From: Ectocarpus siliculosus
Taxonomy: Eukaryota; Sar; Phaeophyceae; Ectocarpales; Ectocarpaceae
Reading direction: 5' to 3'
Assembly (NCBI GenBank): GCA_000310025.1
Contig: FN649740.1
Span: forward strand, 3,649,774 to 3,713,773
DNA: 64,000 nt
The translations under genes and the position numbers were made by a program. The notes beneath the pieces are model-generated. The model was not told where the DNA came from, ran no database searches, and saw nothing but the letters and a program-made list of their open reading frames with translations. Below, piece after piece: positions 1 through 64,000 of this stretch (the first letter of the stretch is position 1; each line of letters opens with the position of its first letter).

Positions 1-495
1 AGAAGTCATTGAGCGTGTTCTTTTTGTATGCCGATGCCCGACGTGGCGTAAGCGTCCACCCTACGTCGTCCTCGAGCATTCTCGGATGCCGCCCCTCCCA
101 GACAATCACAACACATGGTAGCATGGCCTCTGAATGTTTTTCTGGGGCAGAAGGACAGCGTGTGTGTGTTGTTTCGTCCACGACACGTCCACTGCATGCA
201 TCAGTATGCATACAAGTACTTGGACGTGACCTTCGTGAGCTACCGGAGAATCCGACTGACGGCATGAAAGCCCGTTTTGCACCTCGCACAGCTGTAAACG
301 TCCCGAGCCATTTGCCATTAAGTTCGCACACCGGGCCACTACGACAATGTACAACACAATCTGCCACCGGACTGGGTGCGAACGCAAAATGGTGCGCAAG
401 CAAAGCCTATGCGTGGACCACAAAAACACTTCACTCTGTCACTGGCGCTTGCAGGAGTATTTTAAACTCGCTGCACGCACGCCTCGACCTTAGAG
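1..495. other. Unassigned sequence
   Basis: No exon of a recognisable protein was found on either strand. The 201-codon open frame on the plus strand runs on into the duplication and has no family signal. This stretch is probably downstream of the acyltransferase gene. Confidence 0.4.
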
Positions 496-1151
496 CACGT
501 TCTGGACAGCTGCACACAAGAGAGCATATCGAACCCCTTGCCTTCGTGCCAACAGCATACATGAGACAAATCGTGACCAGCACGTTGCTATCATACATAT
601 ACACCGTGACATGACGCCGCCGTAGTGACATATGTGATCTAAGGCAAGTATCAACCCGCCTGCTGGGCTACTGGCTGGTCAAATCGAGACAGGGTTTGCG
701 CCCCCACCCACAAATCGAACAAAGTGCGATGTTGTGCAATTAATCGTTCTTCTTCGGGTTGGGGAGGTCGCCCATTGCTTCCGCTGCATTCGCAGCCATC
801 TTTTGGATCCCCTCGGCTTCGAACACGTTCTGGACAGCTGCACACAAGAGAGCATATCGAACCCCTTGCCTTCGTGCCAACAGCATACATGAGACAAATC
901 GTGACCAGCACGTTGCTATCATACATACACACCGTGACATGACGCCGCCGTAGTGAGATATGTGATCTAAGGCAAGAATCAACCCGCCTGCTGGGCTACT
1001 GGCTGGTCAAATCGAGACAGGGTTTGCGCCCCCACCCACAAATCGAACAAAGTGCGATGTTGTGCAATTAATCGTTCTTCTTCGGGTTGGGGAGGTCGCC
1101 CATTGCTTCCGCTGCATTCGCAGCCATCTTTTGGATCCCTTCGGCTTCGGC
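496..1151. repeat. 328-bp tandem duplication covering the GPAT last exon
   Basis: Two adjacent copies, 496-823 and 824-1151, differ at only about four positions, so the duplication is recent. The right copy contains most of the last coding exon of the minus-strand acyltransferase gene (stop codon at 1068-1070). The left copy carries the same exon tail (stop at 740-742) but has no splice acceptor next to it, so it lies in the 3' untranslated or downstream region. Confidence 0.95.
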
Positions 1152-4100
1152 GGCGCTGTCCTGCTCGCACATAAGAGAACGCGTTTGCAAGCAAGGCGGG
1201 CGTTGGTCAACCGTTTTCGACCTTGCAATAATCTGTGACCATCTCTCCTAAAACATGTACACGCCTGTCTGCGTATCCAGCGTCACTGATAAAACGTGAC
1301 ACTCTCCACACAACACTGCAAGTTAGCTTCCCGCCCCCCCTCGGAGTATAACCCCCACGGAGCTATCGTGCACACCTGGATCATTTAGAAAACGTGTATG
1401 GTTGCGTCATTTCACCTACAAAATTGTTGCCTGCATCCCGGTAATCAATGTGTCAGCCTGTTGCACTTGTTTGGCACCTCGCACGCATCCTGTACAGGTG
1501 TCGGCGATTTTGTCAAATGCCTGTATTCTGCGAGAACCACCCACTTGTAGCGAGAGGTCAGCTGAAGCGCACACACCTTTTGCATGCGGAACAGGTCGCC
1601 CCACTTGAGGTCTGGCTTGGTGTAGATCTCTCCCAGCTCCGGTCCCACCTTTTTGATGAAAGCCCGAAGGTCCTTCTGAAGCTCTCGTCGCACCGCCGGT
1701 AGTTCGTTCTGGCGCGTTGGGGTCATGTGGAATGTTCAAGCCAAGGATGAACGAACGCGGGGATTATGGTTAAACATTTTAAGTTGGTCCGAGAAAATTT
1801 CATCGGGGCGTCGGTTGACAATACATTTGCTTGGAAGAACTGCAACAAAAGCTAAAAGAAGTAGGCCCGTCAGACGCCCGGCCATTACAGACTCGCTCAC
1901 GTCTTTCGCGGATCAAAGCTCCTTACAGTCTTGCTTGTAGTATGCATACAAGTGGAAACTATCGTTATTGTTATGAGACAGCGTCCCAAAGGAAAATGCC
2001 GCGCAAGCCGAGTAGGTGCTACCCTGGCACACTTTGCGTCCATTCGCGACTGGGTGGTGCCTGTCTTTTGAATTTCCAGCGGTTCCAACGGTCTCTTGGA
2101 CTTGTAGCTGTGGCTCGCAGATGAATTTACTAACACACACGCGCATCTGACTGTACCCGAAATCCAAGAACCCTAGCGTGATCCTCACCATCAACGTTCG
2201 AGTCGACGGCCGGAGCATGTTGAGAAGAGGTTTGATGTCCTTGAGGTCCACCATGCCAGAGGCGGTGCCGACCACGCCAGCGTAGCTGAACAGCGGGAAG
2301 CACAGCATCACCAGCACCTACAACAAGGATGACAGAACACGAACCGGTTAAAGTGGCAACGAAACGGTTTCACAATCGTCGTCTCGGATACCATGCTGAG
2401 GGTCAGTGTGGTAAACAGCATACGCCACTTTCCTGCCATGGTGGGCAACGGGCAGCAGTTTCTTCCGTCATCTCATTTAATCTATGCCTACTAATGGCAA
2501 CCGCCAGGTACATCTACTGTATCAATATCGCCGTCGAATCGTTGCCAACATGCGGCCACCCCGATGAAAGCAGAACTGCTGTACCAGCGCACATTTCACT
2601 TGCTCAAAGAGGTGGGCGGTGGGAATATGCTTAAGAGGGCGGAAGTTGCAAACCCTACCGGTTGGGGTCTAAAAGAGAAACGGTCAGCGGGTGCCGAGCA
2701 AACGTTAGGCTTCCCGCTCGAGCATTAATTCAACCTGGCTTATATGTCAACGAGCGAGCCGTTAATTCCTCGACGTATGTCACAGTCATTGTTGTCGTAT
2801 AATAGATGTAGATGCTCACCTTGGTGGAGAATTCCCAGTCGGTCAATGCCATCATCAGCACGGCGTAGAACATCCACAGCAACGGGACCATGACGATGGA
2901 AATCATGATCTTCTTGCTGAGCATCACGTCTCGACCAGCGATCTTCACCACCGATCCCGCCAGGGCCTTCTTGCGCTCCTTGATTGCCGTTACCCTATGA
3001 TATGTTGTGCGAAATCAGCCAACCAAAGAGTTGGGTAGAGCACATTCTGAAACAAAAACGTTCGGCTGAGATATTCAAATCCTCCCTCAGTTTTTTCTTG
3101 GGTTGATGGGTCATAACGTTATACAACCACCTGCTGTCGACCCAAGACGATACCCATACCCTCACTCTCGACAAAGAGACCCATACTCCATCAAGGGCCG
3201 CTGGCAGCTAGCTACAGCTTTGCGGAGATCGCATGGTAAACTACAACGCAGTTCTCCATGTTGCGTCGAACTTGGGGTTAATGTGTGTGTGTGGCAGTTC
3301 CCGATGGCAATCGCTCATGCAAACGCAGAAAAGAGATTGGGCCTTCAGGTGAGTGTGCTGAATCGTTTCATACTACAAATCAGAGCTTCAACCCGCCAAT
3401 AAATCTCGGAGGTGGGTGTTGTATATTAAACCACCGGAGGGGCGACGGACCACAAAGCTAAAAAATGCAACATTGTTTGCTGTGTGCTACGGCTTACCTC
3501 GCCACGACTCCCACCGGCAAGTTGAGGATGAACGAGGGCACCGACGCCAGTAGCAGCACTACCAACATGTGGATCACCGTGTACGTGGCCTTCAGCGGGT
3601 TTGGCTTGTCCAGCGTGCGCACCTTCGCAAGGGAGTTTACAAGAGTTGGATACATTGGGTGACCCGCGGTAGATGATCGGATCGATCACCAGCATCCCTG
3701 CCGATTCAAACACCATTTCAAAAACAAGCACAAGCGCGATCCAGACCACATATACCCAGAGGCGCGCTTCTGTTGATGCTGAGAGAAAACCATGACCCCC
3801 GAGGTCACTTTGGTTTTGCCTCACTCTTTCGATTCCGTTGTAAGTTTGAGAACTTACAATTTCGAGAATTGTCAACCCTTGCGGACTCTACGTTGCTGAT
3901 ACGTGAAGCAGCAGCGATTTGTGGTTTGCAAACGGCCAACAGAGCTGACTGCTTCCGGGCCGTAATTATCTCAGAACTGTAGGCTGCTACTAATAGTGTT
4001 CCTGTATGGCTGCTCATTCTTGCGCTGGGCCGGAACATTAACATTCCAAGCAAGATATCGTGTACCGCTTGTGGGTTGTCAGGTCTTTCATCATAGTTCA

Positions 4101-7100
4101 ATAAAGGAATACACAGCGCTGGGCCTTGCGACTCCGCCCACATCGGCCAGTTGCTTGCGCTTCCATTCTCCTCTTGCTTTTCCAAGGGTATGCCTTGCCG
4201 AAAATACACATCCGTCAACGTCAACAACACTGGAATCAAATGTTTATAGATGAAGGGGCACTCAAACGAGACCGTCGGGCAGATAGAAACAAACAACCGC
4301 TTTGTTTCAACATGTCTCTCACTGGGACCCCGTCTCTATTGCTCCCTGAAGTTAATCCCGTACAATTGTATTGTTGAGAACGTTGAAGGACGTGTAGTTC
4401 GGGCAACACATTCCCTTGGAAACGCAACAGGTGAAGGAAATTGTAAGCAGTTGTGATCGATATGGGCGGGGTCGCAATGCCCAGCGCCGGAAAATCGAAC
4501 TTCTCGTGAAAGAGCTGACAACCCACACACCGACAGCAACAGCACAAGCATCTGGAAAGCTGGCCCAAGCGTGTGACATGATCCTCTTCCCCTACAGTAT
4601 CACGCCTGAGCCCCAACGTGTAGCTCTGCTTTACAAAATTGCTCGTTAATCAGCACTGCTACGCAAGCTCACTAGTGTCGCCGTGCTAAAAATGCGTACC
4701 TGGTAGTCCCTCATGCCCAGCTTTCCCAGCGATTGGCGGTAGGACTCCAGCCTCTCCTTCAGTTCCGTGGCTTCCTGTGGCATGCCCTCCTCCGAGTATT
4801 TCTAGCAGACAAGTGAAGCGGCACATCAATCACACCGGGCGATATTCACGCGTAGAATGAGTGGTGTTTGCTGGCAATTTTATCCGCGACCGGTGCGTGG
4901 GACGTCGAAAGAAGGGGCCAGAAACGGGACAAAACATTGTCCGTCTCGATGCAACGAAAAAAAAACAGTCGGCTCTCAACAAAGTTGCTCACTCCACGAG
5001 CTGTTCGAAACGGGTTCGCTGCCCACTCCCGCCTTTGGTTCACGCGAAATCCGTGTGCGTGCCCTAAGCAGGCAATGTGGGGGATCTTTAGCAATGACCA
5101 ACAAGTTGATGACTACGCCGGGCTAGTTTCGAACCTGAGCAAGAATCTTGTAGCTCTCAGCAAAGCGGCGGTTCATGTCCTGCTTCTGCTCTGGTGGAGG
5201 CATGACGTCGTCGGATTGCCACAATCTTCGAGCGGTATACACCAGCTGCAGAGAGTCGTAGTCTGGTGCCGTAATGATGCAGCCCTGGGCAAAGCGCGTG
5301 AATCAGACGCGCATGCGCGTTGCAGCAAGCTAAGATCAAGTGTGTGCGCTTGTCATGTACGGTGCCAAAAAAAACAACATAAATTTAGACAGGTACGTCT
5401 GCGGCAGCTTCTAACCCTGTAGGAATTGTCATTTCCGCAACTGCTCATTGTGCTCCAACCAAAAATAGGCACTCTCAATGGTGTCACGCGCTACCGGACT
5501 AAGTATCGCCAAGACTCACCCTCATGGCCTCCTCGATCTGCATGAGAAACTGGGAGTAGGCCTCCTTCTTGTCGGTCCTGCCAAGATAAAGATAACAATC
5601 ATTGCGGACAGTGTGAAAGTGTGTCGAGCGTTGAGTTGATCTATTGGCCGTGTATATCAGGGTGAACACAGTGGCGCAGGCACTGGCTGCATGTCTGCAT
5701 AGTTCGTGCGGGCCGCGCGGCTGCGTTGTGCTACTCAATTTTAAGACTTGCCAGTCCACGAAGAAAGACAGCGATCGATGCGAATGTTACCAAATGGTCA
5801 TGATGTTCTGATCAGAAGTAAAAGTGCCAACAAACCAAAAGGTTCGTGAAAAGTACGATGCAATTGATATCACAATGCCAAGGACCAATCTGTTCATACT
5901 TGTACAACTCGTGCAGTTCCTCGGATATGCGCACAGGCGGCCCAAACTCCACCACAGCCCTCGCCCTGAAGCGGTGGCCGCGGAAGTAGTTGAGCCCGAT
6001 GGGAACGACAGGGACGTTAACCCCGTGCTTCTCCAGTGTACCGAACGCGATCACTGCCACCCCCGCCTGTGTGAGAGGCAAACACCGAATTAGGACCAAA
6101 CCAGAGAGTGAAGGACGGCGGTATTTTCCATTCTTAAGGGTACTGTACTCCTTGCACTGTATACTGTCCCTGCAGCAAGTGCCTCGCAACCTTGAGGTGT
6201 GCTGCCAGACCCCTAAGCCAACGTCTTGTAAGATAAGTTAGTACTGTACAGCGAAGAGCATCCACCTTGAGAGGGAGCAGGTCCGTCCTGTCGTGCGATC
6301 CGCCCTCAGGAAATATCTGCGCAAATGGAAAGAGGAAAATCAGGAGCAGGGCCGACCTTGAGCCTAGCCACGCAAAGTTGACGCAATCAAACTGCTGGCT
6401 TCACCGAGTTGGTGCCTTTTCAGTTTCTGGGCATGAGCTGTTCGAGCGCGAAGACATGCACGCGTTCATCACACTAATGTACATTTGCCGGGTCTCCATC
6501 ATTACCCATTCTGTGTGTACTTCACCTTCCGAGTTTCCGTATGCCATGTGACGATCCAGGCATACATTTCATTTGGCTCTTCCATGGTTGTGGCTTTGAG
6601 GCTGCCATATAGCAATAGTGGTGACTCCATAAACAGAGTTCAACAATTGCAGTAGAGACAGCGACTCTCGAGGTCAAAAACCGAACACAATACGCGGAGG
6701 ACCAAAGACAGCGTACTCACTCCGAGGCATTTGCCGTGTGCCAACGCTATGTGTACCCTGCCGAACACCTTGCCCTGATCGACGTACTTGAGGACATCGA
6801 ACGCGCTCGGTCCCATCTGCCAACGTGAGACGGAGTCGGCACGAGGACGGACACAGTCTCGAAACCGATTGACAGCGACATGAAAAGTGTTTTCATGCCC
6901 GAGCAAACGTTCCCGACAATGGTGCATGCGCGCGAGAACTGATGACAGTAGATAAATTGTACGGTCACGTCGCTTTTTTGTCTCCCAGCAGCGTCTAGCC
7001 GCCAATGCACACGTGCAAAATACGAGAATACGAGAGTCTCGCAAATGCATTGATTGTTGGAATCGTTCACGCCATACCATGACATCATTGGGGGACTACC

Positions 7101-9279
7101 ATGCCAGGTGCGGGGGCTGAAGCGCAGCGTTTTCTGGATACTCCATGATGCCTCGGATGACTTCGCCACGGTGCGAGTCCTCAATAGCAAGGCAAACAGA
7201 TCCTCAGGCAACGCGAGAGTACTCACCCCAACGTAGTCTTGTGGCACAGCCTCTCCGAGCTTTATCGACGTGTCACTCACAACGGCCTCCACCTGGAGAA
7301 TTTTCATTAGAACGCGAGCGAGGTGACTACAAGACATGTGCAAACAACAACTTCTCGTACGGAAGCGCACAAAGAGTGGAGGTGATCGCCGGTTTATCAT
7401 CCCTTTCGGACACGAAGACTTACGATTTTGCCCGTGCGCGACATCGGACAATAGCGTTGTCATGTTGTCATACTTGCTTCACAACCGAGACTGCATTCCC
7501 AAGTGGGCGCACGGTCTGACCCTACCTTGAACTGCTCCGACTTCCCACGAAAGCGGAGCTTGTCCCTGTCTTTGAAAAGCTCCGTGAACTTGGTGTTAAT
7601 CCCAGTTATCATGTCACCGTTGGCGACGATGGTCTCAGTAGAAGGACGCTTGATGGCCGAGTCCTGCGAGGAGAATGCGGGACGTGACATGACATGACAT
7701 GATATGCTGTTCGCATAGCAACCAAGTGCAGAAAGCATACGAGCACGGCATCGCCGGGGTGCGTTTGGAGGCAGGCAGGCGTTCGTCGAACTTTCTTCCA
7801 GACGGACGTACTTCAGACAAACGTAGCGTCACGCGAAAACGAACCACCCATATCCGCCCGAAGACCAAGCGAATCAACGCTGATCCCGGCATACAAGACG
7901 ACGGGTACACGCAAAAATGGCAAGTATGCGTATTCTACCAGATACGAAGAGCAAGTCTTATGTACCTGGGGGCGAACGACGGGGATGCACGACATAGCCC
8001 GTGCGAAGAACCCGGGTACCTTGCGGTCCCAACTCTTTTTGGCGATCAACCAGCCGACTTTGTGGCCACACGCCGTGATGACCTAATGAACGGAAACGAA
8101 ACACGCAGCTGAAGCATGAGGCTTGGTTACCCCATTGCTTGCACATCACACAACAAGCGCGGGCTTGCCACGCTGGACTTGTCCTAAAATCTCTTCTACC
8201 GCTGTGCGGGCACGGTGTGGGCACGTGATAAAAAATGTATGTACAAAGAGGATTCATGATCTTAACATCCTACGATCACAAGACAGCAGTGTCCGAGCGA
8301 TGCCAACTTCGCCGTCAAAATCACACATGTTTTATTTCATCCAAAGGACGAGGTATTGACTACATTCGCGGTTCACGAGACAATTTCAACCGCACGAGCT
8401 GACCTGTAGCGCATCAACGAACTGGTTGGCGTGGTTCCCGGTGAAAATGATGGGGCCTTCGGCCGGCACGTTGCTCTGTCCGATAATATCCACCTGGTAG
8501 ATGTTCAAAAACTTGGTTGTGACTTCGTATCATCTCATGGAACGGTCACCTAATGGAATGGCCAACGGAATTTGACATCTTCCACGACCCGGCGCCGAAA
8601 GACTTAACAAAAACAGAATCCAATACTGCTTTAACTCAAGAAGTTGCATACAACCTTTAACCTTCGTCATCGCCGTGCCAAATTTGGATACATTTTGGAC
8701 GGTGGCGCACAACGATGTTCAACGTGCATTTGAAATTTCAGAACAACTGTGGCTCCCGAGCGATAGCCGACCCCGACCGGCCTGTGGAAGGTACAGCAGT
8801 ACCAAATGGACCACGGGCCATCAGTCCCGGCGAGACCAAACAAGCTGATGCTGCCGCGCCCGCTTCCAAAAACATGGCCTACCGATGTTTCTCGTCTTTG
8901 ACTTCCTTTTCTTGAGCCGTGGCGCCGTGGGCGTTGTTGCCTTCCCCCAACTTTATGTGAAATCTATGGGCTACCGCTGTAGTGATACATAATGTACCAT
9001 AGTGTACATCTTTGATAAGTAGACTTAAGAAGCGATGCAGCGATGGCATCAGCGACCTCTTGCAGTTATTTGCGATTTGAGAACGATCACCGACGACCTA
9101 CAGCATGCGCATTCACTCAGTTCACACACCTTGTTGAAAAAGATGCTGATGATTGAGCTGAAGAAGATTCGGACCGAAAAGTACATGATGTCAGCGAACT
9201 GCGTCGCGATGAGCGACACCAGCATGATCGTAAAGGGCACCGCAAACAACCTCTGGTCCATTCGCAGCGACCATGCCAT
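1068..9279 (-). CDS. GPT2: Glycerol-3-phosphate acyltransferase, fungal Gpt2/Sct1 type
   Basis: Transfers an acyl group to the sn-1 position of glycerol-3-phosphate, the first step of phospholipid and triacylglycerol synthesis, in the ER membrane. Sixteen exons join in frame to 628 residues: 9130-9279, 8404-8493, 7966-8082, 7526-7663, 7227-7292, 6721-6816, 6266-6316, 5900-6066, 5520-5577, 5135-5284, 4700-4801, 3498-3622, 2820-2994, 2141-2317, 1577-1708, 1068-1160. Acyltransferase motifs are in order: GNHANQFVD (residues 69-77, catalytic His71 and Asp77), GHKVGWLIAKKSW, PVVRPQD, FPEGGSHDRT (221-230) and VPVVPIGLNYF (254-264). The C-terminal half holds hydrophobic membrane segments (exons 12-14). 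The ATG at 9277-9279 is the first in frame; a tgcccag just upstream could be an acceptor of an earlier exon. The donor at 5134 (gttcga) is weak. Family identity is firm; plastid or mitochondrial GPATs look different. Confidence 0.93.
4071..4526. mobile_element. Foldback/MITE-like element in a GPAT intron
   Basis: The two ends are imperfect inverted copies of each other over roughly 190 bases. Both begin with GTGGGTTGTCAG and share stretches such as GCGCTGGGC and TTTCCAAGGG, at about 70 percent identity by eye. The element lies wholly in the intron between the exons at 4801-4700 and 3622-3498. It has no coding capacity. Confidence 0.7.
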
Positions 9280-10107
9280 GATCTTGATGGGACTGGGCAC
9301 GGACACAACAGATGCGTGGCGTATTAAATAAACAGGATGAGGAGCATACCCAAGGCTGCTGCACTTTAAGGCCGGCTGGGAGCGTTACACAGCAGTAAAT
9401 AGTGGTACTTGAGTGAACTGCAACAACGAGGTGTCAAGACGTTCAATCCCCTAAGCGGCTTGTAAAGAGCCAGCCTGCAGCGTCTGCTAGTTTCACTGCT
9501 CGTTCATTTTCGAGATTCAGTGTGGCTGGGCAGGCTGCATACCTACGTACATGTAGCCCTGGAGGGCTTGAAGTGCGCGTGTACAGAATTGTACTCCATA
9601 AAATAGAACATCAACAGCTGATGCCAAACGATCCGACACAGCGGCAGCGCGTTAGTGAGGCTGAACTGCAAGTGCCTTGGTCGAGATAAATGAACGCCCC
9701 TGAAATCTCCGTACGTTGCTCGCTCACTTGAGGGTGTCGATCGCCAACATGATTCCACATATCATCCAACCTGCTTGCGCCTGAGTTTGTGATATCTGAG
9801 CCATAAAGGCGGGAGCATAGAGCTTGACCATGGTGCTGGCTGCATGCACGAGCCAGCAGCGCGCGCGTGTAGCCCTGCTCTCTCGGCTTGGTTATGTGCG
9901 CAGACACTAGACACGCGGTGTTGGGGGGCACGCGATTGTGGGATCGAAGGACCGGGGGGGGGGATCTACTGCTTGGATGATGTGAGTCTCCCAAACACTG
10001 CAAAGAAACGCGAAAATCTCCGACTCTGCTCCGGATACGATCCGCTTGATTGTATCTCTCGTCCACGTTCCCACATCTAAACGACTGCCCAGTGGTAAAA
10101 GCTCAGG
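9280..10107. promoter_or_regulatory. Divergent intergenic region, GPAT / CCDC103
   Basis: An 828-bp gap between two start codons that point away from each other, so it should hold both promoters. No TATA box or other core element stands out. It includes a run of nine G near 9954. Confidence 0.4.
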
Positions 10108-11803
10108 ATGGCATCGAGACAAGGCGATGGAACTCTTCATTTAGAGACTTCAGCGTTACACCTAGAGCTGAGCGCAGCTCTCAAGGCGAGTGCGTTTCAG
10201 AACCTGCTGCCGCGTATATCTTTGGACACTCTGCCATCCTTTTCGCCCCTGACAAATACATGTAGAGGTGTCTTGTCTGTGTCTGTGGCATCCCACATGC
10301 AAAACAAGTCGGGTGAATGTTAGCTGCTTTGCCTACCTCCAGTACGCGCCACCACTCAATGTTCCGTGTGACTACCCTACTGTAAGTGGGTTGTTCGTGT
10401 TATACAGCAGTGCTGCCGACGATTTTTTTCAAGTACCATGGTCGACGGCAGTACATGCGGTTGTCCACGAATTCCTGTACATGCAATTACACTTACATGG
10501 TAGTTCAAGAACGTGTGTACTACATATATGAGCGGAAGCTAGCCATTACTCGGTAGATCGTGGTTGCATTCTTGCTTTTTGTGCACTTTTTTGGGTCAAA
10601 TCACACCCTTTATCGTCCGTTTATCGTGTCTCCTGCTTTTTAGGAGGATGTGAGCCGGAAGAAGACGGACGAGATGAAAAAACGAGCTATTCATACGGCA
10701 GCAAGCTACGATGAATTCAGGCACATGGTCTCGTGCGCTCAGCTAAACCCTGTCACGTAAGACCTACTTGTGCTGTCAGACCCTGGACCGGCAAGGGCAC
10801 ACCAACCAATCTGTCAGCGACTTACGCGCATGGAGTGAAACGCGATAAGACTGCATACAATACAGGGTGCAAACTTGCTGCTGCTGCAGTTTGCCACTGC
10901 TGTTTCCTGCTGTAGACTACAGCAGTACCACTCACCCGCATCTCGTATGGGGAGATAATAGCCCACGGGGCTTTCTACGACGAAGCCACTCGATGGTTCC
11001 AGAGAAAGGCGAAACGATCCCCTAGCGCGCCCTGTGTAAAGGAACAGGGGTCTGTGTGGTTTGTGGGCACAACTATGTATGTAATACTTCGTATATCAAC
11101 CTTTCTTTGCCACCACGTTGCTTGCGGCAGGCGCAAAGAGATGGAAATGCTCTCAGTCCCCAAAAGGGGTTGGCAAGGACGAGTTGGTGGTGTCGCCCCC
11201 ACCACGAAGGTTTCAGGGAGCACTGGCCGACAGAAAGCGCCCAGAAGAACACAACGTTCTGTCGACACTGCAATCAGTGGCGGGGCGAAGGCAGGCCCTT
11301 TGCGCGCCCCGAAAGACCATGCGCAGTTCCAGCGGGATTGGCGAAGGCGGTGCTGCACCAACGGCGAACGGCGCGACTACCTTCGTCTAATTGGCCCCAA
11401 GAACGTATCAGCATTGTTTCGCGTTGAGATGGAACCGGACGTTCTGGGACAAGTGCTGTCGGTGGTATGTCAAGAGTTTCCACTTCATCCGCAACGGCTT
11501 GACACTGCCATGCCGGCAACGCCAGAGAACGAGGAACGGTCTGGTGCTCCAACAAGAGGAGACGCAGGTGGTAGCGCCGCCGAAACTGCAAACGGGAGTG
11601 CCTCTGCAGATAAAGCTGGTGCAAGGTTTTGCGTGGAGTGGCTTTGGGCACTATCTAGGACGGGCCGGTTTGCGGTGAACATCCTGTTCTTGGCGGACAA
11701 AGAAAAACAAGAATTGGCACGAGCGTTCGATCTGATATCTGCCGTATTAGGTGACGAAGACGACGAGGAAATTAGCAGCCTGCGGAAGGCTTACGCAGTG
11801 TAG
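10108..11803 (+). CDS. CCDC103: CCDC103-like dynein arm assembly factor
   Basis: Cytoplasmic/axonemal factor (DNAAF19) needed to attach outer dynein arms in motile cilia. Three exons give 287 residues: 10108-10185, 10644-10756, 11131-11803. The first two encode the N-terminal dynein attachment domain, with LELSAALK and ASYDEFRHMV matching the family. The last exon encodes QFQRDWRRR and then the C-terminal RPAP3-C-like domain (ALFRVEMEPDVLGQVL, ALSRTGRFAVNILFL). Intron 2 phase fits exactly (ac|g codon, LNPVT then RKEMEM). Intron 1 would use a GC donor (aag|gcgagt); this is the weakest part, so the first exon may differ. Human CCDC103 is 242 residues; the extra length is a low-complexity stretch after residue 150. 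The gene supports a flagellated stage. Confidence 0.83.
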
Positions 11804-12447
11804 ACACATCGTTCGTCGTCGATACTTTTGCGAATGTCTCACTCAGAATTGAAGGTGTGATCTTGATTTGTCGTTCAATGAAGCTCACATTGCACTCGGC
11901 TGAGAGATCCGTTCCACGCCAAATCTTGGCGGCAGCCAGCTATCAACGGCAAATCCCCACGAGTTTACCCCCTCTCTTCGAGAAAATTAACATGCAGTAC
12001 ATCTGCTTGCTTCGTTCCGGTATCTGGACAGCCGACCTTCTCTCCCATTCGCCTTGAATAGTTTTGAAAAAAAAACACCCACTGGCACAGCGTGTTTATT
12101 ACCTCCCCCCAGGGAATTTCCTCCCGGAGTATTCGTGTCTTCTTTCAAAGACCACCCCCCCATCCTGAATAACCTCCCCCGGCCAGCTAAAAGGAGACTG
12201 CAGTGGTCGGCTTTCTCTCTCCAACGACTCCGGGCCGCAACTAGAAATAGACCAAACTGCGCGCGCAACCAGCAAATACCCCGCCCCAAACACTCCAAAC
12301 ACTCCCTCTTATTGCTCCACTGTTAAGCTTCAACCCGTACATCGCAACATGTATCGCACTACTGTATCATCACGTCACATTCGTCGCCCGACGTACTCTA
12401 CTGTTTGCGCTTGCCACGCCCGGCCCAAGACCAATTTTTCGATCCCG
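11804..12447. other. Convergent 3' region between CCDC103 and the RRM gene
   Basis: The stop codons of the two genes face each other here and no further exon was found. It presumably holds both 3' untranslated regions. A minus-strand AATAAA lies at 12095-12100. Confidence 0.5.
12095..12100 (-). terminator. Candidate poly(A) signal AATAAA for the RRM gene
   Basis: AATAAA on the minus strand, about 350 bases after the TAA stop of the four-RRM gene. The position is plausible for a 3' end, but this is inferred from the hexamer alone. Confidence 0.35.
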
Positions 12448-15400
12448 TTAGTAGGGCCGGTTGTCTTCGCGAACACCAATGCGGCGTCCATCAAGGTCGG
12501 TGCCGTCGAGCTGGTTGATGGCATCAGCAGCATCTTGTTCCGATCCGAAGCGCACGGTTGCATATCCTTTCGAGCGGCCTTGTGCGTCCTCGGGGATCTC
12601 CACGAATTGCACCCTTCCACATTGCTTGAAGTGGTCCTTGAGGCTCTGCCACCCCGTCTCCCAGCTCACGTTTGAAACATGAACCTGACGTCCCTCTGCC
12701 CCTTCATGCAGCTGACCGATTCGTTTGCTACCGATGGGTCCCTGCCGAGGACACACAAAAAGAGGTATGGAAGTCATCCGTAGGTTTGCACAAAAGTGTG
12801 GTCGGCATACACAAGAGAGATTTCCCTCGCTTGCGAACCTTTCTCAGATCATTTAAGGCCAGCAAAGACGCCCGACCACTACTCCTGTACCGTGGAAACA
12901 CAATAAACCCGAACCAGGTCCCACCTCTTCACGGTCCTCCCTCACGAAAATCAGACGCCCCAAGAGCTCTGTGTCGTGTAGGTCCCGAATGGCGCTGTGC
13001 GCTTCTTGAGGCGTTTCGTACTCCACCACGGCACATCCCTTGGACCTGCCGCCAGGCTCTTGGAACAAATCGACGAACTTTACGCTGCCGGCCGCTCTCA
13101 TGTGATCCTTCAGGTCTTGCCATTGGCATTCCCAGCTCAAGTTGCCAACATAAACCTGAATTATGGAATTGTGCGGTCGCCCACAAAAAAACAACAGGAA
13201 GAAGTTACGATCAAAGGGTATTGACACAGATTACTTGGGGAAGATCTCGTACAGAGTTCGGTCCACAGACTTTCTGCTTCGAAGACCGAACGATTTACTT
13301 CGAGAGTCGAACAATTTTCGGAGTGGCTAAAGGTGGGGTAGATCGCTTGAGCCCAGAATGATTCAAGTGCGCTGTGTACCTTGGCACCAGCAGCCCCGCC
13401 CACTCCGCGTCCATGATTTCCAGCATCTCCTCGTTCTTCCCTAACTTGGATTGGCCGGCCCATGAGCTCAGTTTCGCTGAGCTGGCTGATAGCATTCCTT
13501 GCCTGCATGTAGATGAGCATCGAAAGAGTACACAACGTCAATGACGTTGCCATGATCCTCTCTTCGCGCGGTCCCACAGAAGCGCGTGAGCAGTTGGAGC
13601 CGGTGCCCCGAACCAAGAGTATTCGAGCCATTATCTCATGGAAACATTACGGCATTTCGAGCGCGCAACCCCCGAGAATCTTCGTAAGTCAACAACAACA
13701 TTTACCCTGACACAGCAGACCTTCCTCGTCTCAACAGCTTTACCTCGTAGGGCTTGGAGAACTCCACGGTTCCGAGTCCTTTGCTGCGACCGTCGGGGCC
13801 GACAAAAACATCGGCCCTAATCACCGAGCCGGCGTTTTTCATGTGGTCTTTGAGATCTTGCCACTGGACGTCGTATGCCAGGTTGCTCACGAACACCTAT
13901 AGGTCCAGGCACCACATCAAGGGATGACAGACAAAGAATTTGGATTCTGAAAACAAACGCTAGAGCACCAGAACATGCACAACAGACCCGCATGACCAGT
14001 CGGAAGGCATCGCGAAAAACATAAATCGTTGATTCTCGCACAGGGCGGCAGTAGAGGCTGCTCAAAACATACAGTTAACGCGTCTACCTCCACACGCCTC
14101 CTTTGAAATCAAAACAAAAATTCACACCATTCTAAATTCAAGTCAAAGAGCCAAAACGGCAGGCGCTCAAATAAGGTCTGTGTTGCGAATTATTATAGCT
14201 GATGCGTTCTACTGTCATCAGTAGAGGACACCATGAAGAGGCGTCGTGTGTGCTGGCGCGCTCAAATCTGCTTCGGTGGTGGTGACATCGACGGTCGTAA
14301 ATAGTGGCCTACATGTACAATCTCCGCAAATTAGACCGACACCTGGTCTCTTGTGTTGCTTGTGCTCGTCGCCACTGACCCCAATCTCCTAAACTGGGGT
14401 AGCTGATGCCACTAGCTACTGCTGACAACCCTCCGTTCACAGGTTTACAGACCGTGGCGGTAAGCACGGCTGAAACAAATGTTGGTTTTCCGCTTGGTTC
14501 CGGCGCAGATTTCCGGCTGTTTTCAGAGCCTGCTATGCATACGACCTTCGATATTTCAGCTCCAGTAGCAAACATAAACGTGCCAACACGCACGACGCCT
14601 CTTCATGGTGTATTCTACTGATGACAGTAGAATGCAGCAGCTAGCCCCGGCGGGAAGGTTTCCTTTCTTTGAATTGGATTCAAGTACCAGAAAATAGCCA
14701 GCGTCAAAATCACTTGTTCTTCCACCCCTTGACGCGATGGGTGCTTGGGGTTAGGTGCTAAGTTGACAACGTCGACGGTCACAAACTACGCGGCCAAAAC
14801 AATACAGCAAAATTGATCGGGTCGTCCTGGAATGTCTTCGTGAAATCTAATTTGACACCTTGCAGTTGGCATTGCCCCCGCCATTGAAGCCCCCGCCCCC
14901 GCCCCCGCCCCCGCCACCGAATCCGCCGCCACCACCAAAGCCTTGCTCCTCACGGTCCTCCCTCAGGTAGATCTGCAAATCGCGGACACCGACGATGTGA
15001 TGTTGTGAGCATGAGCTGGGAGAGAACTGCTGTAGTGTTTACTGGTCCTACACAAAGCCTACGAATCTGCGCCAAGCTCTCAACACACTCATGAGACCAA
15101 ACAACTCTCACCGGGCGCCCCATCAGGTCGGTGTCCTGAAGCCTGTCGATTGCATCGCTGGCACCGGCAGCAGAAGTGAATGTCACCAACCTGAATACAG
15201 TATTTGCCGAACATGCGGTATCAAGGGCAACCGTTGCTAGCGCGCTTCACACATACCGGTAGACCCACATGAGGCAATGAAACAAAAAAAAACGAATAAC
15301 ACCAAAGGCACAAGAAACAACTCAATGATCCCTTACCCGCGCCGGCGTTTTGAGGACTCAATGGCGTGACTCCCGTCATTTCACGGTTTCGTTTATTTCG

Positions 15401-17227
15401 CTGCCACGTTCCCTTTTCAGATCGAGGGGCATACATCCAGGTGCTGGTTCATAAAGTGCGACGGGTCCATTCACCGGCGGCGCCTTCCGTGTCCCGCCTT
15501 CTCTCTGCCTGTAATCGCCATCACACCAACCCCAAACCCATCCTGTCACCATACCCCGTTCGACCATCTTCCTTCCTTCCACCTCAAATATCAAACCAAC
15601 AACCCGCATCGGCCAACCGCCACCTTCACCACCCCCCTTCCCTATGGAAATATCCGGGAAGTAGCACCCACCCGTAGCCCTTTTGAACAGCAAACAGATG
15701 GACGAGTGAAGAGCATAAGAAGCAAAGGAGCGCGGGGGGGGGGACGGTTGGGCGCGTCAGAAGCGGTTGGCACCCACAATAGTTAACGTAGATCAGTGAA
15801 CAAAGTTCCACTTGTACAGGACTGCACCGTGGATAGCCGTAGCATACCGCATGAGACACGTGAGGACACTCCGGTGCTGGTGTCAAGACGTGGGCCATGA
15901 CGAAACACTTTTGTCCGGGAGGTTCTTGTACGGTACCGTGTAAAACATTTTGCAGTCCCAGTGAACAAACACACAACGTAGGAGCCAGGCATTGAGGGGG
16001 GTGACCAGGGTGTGTGATGAAAGGAGGATGCGGTGTCACCCGGTGTACGGCAACAACGAGGAGATGTGGGTGGAATGCCACTTGAATGCGGCAGGTTGCG
16101 CGAACTTCATCTCAGCGCAAATTTAATCTTGCTCCGTGTGCAATTATGAACAACTCGGCAGTAAGTCATGAACTTTAATTATATCCCAAGTGTTCCATTC
16201 GCATATGAGCCACAACCGGGACCATGCGAGTCTTCCATGACACAGGCGGTAGCAAGTTTGCAACAGCAATGCTCGAGCCGAGGGCGAACGGCACGCATGT
16301 GCAAGGACTGCTGTTGCTTCTGATCCTGGCGTTACAGTGACAATCCCCCGTGAGTAACAGGCTCAAACCATCAAATACGCATAGTGATCATCCCGTGTTT
16401 CGGACTGTTGTCTATCGTGGGAGGGGTACACATTAAAAGTTCAAGGTTGGCACGAAGATTTTTTGCTCGGGATCTGTTTGTGTGAGGACACGTGCGACAA
16501 CTGCATCATTTTTGTCCTCCTTCACCTGCTCGGGGTAGGTGTTGTTTTTATGGGAGGGGGGGAATCACGTCGCCAGGCGGCATTTACGAGTAATGCCATT
16601 GTTTGTACCGTGCCCTTTTCTAACTCGTCCGAGTTACGGCTTCTTCTGCGCAGCCCCCCCGTGTCTAAATAATGTGTTGATTTTGGTGTATCTCCTCTTC
16701 GCAGGGATCGTCGTGCAGCGTGTGCCCACTGAGAGCGAGTTGTCGAGCAACGGCGAAAAAGAAAACCGAAGATCCGTTCCCGCAGCCCTTGCAAAACTAG
16801 TATCAAAACAGAGGCTTGCACATACCACAGCAACACAGGATAAGCTAACTGTCTGCGTGATCAATCTTGTGCCCCAGCAGCCAGCGACAGCAAATCGCCT
16901 TCGGCGCCAACTCACCCTCGACCTCCCGTCTGCACCGCATGGGACTTCAGCCTTGCAGGGGCCGCATGTGCCCATCAGATCCTTCAGCTCCTTCCACGTC
17001 ACGGTCCACGCCAAATTGCCGACGTAAACTCTGTTGTTAGACCCCCCTCCTACAGAACCCTTTGGAGCAGGTTGACGGTATGGTTGGGTTTGCTGTTGTC
17101 GAGAGGCTCGGCCGGTGTTCCTCACTTTCCCGCCTCGGCCTCCTCTGTCAACTTTTTTCTTCGGCTTTGCTGCGAGCATCTCATCCAAGGACATCCCGAG
17201 AAGAGCTTCTGTGTCCATTGTATCCAT
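12448..17227 (-). CDS. Four-RRM RNA-binding protein (Gbp2/hnRNP M-like)
   Basis: Nuclear RNA-binding protein, probably in mRNA packaging, splicing or export. Eight exons join to 437 residues: 16916-17227, microexon 15672-15679, 15112-15190, 14859-14972, 13744-13896, 13380-13502, 12925-13155, 12448-12741. RRM1 starts near residue 67 (VYVGNLAW), RRM2 at 172 (VFVSNLAYDVQWQDLKDH), RRM3 at 264 (VYVGNLSWECQWQDLKDH) and RRM4 near 360 (VHVSNVSWETGWQSLKDH). A Gly-rich linker (residues 145-168, long GGC/GGG runs) follows RRM1. The 'WQDLKDH' helix and GRSKG loops are typical of yeast Gbp2/Hrb1 and hnRNP M-like proteins. The N-terminus (LGMSLDEMLAAKPKKK) resembles the UAP56-binding motif of mRNA export adaptors. 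Introns hold a MITE (14204-14637) and a long noncoding stretch (15680-16915). The first ATG, at 17225-17227, was chosen as the start. Confidence 0.9.
14204..14637. mobile_element. MITE-like element in an intron of the RRM gene
   Basis: About 55-bp terminal inverted repeats: the left end (14204-14258) and the reverse complement of the right end (about 14582-14637) share TTCTACTGTCATCAGTAGA, CACCATGAAGAGGCGTCGTG and more, with few differences. The interior does not code. It sits in the intron between exons 14859-14972 and 13744-13896. Confidence 0.75.
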
Positions 17228-17492
17228 CGCGTTGAGAGGTGAAAGCCAGAGCCGAGGTAACTAAACAGAGAGGCCGACGAATAGAAGTCCTGTCCTGTTC
17301 GAGCGTTCGCGGACAGCAGTGTCCAGCGTGCCGCTTTGTGGGGGAGGTGAGACAAGTTGGGTGAGCAGCAGGCACCGAGACCAAAAAACGGAAGGGGAGG
17401 GGTCTTCCTCACCGGAGCCCCCCATTTGTAGGCACTTCCATCCACACGATACATGCACGCACCACACACCACAGCCTGTCCCGCACAGGACC
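17228..17492. promoter_or_regulatory. Compact divergent promoter region, RRM gene / Twinkle
   Basis: Only 265 bp separate the two opposite start codons, so both 5' untranslated regions and both core promoters should lie here. No known element was recognised. Confidence 0.45.
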
Positions 17493-20400
17493 ATGATGCT
17501 CCGTGTTGTCAACAGACTATGTCAATCAAGTCGATCGAAATGCACCACTGCAGCTTCTGCACGGTTACGGCTCCCGCCAACAGCCGCCGAGACTTACAGA
17601 CAGAGTAGCACCTTCGTGTCCAAGCACCATGTGCTCGAACAAACTGATGTTGTCGCTTTTCTGGACCAGCGCTCCATGGAGTTCAGGGTGGCGGGCGGCG
17701 AGGTGGTGGTCAAAGAGTGCCCGTTCTGCCATGATACTGGTGGAAAGGCGGATAACATGTGGAAGCTCTACATAGGTCTCAATAATGGGTAAGTTTTTTC
17801 ACAATTTGAACTTTGTTCCCAGAAGAGAGCCAGACCAGAGGAGCGCTTGTACCTATACCCCAATGACCCCGTTGTAAGATTGTAATGTAAGCATGAATGA
17901 AGACGCGCCATCATTTTTTTGAATAGTGGTATCATACATACTCCGTATCATAAAGCAGCAGTGTCCGTGCGATTCTCGTATCCGTACAAGAGTTACAGCG
18001 GCCTACACTAGTCCGCCACGCGCTGAGTAGCGACTCCCAAGACGAGTGATGATCGGCGTTGGGATTGTGGTATTTCGATATTTCGATATGAAATCGTGTG
18101 CTTACATGTGTACAGCAGTACGCGGTACACGTAGTATGCAGACCCTGTGGTACACATACTATACATCCCTGTAGTGTACGGGGTGTCCAAAAGTCTAAAA
18201 GTGCATTCTTGAAAGGTTTTTTCCTGATGCGTCTGGTTGGTAACTCTGCTGTGGATGGAAACGCACGTAGTTTAATTAAGTAAATGTGTGTGACGCGTTG
18301 TTTTGAAGAACCCACCTCCGCTGACAAATCACTGAAATTTGAAACATGGCGGGCGCATCTTCTCCGCCGGTGTGTGCTTTCATTCCAACAGGGGTGCGTG
18401 GATGTGCCACCGATGTGCTGCGTCGGGCTCGTGGTACGACCTCAAGCGACGAGCTGGGAGTGGCGGTGCTCGATTCGTAAGCCAAGTCGCGATGCCACGG
18501 AGTTCAACAAGTACCCGAAATACACCAAACCCACGCCGGACACATGGCGAAGAGTTTCACGTGACACAACAACGAGCTGCTGGGCTTCGGCCGATACCAG
18601 ATGAGCAACGCGCGCGGTCTTATCCAACCAACCTTTTGCACAACCCGCGCTTTGACCAAGTGATGGATTACCTGAGTGGAACGGAACCAGGGCAACGGGG
18701 CATCAAGAAGGAGGTGCTGGTCAAGTACGGCGTTGGCTGCGCTGTCTACAAGTGAGAGATTTGCTGGACGGATGGATCTGCGGCATGTTTTTGTTGCGTC
18801 CCTCGCCCTTCGCTCTCTGTAGCTGTTGTCATACCCATGCTTTGTACAATATCTGATTTGTTACCTTTCGGTTTGCTTGGAAGCACCAGCCGGGGTCACA
18901 CAGGCGGAACGCGACTCAGTTTTTTATTTATCGTGTACCGTTCGCGATGCTTGCCCAAATTTTGTTGTCGAGGAGGATTCTGCGATGCAGAGCTCTTTGT
19001 TTGTTTGGTGAATGCGGAGTTTGTGATGTGTGCCGCATCGTTATATGCTTCCGATTACAGAAAATCGACTCGTTGTCTCGAAGCCTAGACAATAGGCAAG
19101 AGGAGGTACTGGATATGTCAAAGAGTGAAACTTAAAAGGTAACTACACCAAGAGCTGTTGCTGATGCAAATTAACATATAAATGTTTGAAGAGGGACGAT
19201 ACAGGTGCAGTTCTCTTCGTTCACATCACATCCCATCGGTTTGATGTGTGAATTGCACGAAACTCAGGTATCCGGGTGAGGCAGGCTACGTCGAAGCTCA
19301 AAGCATAACGTTTCCTTGGATCGTGAACAAGAAAGATATACCACCGGAGGAGGTCAAGGGTTTGGAAAAGTTCGTCAAGGACAAGTACGGGGAAAAATCG
19401 TGAGTACAGCATGCGTCGAGCGGGCGGCCATTTTACGCTTGGCGTATTTTGAAGGTATTCTACGAACAGTCGAAAGACCTCCTTGGTTTACTTCCCCACT
19501 TCCCCCCCATTGGCTGGCTTAGATCGGCAGTAGTTGCGCCAGCTCCTTTCGACTGACATATGCCCTCAATGGATGAAACCTCGCGCGACAGTAGTCTACG
19601 CAGGTTTTTCAAAGTAAGCAAACATACTGGATAAAGTATAGAATCGGTCAGGTTGGGGTTAGGGTCAGGTTTGCGTCCCCCCTGGCTCGTCTGTTTTTTC
19701 GTATTGAACTTACACTTTGCGTCAGCAGTCCTCACACGAAACACACTCGTTTATGCATATATATATTTCCTCGCCGAACTGTTTTGCGCGTCTATTTTGT
19801 GCGGACCTCTTTTTGCTTCTCGTACCAGGCGCATCCCTGACGCCGTCACAGTCCGCGTCAAAGCCCGTGCTGTTCGAAACAAGCAGTGGCAAAGGCTAGA
19901 CCCTGCAGGAGGTCGGTGGGGGATCTTCGGTCTCCACACTGTGCCGGATGGCGCCACAGAAGTGGTTTTGACGGAGGTACCCATGAGAGGGCAGTGCAGT
20001 TTAATTTGTAAAGTCACGTCCTCTTCGTTTATTTATTGGAGAATCGATTTCTCTCTGCTTTGATAGGTTGCGAGACTCATCGTTTAGCAACACCTGGGCT
20101 GTCGTCGTTTTCGCAGGGAGAGTATGACGCCATGGCTGTGTACCAAGCCACTGGCAAGCCAGCTGTGTCCTTGCCAAACGGCGCGAGTTCGCTGCCGCTC
20201 GAGGTTCTTCCTCTTCTGGAGCGATTCAACAAGATCTACCTCTGGATGGACCACGATGGGGCGGGGCAAGCCGGGGTGGACAAGTTTGTTCTGAAGCTGG
20301 TGAGCAACTCGGCATTTTTGGCATGGCACCTCTTCATCTCCACGAAGCATCTTGGGGGTCAGCGTGACCAAAAATTGTTTCGTATGCGGATATGCTACAC

Positions 20401-22997
20401 ACCATCCTAGTCTTGGACGTGGCCAACACGTTTACCATCCCTTGTTGATGCCAAATTGTCAGGGGACGCGGCGTTGCTTAGTGGTGAGACCACTTGAGGA
20501 CGATCCGAACCCGCCCAAGGACGCCAACGAGGCACTTCTGGCTGGCCGAAATCTTCAAGATTTTTTAGATGGTGAGGGGCATATAGGAGTACTGCTGTAG
20601 CTTTTTCGGTGAATATCTTGACTGAGGATTCCATGTTGGACATGGGAACCAGTCTCCTTCCCTAGGTCAACCTACTCGAACTGCTTGTTTTTTGTGGTTC
20701 CAGCAGAGGACGAACAATGGTTGTAGCGAACCTTTCGCCAACGCATGCGTTACATCCATGCTCTGTCGTTTTGCACCAGCTGCCTGGCCACACCCGGTGA
20801 GATTGGTCGGCGGCAACTTCATCGTCACGTATGCCCCTTTAGAGCGATTTGCCCTCTGAGCCTGCGTAACGGTTGGGCTGTTGACCGTAGCTAAATACGC
20901 TGCAGCAGTAGTCGCACGACGCTCGAAGGGATGCTTCTGGCATGCGTTTACTGCAGCGTGTGCTTGCGTGCTCACCCCAATTCCACGTGCGCTGGCGTGC
21001 TCACCCCAATTCCACGTGCGCTGCGTCTGTGGCAGGAGCGAGCTCCACAAAGCATGATGACATCCAGACCTTCCAAGACCTTCGCCAGAAAGTCATTCAC
21101 GAGCTACAGGTATAGCTATATATCAGCGGTGCTGGAAATATCCAGACTCGAGTGGAGCCGCCAACAGGATGTTCCTCTAGACAAGATATGAACAACTTCG
21201 AAGTGCATGCATGACTCGCTACCCCTCACTCGTTTTGGGTCACATCGCTCAAAAGTACTCGCGCGTTGGCCTTCATTTGCAGAATCCTCTGGAGTATAGT
21301 GGGACAGGTCTGCAGTCCTTCCCGCGGTTCACCAGAATCATCAAGGGTCTTCGGCGTGGGGAGCTCACTGTCCTCACTGGCCCCACTGGCTCCGGGAAGA
21401 CAACGATTCTCAGCCAGCTGTCGCTTGATCTAGCGGCAGGAGGGCTCAGCACGTTGTGGGGCAGCTTCGAGATCAAGAACACGAGATTGATGCAGAAGAT
21501 GCTTCACCAGTTCGCGGGGAGGCCTGTTGCAGATCTCGCTGGGTGAGACAAACTGCCTCGGACGTTCATTTGTCGGAAGTTTGTTCATCTCTTGGTTGCC
21601 CACGGTCTGCCCAGGCAGCATCACTCGGCTCTCCCACGGCCGGTCCTTTTTGTCACGCCATGTTCCAACGCGCTCGTGCCCGCTTCGTCCTTACGCCTTC
21701 TCCATGTACAGGTCGCCAGATTCGCTGAGGGCAGTGGCGGACCGCTTTCAGGCACTTCCACTAAGCTTCTTGCGTTTCCACGGTGGAACGAATGTGGACG
21801 AAGTTATAGACGCGATGGACTACGCTGTCTACGCAAACGACGTTCAACACATAATCCTTGACAATCTGCAGTTCATGCTCACTCGAAATTCCCGAGAAGG
21901 ACATGGTGGTAAACGACCAGGACCTTTCGACAAGTTCGACGCACAGGTGCAGTGAACCGACCAACCTCAGTATGGGTACGTGGTTTTCGGGTGTGGAATG
22001 AGGGATACGGTCGTCGAAGGTCAACATGCGTCAGCTGAGAGACTCGAGAAGATGACGTGCTCCCCGTCATTCTGAATGAAACGTGGTATGTCGGGGTCTT
22101 CAATGGTACGTTGTCGAGGCCAAGTCTAGTTTTCGCCGCTTCCACTTCCTCGATGTTGAGCAGGAAGTTCTGTGTCCTTCAAGCAAGCACAAGTGCATGT
22201 ATGTGAGCTACTACAGCGGTAGATGTATTCCGCCCAATTTCGAGTATTCTCACCATGTGTCTACCGCTGTGCAGGATCTTGCTCTGGACAAATTCCGAAA
22301 ATTTGCTACCGAACACAACGTCCACATCACGCTAGTGATACACCCTCGGAAAGAGGATGAAGGATACAAGCTCACCACAAGCTCTATTTTTGGCTCGGCG
22401 AAGGCTACCCAAGAAGCGGACTTGGTCGTAATCTTGCAGGTGGGTTTAGGTAGGACGTCCGTATTTCCGAACCTACCTGCTGCTGGCGCTGTTTTCAACG
22501 GCTGCGATTGCTCCATTGTCGCATCTGAGGTCGATGCTTAGAATCTGCCTGTGATTCGGCCTTGCTCGCCGCCAACCATCACCTGGTCCAGTTGCAACGA
22601 TTACAAGCGACACACCTTCATGGGAGCCTCCACGACTTGAGGGGGCACAAGCTATGTGATCATGCTTGGTTGTATGCATACAAGATTTTATGGTGTAGAC
22701 TATTGTATTGACAAGCGTGCGGGTTTGTCGAGGAATCCCTTTGTAGTTGTGCATATGTGAACGTTGTCTCTTGTGTCATCCGGTGATGATGTAACCAACT
22801 CCACCATTCTGTGCCTTCGAACATGCCCCATCCGAATCTGCTGTTGTGTGCGTTGGAACGTGTACCGTCAGAACCAAAAAGGCAACAAGTCTTTGGAAGT
22901 AAAGAAGAACAGGTTCGACGGAGACCTTGGCGAGGTACACCTAGTGTTTGATCCACATTCATCCAGGCTTCGCGAGCTCCCAGGACCGGCGAGCTGA
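17493..22997 (+). CDS. TWNK: Twinkle-type mitochondrial primase-helicase
   Basis: T7 gp4-like replicative primase-helicase of organelle DNA. Eleven exons join exactly in frame to 695 residues: 17493-17788, 18392-18751, 19268-19399, 19829-19976, 20117-20299, 20463-20571, 21036-21109, 21283-21542, 21712-21946, 22275-22439, 22872-22997. The N-terminus is rich in Arg, Ser and Ala and lacks acidic residues, as in a mitochondrial (or dual) targeting peptide. A zinc-binding pair follows: CPFC (Cys76, Cys79) and CHRC (Cys104, Cys107). The TOPRIM fold has TEGEYDA (311-317) and DHDGAGQ (357-363). The RecA-like helicase has GPTGSGKTT (Walker A, Lys473), IILDN (Walker B, Asp571), [16 protein letters not shown] and KNRFDGD near the end. 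All family motifs are intact. The plus-strand ATG pair at 17493/17496 is the only one before the targeting sequence. Confidence 0.95.
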
Positions 22998-24019
22998 GCG
23001 ACGTGTCAGACATGTAGGGGTGCACCGCAATCCCGTGGACTAAAGAGGCACACGGAAGTGGTATACAAGTAGTGCCAACGAGCGTGTCACGCTGCTCCGT
23101 GTGCTCTTCGTTTTAGGTGTGATAATCAAACAATAGAAAAGGTGACCAATCTTCGTGGTAACGGCGTACCGCGTGATCATCGTCGCCTGTGGCCGTTGCT
23201 GTACCACTTAATGGGGTGTTGGTCGGGCATCCGTGCACATAACATGGTGCCCTATCAGTTTTTTTTTCAATGCCTTTGTGTTGCCACAGCATTGCCACCT
23301 CTTGCGTGCGACGTTGTAACGTTCGCCCGAGTCCTCACTTTTTGCGATTCATGATATCAAGTAACGCTCGCGGTGGTATCCGGGAGAAAGTGACACTCTT
23401 CGTCTTCATATGTTGGGTGTTCGAAGCGTGTCGATCGCCGTCTGAAATGAAGTGGACAAGTTGTCCCGACTGCTGTTGACCGATTTCACAAAAGGAGCAC
23501 GATACCGTCCACCCGCATTTTTGGCGGCGGTGGGAACTATCATTGGACAACAAACAAGGCATTCCCCACAGTTGTCAGTAAAAAGCTTTTTCAGGTGAAA
23601 CGATAGTACCGATGGTCAATGTCACCTTTGTGTGACATCCATCTCGTCTTGCTGACCGAAGTGTCTTGGGAGCAGAAGTACGTGCATCGAGAACAAAGCT
23701 AGAAGCTGCAGGCCTACATGTAGTGACCACCCGCCGTGGCGTGGCCTAAGGGCTGGAAACCTGTTATGTAGTTGCTTTAGTTTCGCGTGAACCTCGAAGG
23801 TGACATGTTCCTTCTCGGACGGTCCATGTTGGTCGAGAATTGGGAAGGCTCAGAACAAAGGACAGCACACATCCCTCGCCCATGTCAGCCGTCAGAATAG
23901 GCTCATCTTCACGCCTTGGGAACTACATGGGACATGGTGAATGTCCAGGTCGGAACCACAAAAAAAAAATCAAGTCAAGCTTTCATATTAATGGAGCCCC
24001 AGCAAATGCCAAAAACAAC
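22998..24019. other. Convergent intergenic region, Twinkle / eL6
   Basis: About 1 kb between two facing stop codons. No exon, RNA gene or clear repeat was recognised. It must contain both 3' untranslated regions. Confidence 0.45.
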
Positions 24020-26813
24020 CTAGAAGATCATTTCGTGCGGGCGATCCCCCTTCTTAAGAGAGAACTTCGCGTTGAGGTATGCCTTCAGCATCGGGTTCGT
24101 CATGGCCGCCAACACACCGGCGTCGACGGTCTTCTGGTCAGCCTTCCGCTTGTCGGACACCGTGGAGCTCTGTCGACGTGGGCAAACAAATTAGGGACAC
24201 GACAATGGACACGCAGAGAGAAGCGGTCAAAGCCTCGCAAAAAACGCCCTCTCTCCGTAGAGCACCGTCACGTCGGTGGTACCGGAGAGAGGGCGCGTCG
24301 CCACCCGGGTACAGTAACAGCATCTGCGGCGACAAGACACGTAGGTTTAGACTATAATACCCAAAGCAGCCGTCGCCCGGCGTGCGTGAACGCAATGGCC
24401 ACAACCTCACCCATTATGTTTCAATTTGAACAAGGGATACACTCCCGAAGTACCACTTTGACGGCAAAAAATGCCATCTACTTTCCGTCAGTGTGATGCG
24501 GAGCGTTGTATTTTGCAAGTACCAAGAAACGATTGGAGGTCTTGACCTTGCCCTCCCCTGCTACAAACATTGAACTTTGAGGGTGAGAAATCCTAAGATC
24601 ATCCAACGTCCGTAAAGGTCCCCTACTTGAATGACGTCCATGTACGATAGGTGGCCCGATATAGTGGAATGTAGCGGCAAGAGGACAATATGCCACTATT
24701 CAGGGCAGTGCTATTGATCGGCATGGCGGGAATACTGCCACCATTGACGGTGCATGTATGCTTTGATGGGCACGCCACCGACCGCTGTGTATTTGCCCAG
24801 CAGACAACGCAGATCTTGCCCTTCACAGGTGAAATGACATTTGTTCGTCCAAGTGACAACGAGGCCTTTTGGGGCGCACAACCTACCTTTGTGTGCAGGT
24901 AGACTGCAAAACAATGTCCAAACGCACAGCATCAAAGTCATACTTTTTTTCCCGGTGCGATGGAGGATGGGATTATAAAAAGCTGAAAAAGCGAAAACAA
25001 CTGGAGCAGCCAAACCTTATCAACGTCGCCAATTGCACGCGACTCTGCGTTTTGTTCTGCAGGACCAAAAAGCGCAGAATGTCTACGGAATTGCCACTAT
25101 TTGGGGGGATGATATGCCCAAGATGCCTGCCACTCACGAGGGAATCGTTAGTGGTAACAGTGGCAGGCAGTGGCAGCAACATGCCACTTTATCGGGTTCA
25201 GATAGTGACAAGAGGTATTGATGCCACAATATCGGGCCACCTACTGCAGCCGAAAGACGTTGTATTTCGTGAGCCTGGGCGAACAATTGCCGTGTTTCTT
25301 GTTACCTCACTAGGCTCAACCTTACGTCTATCGTACCACGAGGGTCGCCGCAGTGCGCCAACTCGGCAGGCACGGCCCCATCTTACCTTGGCTCCCTGCT
25401 CGAAGAACTGGTCTTCGTCAGTCTTGGTCGCCACTTCCTCACGCGTGAAGTACGAGTCGTCCGCGGCGGGGATAGTTACCTTCGACACGTCCACCGACAT
25501 GGATGTAGCAATCACGTACGCCTGGTTTACGCGCCTCATCGGCACACCGTTCACGGAGTACGGACCTGCCGTGCAGCAGAAAGGGTTGTAGCAGTTTGGT
25601 TACAAGTCAAACACTTTTACGCACACACCCGTCACGTTGCACGGCCATACATTAAAATCTGATTTGTGAACGGGATCTGACCTGGAAATGAGCTTCCAAG
25701 GCAAACAAGACTCACCCTCGGTGTCCTAAATGATGGACGATTTTGACGATTTTGATATTTTGTTGCATTCCGAATTCCGAAGTAAAATGCGTGGTTGTGC
25801 CGCCTTTTCCGGGCTTAAACAAATAGCCGTACTTCATTCACCATGGCTATTGTGAGGTGCTTGGCATTTTTGAGTCGACTGCCGTATGTACACCGAGGGA
25901 GCTACTTTCACGAGGACGCATCCGGATTCCTCCCTTCCCCAGCCAAAAAAGTACGAAGTACGTCTTGTGGGAGGTCTAGGCCTTGTTCCGTGGGGGTGAC
26001 TATCAACATCATGCATGTGGTGCCTGTAGGCATCCTGCTCTACAGCGCTACCAATGCGGGGGGTCCAAGACCTAAAACCAACACTACAATACGGTAGCCC
26101 TCAGTTCTCATAAGCATTTTGCACTCATCGGCTTATCAACTGCCACACTCCTCGGGCTGCGCCATGATTCCAGGCACCCCCACATTGAGGCATGCGGGTC
26201 TCAAAGCCCAGCCGTCGATGCTGGCCAAGCCTAGCGCAAGGTTAGTTTACGTCATTGGGCTCGCTAAAGTGTTTTTCCTTCGCAAACACCTGCATGTTGT
26301 AAGTAGAATGTTCCCCCCTAGCTCCAAGCCAAAGACTCACCAGTGACCAGCAGAGTTCCCGAAGGGAGCTGCTTGAGGAACACCACACGCTTGCCGCGGA
26401 AGCGCCCCGACAAGAGGATCAGGATCGTGCCAGGAGTGATGGTGCTCCGAAGCTTGGTCGGGTTGTGCTTCTGAGGAGCAGCCTTGGGCTTCACATCGTC
26501 ACCCGAGTACCACTTGGGGGCTTTCGCCTGGGGCTGCACAAGGAGAAAACACCACGGTCAGTTCGGTGCAAGGCAACTTCCGAAGCTAAGCTGGTGGTCA
26601 AAACGGCAAAAAGGCAAAACAGGCAGCATCTTTTGACTAGACTGCCTGTTGGCGGCGGAACTTGTCAGCGAGTGGCCAGGATACCATCGACCGACGCCGT
26701 CAAGCACATGGCCCTCTTTGACTACTGACCATCACACAGCCAAACCACAAAGGCGATTCATGTGCTAATAGACAATCTTTGCAACTCTAGCTCACCGCCA
26801 CAGCCTTGGTCAT
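24020..26813 (-). CDS. RPL6: 60S ribosomal protein eL6
   Basis: Structural protein of the large cytosolic ribosomal subunit. Four exons give 179 residues: 26796-26813 (MTKAVA), 26341-26533, 25387-25565, 24020-24169. Signature stretches are [55 protein letters not shown] and a C-terminus ending [14 protein letters not shown]. All phases agree. A first exon of only 18 coding bases is usual for ribosomal protein genes. The protein is shorter than animal eL6 because the basic N-terminal extension is missing, as in many protists. The long third intron (24170-25386) carries a TA-flanked inverted-repeat element and a strong hairpin. Confidence 0.95.
24239..24295 (-). other. Strong hairpin followed by T6 in eL6 intron 3
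   Basis: Perfect 13-bp arms at 24245-24257 and 24283-24295, with an inner 5-bp stem (24263-24267 with 24274-24278) and a 6-base loop. On the minus strand, the sense strand of eL6, six T follow the stem directly (24244-24239). It could be a small structured RNA inside the intron; no snoRNA boxes were found. Confidence 0.5.
24648..25243. mobile_element. TA-flanked inverted-repeat element in eL6 intron 3
   Basis: The ends are inverted copies, GGTGGCCCGATAT at the left and its complement at the right, flanked by TA on both sides as expected for a Tc1/mariner-type insertion. The interior repeats 'GCCACTATT'-like units on both strands and does not code. A related sequence lies at about 56303-56430. 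Confidence 0.7.
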
Positions 26814-27097
26814 GATGCTGAAGCTCCTAGCTTGTGGCTTGAGGAATGTGTGGCAGCCGCGGGCAAGCCAAGCCAAGCGGCATCGGGGCTCTTCACATAG
26901 GAATATTCATGGAGAGGTAGGTACCTTAATCACTGTGCCCCCAGGTGGCCGCCCCCCACCCCCCATTCATGTTGTTTGCACAGAGGACAGGCTATAAGTC
27001 ACACACACAGGCCAAGCCACCTCAGTCTCGACTCAAGGCGGAGGACCGAGAGCAGAGCTTGCACATCGCCAATCGGGTCCACACGGTGGTTGTCACC
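26814..27097. promoter_or_regulatory. Compact divergent promoter region, eL6 / TSR1
   Basis: A 284-bp gap between opposite start codons of a ribosomal protein gene and a ribosome assembly gene. A C-rich tract lies at 26950-26965. No defined element is recognised, but the arrangement suggests joint regulation. Confidence 0.5.
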
Positions 27098-30000
27098 ATG
27101 CCTGTCGGACACCGCCCTGGATCTCTCCGCCAGGAGAACAAGAAACACAAAGGCAACGCCGGGCACCAAAGTAAGCGGGCCTCCAAATCCGCTCTTGGAG
27201 CGGGACGAGTGGCAAACGAAAGGGGTGGTCCCAAAGCCGGGGTGAAGAGAGCAGCAGAGGCGCGAAAACAAAACCGCGCGAATCACACCGTCCAGATGCG
27301 CAAAAAGAAGCGGGAGGAAATCTGGCTCCAGAAGAGGCTAGGCTCGGAAGCCGGCCCTCCTAAGCTGTGTGTGTGGGTTTCGTTGTCCACCATAGCCACC
27401 CCTGACACCATTCAGCAAGGCGTTCTTGACCAGTGTGCCCGCACCAGTGGCGACCCCTCAACTGGAGTTGGCGTGGTTAGCGCTGCTTTCCACCAGTTCA
27501 AGCAGCGTGTGACGTTCTTGACACCCGGGCGGGACCTGGCGGCGGTGCTGGAGTTTGCGAAGGTGGCTGATCTTCTCTTGGTGGTTCTTCCCGTCCAGCA
27601 GGGAGCGGACTCGGCTATAGACGAGGTAAGCTAAACAGCGTACATCGTCTGACTGTGTTTCCCCCGCGGACGATACACTCACGCCCCCTGGTCCTGCCCG
27701 GAAGGAGTGCACGACACAATAGTAGAGGTGGTTGCTTCGGTGGTTGCCGGGTAGGTACAGGCTTCACCCGCCTTCGTCGTTCGTTCGCTCTCAACAGGTC
27801 GACCGCGTGCGGCGGGTCATACGTGTGTCCTCCTTCCCTTGCAAAGGCGTACAATGGTTTCCGTGGTTTAGACCTTCAGACGTATGCGTACGTCCTCATC
27901 TATGTCGATTGGGTACCTGTTTCATTGTGTCATTGTGCTATTCTACGCTGAAAACTCCGAACCTTAGACAAACCGTACATACATGTGAGTCTTGTCCGAG
28001 AAAGTCACCGCATCTACCGCCGTCCGTCGCCCGGATACTCCTGTAACGGTAACGTAGCCCTCAGCCTATGTGGGACGTGAGTTCGAGTCTTACACAACTA
28101 CTGGGGTGTTCTCGCGTGATGCCGAATCCTAATAATCGACTCGACTTAAGACGCGGCTGAGATCTTCTCGCGATAAAACGAGGGCAAGCACCACAGAAGA
28201 GTAATGACAAACGGAGGGGGGGGGGCGAAGGGGGGAGGGGGCGTCCTCTTATGTCTTGCAAGCCGCAGCGGTTAGACCATTAACGCGCGTCCTCGAGAGG
28301 ACGGAGCATTGCTGCCATAGGACCGATCACCGATGGCCAATTGTTCCTTCCCACTTTGCCAAAGGTGGCTCAAAATGTCTTCCCTAGTCTACCTATCCTA
28401 TCGATACCACTTCCCGCCTTGTGAACCCACTGCCTTTGCCCCAGTACAGCTACCGTCTTCTCCTGCATGCCTTGAACATCTCCCTGTATCATACCTTCCT
28501 TCTACTTTTCCCAGCTCAGTCATGTACCTTTCCCTCTCCTTCTTGTACAACAAACTTTCCGTATCTACATGAGCCCGGTCTTCGCACTCGGAGCCGCATT
28601 CGCATTTGAACTGCTTGTCTGGCATGTGAGGCCTTCCTTCTGCGTGACCTCGGTTGCTGCGTGCAAAACATCCTGAAGAGTGTGAAATCTGGCGTCCAGA
28701 TTATTGACGGGATGACAACGTACATAGCACACGCACAAAACACGCCTAAACCGCGCCTGTTTTGAATTCTGCTTCGCCTGTCCGGCAGGAGGGAGAAATG
28801 ATGATCACAGCCCTCAAGGCGGCAGGTCTGCCTGCTGTAGTTGGAGTAGTGCAGGGTCTTGACGTTCTCAAGGGCAAAAAACAATCTGACATGAAGAAGT
28901 GGGCGCAGCGCTTTTTCGAGACCGAGTTCGCTGGCCAGGCGAAGGCAGTAGACGCTTCCAACTCGAGTCTCTTGGCGCGCACACTCAGTACGACGGCGCC
29001 TCGGCGGATACACTGGCGGGCGATACGATCGTACCTCCTCGCGGACAGCACGGAGGTTGTACCCGAGAGCGGGTCAAGGGGTGACAAGTTTGGCACGCTG
29101 CATGTCCGCGGATACATTCGTGGCCGGCCACTTGATGTCAATCAAGTGGTCCACGTCGGCGATGCTGGGCACTTCGGGTTGCGACAGATCAACAGCGCCG
29201 CTGAACCGTTCCCGGTGAAGCCGAAAGACCGCGGTGGGGGGGCTCTGAAGGGGGAAAGTGCAGCACCGAGCGCCGGGGTGGAAGTCTTGGCGAGGGCAGA
29301 CCCTGAACGCGACGACCTCAGCGTGGAGGCTACCGTAGATAATCTAGCTGGCGAACAAACGTGGCCGACGGAGCAAGAGCTGGCCCAAGCTGGAGGCGAG
29401 GAAGAAATGGACGGGATGGTGGACCAGGAAGTGAAGGGAAACGACGAAGAAAAGAGCGGTGGTAAAGTATTACCTCAAGGCTGGTCTGGCTACCAAGCCG
29501 AGTGGCTTGAAGGTGCGGGCAGTGTAGATGGAGAGAACGAGGAGGGCAGTGATGAAGGGGAAGCATGGGCGTTCGACGAGAAGGACGATGACGACGAGTC
29601 GGTAGATCCCATGGATGCCACCCTTGACGCGGCTAGACGCCAGGTTGCCGAGAACGAGGACACTCGTTTCCCAGACGAGGTGGATACACCTGCGGATCGG
29701 TCAGCTCGCGAACGTTTTGCACGTTTTCGGGCGTTGAAGAGCTTCCGAACAAGCCCTTGGGATCCCAAGGAGAGCCTGCCCAAGGATTATGCGCGGATTT
29801 TTCAGGTGACAGCAGTAGTCCGCCTACGACATTGAAACAGTTTGCCACCATTCACTGTCAGATCATTAAATCATTTTATGCCAATGGTAGTAGAAGTGCA
29901 TTGTATTTTACTGACAGTTAGTACTGAGGACAGTATCTGACGCCTCTCCTGCGCATGTATGGTACTGTATCAAAGAGTGCAAGGAGTCACTTGCGCAAGC

Positions 30001-31199
30001 TACATGTAGTCACCTCGGGGCTCCTGGGATCCAGGAGCTTTGCTCCAATGAATTATGAAGCACCTGGACCGACACCTTTTCATGCACCCAAAGGCCCTTA
30101 ACGCCGCAAAGTGGACGACGAAACCTCACGATTTTGGTTCGAAATGTGGCATTCTACTTCCCTGTTGCTCGATATCCGCGCTAACGCATCTAACTATTGC
30201 GTGTGCTTTTTCGTATGTCAGTTCGAGGATTTCCCTGCCATGCAGAAAGATGTCCTCCGCGCTGGTGAAGCGATGGAGCGCCAGCAAAACCAGAACCTGC
30301 TGGAGGTCAAAGAGGGCTCCGAGCGTGGAAGTCGACGGTCTTCGTTTGCCTCCTCTGTGGTTGGAACGTGTGGAGCCGGCATGGATGTCGACTCTGCGGC
30401 TGATCAGGATCTTACTGACCCGTCCGGAGTACTTGCGGCTGATCAGGACCGCGTAAGCTACGTGCAGTCAGGGCAGTACGTCGAAGTCGTGATTGATTCG
30501 GTGCCTTTGGACGTATTGGAGAAAAGGAAGGAGCTGCTTGGGGGTAGGGATTGGCCTTTGGTTCTGTTCTCACTTTTACGGCATGAGCACCGCCTCAGTG
30601 CCCTGCACTTCAACATCAACCGCGACGCTCGCTTCGTCGAGCCTATCCCTTCGAAGGAACCTCTCATTTTTCAGTGTGGGTTCCGGAGGTGGGAAGCCAG
30701 ACCAGTATTCAGTCAAATCAACTTGAATTGTGACAAGCACAAGTACGAGCGATTTTTGCGACAGGATCGATTCTCAGCGGCAAGCGTGTACGGTCCGACC
30801 ACGTTTCAACCATCTCCAGTGTTGGTCTTCAAGGAGGTGGCTGCGACGGGGAGCAACGCAAAACGGACAGTCTTAGTGGCGACAGGGACTCTCCTGGGCG
30901 TCGATCCGGATCGTATCGTACTCAAGAAGATAGTGCTGACAGGGTACCCGATTCGCGTCCGAAAGCGCAAAGCTGTGGTGAAGCACATGTTCCATAGACC
31001 CGGAGACGTCAAGTGGTTCAAGCCGGCAGAGTTGGTCACCAAGTACGGGCTCACGGGGCATATCAAGGAGCCCGTCGGAACGCATGGGCTGATGAAGGTC
31101 ATCTTCAATAAGGCGGTCAAGCAAAATGACACCGTTTGTTTAAATCTGTACAAGCGTGTGTACCCTAAGATGGTCGCAGGAGAGGTGGTTGTGCGGTAG
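27098..31199 (+). CDS. TSR1: Pre-40S ribosome assembly factor TSR1
   Basis: GTPase-like scaffold of the Bms1/Tsr1 family that binds pre-40S particles in the nucleolus and cytoplasm and blocks early subunit joining. Three exons, all phase 0, give 840 residues: 27098-27625, 28789-29805, 30222-31199. The N-terminus HRPGSLRQENKKHKG is diagnostic, followed by a basic stretch and a degenerate G domain without a P-loop (normal for TSR1). FGTLHVRGYIRGRPLDVNQV belongs to the AARP2CN region. An acidic segment (residues about 370-455) follows, then the C-terminal beta-barrel domains (RRWEARPVFSQINLN, AVKQNDTVCLNLYKRVYPKM). Human TSR1 has 804 residues. The first intron (27626-28788) has a G-rich tract near 28217-28244. 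Confidence 0.95.
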
Positions 31200-32237
31200 G
31201 GCGTGTATGTGTCTTCCGGTTGTTCTGGGCGTTGATTTCCAGACCCGTTTCGATTTTGGATGCCAGCCGGGGCCACCACACAGGAAACGAAATGGCGTTT
31301 CTCCCCATTCCTCCTGTTGTGCTTGCCTCTGCTTTTGTGACGAGAATATCTCAGCCGTTTATTTTCCGTCGTCGACCGTGGAGTCGAATTAGGTGCATGT
31401 ACGTGAGTTTTGTCGTTGTCCGCACATTGTTAGGCATGTTGTGAGATAAACCCCCAGCTGTTGTGTTTTCGCCTCGATTCGAGTCATGCTGCAAAACGCG
31501 AAAAGGTTTTGAGGTTGTGGTCTGAATCAGTGGGCAAACCAGCTCATTTTACTATGAAAATGAAGGTGCCCGTGAGTGATATCGGTAGGCTTGGTTCCCG
31601 CAACAGCGCAGAAGGTCGTGTGCTTGCGCGAGTTGCTCATTTTGACGATCCTTGAACGTCCTACTTCGCACAACTTCTGCTGACTTTCACTCCACGTGAC
31701 TCGGCATAGGATGTGCTTCGAAATTCTATTTAGCGGTTGCACTTTCGAGAAGTGCGATCCTTGGCCACTTGTAACGAAAAAAGAGACGAATATTTGGTAT
31801 TGTTCCATGAGTCGATGCGTTACTGGCTTCACGAACTCATGACTCAAGTCGTGTATTGTCGACATTCTGCGCTTTCTCCGAAAAGCCTCGGGAAACACTG
31901 AGGTACAGTATTGGCCACTCCCGCTTTGCATGGCATGTTCGTGGTGAAAAGAGGCGATTGTTTTGCTCAATCCATTCGATGCGAGAAGAATTAGGGTAAG
32001 GCGAGGTTAGAGGGAAGGGCAAGATACATCGACGACACACCACCGTAACTTTTCCGACACACAGTTAATTGTCGTGACACCATACTTCACTGCACTGGGC
32101 AAAACATACAATCTCGCTGCTCCTCCAGACACTTACTCCCCAGATATTAATCCCCCTAGTATCAGCCTACACTCGTGTCCGCGAGGACCTCGAAAGTCAC
32201 AAGGTGGCGCTCAAAACGGGAGGAAAGCTCAGTTTTG
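31200..32237. other. Convergent intergenic region, TSR1 / SIN3
   Basis: About 1 kb between facing stop codons. Apart from the expected 3' untranslated regions I see no gene or repeat here. Confidence 0.45.
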
Positions 32238-35200
32238 CTATTCCTCAGCCGCAACGGCCTCATTTTGTGCAGTGCCATCGGTTGCGCTGTCAGTTTCAAT
32301 AGCACCCTCCTGAGTTGCTTCAGTGCCCACACGACCTAAGAATTCCATTTTCAACGCCGGTTCCAGCAGCCAGCCACCAGATGGCTTTTGCGCTCCAGGG
32401 TGGTATTGCACCCGCACCACCTGTTGAAGACAGACCACAAGAACGCACGGGTGTGAGATTGACACCCTTTCCGCTTTGAGAGCAAGTGTAAAGAGCAATC
32501 ACAACGGCGTCGGTCTGCTCTATGCGCATATTAATAGCGCTGTTGCCGGTTTAATCAAAACTTCAAACGTGTCATACCTCTTTCTCCGAGCGACTCAGTA
32601 GTTCCTGGACGTGACCCCTGTAGATGGCAGGCACCACTCCTTCGGTCTGCGTCGTTCGCTCGTAGTAATATAGCTGAGTGAGCTTGTGGAAGACCTTGTC
32701 TGCGCTCGCGCGGTACAGATTTTGGAGCAGACCCACCACAAGCTTGTCGAGACTACACAGGACATAGCCCTGAATTTGAATTAGTCCCAAAAATTAGAGC
32801 GGGGTGCAAACTGCAGTTAGAACTGGCTCATGGCGTCCCGAATTCCAGGGGGGCATACAACAGGAAGGAGAGCAACGTGAGCCTTGCTGGTAGACGCAAG
32901 AACGCACTCGACCGCCTTTTTTGTGGTGAAACTTCTCGCGTTTGATATGCATGCGTGTCCCACTTGAACTAAATCTGGAGCACTTGAAGGATTATTGAAG
33001 CCAGATGTCGCACCAACCAACTGGCCCATGTGCTTGGTTAGTGACGTGTAGCACAACACGCGTCCAGCTCTCGTCTGGCACAACCCTTTATATCAATTAC
33101 GTTTTCGCTCATATGTATCGAAGAAGTGTTTTCTCAAGCGCTCCGTTGAAGTCACCTAGGGTGCAGCCAGCATTTCGATCAGGGGTACCTGGGGAATTTC
33201 GGTGCACCAAACTCTTTGCGGTAGGAAACATGGTGTGATGTGCTTTTCGTGGCCATGGTATAGATCGAACGTCGCGACAACAACATTTTCGCGATCTTAC
33301 CACCCAGGCAAGTTGGGATGCCAAGCAACGGTAGGTCGCGGTGCGAGTTCACAGTTTCTTTGTAAATAGCCACTGCATGATTGTTCTACTTCTCTCTTTT
33401 GGCGGTTGACAGGTTGGGCTTACTGGTTCGCGACCTCTACAACGCACGGCAGGTGTCACACATCATGGGACAAGTCTTGCTTTTCTCCCACACCTCTCTT
33501 CACACGGCACAGTGTTTGGTATTTTTCACATAGGGATCGAAAAAAACACAGGAGCGGAAAAATTCGCCGAACACCTGTCGCCGGTGCTGAAACAAGATAT
33601 GCTTGTGCTCCGTATGTAGGCGATCGCCAAAAAACGTCAAAATCATCGAAAGTATAAACACATGATATTTGAGTCGCCCAAAAGCCAAGGACAACCCGCC
33701 TAATGGCGGGTCGATGGCCCAAGCCTGAGCTCGGGGCGCCTGCGTCTTTCTCGCCAATTGTTTTGGGCACCCCCCATACAAAGTTACCAAGGAGCCCCAC
33801 AAGAGACCCGCCGCGTTCTTCGCACAGCAGCATAGCAGTATGTACAGCGTTGCATCGCATCCTTTCGGCCTAGTGAGCCGATTTTATCGCGTGATTGCTT
33901 AAAAGTGATTGCCCTGGGTACCTATCGTCTCCGGGACGTATTTTTGTCTTCTATTCGCCTGATGTCGGCAAACAAGTTTTTCTGTAAAGTTGAATGTTTC
34001 CTGTGTTATTCTGTTGAAAAGCCTGAGAAAATCAAATAAAATCGCCCACGGCCTACAAGCCGAAAGACAAACCCAAGTGCGTGCACGTTGCGGGCTTCGT
34101 GTGTCCACGCACCTGGTTTCCCACTAGCTGCCGCACACCCTCTTCGTAACGCTCCGTGTTGATCTTCTCCTCCAGCAAATCGTACAGGTGCCCAAGGAAT
34201 GTCTTGTACCCTATTTCCTCCTTGTCTCCATTGGCTGCATGCATGCCGGTGCCGGTGACACCCGCACTCGCTCGCAGGACCTGCTCGGGTGGGCATGACG
34301 GACATCGTTTGGAGACTGCGCGTGCAAGGATACCATTCTCGTACTCAGTTGCATGTGCGTGCCGAAGTTCGCCACAGTCTCGAAACTCGCTGACACAAAT
34401 GTTAGCATCACCAGCGGAAAACGTATCGCTACTAATAATGTGCACAAGAACTCATTTCCGTGATAAGGAAGCCTATACCGACTGCCAAGCACAGGGGATC
34501 ACCCGTGTCCGAACCAGATGCTGCGTGTCTCTCGCGCGTGGTTCACAGGTACACTCATCTCCAAGTGTTTCAATCAATACTGTTCACATCTTGTGACACA
34601 ACAAGTTTCAACAAAAAAATGCAAAACGCAGGACTGGCAGAACAAAGCAGTGATGTTTCACCGCCAGCTTGCCGCAACGTGTAGTCAGAGACGTTGGAAC
34701 CATGACATTTATCCAAATGTTTTCCGGTCCGTCAGGGAACGCCCATCCCCGACTTTGCACGCGAAAAAAAGCTTGAACATAAGCATGTACAGGCCCCGGA
34801 CAAGCCAGTGAGGGAGCCGTGGAGATGGGAAGAACATCGAGGACTACGAGTGTTTCAAAACCTATCAGCCCCTTTTGGCAATACCGGTTTGCCGTTTTGA
34901 GATGCCACCTACCTCAGCGAGCTAAATAGTACAAACCACCTACCTCTTGGGGGGAGGCCACCACAGTCTGGCGTGACAGCCCTGCCTCGCTGCACAGTTT
35001 TTTCGCTTCAGCGAGTCTCTCCGCGAGTAAGTGGTGCATACGTAGCACCAGATAGAAGTCGGTTGTCGTGAACATCACCTCTTGCCCCTGGGGGAGGGGG
35101 TTGGACGAGGCACGGCCTTCAGAGTCTTTCGCAGGAACACACCCTTGGGGATCCGGGGTTAGAGCTGTTCCTTCGTTTGTGACACTCTGGGGGCTACGTC

Positions 35201-38200
35201 GCCGATCCCCCTTCCTTTCATCGCCGCTGCTCTGGCTGTTGTCGTCGTCGCTGTCATCGTCCGAGCTCAAGACGGGCAGGTTCGCGACCACCTGTACCAC
35301 GTACAAGACGAGCACGTGTGTGTAAGGGAACAACGGACGCACTCGGCACTGCACACCTTCACTTCAACGACTCTCATCAATAACAGCAGTACTGCTTGTA
35401 TCGCGACCATTTGTCCTTGAATTCCGGTCGGGCACTAGTTAGTATCAACCCAGGGTAAACCCAGCTTCTTGTTTATTCAATAGAGAAGGCGACACTCCAA
35501 CTGTTCCTAGACCTTGCCTGGGCACAGCCTCCGTTTCCACCTAACGCCGTGCTCCCCTCTCCATTTGCCGCTTGATTGGATCTTCCGAGAGAAAAGAAGG
35601 CCGGCAGCAAGTCTGCCACTGTTGTAGAAGCTTGTCGAACGTCGTCTTCCGATGGAGGGCGACGCGCCAGAGTGTGCGTCAGAAGCTCCATGATGTCCTT
35701 GTGGATACCAGGCGTTCCTTCTTGTGGATACTTCAGCGTCAAGTGGGCAAACATGTACCACGGAGAGGTCTGCTCTGCCTGGTGCCTCAATACCCGGATA
35801 CCCTCCTTGCTTCGTGGCCGACTGCCCGTCGTCGCTGTATCGTCGCTCTTCACAGGCAACGTGCCTGGGCTGTCCGTCGCTGTAGCAGCAGCACTTCCAT
35901 CCAGCGCCGCCGTATCAGTTTCTCCCGTACTGCCCTGGCCGTTTATACTGTCGCCGTCCGCAGCGGTCGACGTAGGGGATACCCGCCCAAGTATCAGCAC
36001 GTCTTTTTGGGCACTGTGAACCTTTTCTCGGGCAGCCTTGACGACCGCGGCCTTCTGAGGGTCCTCGTCTACTTTCCTGTCCTTGATTTCCTGAAGCAGA
36101 GCCCTGTTAGACGTATGGCGCTTGTCTTCGCGGCGAAAGTTGTACGACCGGTGGTCTAGACTCCTGTGGAAATGTTTCTGGGCAAGTTCCTTCCAGCCAC
36201 CCTTAGCTTCTTCCCGCGCCACGCACCACTCCTCTTCCTTTAGCCTCAACCGCTTCAACACCACCGGAATCGCTACTGCTGGGTTCTTGCGCAACAGGTC
36301 GACAACTTCGGGCCCGTGATCTCCGTAGAGCCGAGATATTGTGCTGAGATGTAGCGCTCCGAGCGTGCGCCTGTCTAAGCGGTACTGGAATTGCGGCAAC
36401 ACTACATCACCGCCGTCTGGCCCACTTATGGATGAAGCCCCCTCCCGACTAGTCGCTGCGGGGGCCGCATTTTGCCCGAGAGCAGACCCCGCCGTGGCTC
36501 TTAACGCCTCGATCTCTTCTTCTGCCGGTTCAAGCCGAGCAATCGCCGAAGCTACACCGTCTATCAGCATGTCCAACTCGAAGCGCTCATCTTCAACCTT
36601 GAAAAGCTGCTCTTCGTTCGGGTTGCGCCGCATGTGTTTGAAGCTGCCGCTGTCTTCACTCCCGACCGGAACACTGACCCACGTGTCGTTCAGCACTGCG
36701 TCCTCGTTTGGACTCCGTCCGCTGCACGAGGTGACCTGATAATCTTGGGGTAGCTCGCGGTAGCTCGGAGTACACATCTTGGCGCTCTGGAAGTTGATCT
36801 CTGAGAGCCCCAAAGTGGGCATCGCGTCTCTGGGGGGTGGTTCCAACTTCCCCCGCCGGTAGACAAGATCCTTGAATTCGTCCATCAGGTCAAATCCGTC
36901 GTGGGCCTCGAACAGATCCTGTACCATATCCAGCAGTTCGTCCCGCCCCAAAATTTCGTTGCTGAACAAGTCGAGACACTTGAGGAACTCTGTCCAATCA
37001 GTGTCGTCTCCGCTCGACGACAGTACATCACGTGCTTGATCAAACAACTGGTTGGCGGGAGAGGTCTTGATGGTCCCTTGCGAGTCCATTGACGACCACC
37101 CTCGACCCCCAGCCCCGCCAGCGTCATCCGATTCTCGCGTGCGCTTTTTGGGCCCTTTGAAGACACCGTCGGGGCCAAGTTCGTAATCTTCAGCTTGAGA
37201 CCACATTTGGCGCCCCTTCCGGGCTTGCCTTCCACCGCGCTGAGTTTGCATGTGGTTGTTTCCAGCGTACGGGTTCCGGTCAGGTTCACTACCGGTCCCG
37301 CCGTTTGAATACTGCGAGCGTGACCCGTACCCACCATGATAGCCACGCTGGGTGTTGGTCCGACCCCGGCCGTAAGCGCGCTGCTCGCGCCACTCTTGTT
37401 CGTCGTCGTCACTCCTGTAAGTCGAGCTACTTCCCCCCAGCACTCGTTGCTGTGTTCGATGCCCGCGCGACTGACCCCGGGACGAATTTGCAGGCCTGGC
37501 TCGGCCATCGAGCCTGCCACGCTGGGATCCACCTTGAGGAGCGTGCGTAGAAAGGCGCTGCCCGCGCTGCCCGTTCAGCGCACGGCCCAGCCTAACTTCG
37601 GCTTCCACGGCAGCGCTATCAAGCCTCTCCTTGGCCTGCGCCTGGACGGTGTCCGGGAGAAAGTAGGTGAACTCCCTCAGCAGATCGGGTTCGTCGGCGA
37701 ACAGGTCGGTGATCTGCTCCAGCACATGATTGATACCTGAGTGCGTATCTGTAACGCGAAGCATGCCCCATGGGAAGTGGAAAAGAGCAGAACAAGGCAT
37801 CAGCTCTTCTACAACTTCACCAAGCGAAACAAGGGTATCCGCAATCGCACAGAGAGGCTGACGTTGTCGGGGCGGAAACATATAGGCACGCAAGGCAGGG
37901 CGACGGCGAACGGCGGCCGAGTAGGCACATGCACGTGCATGGGCAGGCGTAGTAGACGCCTGGGTCTACAGCCACAATTCAAACCAATACTGCTGCATGC
38001 ATGTCGTCCGGACGAGCACAATGAGCTTCTATGTAAATGTTTGTTTACCGCCTGCGTTTGAAGAGTACAGAATCAGCCGCATGCTTCCCGCCCCAGTTAC
38101 GTGATGGCAAGTTGCAAAATATAGGCCGGGTTACGGTCCAGTGATGAGAAAACTCTACTTCTTTGAGTGCAGCGAACTACAAACCAGCAACTACATAGCA

Positions 38201-39546
38201 AATTTTGGCATGACCGTTGCTCTCACCTTGTTGCTGTCGTTGGTACGTGTGCAGAATTTCAAGGAAGGCCTTGTATGTCCCAACGTCGTCCGAAAAACGT
38301 CTCTTGATCGTCGTTACATAGTGAATGGCATGGTCGAACTCCATCGCCCTTTCCTCGGGGTCGCTTTCTTCCCCAGATTGTACAGACATCACCGATCTAT
38401 CGCCATCACCTGCAGCATGCCCTGGGGCTGTGCCTCCGGCATTTTCTGTGTAGACGGTGGACAGAACAGAGAGACAAGGCGGCGTCTGTGATGTGTACCC
38501 TTATCACAAAAATAACAACCTGCTACGGGATTCTTGATTTGTATGCTAATGCCCAGGAAATTCAGAAATTCAGCAGCGGGCTAATACGCTAGTTCCTGAT
38601 GCAGTAGCGAAAGCAAGAGACCCAAGGGGACGAAATGCAGGAACAAACATGATCAACCTTTCCCCGAGAAGACTCCGTGTACGCCCACCAACTGAAATGG
38701 GCTTTGTGTGCAACCAACAGCCTGTTTACTTTACCAGATAACTACCTGTCATGCGTGCAAAGGAGGTGGACTGCTGGTGTTACTTGTAGAAGCAGATTAT
38801 CTGGTTTCTACCCGCGCGGGTAGGGATGTGAAAGTGAGCACCTTCCTTTGCCGCGCATTCTTCGTCCTCCATACGCTGTATGTCGTCAGGTTCTATCTTG
38901 AAGCCCTCCGGCAAAAACCTATTGAAGCGCAGAACAAGCGAATTTCGCCCCCGAAATAGTCTCGCGACCTCGACGATTACGTCTGGAGGTAGCATTTGCT
39001 TGGTCTTGAACCGCCCCATGATCGCCAGGAACTCATCGTAGATCTCAGGCTGATGGCGAAACTCGAGCTTCACGGCATCCAGGTAGTCCATAGCATCGTT
39101 CACAGTGAGCCAACGACCATTCCTTGGACTTAATCAACAGAACAAGGATCAAGGACCGAGGATAAGCAAAGAGTGAGTCCCGACGGCACCGCACGGAGTA
39201 CAAGTGGTACGGGTTTTTTATTATCCCTTGATCGAACAGCGGTGCTAGCGAGCACACATATTTACCTACGCTGTAATAACACACACGAAAATAGCCATTC
39301 TTGTGATGCGGCCCAACTTCATCTCTTGCCTTGTCCTTTTTACGCCCAGCCCGCACAGCACATAGAAGTAGCGTATCGGCCGCAAGTCACGTATATTCAA
39401 ATCTGTTCAGGTTTCACTGCATGGGGATGCATCTTCGACCGTGCGTACCATTGGCGGGAGTCCTGAGCTCCGGCCCGAGCGCCAACGGCTCCTTGAGAAG
39501 CCCCTGCCGCTGGCGGAGCGGCATGGTTACCATTGTCGCCCGCCAT
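32238..39546 (-). CDS. SIN3: SIN3 family transcriptional co-repressor scaffold
   Basis: Nuclear scaffold of the Sin3-histone deacetylase complex. Exons: 39449-39546, 38812-39122, 38227-38445, about 35510-37736, 34944-35291, 34113 to about 34220, 32578-32769, 32238-32420; about 1230 residues. PAH1 ([14 protein letters not shown] ... FNRFLPEGF) is in exon 2. PAH2 ([12 protein letters not shown] ... FLEILHTYQ, then [20 protein letters not shown]) is split by intron 3. PAH3 ([13 protein letters not shown] ... [15 protein letters not shown]) and the HDAC-interaction domain ([39 protein letters not shown]) are in the large exon 4. Exons 5-7 give the Sin3 C-terminal domain ([33 protein letters not shown]). 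The Ser/Gly/Arg-rich stretch between PAH2 and PAH3 is unusually long. The donor of exon 4 and acceptor of exon 6 are not settled; other junctions agree in phase. Confidence 0.92.
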
Positions 39547-41332
39547 TGTTCACTCGGCCACAGAGAAGCTGGTGGTTCGCGCCAGACTTCCCTACGTTCA
39601 GGTATGGTGTATCTCTTCCTGAGATCTCGGTCCGCCTGTCTGTGCTGTCTCTGGTTTGTAGCTGTACTTGTACCACGTGGTACCACATCTGATCTAGGCT
39701 GAGCTGCCTTGTCGGCAGCTCTCGGGGGGACCGCGGACTGCACATTGTCATGATCTCACGGGGGGTGGCTTGCCTGCTTGCCTCCGCATGCTGACTCTCT
39801 CACCCCTGGTCTCAGCGGCCCACACTCACTCCCGTTTTACGTTTATGGTTATTACTGCGGTAGCCTGTACCTGTGCCTCTCCGGATGATGCGGGAACTCG
39901 CTCCCGTTGATGAGTAGTATTCTCAAGACGCTCTACTTGCTTGTAGCCGGGTGCGAGCTGCGCTGTAATTTAGTACTAATATTAATACAATGCAGTCTCC
40001 TCTGCATACATACAACGTCGTCCAGCATTCGGTAAAATTGCATGTATGCTTGATGTATATGTTGTGTACAACACTAACTGTTGAACAATTGTAGCAGGCT
40101 GTACTGCTGTAGTGGGCCCTCAACAACTACAGTACTGCTGTACGATTGTAGCGCCGGTGGATTCGCCGGGCACAACCGGTGGTATTAATTAGGGGCCCAC
40201 ATGGCCCACTACTGAAACGTAACATAGTCTAAAACGGCGTAGTAGGTAGAGGTTCCTACGTACGTTCAAAGTAATTCCATGCCATGTTGTATTTGGGTTT
40301 CTTTATTGGGTTTTGATGAGAGGAGTGATATTGTGTACCCGGACGATGGCATCACGTAAATGACCAACAAGTTGAGAAAATAAATAATGCGTTCTGTCCT
40401 GCTCGCAATAAGAATCTACAGCGTCTCAACGATGAGCACAGGCTTACCGTATATGACACAAGATAACACACCCCCTTGACCGATTTTCAAAGATCGATTT
40501 CTCAACAGCAGGAAGACTCACAGCGCCGATAATGGCGGCGTTGGAACCGTCTCGTTGAGAGCTTTTGGAAAATGTATCATTTCGTTTATGTATCCTCTTC
40601 GTCGTCGAGTAATCGATCTTTGAAAATCGGGCCAGGGGGTGTGTTATCTTGTGTCATATACGGTAGTCTAGAGTGCTCTGCTGACAATTGTTGGGTATAT
40701 TGTACCAAGTAACGGGGGGGCCGAGCCGAGCCAGACACACACACACCACGCATTACTGACAAGATATCAAGTTCTATAGAAGAAGTACAGATGATGATCC
40801 AATGAGCCTCTCGACAGACAGGGGGGCCGGCACTCACTGCTGCTGCTGTGTTTCAGTATCGGTAAGAGAAATACTCCAGACAAGGTCCCAGACAGCAGCC
40901 AGACGTCGCAGGTGACATGTCGGACAAAGCTAGAGTGCACATTTTTCATACTACTGCTATATGAACGAGAGAGCCTATCATTCCAAGGATACATATGCAC
41001 ATGCATATACGAGGCGACAAAAAACGCAAAATAAAAAAGTAATCCTTGAAAGTTACATCGCTTACAAGTATTTTACTGTATTAAATCGTTTGACAAATCA
41101 AGCCACCTGACAATCCACAGGAAACACAGTAGAGAAGGTGATGGCTGGTCGAAAATATGTGATGTGATGTCTGTATCTATCTGGCCTATTTGCAATACAG
41201 CCCAATCAGGGTCTAATATTCGCTGCCTTGCGGTGAACTTGGCCAAACCTTTTCTCCGTGTATTCTACACTACTACTACTCCGTACACTCACTCGTGCTT
41301 CTAAACTAACTCAGTCAGGCGGTCTGCTCCAC
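39547..41332. other. Intergenic region between SIN3 and EFHB
   Basis: SIN3 and EFHB both run on the minus strand, so this region holds the SIN3 promoter and the EFHB 3' end. No exon was recognised. A MITE lies at 40447-40663, and ACTGCTGTA-type palindromic motifs cluster at 40101-40142. Confidence 0.45.
40447..40663. mobile_element. Tc1/mariner-like MITE with long terminal inverted repeats
   Basis: A 217-bp element with about 53-bp terminal inverted repeats. Both ends read CCGTATATGACACAAGATAA, continue into ACACACCCCC and end with CGATTTTCAAAGATCGATT; only a few bases differ. TA flanks both sides (40445-40446 and 40664-40665), the target duplication of Tc1/mariner-type elements. It has no coding capacity. 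Similar termini occur near 62607 and 63434. Confidence 0.85.
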
Positions 41333-44300
41333 TCAGTTATTCTCCTGCCGATGAAGAAAATCATTCAAGGCCCGCTGGAAGCCGACGATGGTGCATGTTT
41401 CCTCCCCGTTGACGACTTCGGCTTGTTCGCTCCCCACAGCATTTTCCCAAATCGATTGGAAGACCTGTAGGATGGACGTTCCAGTTGTCATGGAGCGCAC
41501 GAATCTGTCTTCTTACGGAAAAATAACACGACCACACCACCAACAACAACCCGTACGGTTAGTTTTCTGCAAAGGAAGACGGTGCACATCCTGGTCAACA
41601 ACACTATTCCATCTCACCTCAGCCGAGAAGGATTGGCCAATTGATTCGAACAGAGCGCGGAGTTCAACTTTGCCACGATTAACGAAGAATTCGGAGTCTT
41701 CAATTCCGAACTGGCTGAACTGACTGGGATTTACCAGATACCTGTTTTTTCAATGCAAAGGTTGCATGTTCATGACATGACAAGTGTTTGATCCAAGACA
41801 GTAACTTACAACCAACCGCGTTTCGTGGAAAGAGCGACTATGGGGGCAGATTCTATCGCCGTGCACCCAGGAACTACATGAACTTCTTGTCATCAGCAAA
41901 CCACGATTGATTCTGAGTACCAGCAGTAGAGATGCATGAACTGATTTCGTTCTCTGGTTGTGCTCTTGTTGCAATTGACCCGACTAGAACTTGAGTACCA
42001 AAGTAGGCGTGCCAAAACCGATGAAGAACGGCAATGGAACCAAAACGACGAAAAGTATTGTCCTCTGCTGCGTTTTACAGCGCTGATTCGGGGGGTGCGG
42101 GGAGCAATGGACGTAGCGTAGTGAAAGCTGCCGACCTTGATTTCGTGGAGAAGAAGGTATTCCGACTTGCCTGGCACTGGAGTCGTCTCCGTAGTTCTGA
42201 GTATCAGCCACCGAGCGCTGTGCATAAGGCTGGATGTCCGAGCGGATGCTTGGGACCCCAAATGCTCGCCCTTCTGCAATAGCGTTGCGGAAACCAGGCG
42301 TAATAGACTTGCCTAGATCGTTGTCTGGTTGTTGTTCTGCCCAGCTGTAGTTGCCTTCCACGCAGCTCCTCGCATCCCATTCGTTTGGTCCGCGCTTGAC
42401 CGCTTCTTTGCCGTACACATGCTGCGTTGCCAAACATCACAGCACATCACAATGCTGGGTTTTGCCCTATAGACCTCTAGCGAAATAAAGCCGGCAAAGA
42501 GAGATTTCACAAGAAAAAGTTACGGGCACCAAGGTTTAACTCTTCGCAAAATCAGTTTATGACAGTACGGCAGAGTCGAGAGCTTAGCTCTGCTGTTCGG
42601 ATACTCGAAATACCTTCCCAAGCTTTTTCCGAGGGTCATGGCCGAGGTTTTTTGCACGTCCAATAGTATCCTGCGTCTCCCTGAAGTCGTCTAGCTTCTT
42701 CGACACGAGCCTGCTGGGTTCACTTCCGCTGTCCAGACAAAGAGGAGATGCGAGACTTCCAGGACGGCCAAATCGATGGTTCTCGATATCCACGTCCCAG
42801 ATGTAACCGCGCCGACGTTGTTCCCCGGGTCCACATCTAGCGCCGCTTTCCTTGTTGCGAAGTGTTTATGTGGCAAGAAGGGTGATAGCGTTAATCTCAA
42901 GATAAGGCAGGACTTCAAAAAACACACATTTTCCGTCGCCTTGAAGCTCGTCGTTGTGATGGCTGTTTGGTAACATCTCGAGGGCTGTGGGCATTCTTTC
43001 TACTCATGCATGAAGGCAACTGGATCATCGAACAACAGGAGGAGTCCTAAACTGTAGTCGGCCACAGATGATCATGTCTTTAGTAGCACGCTGACCGCGC
43101 AAAACGGGTTCGTTGTCGGTTTGTACCTCTCGTGTCAACCCTATGGTCCCCGCAATCTCGAGTTCTCCCGCAGCATGACTGACACCCCTTCCTCCGCCCC
43201 ATCATGACGGAATGCAGCGAGGTGAGGGATGTAACAACGTGATCCGAATGACAACCAACTTCCAGCACCCCAAGACATCCGGCGAAGAATCAAGGTTGCG
43301 CTTGACTGATGTATCACTACGTGTTGTGGTCAGTGGTATGCGATACAAACGGTACCACATGCTACCTCATTTGCCCCACTTGTCAACCCCAGCGGCTATG
43401 CTTTGGGGATTACATTGATATACCTCCATGTCCACGGCTGATGGGTGTGGGTACAGCAAAGACTTGGCCGCCTCACTCTTGTCTGAGGAAACCCCGAACG
43501 TGAACGCATCGCTTTTGACCTGTTTCAGGGGCAACGGTGGTGGGAGTTGAATGTGCACTGCGAGTGTTAACCTCTTTACAATTGGGTCACTAGAGAAGGA
43601 AATATTTTATTCCAGGAGATATGCTTCAAACTGACAATGCGGCCTACACTGGCATCTTGAGTTGACTAGGACTCCGCACCAATAAATATACTGGCATGGA
43701 CAGGGAGTGCATAACGCGCCCAATCAACTCGTAAAACCGCAGAGCGACTTGCTGGAAAAACAGGCATGGACATCGTACCTTCGGTGGTAGCTGATGTCCC
43801 CGTTGGTAGCCCTTGCCCAAAGGTTCTCGCTTGGTGCTGCGATACACAGACTCGGCGAGTGCGAGCTTTAGCCGATTTACGTCCGTGTCCGCACCGGGCT
43901 GTCGTACAGGGACGGCAAAGTAATGGCTTTTGACTTTGTTCTCCGTTATTGTGAGGTGCTCTCTGTATTCTATTGCCTGGGGTTAATTTGTTAATTTGCT
44001 ATGCTCGCGATGTCTTGACTTTACAAACGTTCCGAGCTCTGCTAACATCTTCATATCCATTCTGGTCCAACTGACCAAACACAATATTAGTCTACCGAAA
44101 GTCTCCAAACAGTCAAAGTTGGTAGCAGGAGATATGTAGATGTGCCGGACAAACGAGTCGACCAACACCCGGCAGAGTCCACGGATCCCAATCACAGAGC
44201 CCACGGGTCCGATCGACACGCGCGACCAAGCAAAATAAAATGAAACACAAAGAATGAAAGGCCACCAATCAAGGTATTATGTCCTCGTCCCCCTACTACT

Positions 44301-44925
44301 GTACTGTAGGCTGGGTGCATTTCACCACCGGGTTTCATCAGCTGTGAATGCGCATGTACTCTACCATTTCCCCATATAAAACTATACCATATGTACCAGC
44401 AAATGTTCAAATACAATTGTAGGGGCTCAGATCAAGTCACCCCTGGCTACGGCAACATTGCTGTCGTAGTCTCCAGAAATATGCGCTCCAAAAACCAGAA
44501 CAACATCGAGCACTGTCCACGCCACATCGGGGGAAGGGCGTATAGTCTACTGCTAAATGCAGCAGCTACAGAGAGAGGTGCCCGTTCACAAATGTGTACG
44601 AAAATAATGTATGTATTGTATATAAAATTTTCATGTTTAGGGCGATCTGCTTCGTGCTGTATTCACCATCCCATACCTGAAGCCAGATGTCCCCGACGTG
44701 GTCACTTGCTTTTACTCCCCCGCTCCCGAAGGATATTTTGGGGTCGACATCTTGAGCGTCTCCAATCTGGCCAGGATGGAGAACACGCTGGCCGGGAGGC
44801 GACGTGCCAGAACGGCGCCACTTGCGTATTGCCTCCGGTGTCCCTGGCCTTTGCACCTCTCTAACGCAACTGGCTACGCCCCCTTCATTACGGTCATAAA
44901 CAATCCCTGCACGCGGTGGCATCAT
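41333..44925 (-). CDS. EFHB: EFHB/CFAP21-like flagellar protein without EF hands
   Basis: Homologue of EFHB (CFAP21), a microtubule inner protein of axonemal doublets. Seven exons join to 428 residues: 44677-44925, 43779-43976, 43424-43519, 42614-42850, 42171-42421, 41618-41741, 41333-41464. Family stretches are TPEAIRKWRRSG, REPLGKGYQRGHQLP, GEQRRRGYIW, RLVSKKLDDFRE, FGVPSIRSDI, NYGDD and a helical C-terminus (KVELRALFESIGQSFSAEVF). Animal EFHB has a pair of EF hands between the DDFRE and IRSDI regions; here that interval is NEWDARSCVEGNYSW and similar sequence, with no calcium-binding loop. The intron after 42171 uses a GC donor (AG|GCAAGT), supported by codon phase. The start is the first of two ATGs at 44925. 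The neighbour MNS1 is also a doublet inner protein. Confidence 0.82.
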
Positions 44926-45741
44926 CGTCGTCTAGCTCTTCACGAGAAATATCTGCACTGATCATCCGGCAGCGGACACATGCATGTATGTACGCTCTTG
45001 ATGCAAAACAAATGTAACCGCCGATGCGGCGTGATCGACGAAAGGATATTTTGATATTTTGACCATTTGATATTTTGAAGTTTCGCGAATTATTGTCGAA
45101 GCAGACCTACAGGCAAGCTCACACCCTGCACCAGCAAGGCAGGCTGCAGTGCGGACGGGGGTTAGTTCACCATTCTCATCATGACTACCCGAACAAGGGC
45201 ACCGCCGCGGATGACGGCTGCATATGTGGATCAGGTGCAGATCTTGAAAGAGGGGCCGATGGGCGGTTGGGCCGCACTCTCCTGCTCCCTGATATTATAA
45301 GCAGCTTTGTAGCTCAGCAGACCTACCTTGTACAGCTAGCATCAGCAGCTACCTTGTACAGCCTTCCTACCTTGTACAGCTAGCATCAGCAGGTGCATTG
45401 TACAGTTGACTTCCACGCTCTAAGGGCATGTGTGTACAGCAGTATGTACAAGTGCATCCGAGCTTTCAAGAAATTCCGACGTTTCTTTTTCTCCTCTGTC
45501 TCCATGCCCAGCTTCGATAACATCATCTACTGCTTTAGTGCTGCTGGAAATACAATGATTTATCCGTTTGTAGAGGCTGTCGGGCGGATTATATTGCCTT
45601 AGGCAGCTGTCATGAGTACATCTAGTATCCGTCTGTCTCATGTCTGCCAACAAGAGCACTTGTAACTCTGTACGCAGCGCTCACCTGTGTACCCAGTTGC
45701 CGATATAACGACATGATCCCCGCTGACCCATCAATCGGCAG
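44926..45741. promoter_or_regulatory. Divergent region between EFHB and MNS1
   Basis: Presumed shared promoter region of two flagellar genes. It contains repeated TATTTTGA-type units at 45048-45080 and a 44-bp-period repeat (CTACCTTGTACAGCTAGC) at 45323-45392. A noncoding or short coding first exon of MNS1 may lie here, because the first recognised MNS1 exon begins at a splice-acceptor-like site. Confidence 0.4.
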
Positions 45742-48700
45742 ATGATGACACAACGACGAGCGGAGGAGCTGTATCAGAACGAATTGGCCAAATACAACGA
45801 GGAAAACTCAATGCTCACACACGCCGCGAACAACGAGCGAAGGTACGTCGCCGTTGCTAACACATCAGTGTGCATGCAAACGCCGTGATTTGAAATGAAC
45901 GATACGGAAAAGTGTAGAGATAAGGCTTGTAGTTCCACACCACTTGCATAATTTACATGTTCACCATCGCACGGTAGACTGAAAGACCCCGCCGCCCCCA
46001 GAGGGCAACGGGGCCTGAATCGCAAGGTGAAAGACCAATGATTATGGAGTAGCAGGCTGAGAAGAAAGCGGTGACTAACAACGGCTACAAGAATTTTTAA
46101 CGAACATGACCGGGATGGAAAAGGCCAATGTGTGCGAGTCGATGGTCATGATCATCAGGCAGTACAGTAATAAACCCTGATGATGACTATTAATAGCGAA
46201 TACAGTACATGCAATGCAGAGTGAAAAGGGTGGGATTTTTTGTCTGGTTGTTGGAACGGTACAAACGTTATACATTGTGCACTCGTTTGTACACGGTAGC
46301 CTATTTTCAGAGGTGAACCAATAGCGTAAACACGATTCTGCCTATCAAAACGTGAAATTTGAAGTGTAAAGCAGGCAACGGAAATTGGCAGCATACAATA
46401 TGGAAAATGTAAAGAGAGACTCCACAGCAGTCCGACGAAACGAGCATCGGCCCCATCGAATGAATACCGTGCGCTTCTTCGCTTCGCTTGACATAATTCC
46501 CACATTGCACCAAACACAGCACCTCAACTCTCCGTTATCTTCCATCGCTTTCTACTTTTTACTGTAGACTCCTTTGCACCACATATTCGTGCACGGCCGC
46601 TATATCCGACGTTGACAAAAACCCTATGATACTATATAAACTATTGATGCTCCCGTATCGATACCGATGCACTAATTGAATCCTCTATCGCAACCTACTC
46701 GGTACACTAGTCTGCCGTTGTTTTCCTGCGCTATGTATCCATATTTTCACAAAGACTCGAATGACAGCACCGCAACCCTCTCTCGAACTCCACATTTGGT
46801 ACGATCCTGCCAATCAACACGTGATCTTTCAAGTGCAAAGCAGGAACCCAAAAGGACCAATAAGACAGAAGCATAGGCGACAATGCAAAGAGATACTCGA
46901 CAGCAGTCCCACGAAACGAGCATTGGCCCCACCGAATGAATATCGTGTCTTTTTCCCGCGCGATTTACACATTCCCCACAAGAGTACAAAATACGCCCCG
47001 CCAACCTTCCGTTGAATTCCAGCCTAAATTTATTGATAACGATTTCATTTTTTTACTCGTTTGCACACATATTTGTGCACGGCCGCTAATTCCGACGTTG
47101 AAAATCCCGATGATACGAATTACGGATGTTACCATAATTGCATCCTCTGCCCGTATATATGTTGCCGTTGATCGGGACTGTGTTTTTGGAGCGGATAGCG
47201 CGCTACCCCTCAATGACAGCCACTTTGTTGCGGGCATAATTTAGGACGTGCGGTCCTCGTCCTGCTTGCGAAGTCGCCGTCGGTGTGCTGTGCTCCATCG
47301 TACATTGGTAATCATGGACGCATTGGTATCACACATTACCGATGTAGAAGCTGTGCTCAAGTGCCGTTGGCGGTGGGAGTGATGATGTACAAGCTGTGCG
47401 CAGGTGTCACCAAGGTTGTCAGCCGTGGGTATGAATGTTGGCGAGGCGGAAGTGCGTTTCGGACGTGTGTGTGTGCAGTCCGGCCGACAAGCAATCGTTA
47501 CAAACGTGGTCGCGAGACATACATCCAATCTGCTCCTCCTGTGTACGTGCAGTAGTGTGTGCATGATTGATATCCTCACTACATTACTTATTTGTATTTG
47601 CTGTCTACGTCCCGGAGACAGACCTAATCCCTGCTGCTGCTGCATTGTTGTACACGCTACCCCACACGGGTTGTTTCAATCGTTCGGCGTAGCACGCCGT
47701 ATAGCAGAGACAGACACCCATGATCTACTGTTGTGTGCCCGCTTACACGTGTGTGTGTGATACGAATGTGTCTGAGGTAATCCACGGAGGTGATGTTGCA
47801 ACCATGTCCAATTGCTGTGTACATTGTACTGTAATGTTGTTAAGAATTGATCGTGTTGACAACATGAGGACATACATACGTGCATTGCGCCGCTGTACGT
47901 TATGTTTGTCGGGAATATTACTTGCCACCATCCCATCACGACCAATTCTTGGGTCTGTCTAGATTCGATCGCTCTATCGTTTTCATGGCTGGGGTCAACC
48001 CCAAGGTAATCGAGCGATCGAATCCGGCTTGACACGTCGAAAAAAAAGCACTTGCAAATTTTATAGTTTAGTAACGGAACGTCACATTCCTTCAAATATT
48101 TCAATTAACTTAATTAGTAGATATACGTCGTCGTACGGACGCCCTGAAATGGCTTATTGTCTCAGCACACCCAGTGTTGAACTTGGACTAAAGGCGCGTG
48201 TTTCTGCAGTTCAGCAGTGTGGGCAGTTATGGACTGTCCCTTGGCCAAAGTCCACGAGTACCAAAAGCAAAAAAATGCTGCAAACAAAGGAAGACGTAGC
48301 TATCGATTCAGCTATCGACATGAAAACTGATGGTACGTGAATCAAGCAAAAAAGGTCACACACCCAGAGCAGTAAAACTGAATGAGATAAGGTCTAGGCA
48401 CGAAATCTGTACAGTAGAGGACACGAAACACTGTACGCATTCAGACGTCCAGTAGCTTGAGCGCTGTTCCTTTATGCCATAAACTTCGGTCGTGAACGGT
48501 AGTCGCGTTCATTTGACATGTTGGCCATGGCACTCTGCGGTGATGACATTTTCTTTCACTGTAGGAATCTAGTATGACAACAGTTGCTCATGCAGATAAG
48601 TTCTTGAGATCCGTTTCTATTGGCACCGCAAGTGTCACTTTGTGCGACATACGTGGCTCCAAAAGAGCTTAACGGAGGTGGTCGGTCGTGCCCTTCGAGG

Positions 48701-51700
48701 CCATTTCACGCCTACCCTACAATGCTGCTATAATATATTACAACACTCACTGGATCCATCCATCGCGTGTACCGTTTGACGTAGGCTCGCTTTTCAACGC
48801 CGCACCAACGCCACGGCTCAGATCGAAGCTGAAGAAGCGATTCAGGCCCAGCGAAAACAGCAAGTGGTAAGCTGATGTTGGCCATGTTACTACCCCGTTG
48901 AAAAGGAGGAAACAGGCACCAAGCACCAGCCAAGTACTTCAGGGTCCGGTACAAGTACCATTATGGGTGGTATACTTTGCGAAGGAAATGCTTCATTTGA
49001 ACAGTCTTCATATTTTCCGCAGTGGAATGCGCAAACGTAGAGGGAACACCCTGACGGGCGCCCAAAAAGGTCATGCACTTCTGTACCTTGTTCATCCTCC
49101 AAGTACCGTTTTCGAGAGTAGAAAAAGCACCACTGTCCGGGGTTGGCTTACAAATTTGCCACTTCCTTGGGGAGTGCCTGTATCATCTCATTAGATCCTA
49201 CCTTGTACGCTACTTTGTTCTTGCTTACATAAATACAAAGTTTCATACACATCCTCTCGCTGGGCTTGCGAGTTGCCACAATGCTGCTGTATCCGGTCTG
49301 TTTGATGTGGAATTGTTTTGCAGGCGATGGAGCGCAGGAAGGAACGCATGTCGCAACAAAATCAAAGCATTGCCGAGGAGCTGCAGAAACGGAGGGCCGC
49401 AAAGACCAGGGAAGAGGTGGAGGTGAGCTGGGGATGGCTGTGTGTTAACCTTCACCAAAACTGATGGATCGTTTACTTTCATCCTGGCAGAACTGGCTTA
49501 TTTATTGATGGGGTTCGCCGTTCTCTTGGCCTCGAATTTCGGCCTTGCTTTCCTATTTGAACTGGAGCCATGTGTGGTCACGGCGGTGTATGGTGCAATT
49601 TCGCTACCCTGTCTATCACTTGTAAGTCCGCAACATACGGCAAAGTCCCAATATATCTGTACTCTTGTGTGTTGCTGCCTTTCCTGACTGTCCTCGAACC
49701 CCCCGCCCAAACGTTGCTTTTATGGCCAGATTCAGCGGATTTGCCAAGAGAGCGAAGAACTGAAGGCCCTTGAACAGGTACACTCTGTGATCACCTTCTG
49801 TTTTTTCATTTTGGACGAACCCAGAACGAAGCAATTCCTTGTTGGGCGCAAGGTTTGAAATAGATCCTTAATGCACGAATAAGGCATTGTCTTGGAGGTC
49901 GCTCGTACCCAGACAGACAGCACGCACTCGCATGCTGATTTGATGTTTCGTGATACACCCATGTACTGTGCGATACTGTGCGATAGCGCCTCAAAGTGGC
50001 GTATGTGAACAAGGAGCGAGCAGCGCAGTACGAGGAGAATCGATTCCTGCGTCAGGTGGAGAACGACAAAGAGCAGGCCATAGCCGATAAGGTAAGGTGG
50101 CGTGGTGGTCCAGGACGCAGACGTTCAACATCCCGAGCAGGCACTCCCCGATACCATGTAAACTGTAGTACGTTCTGCTGCGGTGTGATGGGTGTTCTAC
50201 CGGCCCGAAACTCCTCACTGCCCTTCTGCTGTATTCTACATAGCAAGGCGGTTCAGGTAGCCAAATATTCCGTTTCCCAGCAGTGAGCGCGTGATAACAA
50301 CCTGCAGCAAGCGCTCCAGGCCGCTAAGTGGTGAAGTGGCGCTATGTTTGATCTCACGCTGGCGCAACCTTTGGTTCTTTTTGACAGCTACCCTTCCTCT
50401 GCTTTGTCGTTTCGCTGTCCAACTGTTTCGTTGCAATACCATATAGATGGAACACGACCGGCAGATGGCTCTAAAAACGGAGGCAGACAAGGTAGCAGCT
50501 AGGAAGAAGCTACTCGAGGTACAAAGGGGTGCCCTGCATGCGCAAATGCAAGAGAGGGAGAGCCTCAAGCGTGAGGTGAGTGAGATACGGTTCAAGGTTG
50601 CGATTGGTGCATACCAGTACAGCACAAATTGAAGTGTCGGTCACACATTAGATTGCATAGGAAGAGAGTGACGGTAGGTGTTTCGAGCCTCCCCCCTTCG
50701 TTCCGGAGTACGACGCAAAGTGGCACGGAACATCGCCTACCGAATGGCGCATGGCATGGTGTGTTCCACTTGCTCATTCACTTTGAGCTGGGGGTCTACA
50801 GAGGCTTGAGCATGGCCAATTGGCTTCTTCACTACATATCCCGTGCGTTTACAGTTTACAGCAGTACAGCAATAATTGTTGTGTCTGAAATGCTTGCTCT
50901 TTGTCTTCCTCCAACCACCAGGCGATGATGGAAGCGGATCGTGATCGCGAAATGGTGGATGTGATTGTCAAGAAAATCGAAGCAGAGGAGAGGGCAGAAC
51001 AAGAGCAGTACCTCAAGAGTAGGTATGTCCGAGACCTAGAGGCAGTTGTGAACAGAAGTGGAGATAGAGCGTGAAGTTCAGGGAGGATATAGAGTCTGTG
51101 CATTTTGCAATAACTCTGTTACGCAAACGAAAAACGGTACGAATAATCACGAGCTTCCTCTTTTTTTTTTGTGTAAGTTAGGGCCACCTCGATTGTTTCA
51201 GTATCAAATAGCCTATTTGGTAGGCTTGCAAGGTTCTGCGACATTTTACGTCAGAATTCGAGCTTCCGTGCCATGTCTGCGGGCACCAAACATGGACCAG
51301 GGTATTGTCGATCATCTTAAGTTTGGGGGGATTTAGAGCCGAGCCGGAACTAGTCATGTTCATTGGTTGTAGAGAGTGCTGTCCAACTCGTCACATCTAA
51401 AGAGAGACTTCTGCCCAAAACCTAGATTTACAACATGTAAACACCGATTGCAAATCTGGCTTGGGCGGACTGGAAACGACAGCAGTGGTGATACGCGGTC
51501 TACTTGCACGCATGGCGTGCGTACCCGTGTGCGCACACACCATGCACAATCCACCGCTGCACACAGCCGGAGAGAGAGGGGAGGGGGCACGGTACACCTT
51601 GTGGGTGATTTCACATGAGTAGTATTGAAACTGCGTGTGTGCATGCTGTTGTTGTGCGTGGCGCTCCCCGCATTGCTTGCTATCTGACATGCACACACGC

Positions 51701-54700
51701 ACCGTGAGCAAGGTAGCTACTTGCATTTCGCTTTGGTTCGCTTTTGAACCATGCAACAGGCGACGTAAAGTACAGCCTTCGCATCATGTCCGCGTCAAGT
51801 GTGAGACCTGTCAGTACGAAGGAAGACTGGCAAATGCCAAACACCAGCATATTCGGCTCGTTGCACTGGCAGTAGTTGATTCTCATGTCGTTTTTGGCCC
51901 CTCTCGATAAGACACATCGGGCCATGTGAATCCAGATTTAATGTATATCCGTCGTTTCAACTCTTAAGGCAAGTTTTTCTTATTATTTCTTGAAGACATC
52001 CAGAACCCTGTCGCTGTCGAGTTGAAGGCAAACACCGCACCAGGCGGTGCGTTGGAGGCCTCAGGCAAATTAAGGACAGTTTCTCCACCCCCGCCCTCGC
52101 CGGGCTGAGTTACGTCCAATAACGAAGACAACAAGAGCAGTGATAAAATCATAAAATCATTACGGTAAGGTGTTGACACTTGTGGGTACTATCCGTCTTG
52201 TTTTTTTATTGTCTTGTTTCGCGGGGGGGCAGGGAAGAAACCCGGCGCACTGTACAAGAGGCGGAGAGGCGACGGGCTACCGAACTCGCCAATCGCGCCA
52301 GACAGGAGAAGGTGGGTTGGGCTGGCTTCCAATGTTATAGCTTAGTTCGGCCGGCCATGTTGGGTTTTGACGTTCCTATACCTCCGAAAATGAAAACACA
52401 AAAAACACAACCATCGCGCGAATGCGAAGGTATGTCGTCGTAGACCAGGGGTGCAGTGGAGGTCTCGTATAGCTCTGTGGCAGGTCATGGCGGTCAAGCA
52501 CTTCTTGCAGAAGGCGGAGCCGGTGTCATGTGTGGGCTGCAGGCTTGCTTTTCAGCTTTAGTGGCATGCGAAGTCCCCTGCCTTACAATGCGGAGCAGAT
52601 ATGTTCTGCTGCAAGAATGTCATAGTTCTACCTTAGAATTCAACCATCCAACAATGCGGCGACGGCAGGAAGAGAAGGAAAACATACGGAAATACATGGA
52701 GATGGTCGCCCAGCGTGAGGCGAAAGCGGAGGAGGAGAGACTGCGCAAGAAGGTAGCCGCCGACGCAGCGTTCAAGGCTGTTGTAGAACAGACAGAGAAG
52801 CAAAACAACGAGGAAGATGAGCTGCGAATGCTGAGGTGGGTGATACAACAGTGTTGTGTTCTTCGTTTGAGCAAGGGTGGCGTTATTTGACACCAGGAGA
52901 AGTATGGTATACCTGGTAAATGGTTTGAACAAACGTGTTTCTGTGCTTGTTGTTTTTGTTTGTTGCAGAGACATGCTATGGGAGGAGGAGTTGGAAGCCA
53001 AGCGCATCCAGGACGACGAAGATCGCAAGCGGAAGGTACCTTGGTTTCTACTTCCGAGATATTTATGCCCCAGGTGGCTATCGACTCGGCGGACGTGAAT
53101 GATGTTCGTGGCTTGAGAAGAGGGCTACGATTCTTGGCAGACTCCTAGCTATGCGTTGTCACGGTTGTAGGGGAGAACAGGAATCTTGCTGCAATGCGCT
53201 CCTCTTGGATGGCTCATCTGCCTGCCCATGTTGTGGTGTCTCAACAGGCGGCCGAGAGCAAGCTGGCCATGATGGAGGCGAATGAGGAACAGCTCAGGCA
53301 GAGACAGGAGCGGCGCGCGGCCGAAAAGGAAGAAGAGAACCGCCTCATTCAGATCATGTTGAACAAGTTCAAGGTGCGGGGTATCTGCGCGTGGCTTTGG
53401 TCTTTCACCGAATCCCGAGTTGGGAGTGCCTGCCGCACCCGAGACTATTTGTTCATGACGTCTCAAGCGGCATGGTGCCTCGTTTTGTCATGCAGACAGC
53501 ATATGGTCGCGCCTACAGAGCCGTTCTGTCGTGTTGTTCATGTGTGACGTGCTATAATTCACAGCAGGCCGCACTGCGGAGGTCACGACTAACCCGAGTG
53601 TCTATCTCCCATTTCTGCCCTTAAGATCTCTCCGGTGTTGTTTCGTGGGCAGCCTTGTCTACGGCAGCATGCACGCCTTCTGGCAGGGCAGTACTGCGTG
53701 TGTGTCCTTGTGTTGATTGCATTGCGGAAGTGGAGATTTTCGAATGAGTGTGACCATCCATATGCATAGGTGTTGCAAGCGTCATCGTTTTGAAGCCTAT
53801 CTTGATGTTTCTTTCGGCTAATTGTGTTCACGTAGTGCTACTGGGGTACTCCACTTTTGTGGAATCACTCACCTTCCGAGTGCGTGGCCGACGAACGGGC
53901 TCGAAGTTCTTGTATGTTTTGCGTCCTAGGCAACACACTCCCTGCACTTGTTGATTCTGTGTTAGGGACCCTCCCTGCGTATTCCACGTGGACCTTCTTT
54001 GGTTTTTCGTTCGTTTACCTTGAAGAGTAGGGAAGAGACCCTGGATGTTGTAGGTCAGGACGGTTTTTATCATGAACGACTTGTGATAGCCCGACTCCCG
54101 TTGTCAACGTATCTTCATAGGAGGATGAGGAACGGGAAAAGCGGGGAGAGGAGCTACGCGAACGCATGAAGAAGGAGCACAAGAAGAACATCGAGGTGAG
54201 TACCCCTCTTTTCCTCCCTGGGAATAAGAACCGTTGCGCGCGGTCCGTGGCGTTCATTGTAAAAAAGCAAACACGCGGTGGAGCAGCTTTTGGCGTGCAG
54301 CGACGTCTTGGCGGCAACTGCTGCAAGAAATCCATGAAATACCTCACCATACGTGTGAGTGGCTTGCGTGAACATTACAGTTTTCTCCAAGAACATTTTG
54401 TCAATTGTGTATCAACATGTCCTTTTGATGCCAGGATCAAAGAGAGGAACGCGCCGTCCTATACGAAAAGGAGAAGGAATTCGAGATGAAGGACGCTCAG
54501 GCCGAGAGGGAACGAGAGCTCTATCGCCAACGCGTAAGCCTCTTGTTCGTGCGATTGACAAAAATGTGTTGAATGCACCCCGCGAAATGGAGCCAGTCGG
54601 GGCGACTTTGGGCGCCGGTTGCTCGTGGCATGGGTGCCTTGCTGTCCTCGGGCATACGCCGTAATGTACGGACGATCCCCCTGCGCGCGTGCCCGTGAGA

Positions 54701-55196
54701 AGGAACCGGGAGAAAAGACTCGCTGGTGCGAGAGAAGATAGATATGCCGAAGCACGAAGAACATCGAAATGATATATACACATGTAACCTATTCCCGCAT
54801 CGCATTTGCATCTGTCGGATTAATGATGAAGCCTGATTGTTGATTATTCAAATAGGCCAGAAGGTGCCGGTCGTGTCCGTTTCATACCCTACACGCCAAG
54901 GGCAACACCTCATGGTGGAGAGGATGGTGTTCTCCTCATAGAACTGTGAACCTTGTACAGGCCCAATTTGAACTGAGACCGCCATGATTTGGTCTGTTCA
55001 GGTGGTGGAAGAGGCTCGTCGCCGACTCCTAGAGCAACACGGAGCAGCTGTCGAGGGGTATTTGCCCAAAGGAGCATTGAAGTCCAGAGATGAGCTTGAG
55101 TTGGTACGTGATCTCAGCAACAAGAAGGCCGACGGTGATGCGCTGGGCCGGTATTTGTCTTCCCCGTTCCCCGGCACTGCCGGCGACGGCCGGTGA
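45742..55196 (+). CDS. MNS1: MNS1/FAP127-like axonemal coiled-coil protein
   Basis: Long coiled-coil protein with a trichohyalin-plectin-homology region, found inside flagellar doublet microtubules. Fourteen exons join in frame to 490 residues: 45742-45842, 48785-48866, 49324-49422, 49730-49777, 49987-50091, 50447-50575, 50922-51022, 52233-52311, 52669-52835, 52969-53035, 53248-53373, 54121-54195, 54435-54533, 55002-55196. Nearly all residues are charged helix-formers (Glu, Lys, Arg, Gln). Diagnostic points are RLKVAYVNKERAAQ in exon 5 and the C-terminal GYLPKGALKSRDEL. The length matches animal MNS1 (about 495). Every junction agrees in phase. The start of exon 9 (52669, after acggcag) lacks a pyrimidine tract and may differ. 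The first exon begins with ATGATG directly after an acceptor-like cggcag, so an upstream exon is possible. Confidence 0.87.
46300..47110. repeat. Diverged direct repeats in MNS1 intron 1
   Basis: Two copies, about 46318-46620 and 46800-47110, share GAAACGAGCAT, GGCCCCA and CGAATGAATA, and end with GTGCACGGCCGCTA and TCCGACGTTGA. They are clearly related but well diverged. They look like two old copies of one noncoding mobile sequence. Confidence 0.65.
47963..48023. repeat. Inverted repeat around a palindromic centre
   Basis: Arms ATTCGATCGCTC (47963-47974) and GAGCGATCGAAT (48012-48023) are perfect complements. A palindrome, GGGGTCAACCCC, lies between them. The whole lies in MNS1 intron 1. 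Confidence 0.7.
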
Positions 55197-56302
55197 TTTT
55201 GCGCAATGGTGATGAGCTCTTCGATCGAAAAGTAGGGAACACTACGTATCATTTCGCCTGTACATCTTCCAGGCGCTTGCCTTGTTGCGATGTGATTTTT
55301 GCTGACCATCGTGTGGGACGAAAAGGATTCGGATTTTCAGAATCACGTAGGTTCGGTTAATTATAGGGGCCTAGGGTCCTAGCTTCCACCCTGACACCCT
55401 GTGGGGAGGCTGCCCTAGGGGGTCAACGGAGGGCGTATGGCTCTCTTGTACGTATGTCTCGTGCTCTGTCTGTCTGTCTGTCGGTCTGTCTCTCACACTA
55501 TTCTCAGCTCGTGAGTTACCACGACATGCTAACACACACTTAGATTCAGTACGTGTGACTGCCGGACATTTCTTCTCCGCATTCCGCACTTCGCAATATG
55601 ATACAATAGCTATAATGTTGGTTATTCTCAACAAAGAGTGTGTTACCGCCGCCGCCGCCGTGAGGTGCACAAAACTGTTGTGCTAGAACAACAGAGTATA
55701 CAACTTACACCCTATTGTCACGTAGAGGGGGTATCATGCAGTAGTCGCTTTCCGTTGAGTGTATCAAAATGACTGTTTCTGCGGCGGCGGGACGTATCTC
55801 TTTGATCATTGTGTGTCGTGCATTGTAGACAGCTGCTGAATGCTGCTGTCCTTGTTCGCGGTATGTATGTGTGTGCTTCTGTTTTTCCCGCCGAGGTGCA
55901 TGAAGAGAGGTGCACGAAGAGCGTGATGTGCTTCGACAACCACGTCGACAGCTAGAGGTAGTGCTATCCGTTCTCGTCAGCCCACCAACAACAAACGGTA
56001 TAGTAAACCTCCTATCTCAACAAGCAGTTGGCGCGCGTCCAGTTCGTAGACTCCATGCTCGCTTTCTCAGTGCTCGCTTTCAATGCTTGCGGCACGAACT
56101 GCGGCGCCGTTTCACTCCGTACGCCGCACCCTCCGCACTCCGTAATTTTGCTTTGTGCACGCTTTTTTCCCGCCGTATGTTGCGTGAAATAATAGTGTGG
56201 TGCTTTAATGACACCCATCGTTACGTAGGGGGGATGTCCCGCATTCCTCTGAAAGTATTATAGGTTCTACAGGAGGAGTACGTAGCTGTGTAGAGTAGTG
56301 GT

Positions 56303-56430
56303 CCCGATATAGCGGCACCCTGAATAGTGAAATGCCCTCAATAGTGGCATCAAAATCTCTTGTCACAATCTCAACCCGATACAATACTCAATAGTGGCAT
56401 TTTGGGCATCTCACCCCCCCAAAAGTGGCA
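56303..56430. repeat. Dispersed copy of the eL6-intron element
   Basis: This stretch shares CCCGATATAG, AGTGGCAT, CTCTTGTCAC, AACCCGATA, GGGCAT and CCCCCC-AAAAGTGGCAATTC-type words, in the same order, with the reverse complement of 25090-25243. Only one end resembles the terminal repeat. Confidence 0.6.
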
Positions 56431-58491
56431 ATTCAAAACGCGGGAGCGTCCCTGTTTTTCACCGCAATCTCTGTCCAAAGACGCAGGGGAGATTTTTTTA
56501 TGTAGAGCGCTGGCAACATGTACGTCAAAGAGGACAGACACATTTTGTGACAAAGAGGTAGAGCTAGACAACACCGAAGATTCTGCGAGTGAGAGAGGTG
56601 GAGGGATGAAGGCGCCGCCATCGTTCGCGGAACTGTCTGGGATTTTTGGTCCTCTAGAAGAGTACGCGGAGTCGTGTGGCATTGGCGAGGCCGGGCACTT
56701 CCTCCGTAAGGCAAAGATGGCATTCTTCGCAGCACACGCCGCTAGACCGTCACGCAGTTGGACATCAGAGCGTTTGCCCAGTCATAGTGTAGTGGTATTG
56801 ATTGGTCGGTTGACGCCTACAGGTGCAAAAGCATCGTGACGGTTGGGATTGATGCGCCGGAGTAGGGAGTGTTCGGCGTTTTCAACTTGGTTGCTCCAGT
56901 TGGTTTCGCGTACATTGATGTTTCAAAATGGATGCTCTGTTGCTTGTGTTGAACCCCATCATGGATGGCCAGACAAGACAAAAAATAATAGTGGTACTTT
57001 GTGTGTGCAGTCCGCCTGCACACAAAGGTAGGATGCGATCGCCAAAGGCCTCGTTGTCACAAGACGATACTGTACTTGGATGTATGTAGTATCGTGTGGT
57101 CTTTCAAGTGGCACCAAATGGGTGCGGTGCTTAGTGTCCTATCAAACTTCTCGGAGGAGTCATTCGGATTGTCCCCTGTAATGTTGTACGCAACACGCAC
57201 GAACACGTTTCGTTTCTCCGAGGTTTGTCATCTGCACCCCCAAGCTCAACACCAACGCTCGTCGCCTGCTGACCAACATCCCGTTCCACGCCAAGAAGAA
57301 TGCGTGTGTGTCCAATTCGTGGACTCCATGCGGACGCATCCAAATAGGTTATTTGTATTTTAGAAAGGAAGACTCTTCTGGGAGGGTTTTCCTGTTTCGT
57401 TTAGGAATTATTGGAGATTAGAGACGTTTTCCCCACCTGGGGTGACTACCGAATCTGGACCACAGAGTATTTCTCTCGATCACTAATTTTGGGAGTTCCT
57501 GTCGGTCCCCGATGTTGCACCGGTAACATTCAGAGGGCCTCCGGCCGTTTTCCTTCCAGTTCTCTTGATCATTCTTGAGAGAGAGATCCTGTCTACGGGG
57601 ATACGTGTGACGATTCGTAGTACGCGTCTTGGAAGTGCGTCCTCCCATTCTTGGCAATTGTTGCGAGAACGGAAGCGAAACAAGCACTTGTAAAAATACA
57701 TGAACAAGAGAGGTCTATCCTCCGTTGACCCCCTAGGGCACCTTCCCAGGGTCACTAAGGGGGGGAGACTAGGCCCCCAAGCCCCCATAGAGGGGGGTAG
57801 AAGAGAAGACAAGAGATTACAATACAACATCTGTCCAGAAATCAACAGAGGCCCCGCGGATGATACAACAAGAGGGTAAGTGCCATCAACATGTCCAAGC
57901 ACCATGTCCGAGTCCCCAGTAGAGCCCTGTCCACAAATTTCCTCCAACGATCGAAAGTGTTCCGAAAAAGAAAGCGAACCAAGCACTCCGGTCCTCTTTC
58001 CGTAGGTAGAACGTGTAAAACCTGCATCCTGAAAAAATATCAATGACCATGGCAATGCAAACCTCCAAGGGGAACATGCCGTCGGAGCCTGTTGGTTCGC
58101 TGCGTGATTGCCTATCATCCGCCAAGCACAACAACGGTTACAGAGTCCGTGGCGGATGCTCGTGCATCCTACTGATGCATCTTGACCTACGTCTAAGCTC
58201 ACTCACTTTTAGGCGCAGAAGCTAAGTATTTTACTGAAGTTGGAGCAGCACATTTTGTGGTGGGAGCTATACCAACGAACCGTGTTTCGGATGTGCAGTC
58301 CTTTTCGGATGTGCAGTCCTTTCAATGTATGAACCAAGAACCTCAGTTGCACAGAGATAACGTATCTCGATGAAACGGCTGCTGGTGCACATCAGCAACT
58401 GCAAAGAGACAACCTGTTTCAAAAACGCGGTTGCTGGGTACACGATGACGACTGGTCGTTGGAAAGAGACAGCCTGGTACCGAGGGTGACA

Positions 58492-58678
58492 CCAGATACC
58501 ACACTGCTGCGAGTTATCGGTAAACAGCGTAAGAAGGACATCTACCGGCAGCTTTCCTACGCCCAGACTCTGAAAAGGGTAGGGTGCCAGATACCACACA
58601 GCTGCGAGTTATCGGTCAACAACTTAAGGACATATACCGGCAGATTTCTTACGCCCAGACTCTGCTGAGGGTAGGGTG
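58492..58678. repeat. Tandem repeat, two copies of about 95 bp
   Basis: The copies start at 58492 and 58587 and share CCAGATACCACAC, GCTGCGAGTTATCGGT, TACGCCCAGACTCTG and GGGTAGGGTG. The reading frame is not kept between them, so coding is unlikely. A shorter repeat, TTTTCGGATGTGCAGTCC, lies just before, at about 58285-58321. Confidence 0.8.
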
Positions 58679-60418
58679 CCAGAGCGTAGAAGACACTGTT
58701 CAGCAATGGCGCCTACTTTCCGCGGGAGCATTGGCAAGACAACCAAACGGGTGACTCACGAAACCGTTGTGCTTGGCGAACTGGTAGGGGGGGAAGGCCA
58801 GACAGGGGTGAACCGGAGCAGAACTGGCAGGTGTACCTAAATGACGCCTTTATGCGTTCGAGGCAAAGGTCGGATCTACGGACGCCGAGCCATGCGTTTT
58901 CGGAGTCCCGCAATTAACTTGGACGAAGCAGCGAAGGTGAAGCGGGATGTACCATGGCATACGGGGGTACGGCAGGGGACGAACATGTTCATGACCTCCT
59001 GGCAAAATAATAATAAAATGGAGGCTAGCTGTCAACGAGTGCTCAAACGAGGAACAAGCTCAGAACTATATATCTCAGACATGGCAAGAATGGGGCTGGA
59101 GCGGGGCAGCAGACGGACGAGACGGCGAGGGAAGAAATCAAACGAGAAGAAGCAGACCGATTAGCGCGACCTGTACCGAATTGGCTCCTTGACTAATTTC
59201 CCACACCCACCATCATCTTGCAGTAAGCATAGTGTTGGTCGAGTAGATCATGTTGTGTGGGGTCGATAACCCTCACTCCGCGTAAAAAGGGGATGCTTGC
59301 ACCACTTTGTGTTGTACTTCGTATTGGTCAAGCACCCTCGAGGTAGCGCTACACAGTGCTCATGACGGTCTCTCGAAGTGAAAGCACCAGCAAATACAGT
59401 TTATCATTCGCAGCTGTCTTCCGTATGGAAGGAAGTAAGCACAAGATGCCGAACAACCTTCGCAGCATGCAGCGCACCCGCCATGCGACTCGCTGAATAC
59501 CTCACCGCGCTCTGCGCTTGTTGATGTGAGAGCCTGGTCCGGTGAAAGCCCGGTGTGCTCCGTCCCGGCTTTGTAGGAATGCGAAGTCTAGGTCTAACAA
59601 CCATGGCATGAATAAGTAAACCCCCCACCCCCTCCCCATCAATGCATGATTTCATCAACCCCCACAAGTGGACGTGCGCTTCCTATCGCTAGTGGCCCTG
59701 TTTACCTTTGTTTGTTCGTCGCAGTAGTGACTTCGGCGCGTTTCTTTTTCGTGTTCTCTTTCTTTCATATTTTCTCTATTCTTTTCCACCTGGTCTTCTC
59801 TTGTTTCTGTGAGCGTGTAGAGGCGAGCGGAGAGCTCTAGACGAGCTGTTGTTGATTTCTTTGGTTTGTGGACCATTCGGGTCCATTTTCTTTGAGTATA
59901 CCAATTTTAGGATACGTTAACCTGTGACCACAGGCATCGAGCAAGTCGAGTGTTCGATCAGTACAGAAAGAGGTGTGGACACACCTGGGTAGCAAGCAGT
60001 AGGTCACGGTGAGAAGTCGCCTTTGGATATTTGCCATGTCTAACATTTGAAATCTTGGGGTTTCTATCTGCCTGGTTTGCATATTGGCAGGAGAGAGATA
60101 CTTATGGAGAGAGATAGAGACTCGTGTGGGAATACACGCTCTGTTTACCATCACCAAGGAGGTAAATTCGACCAGCCCTCCGAGGCCACGGGGGGAGGAT
60201 TCTGGTGCTAGGCCCTGCCTGACTTCAGACGTGCCTACAGTTACCGATTTCTCAGGTTGACCCACCAGGATCAGTCGGGGTCAAAACATTATTCTCGTCT
60301 GCGCTTTGCGTGGGAGGTTGAACACGTGTGCTGACAAACTAGCGAACTGGCGTGGCATTAGTCCGGCATGATATCGCCGTGTATGGGCATTATAATAATT
60401 CGCCGTCGTTTTTTTTAG

Positions 60419-60544
60419 TATTGACCATGTGCCTACTATACCATCTGCGATCAAGCTGATTATTGCCTACTCCGGCAGCAATATTGACCATGTGCCTACT
60501 ATACCATTTGCGATCAAGCTGATTATTGCCTACTCCGGCAGCAA
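60419..60544. repeat. 63-bp tandem duplication
   Basis: Two adjacent copies, 60419-60481 and 60482-60544, with one base difference, lying between the first and second retroelement-like segments. Confidence 0.9.
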
Positions 60545-60671
60545 TAAGCGTTGGGGGCATTGTGAACACAGGGCACCTGGGTAGCAGTAGTTAACGGTGG
60601 GAAGCCGCCCTTTTGATCTACACGTCTAAGATATGGTAGATTAGGGTTTCTATCTGTCTGGTATATTGGCA

Positions 60672-60676
<5 letters not shown>

Positions 60677-60721
<45 letters not shown>
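60677..60721. repeat. (GA)n microsatellite
   Basis: About 22 uninterrupted GA units, within the second of the three retroelement-like segments, where the other copies have only short GA-rich tracts. Confidence 0.95.
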
Positions 60722-60728
<7 letters not shown>

Positions 60729-61230
60729 CTCGTGTGAATTACACTCTGGTTACCATCACCAAGGAGGTGAATCGACCAGCCACCCGAGGCCAAGAGGGGA
60801 GGATTGGTCCCCTACGCCCCGCCTCATTTCAGGCGTGTCTTTTCTCATTTCTTTTCTCATTTCAGGCGTGTCTTGTACGTGTTTGCTCCCGTAGTTACGT
60901 GTTTGCTCCCGAAGTAATAATATTTGGTGGCATTGTGGACGCCGCGCACCTGAGTAGCAGGGGTTCACGGTTGGAAGCCACCTTTGAATACATGCATGTC
61001 TAAGATATGGTAGATTGTGGTATGCTGGCAGGAGAGAGAGATAGATGGAGAGGGAGACACTCCTATGAAGTAATAAACTCTGCTTACCATCACCAAGGAG
61101 GTACATCGACCTGCCCCCCCGAGGCCGTGGGGGAAGGACTCTTGTCCTAGGCCGTGCCTGACTTCAGGCGTGTCTACAGAGGGAGGTACTGGGTTGCGAG
61201 ATCGGACCGGTTGTTATTGGGAAGATAACA

Positions 61231-61231
61231 A

Positions 61232-61262
<31 letters not shown>
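61231..61262. repeat. (AAC)n microsatellite
   Basis: About ten AAC/ACA units between the third repeat segment and the candidate primer-binding site. Confidence 0.9.
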
Positions 61263-61378
61263 TGCTTTGATTTGACTCTCCACACTCTCGGCGTCTCTCT
61301 CGCCCGTTCAGCGGAAACTGGACCAAACCGTCAGTTGGCGCCCATGTAGCGCAAACGATCTGATCGGGTTGTAGCCAT

Positions 61379-61546
61379 ATGCCCTCACCGGATCCCCCAC
61401 GGGCGGGGCCTCCCCAGGGTAGGAGGGAGGCCGAGCACCAAATGCCCATGAGTCAGTCAACAGAGTCCCCCAGCCCCCGGATGAGACAACAAGCGGATAC
61501 CATCATCATCTCCAGATTCTGCGAACCAAGCCCTGGATGCCGATGA
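61379..61546 (+). pseudogene. Short frame after the primer-binding site, possible gag relic
   Basis: An ATG 33 bases after the TTGGCGCCC site opens a 55-residue frame rich in Pro, Ser and Gln. Its position matches the start of a retrotransposon gag gene, but the frame stops early and shows no domain. This is inference from position only. Confidence 0.2.
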
Positions 61547-62479
61547 CATTCCCTTCTGCCCCCCGGGGAAAATGCATACCACCTCTGTCTTTCGCTCCTC
61601 TCACCTCTCTTTTCCCGTCGTTGTCTTTCCAAGAAAGGAACATTAAATTGGACGTAGCGCAAGCAAGGGTCCTGTCCGAGGAGTTCCGACTACGTACTGC
61701 ATGCATTGACCATGCCATAGCTTTGTTTCGCCTAACGGGGTTGAGCGTGAATCCTTTTGCGTCGCTTATGTTCGCTCGTTCGGGTTTGCAGGATAACGCC
61801 GTTGTTTCGGCTGCAATGTCTGGCAGAATAGTGTTACCTGGTTCTTGGCATGCCTGCTGTGTGCTATGGCAGCCTGTGTGTGTGGGTGGATACTTGCCGA
61901 GTCCGAGTACGTGATATTTATTCCGTACTGGTCACGATGCTAAGGGTATGCATTTGAGACATATGGACAATGATCCAGAGCAGTCATATTCTCCTTCGTC
62001 TGCCCTAAAAGGATGTGGAAGCATCGTTGGTTAAGCCGCAAGCTTGGACGAAGAGGCAACGGGTTCGTTTCTTAACAGAGGCAGTCTCGTGCCGAAGACT
62101 TGTCTTCCAAACACCCGGCCAATACCACCTCCGTGAACGAAGAGATAGAACTTTGTGACCACTACTGGCCACTGTGGAAGTATCACGTGCATGGTCGTCC
62201 ACTTCTCGTCCGGAACAGGTACCCAACTTGTTGTGGCAGGTTGAAAGGTGGAGCCCCGACGTTTGCCGACATAGGTTGACAGGAGGAGTCCAAGGACCTT
62301 TTCTGACAGGTTGACAGGTGGAACGCAGACCGTGCGCATGCATACCGTGGCTGGCGTATTCGACGGGACAACAAGTCAACACGCATGCTCGCACCATCAG
62401 TTACGACATGCTTGTTTCGGCACGTGTGTAGGCTTCCCGCATAAATCATCATTTGTTTGGTGCATTCTCCGATTTGAAA
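61547..62479. other. Unassigned sequence downstream of the retroelement remnant
   Basis: Open frames on both strands have no recognisable family. It could be the body of a decayed element. Words such as CAGGTTGAAAGGTGGA, TAGGTTGACAGGAGGA and CAGGTTGACAGGTGGA recur at 62238-62314 as a short imperfect repeat. Confidence 0.3.
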
Positions 62480-63455
62480 CTGTCTACTTTGAGTCCAAGA
62501 TATCACACCCATATAAGAAACGACACCCCCCACAGAATACGACACCCCGGAGATAATTTTCGGCGTTTCTGACAAACCATGGATTTATCACCGGGGTTAC
62601 ATAAGATAACACACCCCTGAGGTTATGCCACAGGCTCCTGCTTCTACCAGCGGGGTGATATGCATACAACATCTACCGCGTGGGCATGTGGGTATCTCAC
62701 ACACACAACATCTGCGTAACTCTCTTTTGGTCGTACCCAATAGCAAGTTATGCAGGAGCCTACTTTTTGTGTGAGGGGGCAGGACGGATGGCGCACTCTG
62801 TGGCCACCGAGTCATGTGCTCAGGAGTTTTGTCACCTCCGTTGAACTCCCTTTGTTTTACCACATTCCGCAGAACCACAAGTCATAAAGTGTTCGTACAG
62901 GCATTGCTATCACCCCCCCGTAATACCAACCAAGTGTGCGGCAGCAGCGGTTCAACTCTACAAGAAGTGTTGCAACATCTCCTTTTTATCACACCCTCCC
63001 ATTATTACACCCCAAACATACCCTGTGGGTATTCGGACGTGCTATCACACCCCCTTTTTGTCAACCCCCCTCATTTATCACACCCCAAACACACCCTGTG
63101 CGTGTTCGGACGTGCTATCACACACCTCGGTTCGGTTTCCTAGGGCTCCTTTTCTCGACCGGTCGGTGCGGTAGCTGTTCTTTTCTTTCTATCATTTTGT
63201 TTTGTTTCCCCGCGGCGTCGCATGTGCCGGGTTTTGCGACCACGGGCTCCCCACCCCCTCATTATCACACCCCAAACACACCCTGTGCGTGTTCGGACGC
63301 CCCCTGGTTAATCACACCCCCTTGGGAGTCCCTGCACTTTATCACCCGGTCTACATAAGATATCGCACCCCCCACAGGATACCACACCCGGTAAAAAAAG
63401 TTTTAAAGCCCAAAATGATATCACCGGGGTGTGTTATCTTGTGTCGTCTACGGTA
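62480..63455. repeat. TATCACACCCC-type repeat array with MITE-like termini
   Basis: Variants of ATCACACCCC recur many times. A longer unit (ACACCCCAAACA-ACCCTGTG-GTATTCGGACGTGCT) occurs at 63004, 63074 and 63261. Reverse-complement termini GGGTGTGTTATCTTGTGTC at 63428-63446, followed by CTACGG-TA, match the ends of the MITE at 40447-40663. The sequence is noncoding. Confidence 0.7.
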
Positions 63456-64000
63456 TCTACTGTGCATGGCTACGTATGCTATTTACTGTTCGACCTTTGT
63501 TTCTTCACCGAATCTCGTGGACCATGTGATTAATATCATGTACTGGAGTATGTAGATGCTCGATCCACGCATTAATACGCGTACCAACATTTTCGTGGGT
63601 CTCAACAACCGCGTAGTCGAGACAGGCCTTCTCTTGGCAATTGCTGGATGCACCTGTCATCTGTTGCTTTTTGATCATCGCTGATGTTCGTTCGTTCGGA
63701 CGTTTCATGTTTCTTGGTCAGGAAGGTCACTTTTCTCGCCGCAACTCGGTCCTCATTCTTGGCATGATACCACGAAGACCCACGGTACGGAGAAGATATG
63801 ACGTGATCACAGTCACTCAGAACGTTATACCTCGGTTGTGTGATTAGGGAGCAACCTACCAAGAATATCTCTTTGTGAGGAATGGCGTAATCGAGACAGG
63901 GTTGTCTCTTTGCAATCGCTGTTCACCTGTGCTGTATTTGGTGAGCACTCGCGTTATCGAGACAACGTTGTCTCTTTGCAAATACTGTTGTTCACCGTTG
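63456..64000. repeat. Terminal stretch with direct repeats, no gene recognised
   Basis: GCGTAATCGAGACAGGGTTG-like units occur at 63611, 63885 and 63951, followed by TCTCTTTGCAA. The last copy contains a perfect 16-bp palindrome at 63959-63974 (GAGACAAC/GTTGTCTC). The array may continue beyond the window. Confidence 0.6.

Follow-up and report, generated by a model that had tools for sequence, protein, structure and literature searches.

A probable exon of only eight bases, GGCTACGG, lies within the coding sequence for the first RNA-recognition domain of an RNA-binding protein in the brown alga Ectocarpus siliculosus. Judging from the genomic sequence, we expect it, with a probability of about 0.92, to be spliced as a genuine spliceosomal microexon that the reading frame requires, in a nuclear gene of eight exons whose hnRNP M-like product has four RRMs. 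The window analysed is a stretch of 64,000 nucleotides of contig FN649740.1 (positions 3,649,774 to 3,713,773), in which the gene occupies 17227-12448 on the minus strand; once spliced, it reads without a stop for 437 aa and codes for four RRMs (Table 1), and all five junctions after exon 3 are GT-AG and in phase 0. The microexon had been proposed in a first-pass annotation, and the coordinates given there proved exact. Exon 1 runs as far as 16916 and closes in phase 0 with G-R-S-R; there the minus strand reads GAC GGG AGG TCG AGG and then the donor gtgagt (AGG/gtgagt); the next coding exon opens at 15190 with one extra base (ag/G TTG GTG ACA TTC); and the eight bases stand at 15679-15672 of the minus strand as ag/GGCTACGG/gtgggt. 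The broken frame foreseen for a direct join of exons 1 and 3 is also found: eight bases do not make up whole codons, so the exon has to be included, and leaving it out brings a stop at codon 138, in exon 4, with four exon junctions still to follow. With the microexon in place, the frame reads D-G-R-S-R-G-Y-G-L-V-T-F and thus contains the predicted S-R-G-Y-G-L-V-T-F over three exons. The element therefore has the size (at most 15 nt), the GT-AG flanks and the frame-restoring position between two exons of a spliceosomal microexon, and the interpretation is supported by its top rank among the enumerated joins, its Pfam score and flanking signals that are extreme for this window.

Table 1. Exons of the RRM gene and sequence features flanking the microexon (positions in the window).
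Feature	Positions	Strand	Description
Exon 1	16916..17227	-	ATG, basic N-terminal tail, RRM1 as far as G-R-S-R; phase 0 end
Microexon GGCTACGG	15672..15679	-	8 nt; Gly-Tyr-Gly with first base of exon 3; RNP1 positions 2-4
Exon 3	15112..15190	-	One base completes Gly, then LVTF..., further RRM1; phase 0 end
Exon 4	14859..14972	-	RRM1 end and Gly-rich linker; contains the codon-138 stop met on microexon skipping
Exon 5	13744..13896	-	First part of RRM2; RNP1 uninterrupted (GRSKGLGTVEF)
Exon 6	13380..13502	-	Second part of RRM2
Exon 7	12925..13155	-	RRM3; GRSKGCAVVEY uninterrupted
Exon 8	12448..12741	-	RRM4; GRSKGYATVRF uninterrupted; stop codon
Pyrimidine-rich (C+T) tract	15685..15747	-	Long, upstream of microexon
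AG-free zone	15682..15810	-	129 nt, precedes acceptor AG (15681-15680)
G/U-rich start of downstream intron	15492..15671	-	13 GGG, GU-rich pentamers; candidate intronic splicing enhancer

The residues at stake belong to RNP1, the consensus of which is [RK]-G-[FY]-[GA]-[FYILV]-[VIL]-x-[FY]; against this consensus, the "perfect RNP1" of the first-pass annotation holds. At the position coded by the microexon in RRM1, the other three RRMs of the gene all have G-x-[G/A] within unbroken exons, and the eight bases therefore restore columns that are present in the other three copies. The same place carries G-x-[G/A] in 10 of the 13 listed domain alignments to solved chains, namely hnRNP M (1/1), PABP (4/4), nucleolin (3/4) and two cS22-type chains (1/2 each); the exceptions are RRM1 of nucleolin and, in both cS22-type chains, the first RRM. 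The Pfam RRM domain (PF00076) matches the protein in four stretches with 248.2 bits, and RRM1 alone reaches 64.1 bits against a gathering cut-off of 20.7. By all of these comparisons (RRM2-4, solved-chain alignments and Pfam), the microexon codes for residues that are conserved in the family. Together with one base of exon 3, it would supply the Gly-Tyr-Gly of positions 2-4 of the RNP1 octapeptide, on strand beta-3 of RRM1, and the aromatic side chain would be expected to stack on RNA.

Profile matches to solved chains suggest the name hnRNP M-like for the protein. The best single-domain matches of the four-RRM profile are the three human hnRNP M RRM chains (5e-21 to 2e-19), which are outranked by six longer chains (PABP, nucleolin, nucleolar protein 4, two cS22-type chains and SR34); for RRM1 alone, the best single-domain solved chain is likewise hnRNP M. 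The protein resembles the hnRNP M/Gbp2-Hrb1 multi-RRM family in having RRMs of the form V-x-N-L-x-Y/W-x-x-x-W-x-x-L-K and differs from it in their number, since ScGBP2 has three RRMs and PfGBP2 two (PMC8902816), against the four of this protein. A search of viral contigs with the spliced protein found no relatives, and a scan of them with the four-RRM alignment found three loci, L001-L003, in which the RRMs lie in single uninterrupted ORFs amid dense ORF packing. These loci look prokaryotic or viral and are therefore uninformative on introns. Prokaryote genome contigs contained no relative in either of two scans, and the viral and prokaryote collections together yielded no eukaryotic relative.

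Several other features of the locus can be recorded here. The Gly-rich linker between RRM1 and RRM2 (14874-14936, minus strand) is encoded by a repeat of the GGCGGGGGC type, short and imperfect, for which length variation is possible. Intron 4 contains an inverted repeat (14196-14299/14540-14643) with 104-nt arms that are 79% complementary and 240 nt apart; it is a foldback or MITE-like element, and other copies were not found within the window. Tail-to-tail with the RRM gene lies an ORF that encodes an RPAP3_C domain (10916-11803, plus strand). Farther away are a Tsr1-like gene of 40S ribosome biogenesis (exons 26930-31199, plus strand), with AARP2CN, RIBIOP_C and Tsr1_G-like matches in three ORFs, the last of these matches just below the cut-off, and part of a Sin3 co-repressor gene (35473-37965, minus strand), where PAH repeats and a Sin3_corepress domain share a single ORF of 830 aa. 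These neighbours point to a nuclear eukaryotic genome.

How well the eight bases compare with other ways of building RRM1 was examined by enumerating open in-frame joins with a donor in the gene's first 450 nt, introns of at least 30 nt and at most one cassette of up to 250 nt, the last acceptor of the cassette joins being restricted to about 60 nt around 15190. The 6,383 joins so obtained (12 two-piece and 6,371 with a cassette) were scored with a profile built only from RRM2, RRM3 and RRM4 of the gene. The 8-nt exon ranks first with 79.1 bits, followed by a join with 71.8. Under Pfam RRM_1, the 64.1 bits of RRM1 with the microexon compare with 27.6 to 60.4 bits for 11 hand-picked alternatives: plain skipping gave 27.6, and the eight other cassettes scored, two of which had been drawn from control stretches at other places in the window, gave 49.8 to 60.4, a range spanned by the five that were chosen in addition to the 8-mers described below. 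When other stretches of the window stood in for the intron, the real interval scored 92.6 bits with the RRM2-4 profile, the best of 259 overlapping stretches 91.5, and none of the 259 was higher; one control cassette reaches 60.4 bits in Pfam RRM_1. The peptide fit alone is thus not overwhelming, and the small three-paralogue profile is not decisive by itself. Since this profile discriminates only weakly as a chance test, we place the weight on Pfam, on shuffled sequences and on the flanking signals.

The 1725-nt interval between exons 1 and 3 contains four AG-N8-GT sites, against a shuffle mean of 5.2, so the pattern of splice dinucleotides alone is uninformative. Only one of the four encodes G-x-G/A, and at least one such site occurs in 6.1% of 5000 dinucleotide shuffles. 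The proportion falls to 0.24% for the Gly-aromatic-Gly/Ala form and to 0.3% for G-x-G/A followed by GTRNGT, and the aromatic form followed by GTRNGT appeared in none of the 5000. The three other 8-mers of the interval (LIL, KKP and QQQ), which lack G-x-G/A, were rejected at 51.7 to 52.6 bits in Pfam RRM_1. Eight-base cassettes with GC, AT-AC or AG-AT ends have 11 sites, none of which gives G-x-G/A, and a second copy of the microexon region was not found in the window at E 0.01.

A separate line of evidence comes from the flanks, where the AG-free zone, the long pyrimidine tract and the G-rich downstream intron are signals independent of coding that had no part in the choice of the site. The first-pass annotation had described the tract before the microexon as pyrimidine-rich, and this stands over 50 bases, where the 76% C+T is the highest of the 72 AGs in the interval and is reached by 0.3% of 7,584 AGs in the window; the last 20 bases have only 70% C+T, an unremarkable value reached by 7.2% of window AGs. 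With both strands counted, 10 of the window's 7,598 AG intervals attain a length of at least 129 nt. A point against the site is its acceptor, which ends in AAAAG, with A at -3; of the gene's remaining six, five have CAG and one has TAG. One candidate for the branch point is a branch-point-like CTGAC with the A at -78 (15757, minus strand); nearer candidates are CTTAT at -37 and TTCAC at -28. In a protein-blind scan of both strands for an AG-free zone of at least 60 nt, at least 70% C+T and AG/3-20 nt/GTRNGT, with thresholds set after the site had been seen, the microexon was one of two sites. The other, at 55508 on the plus strand, is a 3-nt CTC with a 74-nt AG-free zone before its AG and GTRNGT after it, and is probably a chance match.

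The downstream intron opens with a similarly unusual composition. The number of GGG in its first 180 nt is reached by 1.1% of stretches of this length and the excess of G over C by 0.016%, G4Hunter values rise to 1.88 (top 0.1% of the strand), and 11 GU-rich pentamers fall within the first 201 nt, a count reached by 0.07% of stretches. We infer from this composition that the stretch is a candidate enhancer. In plant microexon work, strict motifs were defined as >80% T in 20 bases and >80% G in 10 (PMC8831610), and both flanking introns here just miss these cut-offs, with maxima of 12 and 16 T per 20 and of 8 G per 10 in both. Except for these strict thresholds and the A at -3, the intronic splicing signals around the eight bases are strong.

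Microexons can accommodate few exonic enhancers and force the complexes at their two splice sites close together, and known cases compensate by intronic signals. Because the exon is too small for exonic enhancers, recognition here would most likely proceed through such signals as well. The signals used may include the long pyrimidine tract and, within the 129-nt AG-free zone, a branch point far upstream, and we propose that this distance keeps U2AF/U2 and U1 from colliding; the good donor GTGGGT and the enhancer-like G/U-rich stretch downstream would further aid recognition of the 8-nt exon. Constitutive inclusion seems the likely mode because the microexon is needed for the frame and for the aromatic residue of RNP1.

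The flanking signals lie in the same direction as those of known microexons (PMC8831610, PMC9929638). One close likeness is to exon 2 of human MPC1, which is constitutive, frame-breaking and only 4 bp long, and for which 67 bp upstream and a 6-bp donor suffice; its pyrimidine-rich region is farther upstream than usual (PMC9929638). Both exons are tiny, not a multiple of 3, required for the frame and set between long flanking introns with a distant pyrimidine region, whereas the MPC1 exon was tested in minigenes and the present one has 8 nt, belongs to an RNA-binding protein and is known from sequence; 6 bp downstream are enough for MPC1 (PMC9929638), and here a G-rich stretch follows. Plant microexons of 1-15 nt, which annotation often misses, share the size class and T- or G-rich types of flank, and they differ in that the tract here is C+T and not >80% T, the G runs are just under the cut-off, and the hosts are land plants and not a brown alga (PMC8831610). 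A vertebrate microexon has the enhancer GGGGCUG downstream of its donor (PMC9929638) and so resembles our case in a G-rich stretch soon after the donor, but the lineage is different and the word GGGGCTG is absent from the downstream intron here. The nine copies of this word in the window equal the chance expectation. The vertebrate enhancer is reportedly the same element that Carlo et al. described in cTNT in 1996. Microexons in an RRM gene are mentioned, as data not shown, in the paper on Shep, the consulted part of which does not place them in RNP1 (PMC6404607). No description of a microexon coding for RNP1 was found in the open-access literature searched, nor, with titles judged, was any paper there on microexons in brown algae or stramenopiles or on small exons in Ectocarpus.

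Could the frame be bridged in some other way? Another donor of exon 1 might be joined directly to a downstream acceptor, and two of the 12 two-piece joins, 16923 to 15190 and 16912 to the upstream acceptor 15236, are indeed open and in frame. All 12 score lower than the microexon, however, the best at 61.1 bits, and these two reach 58.0 and 61.1 bits with the paralogue profile (79.1 with the microexon) and 41.4 and 43.0 bits in Pfam (64.1). The 16923 join reads D-G-R-L-V-T-F, which shortens RRM1 by deleting S-R-G-Y-G and hence much of RNP1, and the 16912 join replaces the same residues; to the eye, moreover, the 16923 donor (GGGAG/gtcgag) looks poor beside the AGG/gtgagt seven bases on. We consider such a gene without a microexon extremely improbable, and scarcely more credible is a different or longer cassette in the 1725-nt interval, with an insertion near the beta-2/beta-3 loop. 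Between the canonical outer sites, 104 single cassettes no longer than 250 nt are open and in frame, the 8-nt exon included, but the next best with these sites gives a poorer RRM fit (71.0 against 79.1 bits), and the 50-base pyrimidine tract is less rich at every other AG of the interval.

A compatible variant of the microexon reading, which we regard as unlikely, is that the exon is real and serves as a regulated switch: skipping, or detention of an intron, would lead to a premature stop and turn expression off, under the control of the G/U-rich intron and possibly of the gene's own hnRNP M-like product. In favour of this variant, the codon-138 stop precedes the next junction by 91 nt, and the 11 GU pentamers stand against a window mean of 1.07. 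By analogy, human HNRNPM has a preference for GU-rich elements of long proximal introns and there guards against the aberrant inclusion of exons (PMC8346284), G-rich telomere-repeat RNA is a ligand of PfGBP2 (PMC8902816), and in a plant data set an intron next to the microexon was detained in 50 of 69 constitutive cases studied (PMC8831610). On the other side, constitutive inclusion would make use of the same G-rich signals. From the RNA preferences of HNRNPM and PfGBP2 (PMC8346284, PMC8902816), the G/U-rich intron could be a target of the protein itself, and a somewhat more doubtful idea is autoregulation, in which the hnRNP M/Gbp2-like, putatively G/U-binding protein would set inclusion of the microexon through the G/U-rich, quadruplex-prone start of the intron, with skipping leading to the premature stop. 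If this were true, the exon that enables RNA binding by RRM1 would be the very exon that the protein regulates.

Taken as a microexon required for the frame, the eight bases have consequences for how such genes are read. Gene-finding software would probably miss them and mis-predict the protein, and in an automatic annotation the protein would very likely appear truncated or distorted. The pattern of the flanks, with an AG-free zone, a long pyrimidine tract, a strong donor and a G-rich follow-up, can serve as a search rule for more microexons. Their location is notable, as they fall in the functional core of an RNA-binding protein, and they suggest that frame-breaking microexons of less than 10 nt, which have been described in plants and animals, are found in the brown-algal lineage too.
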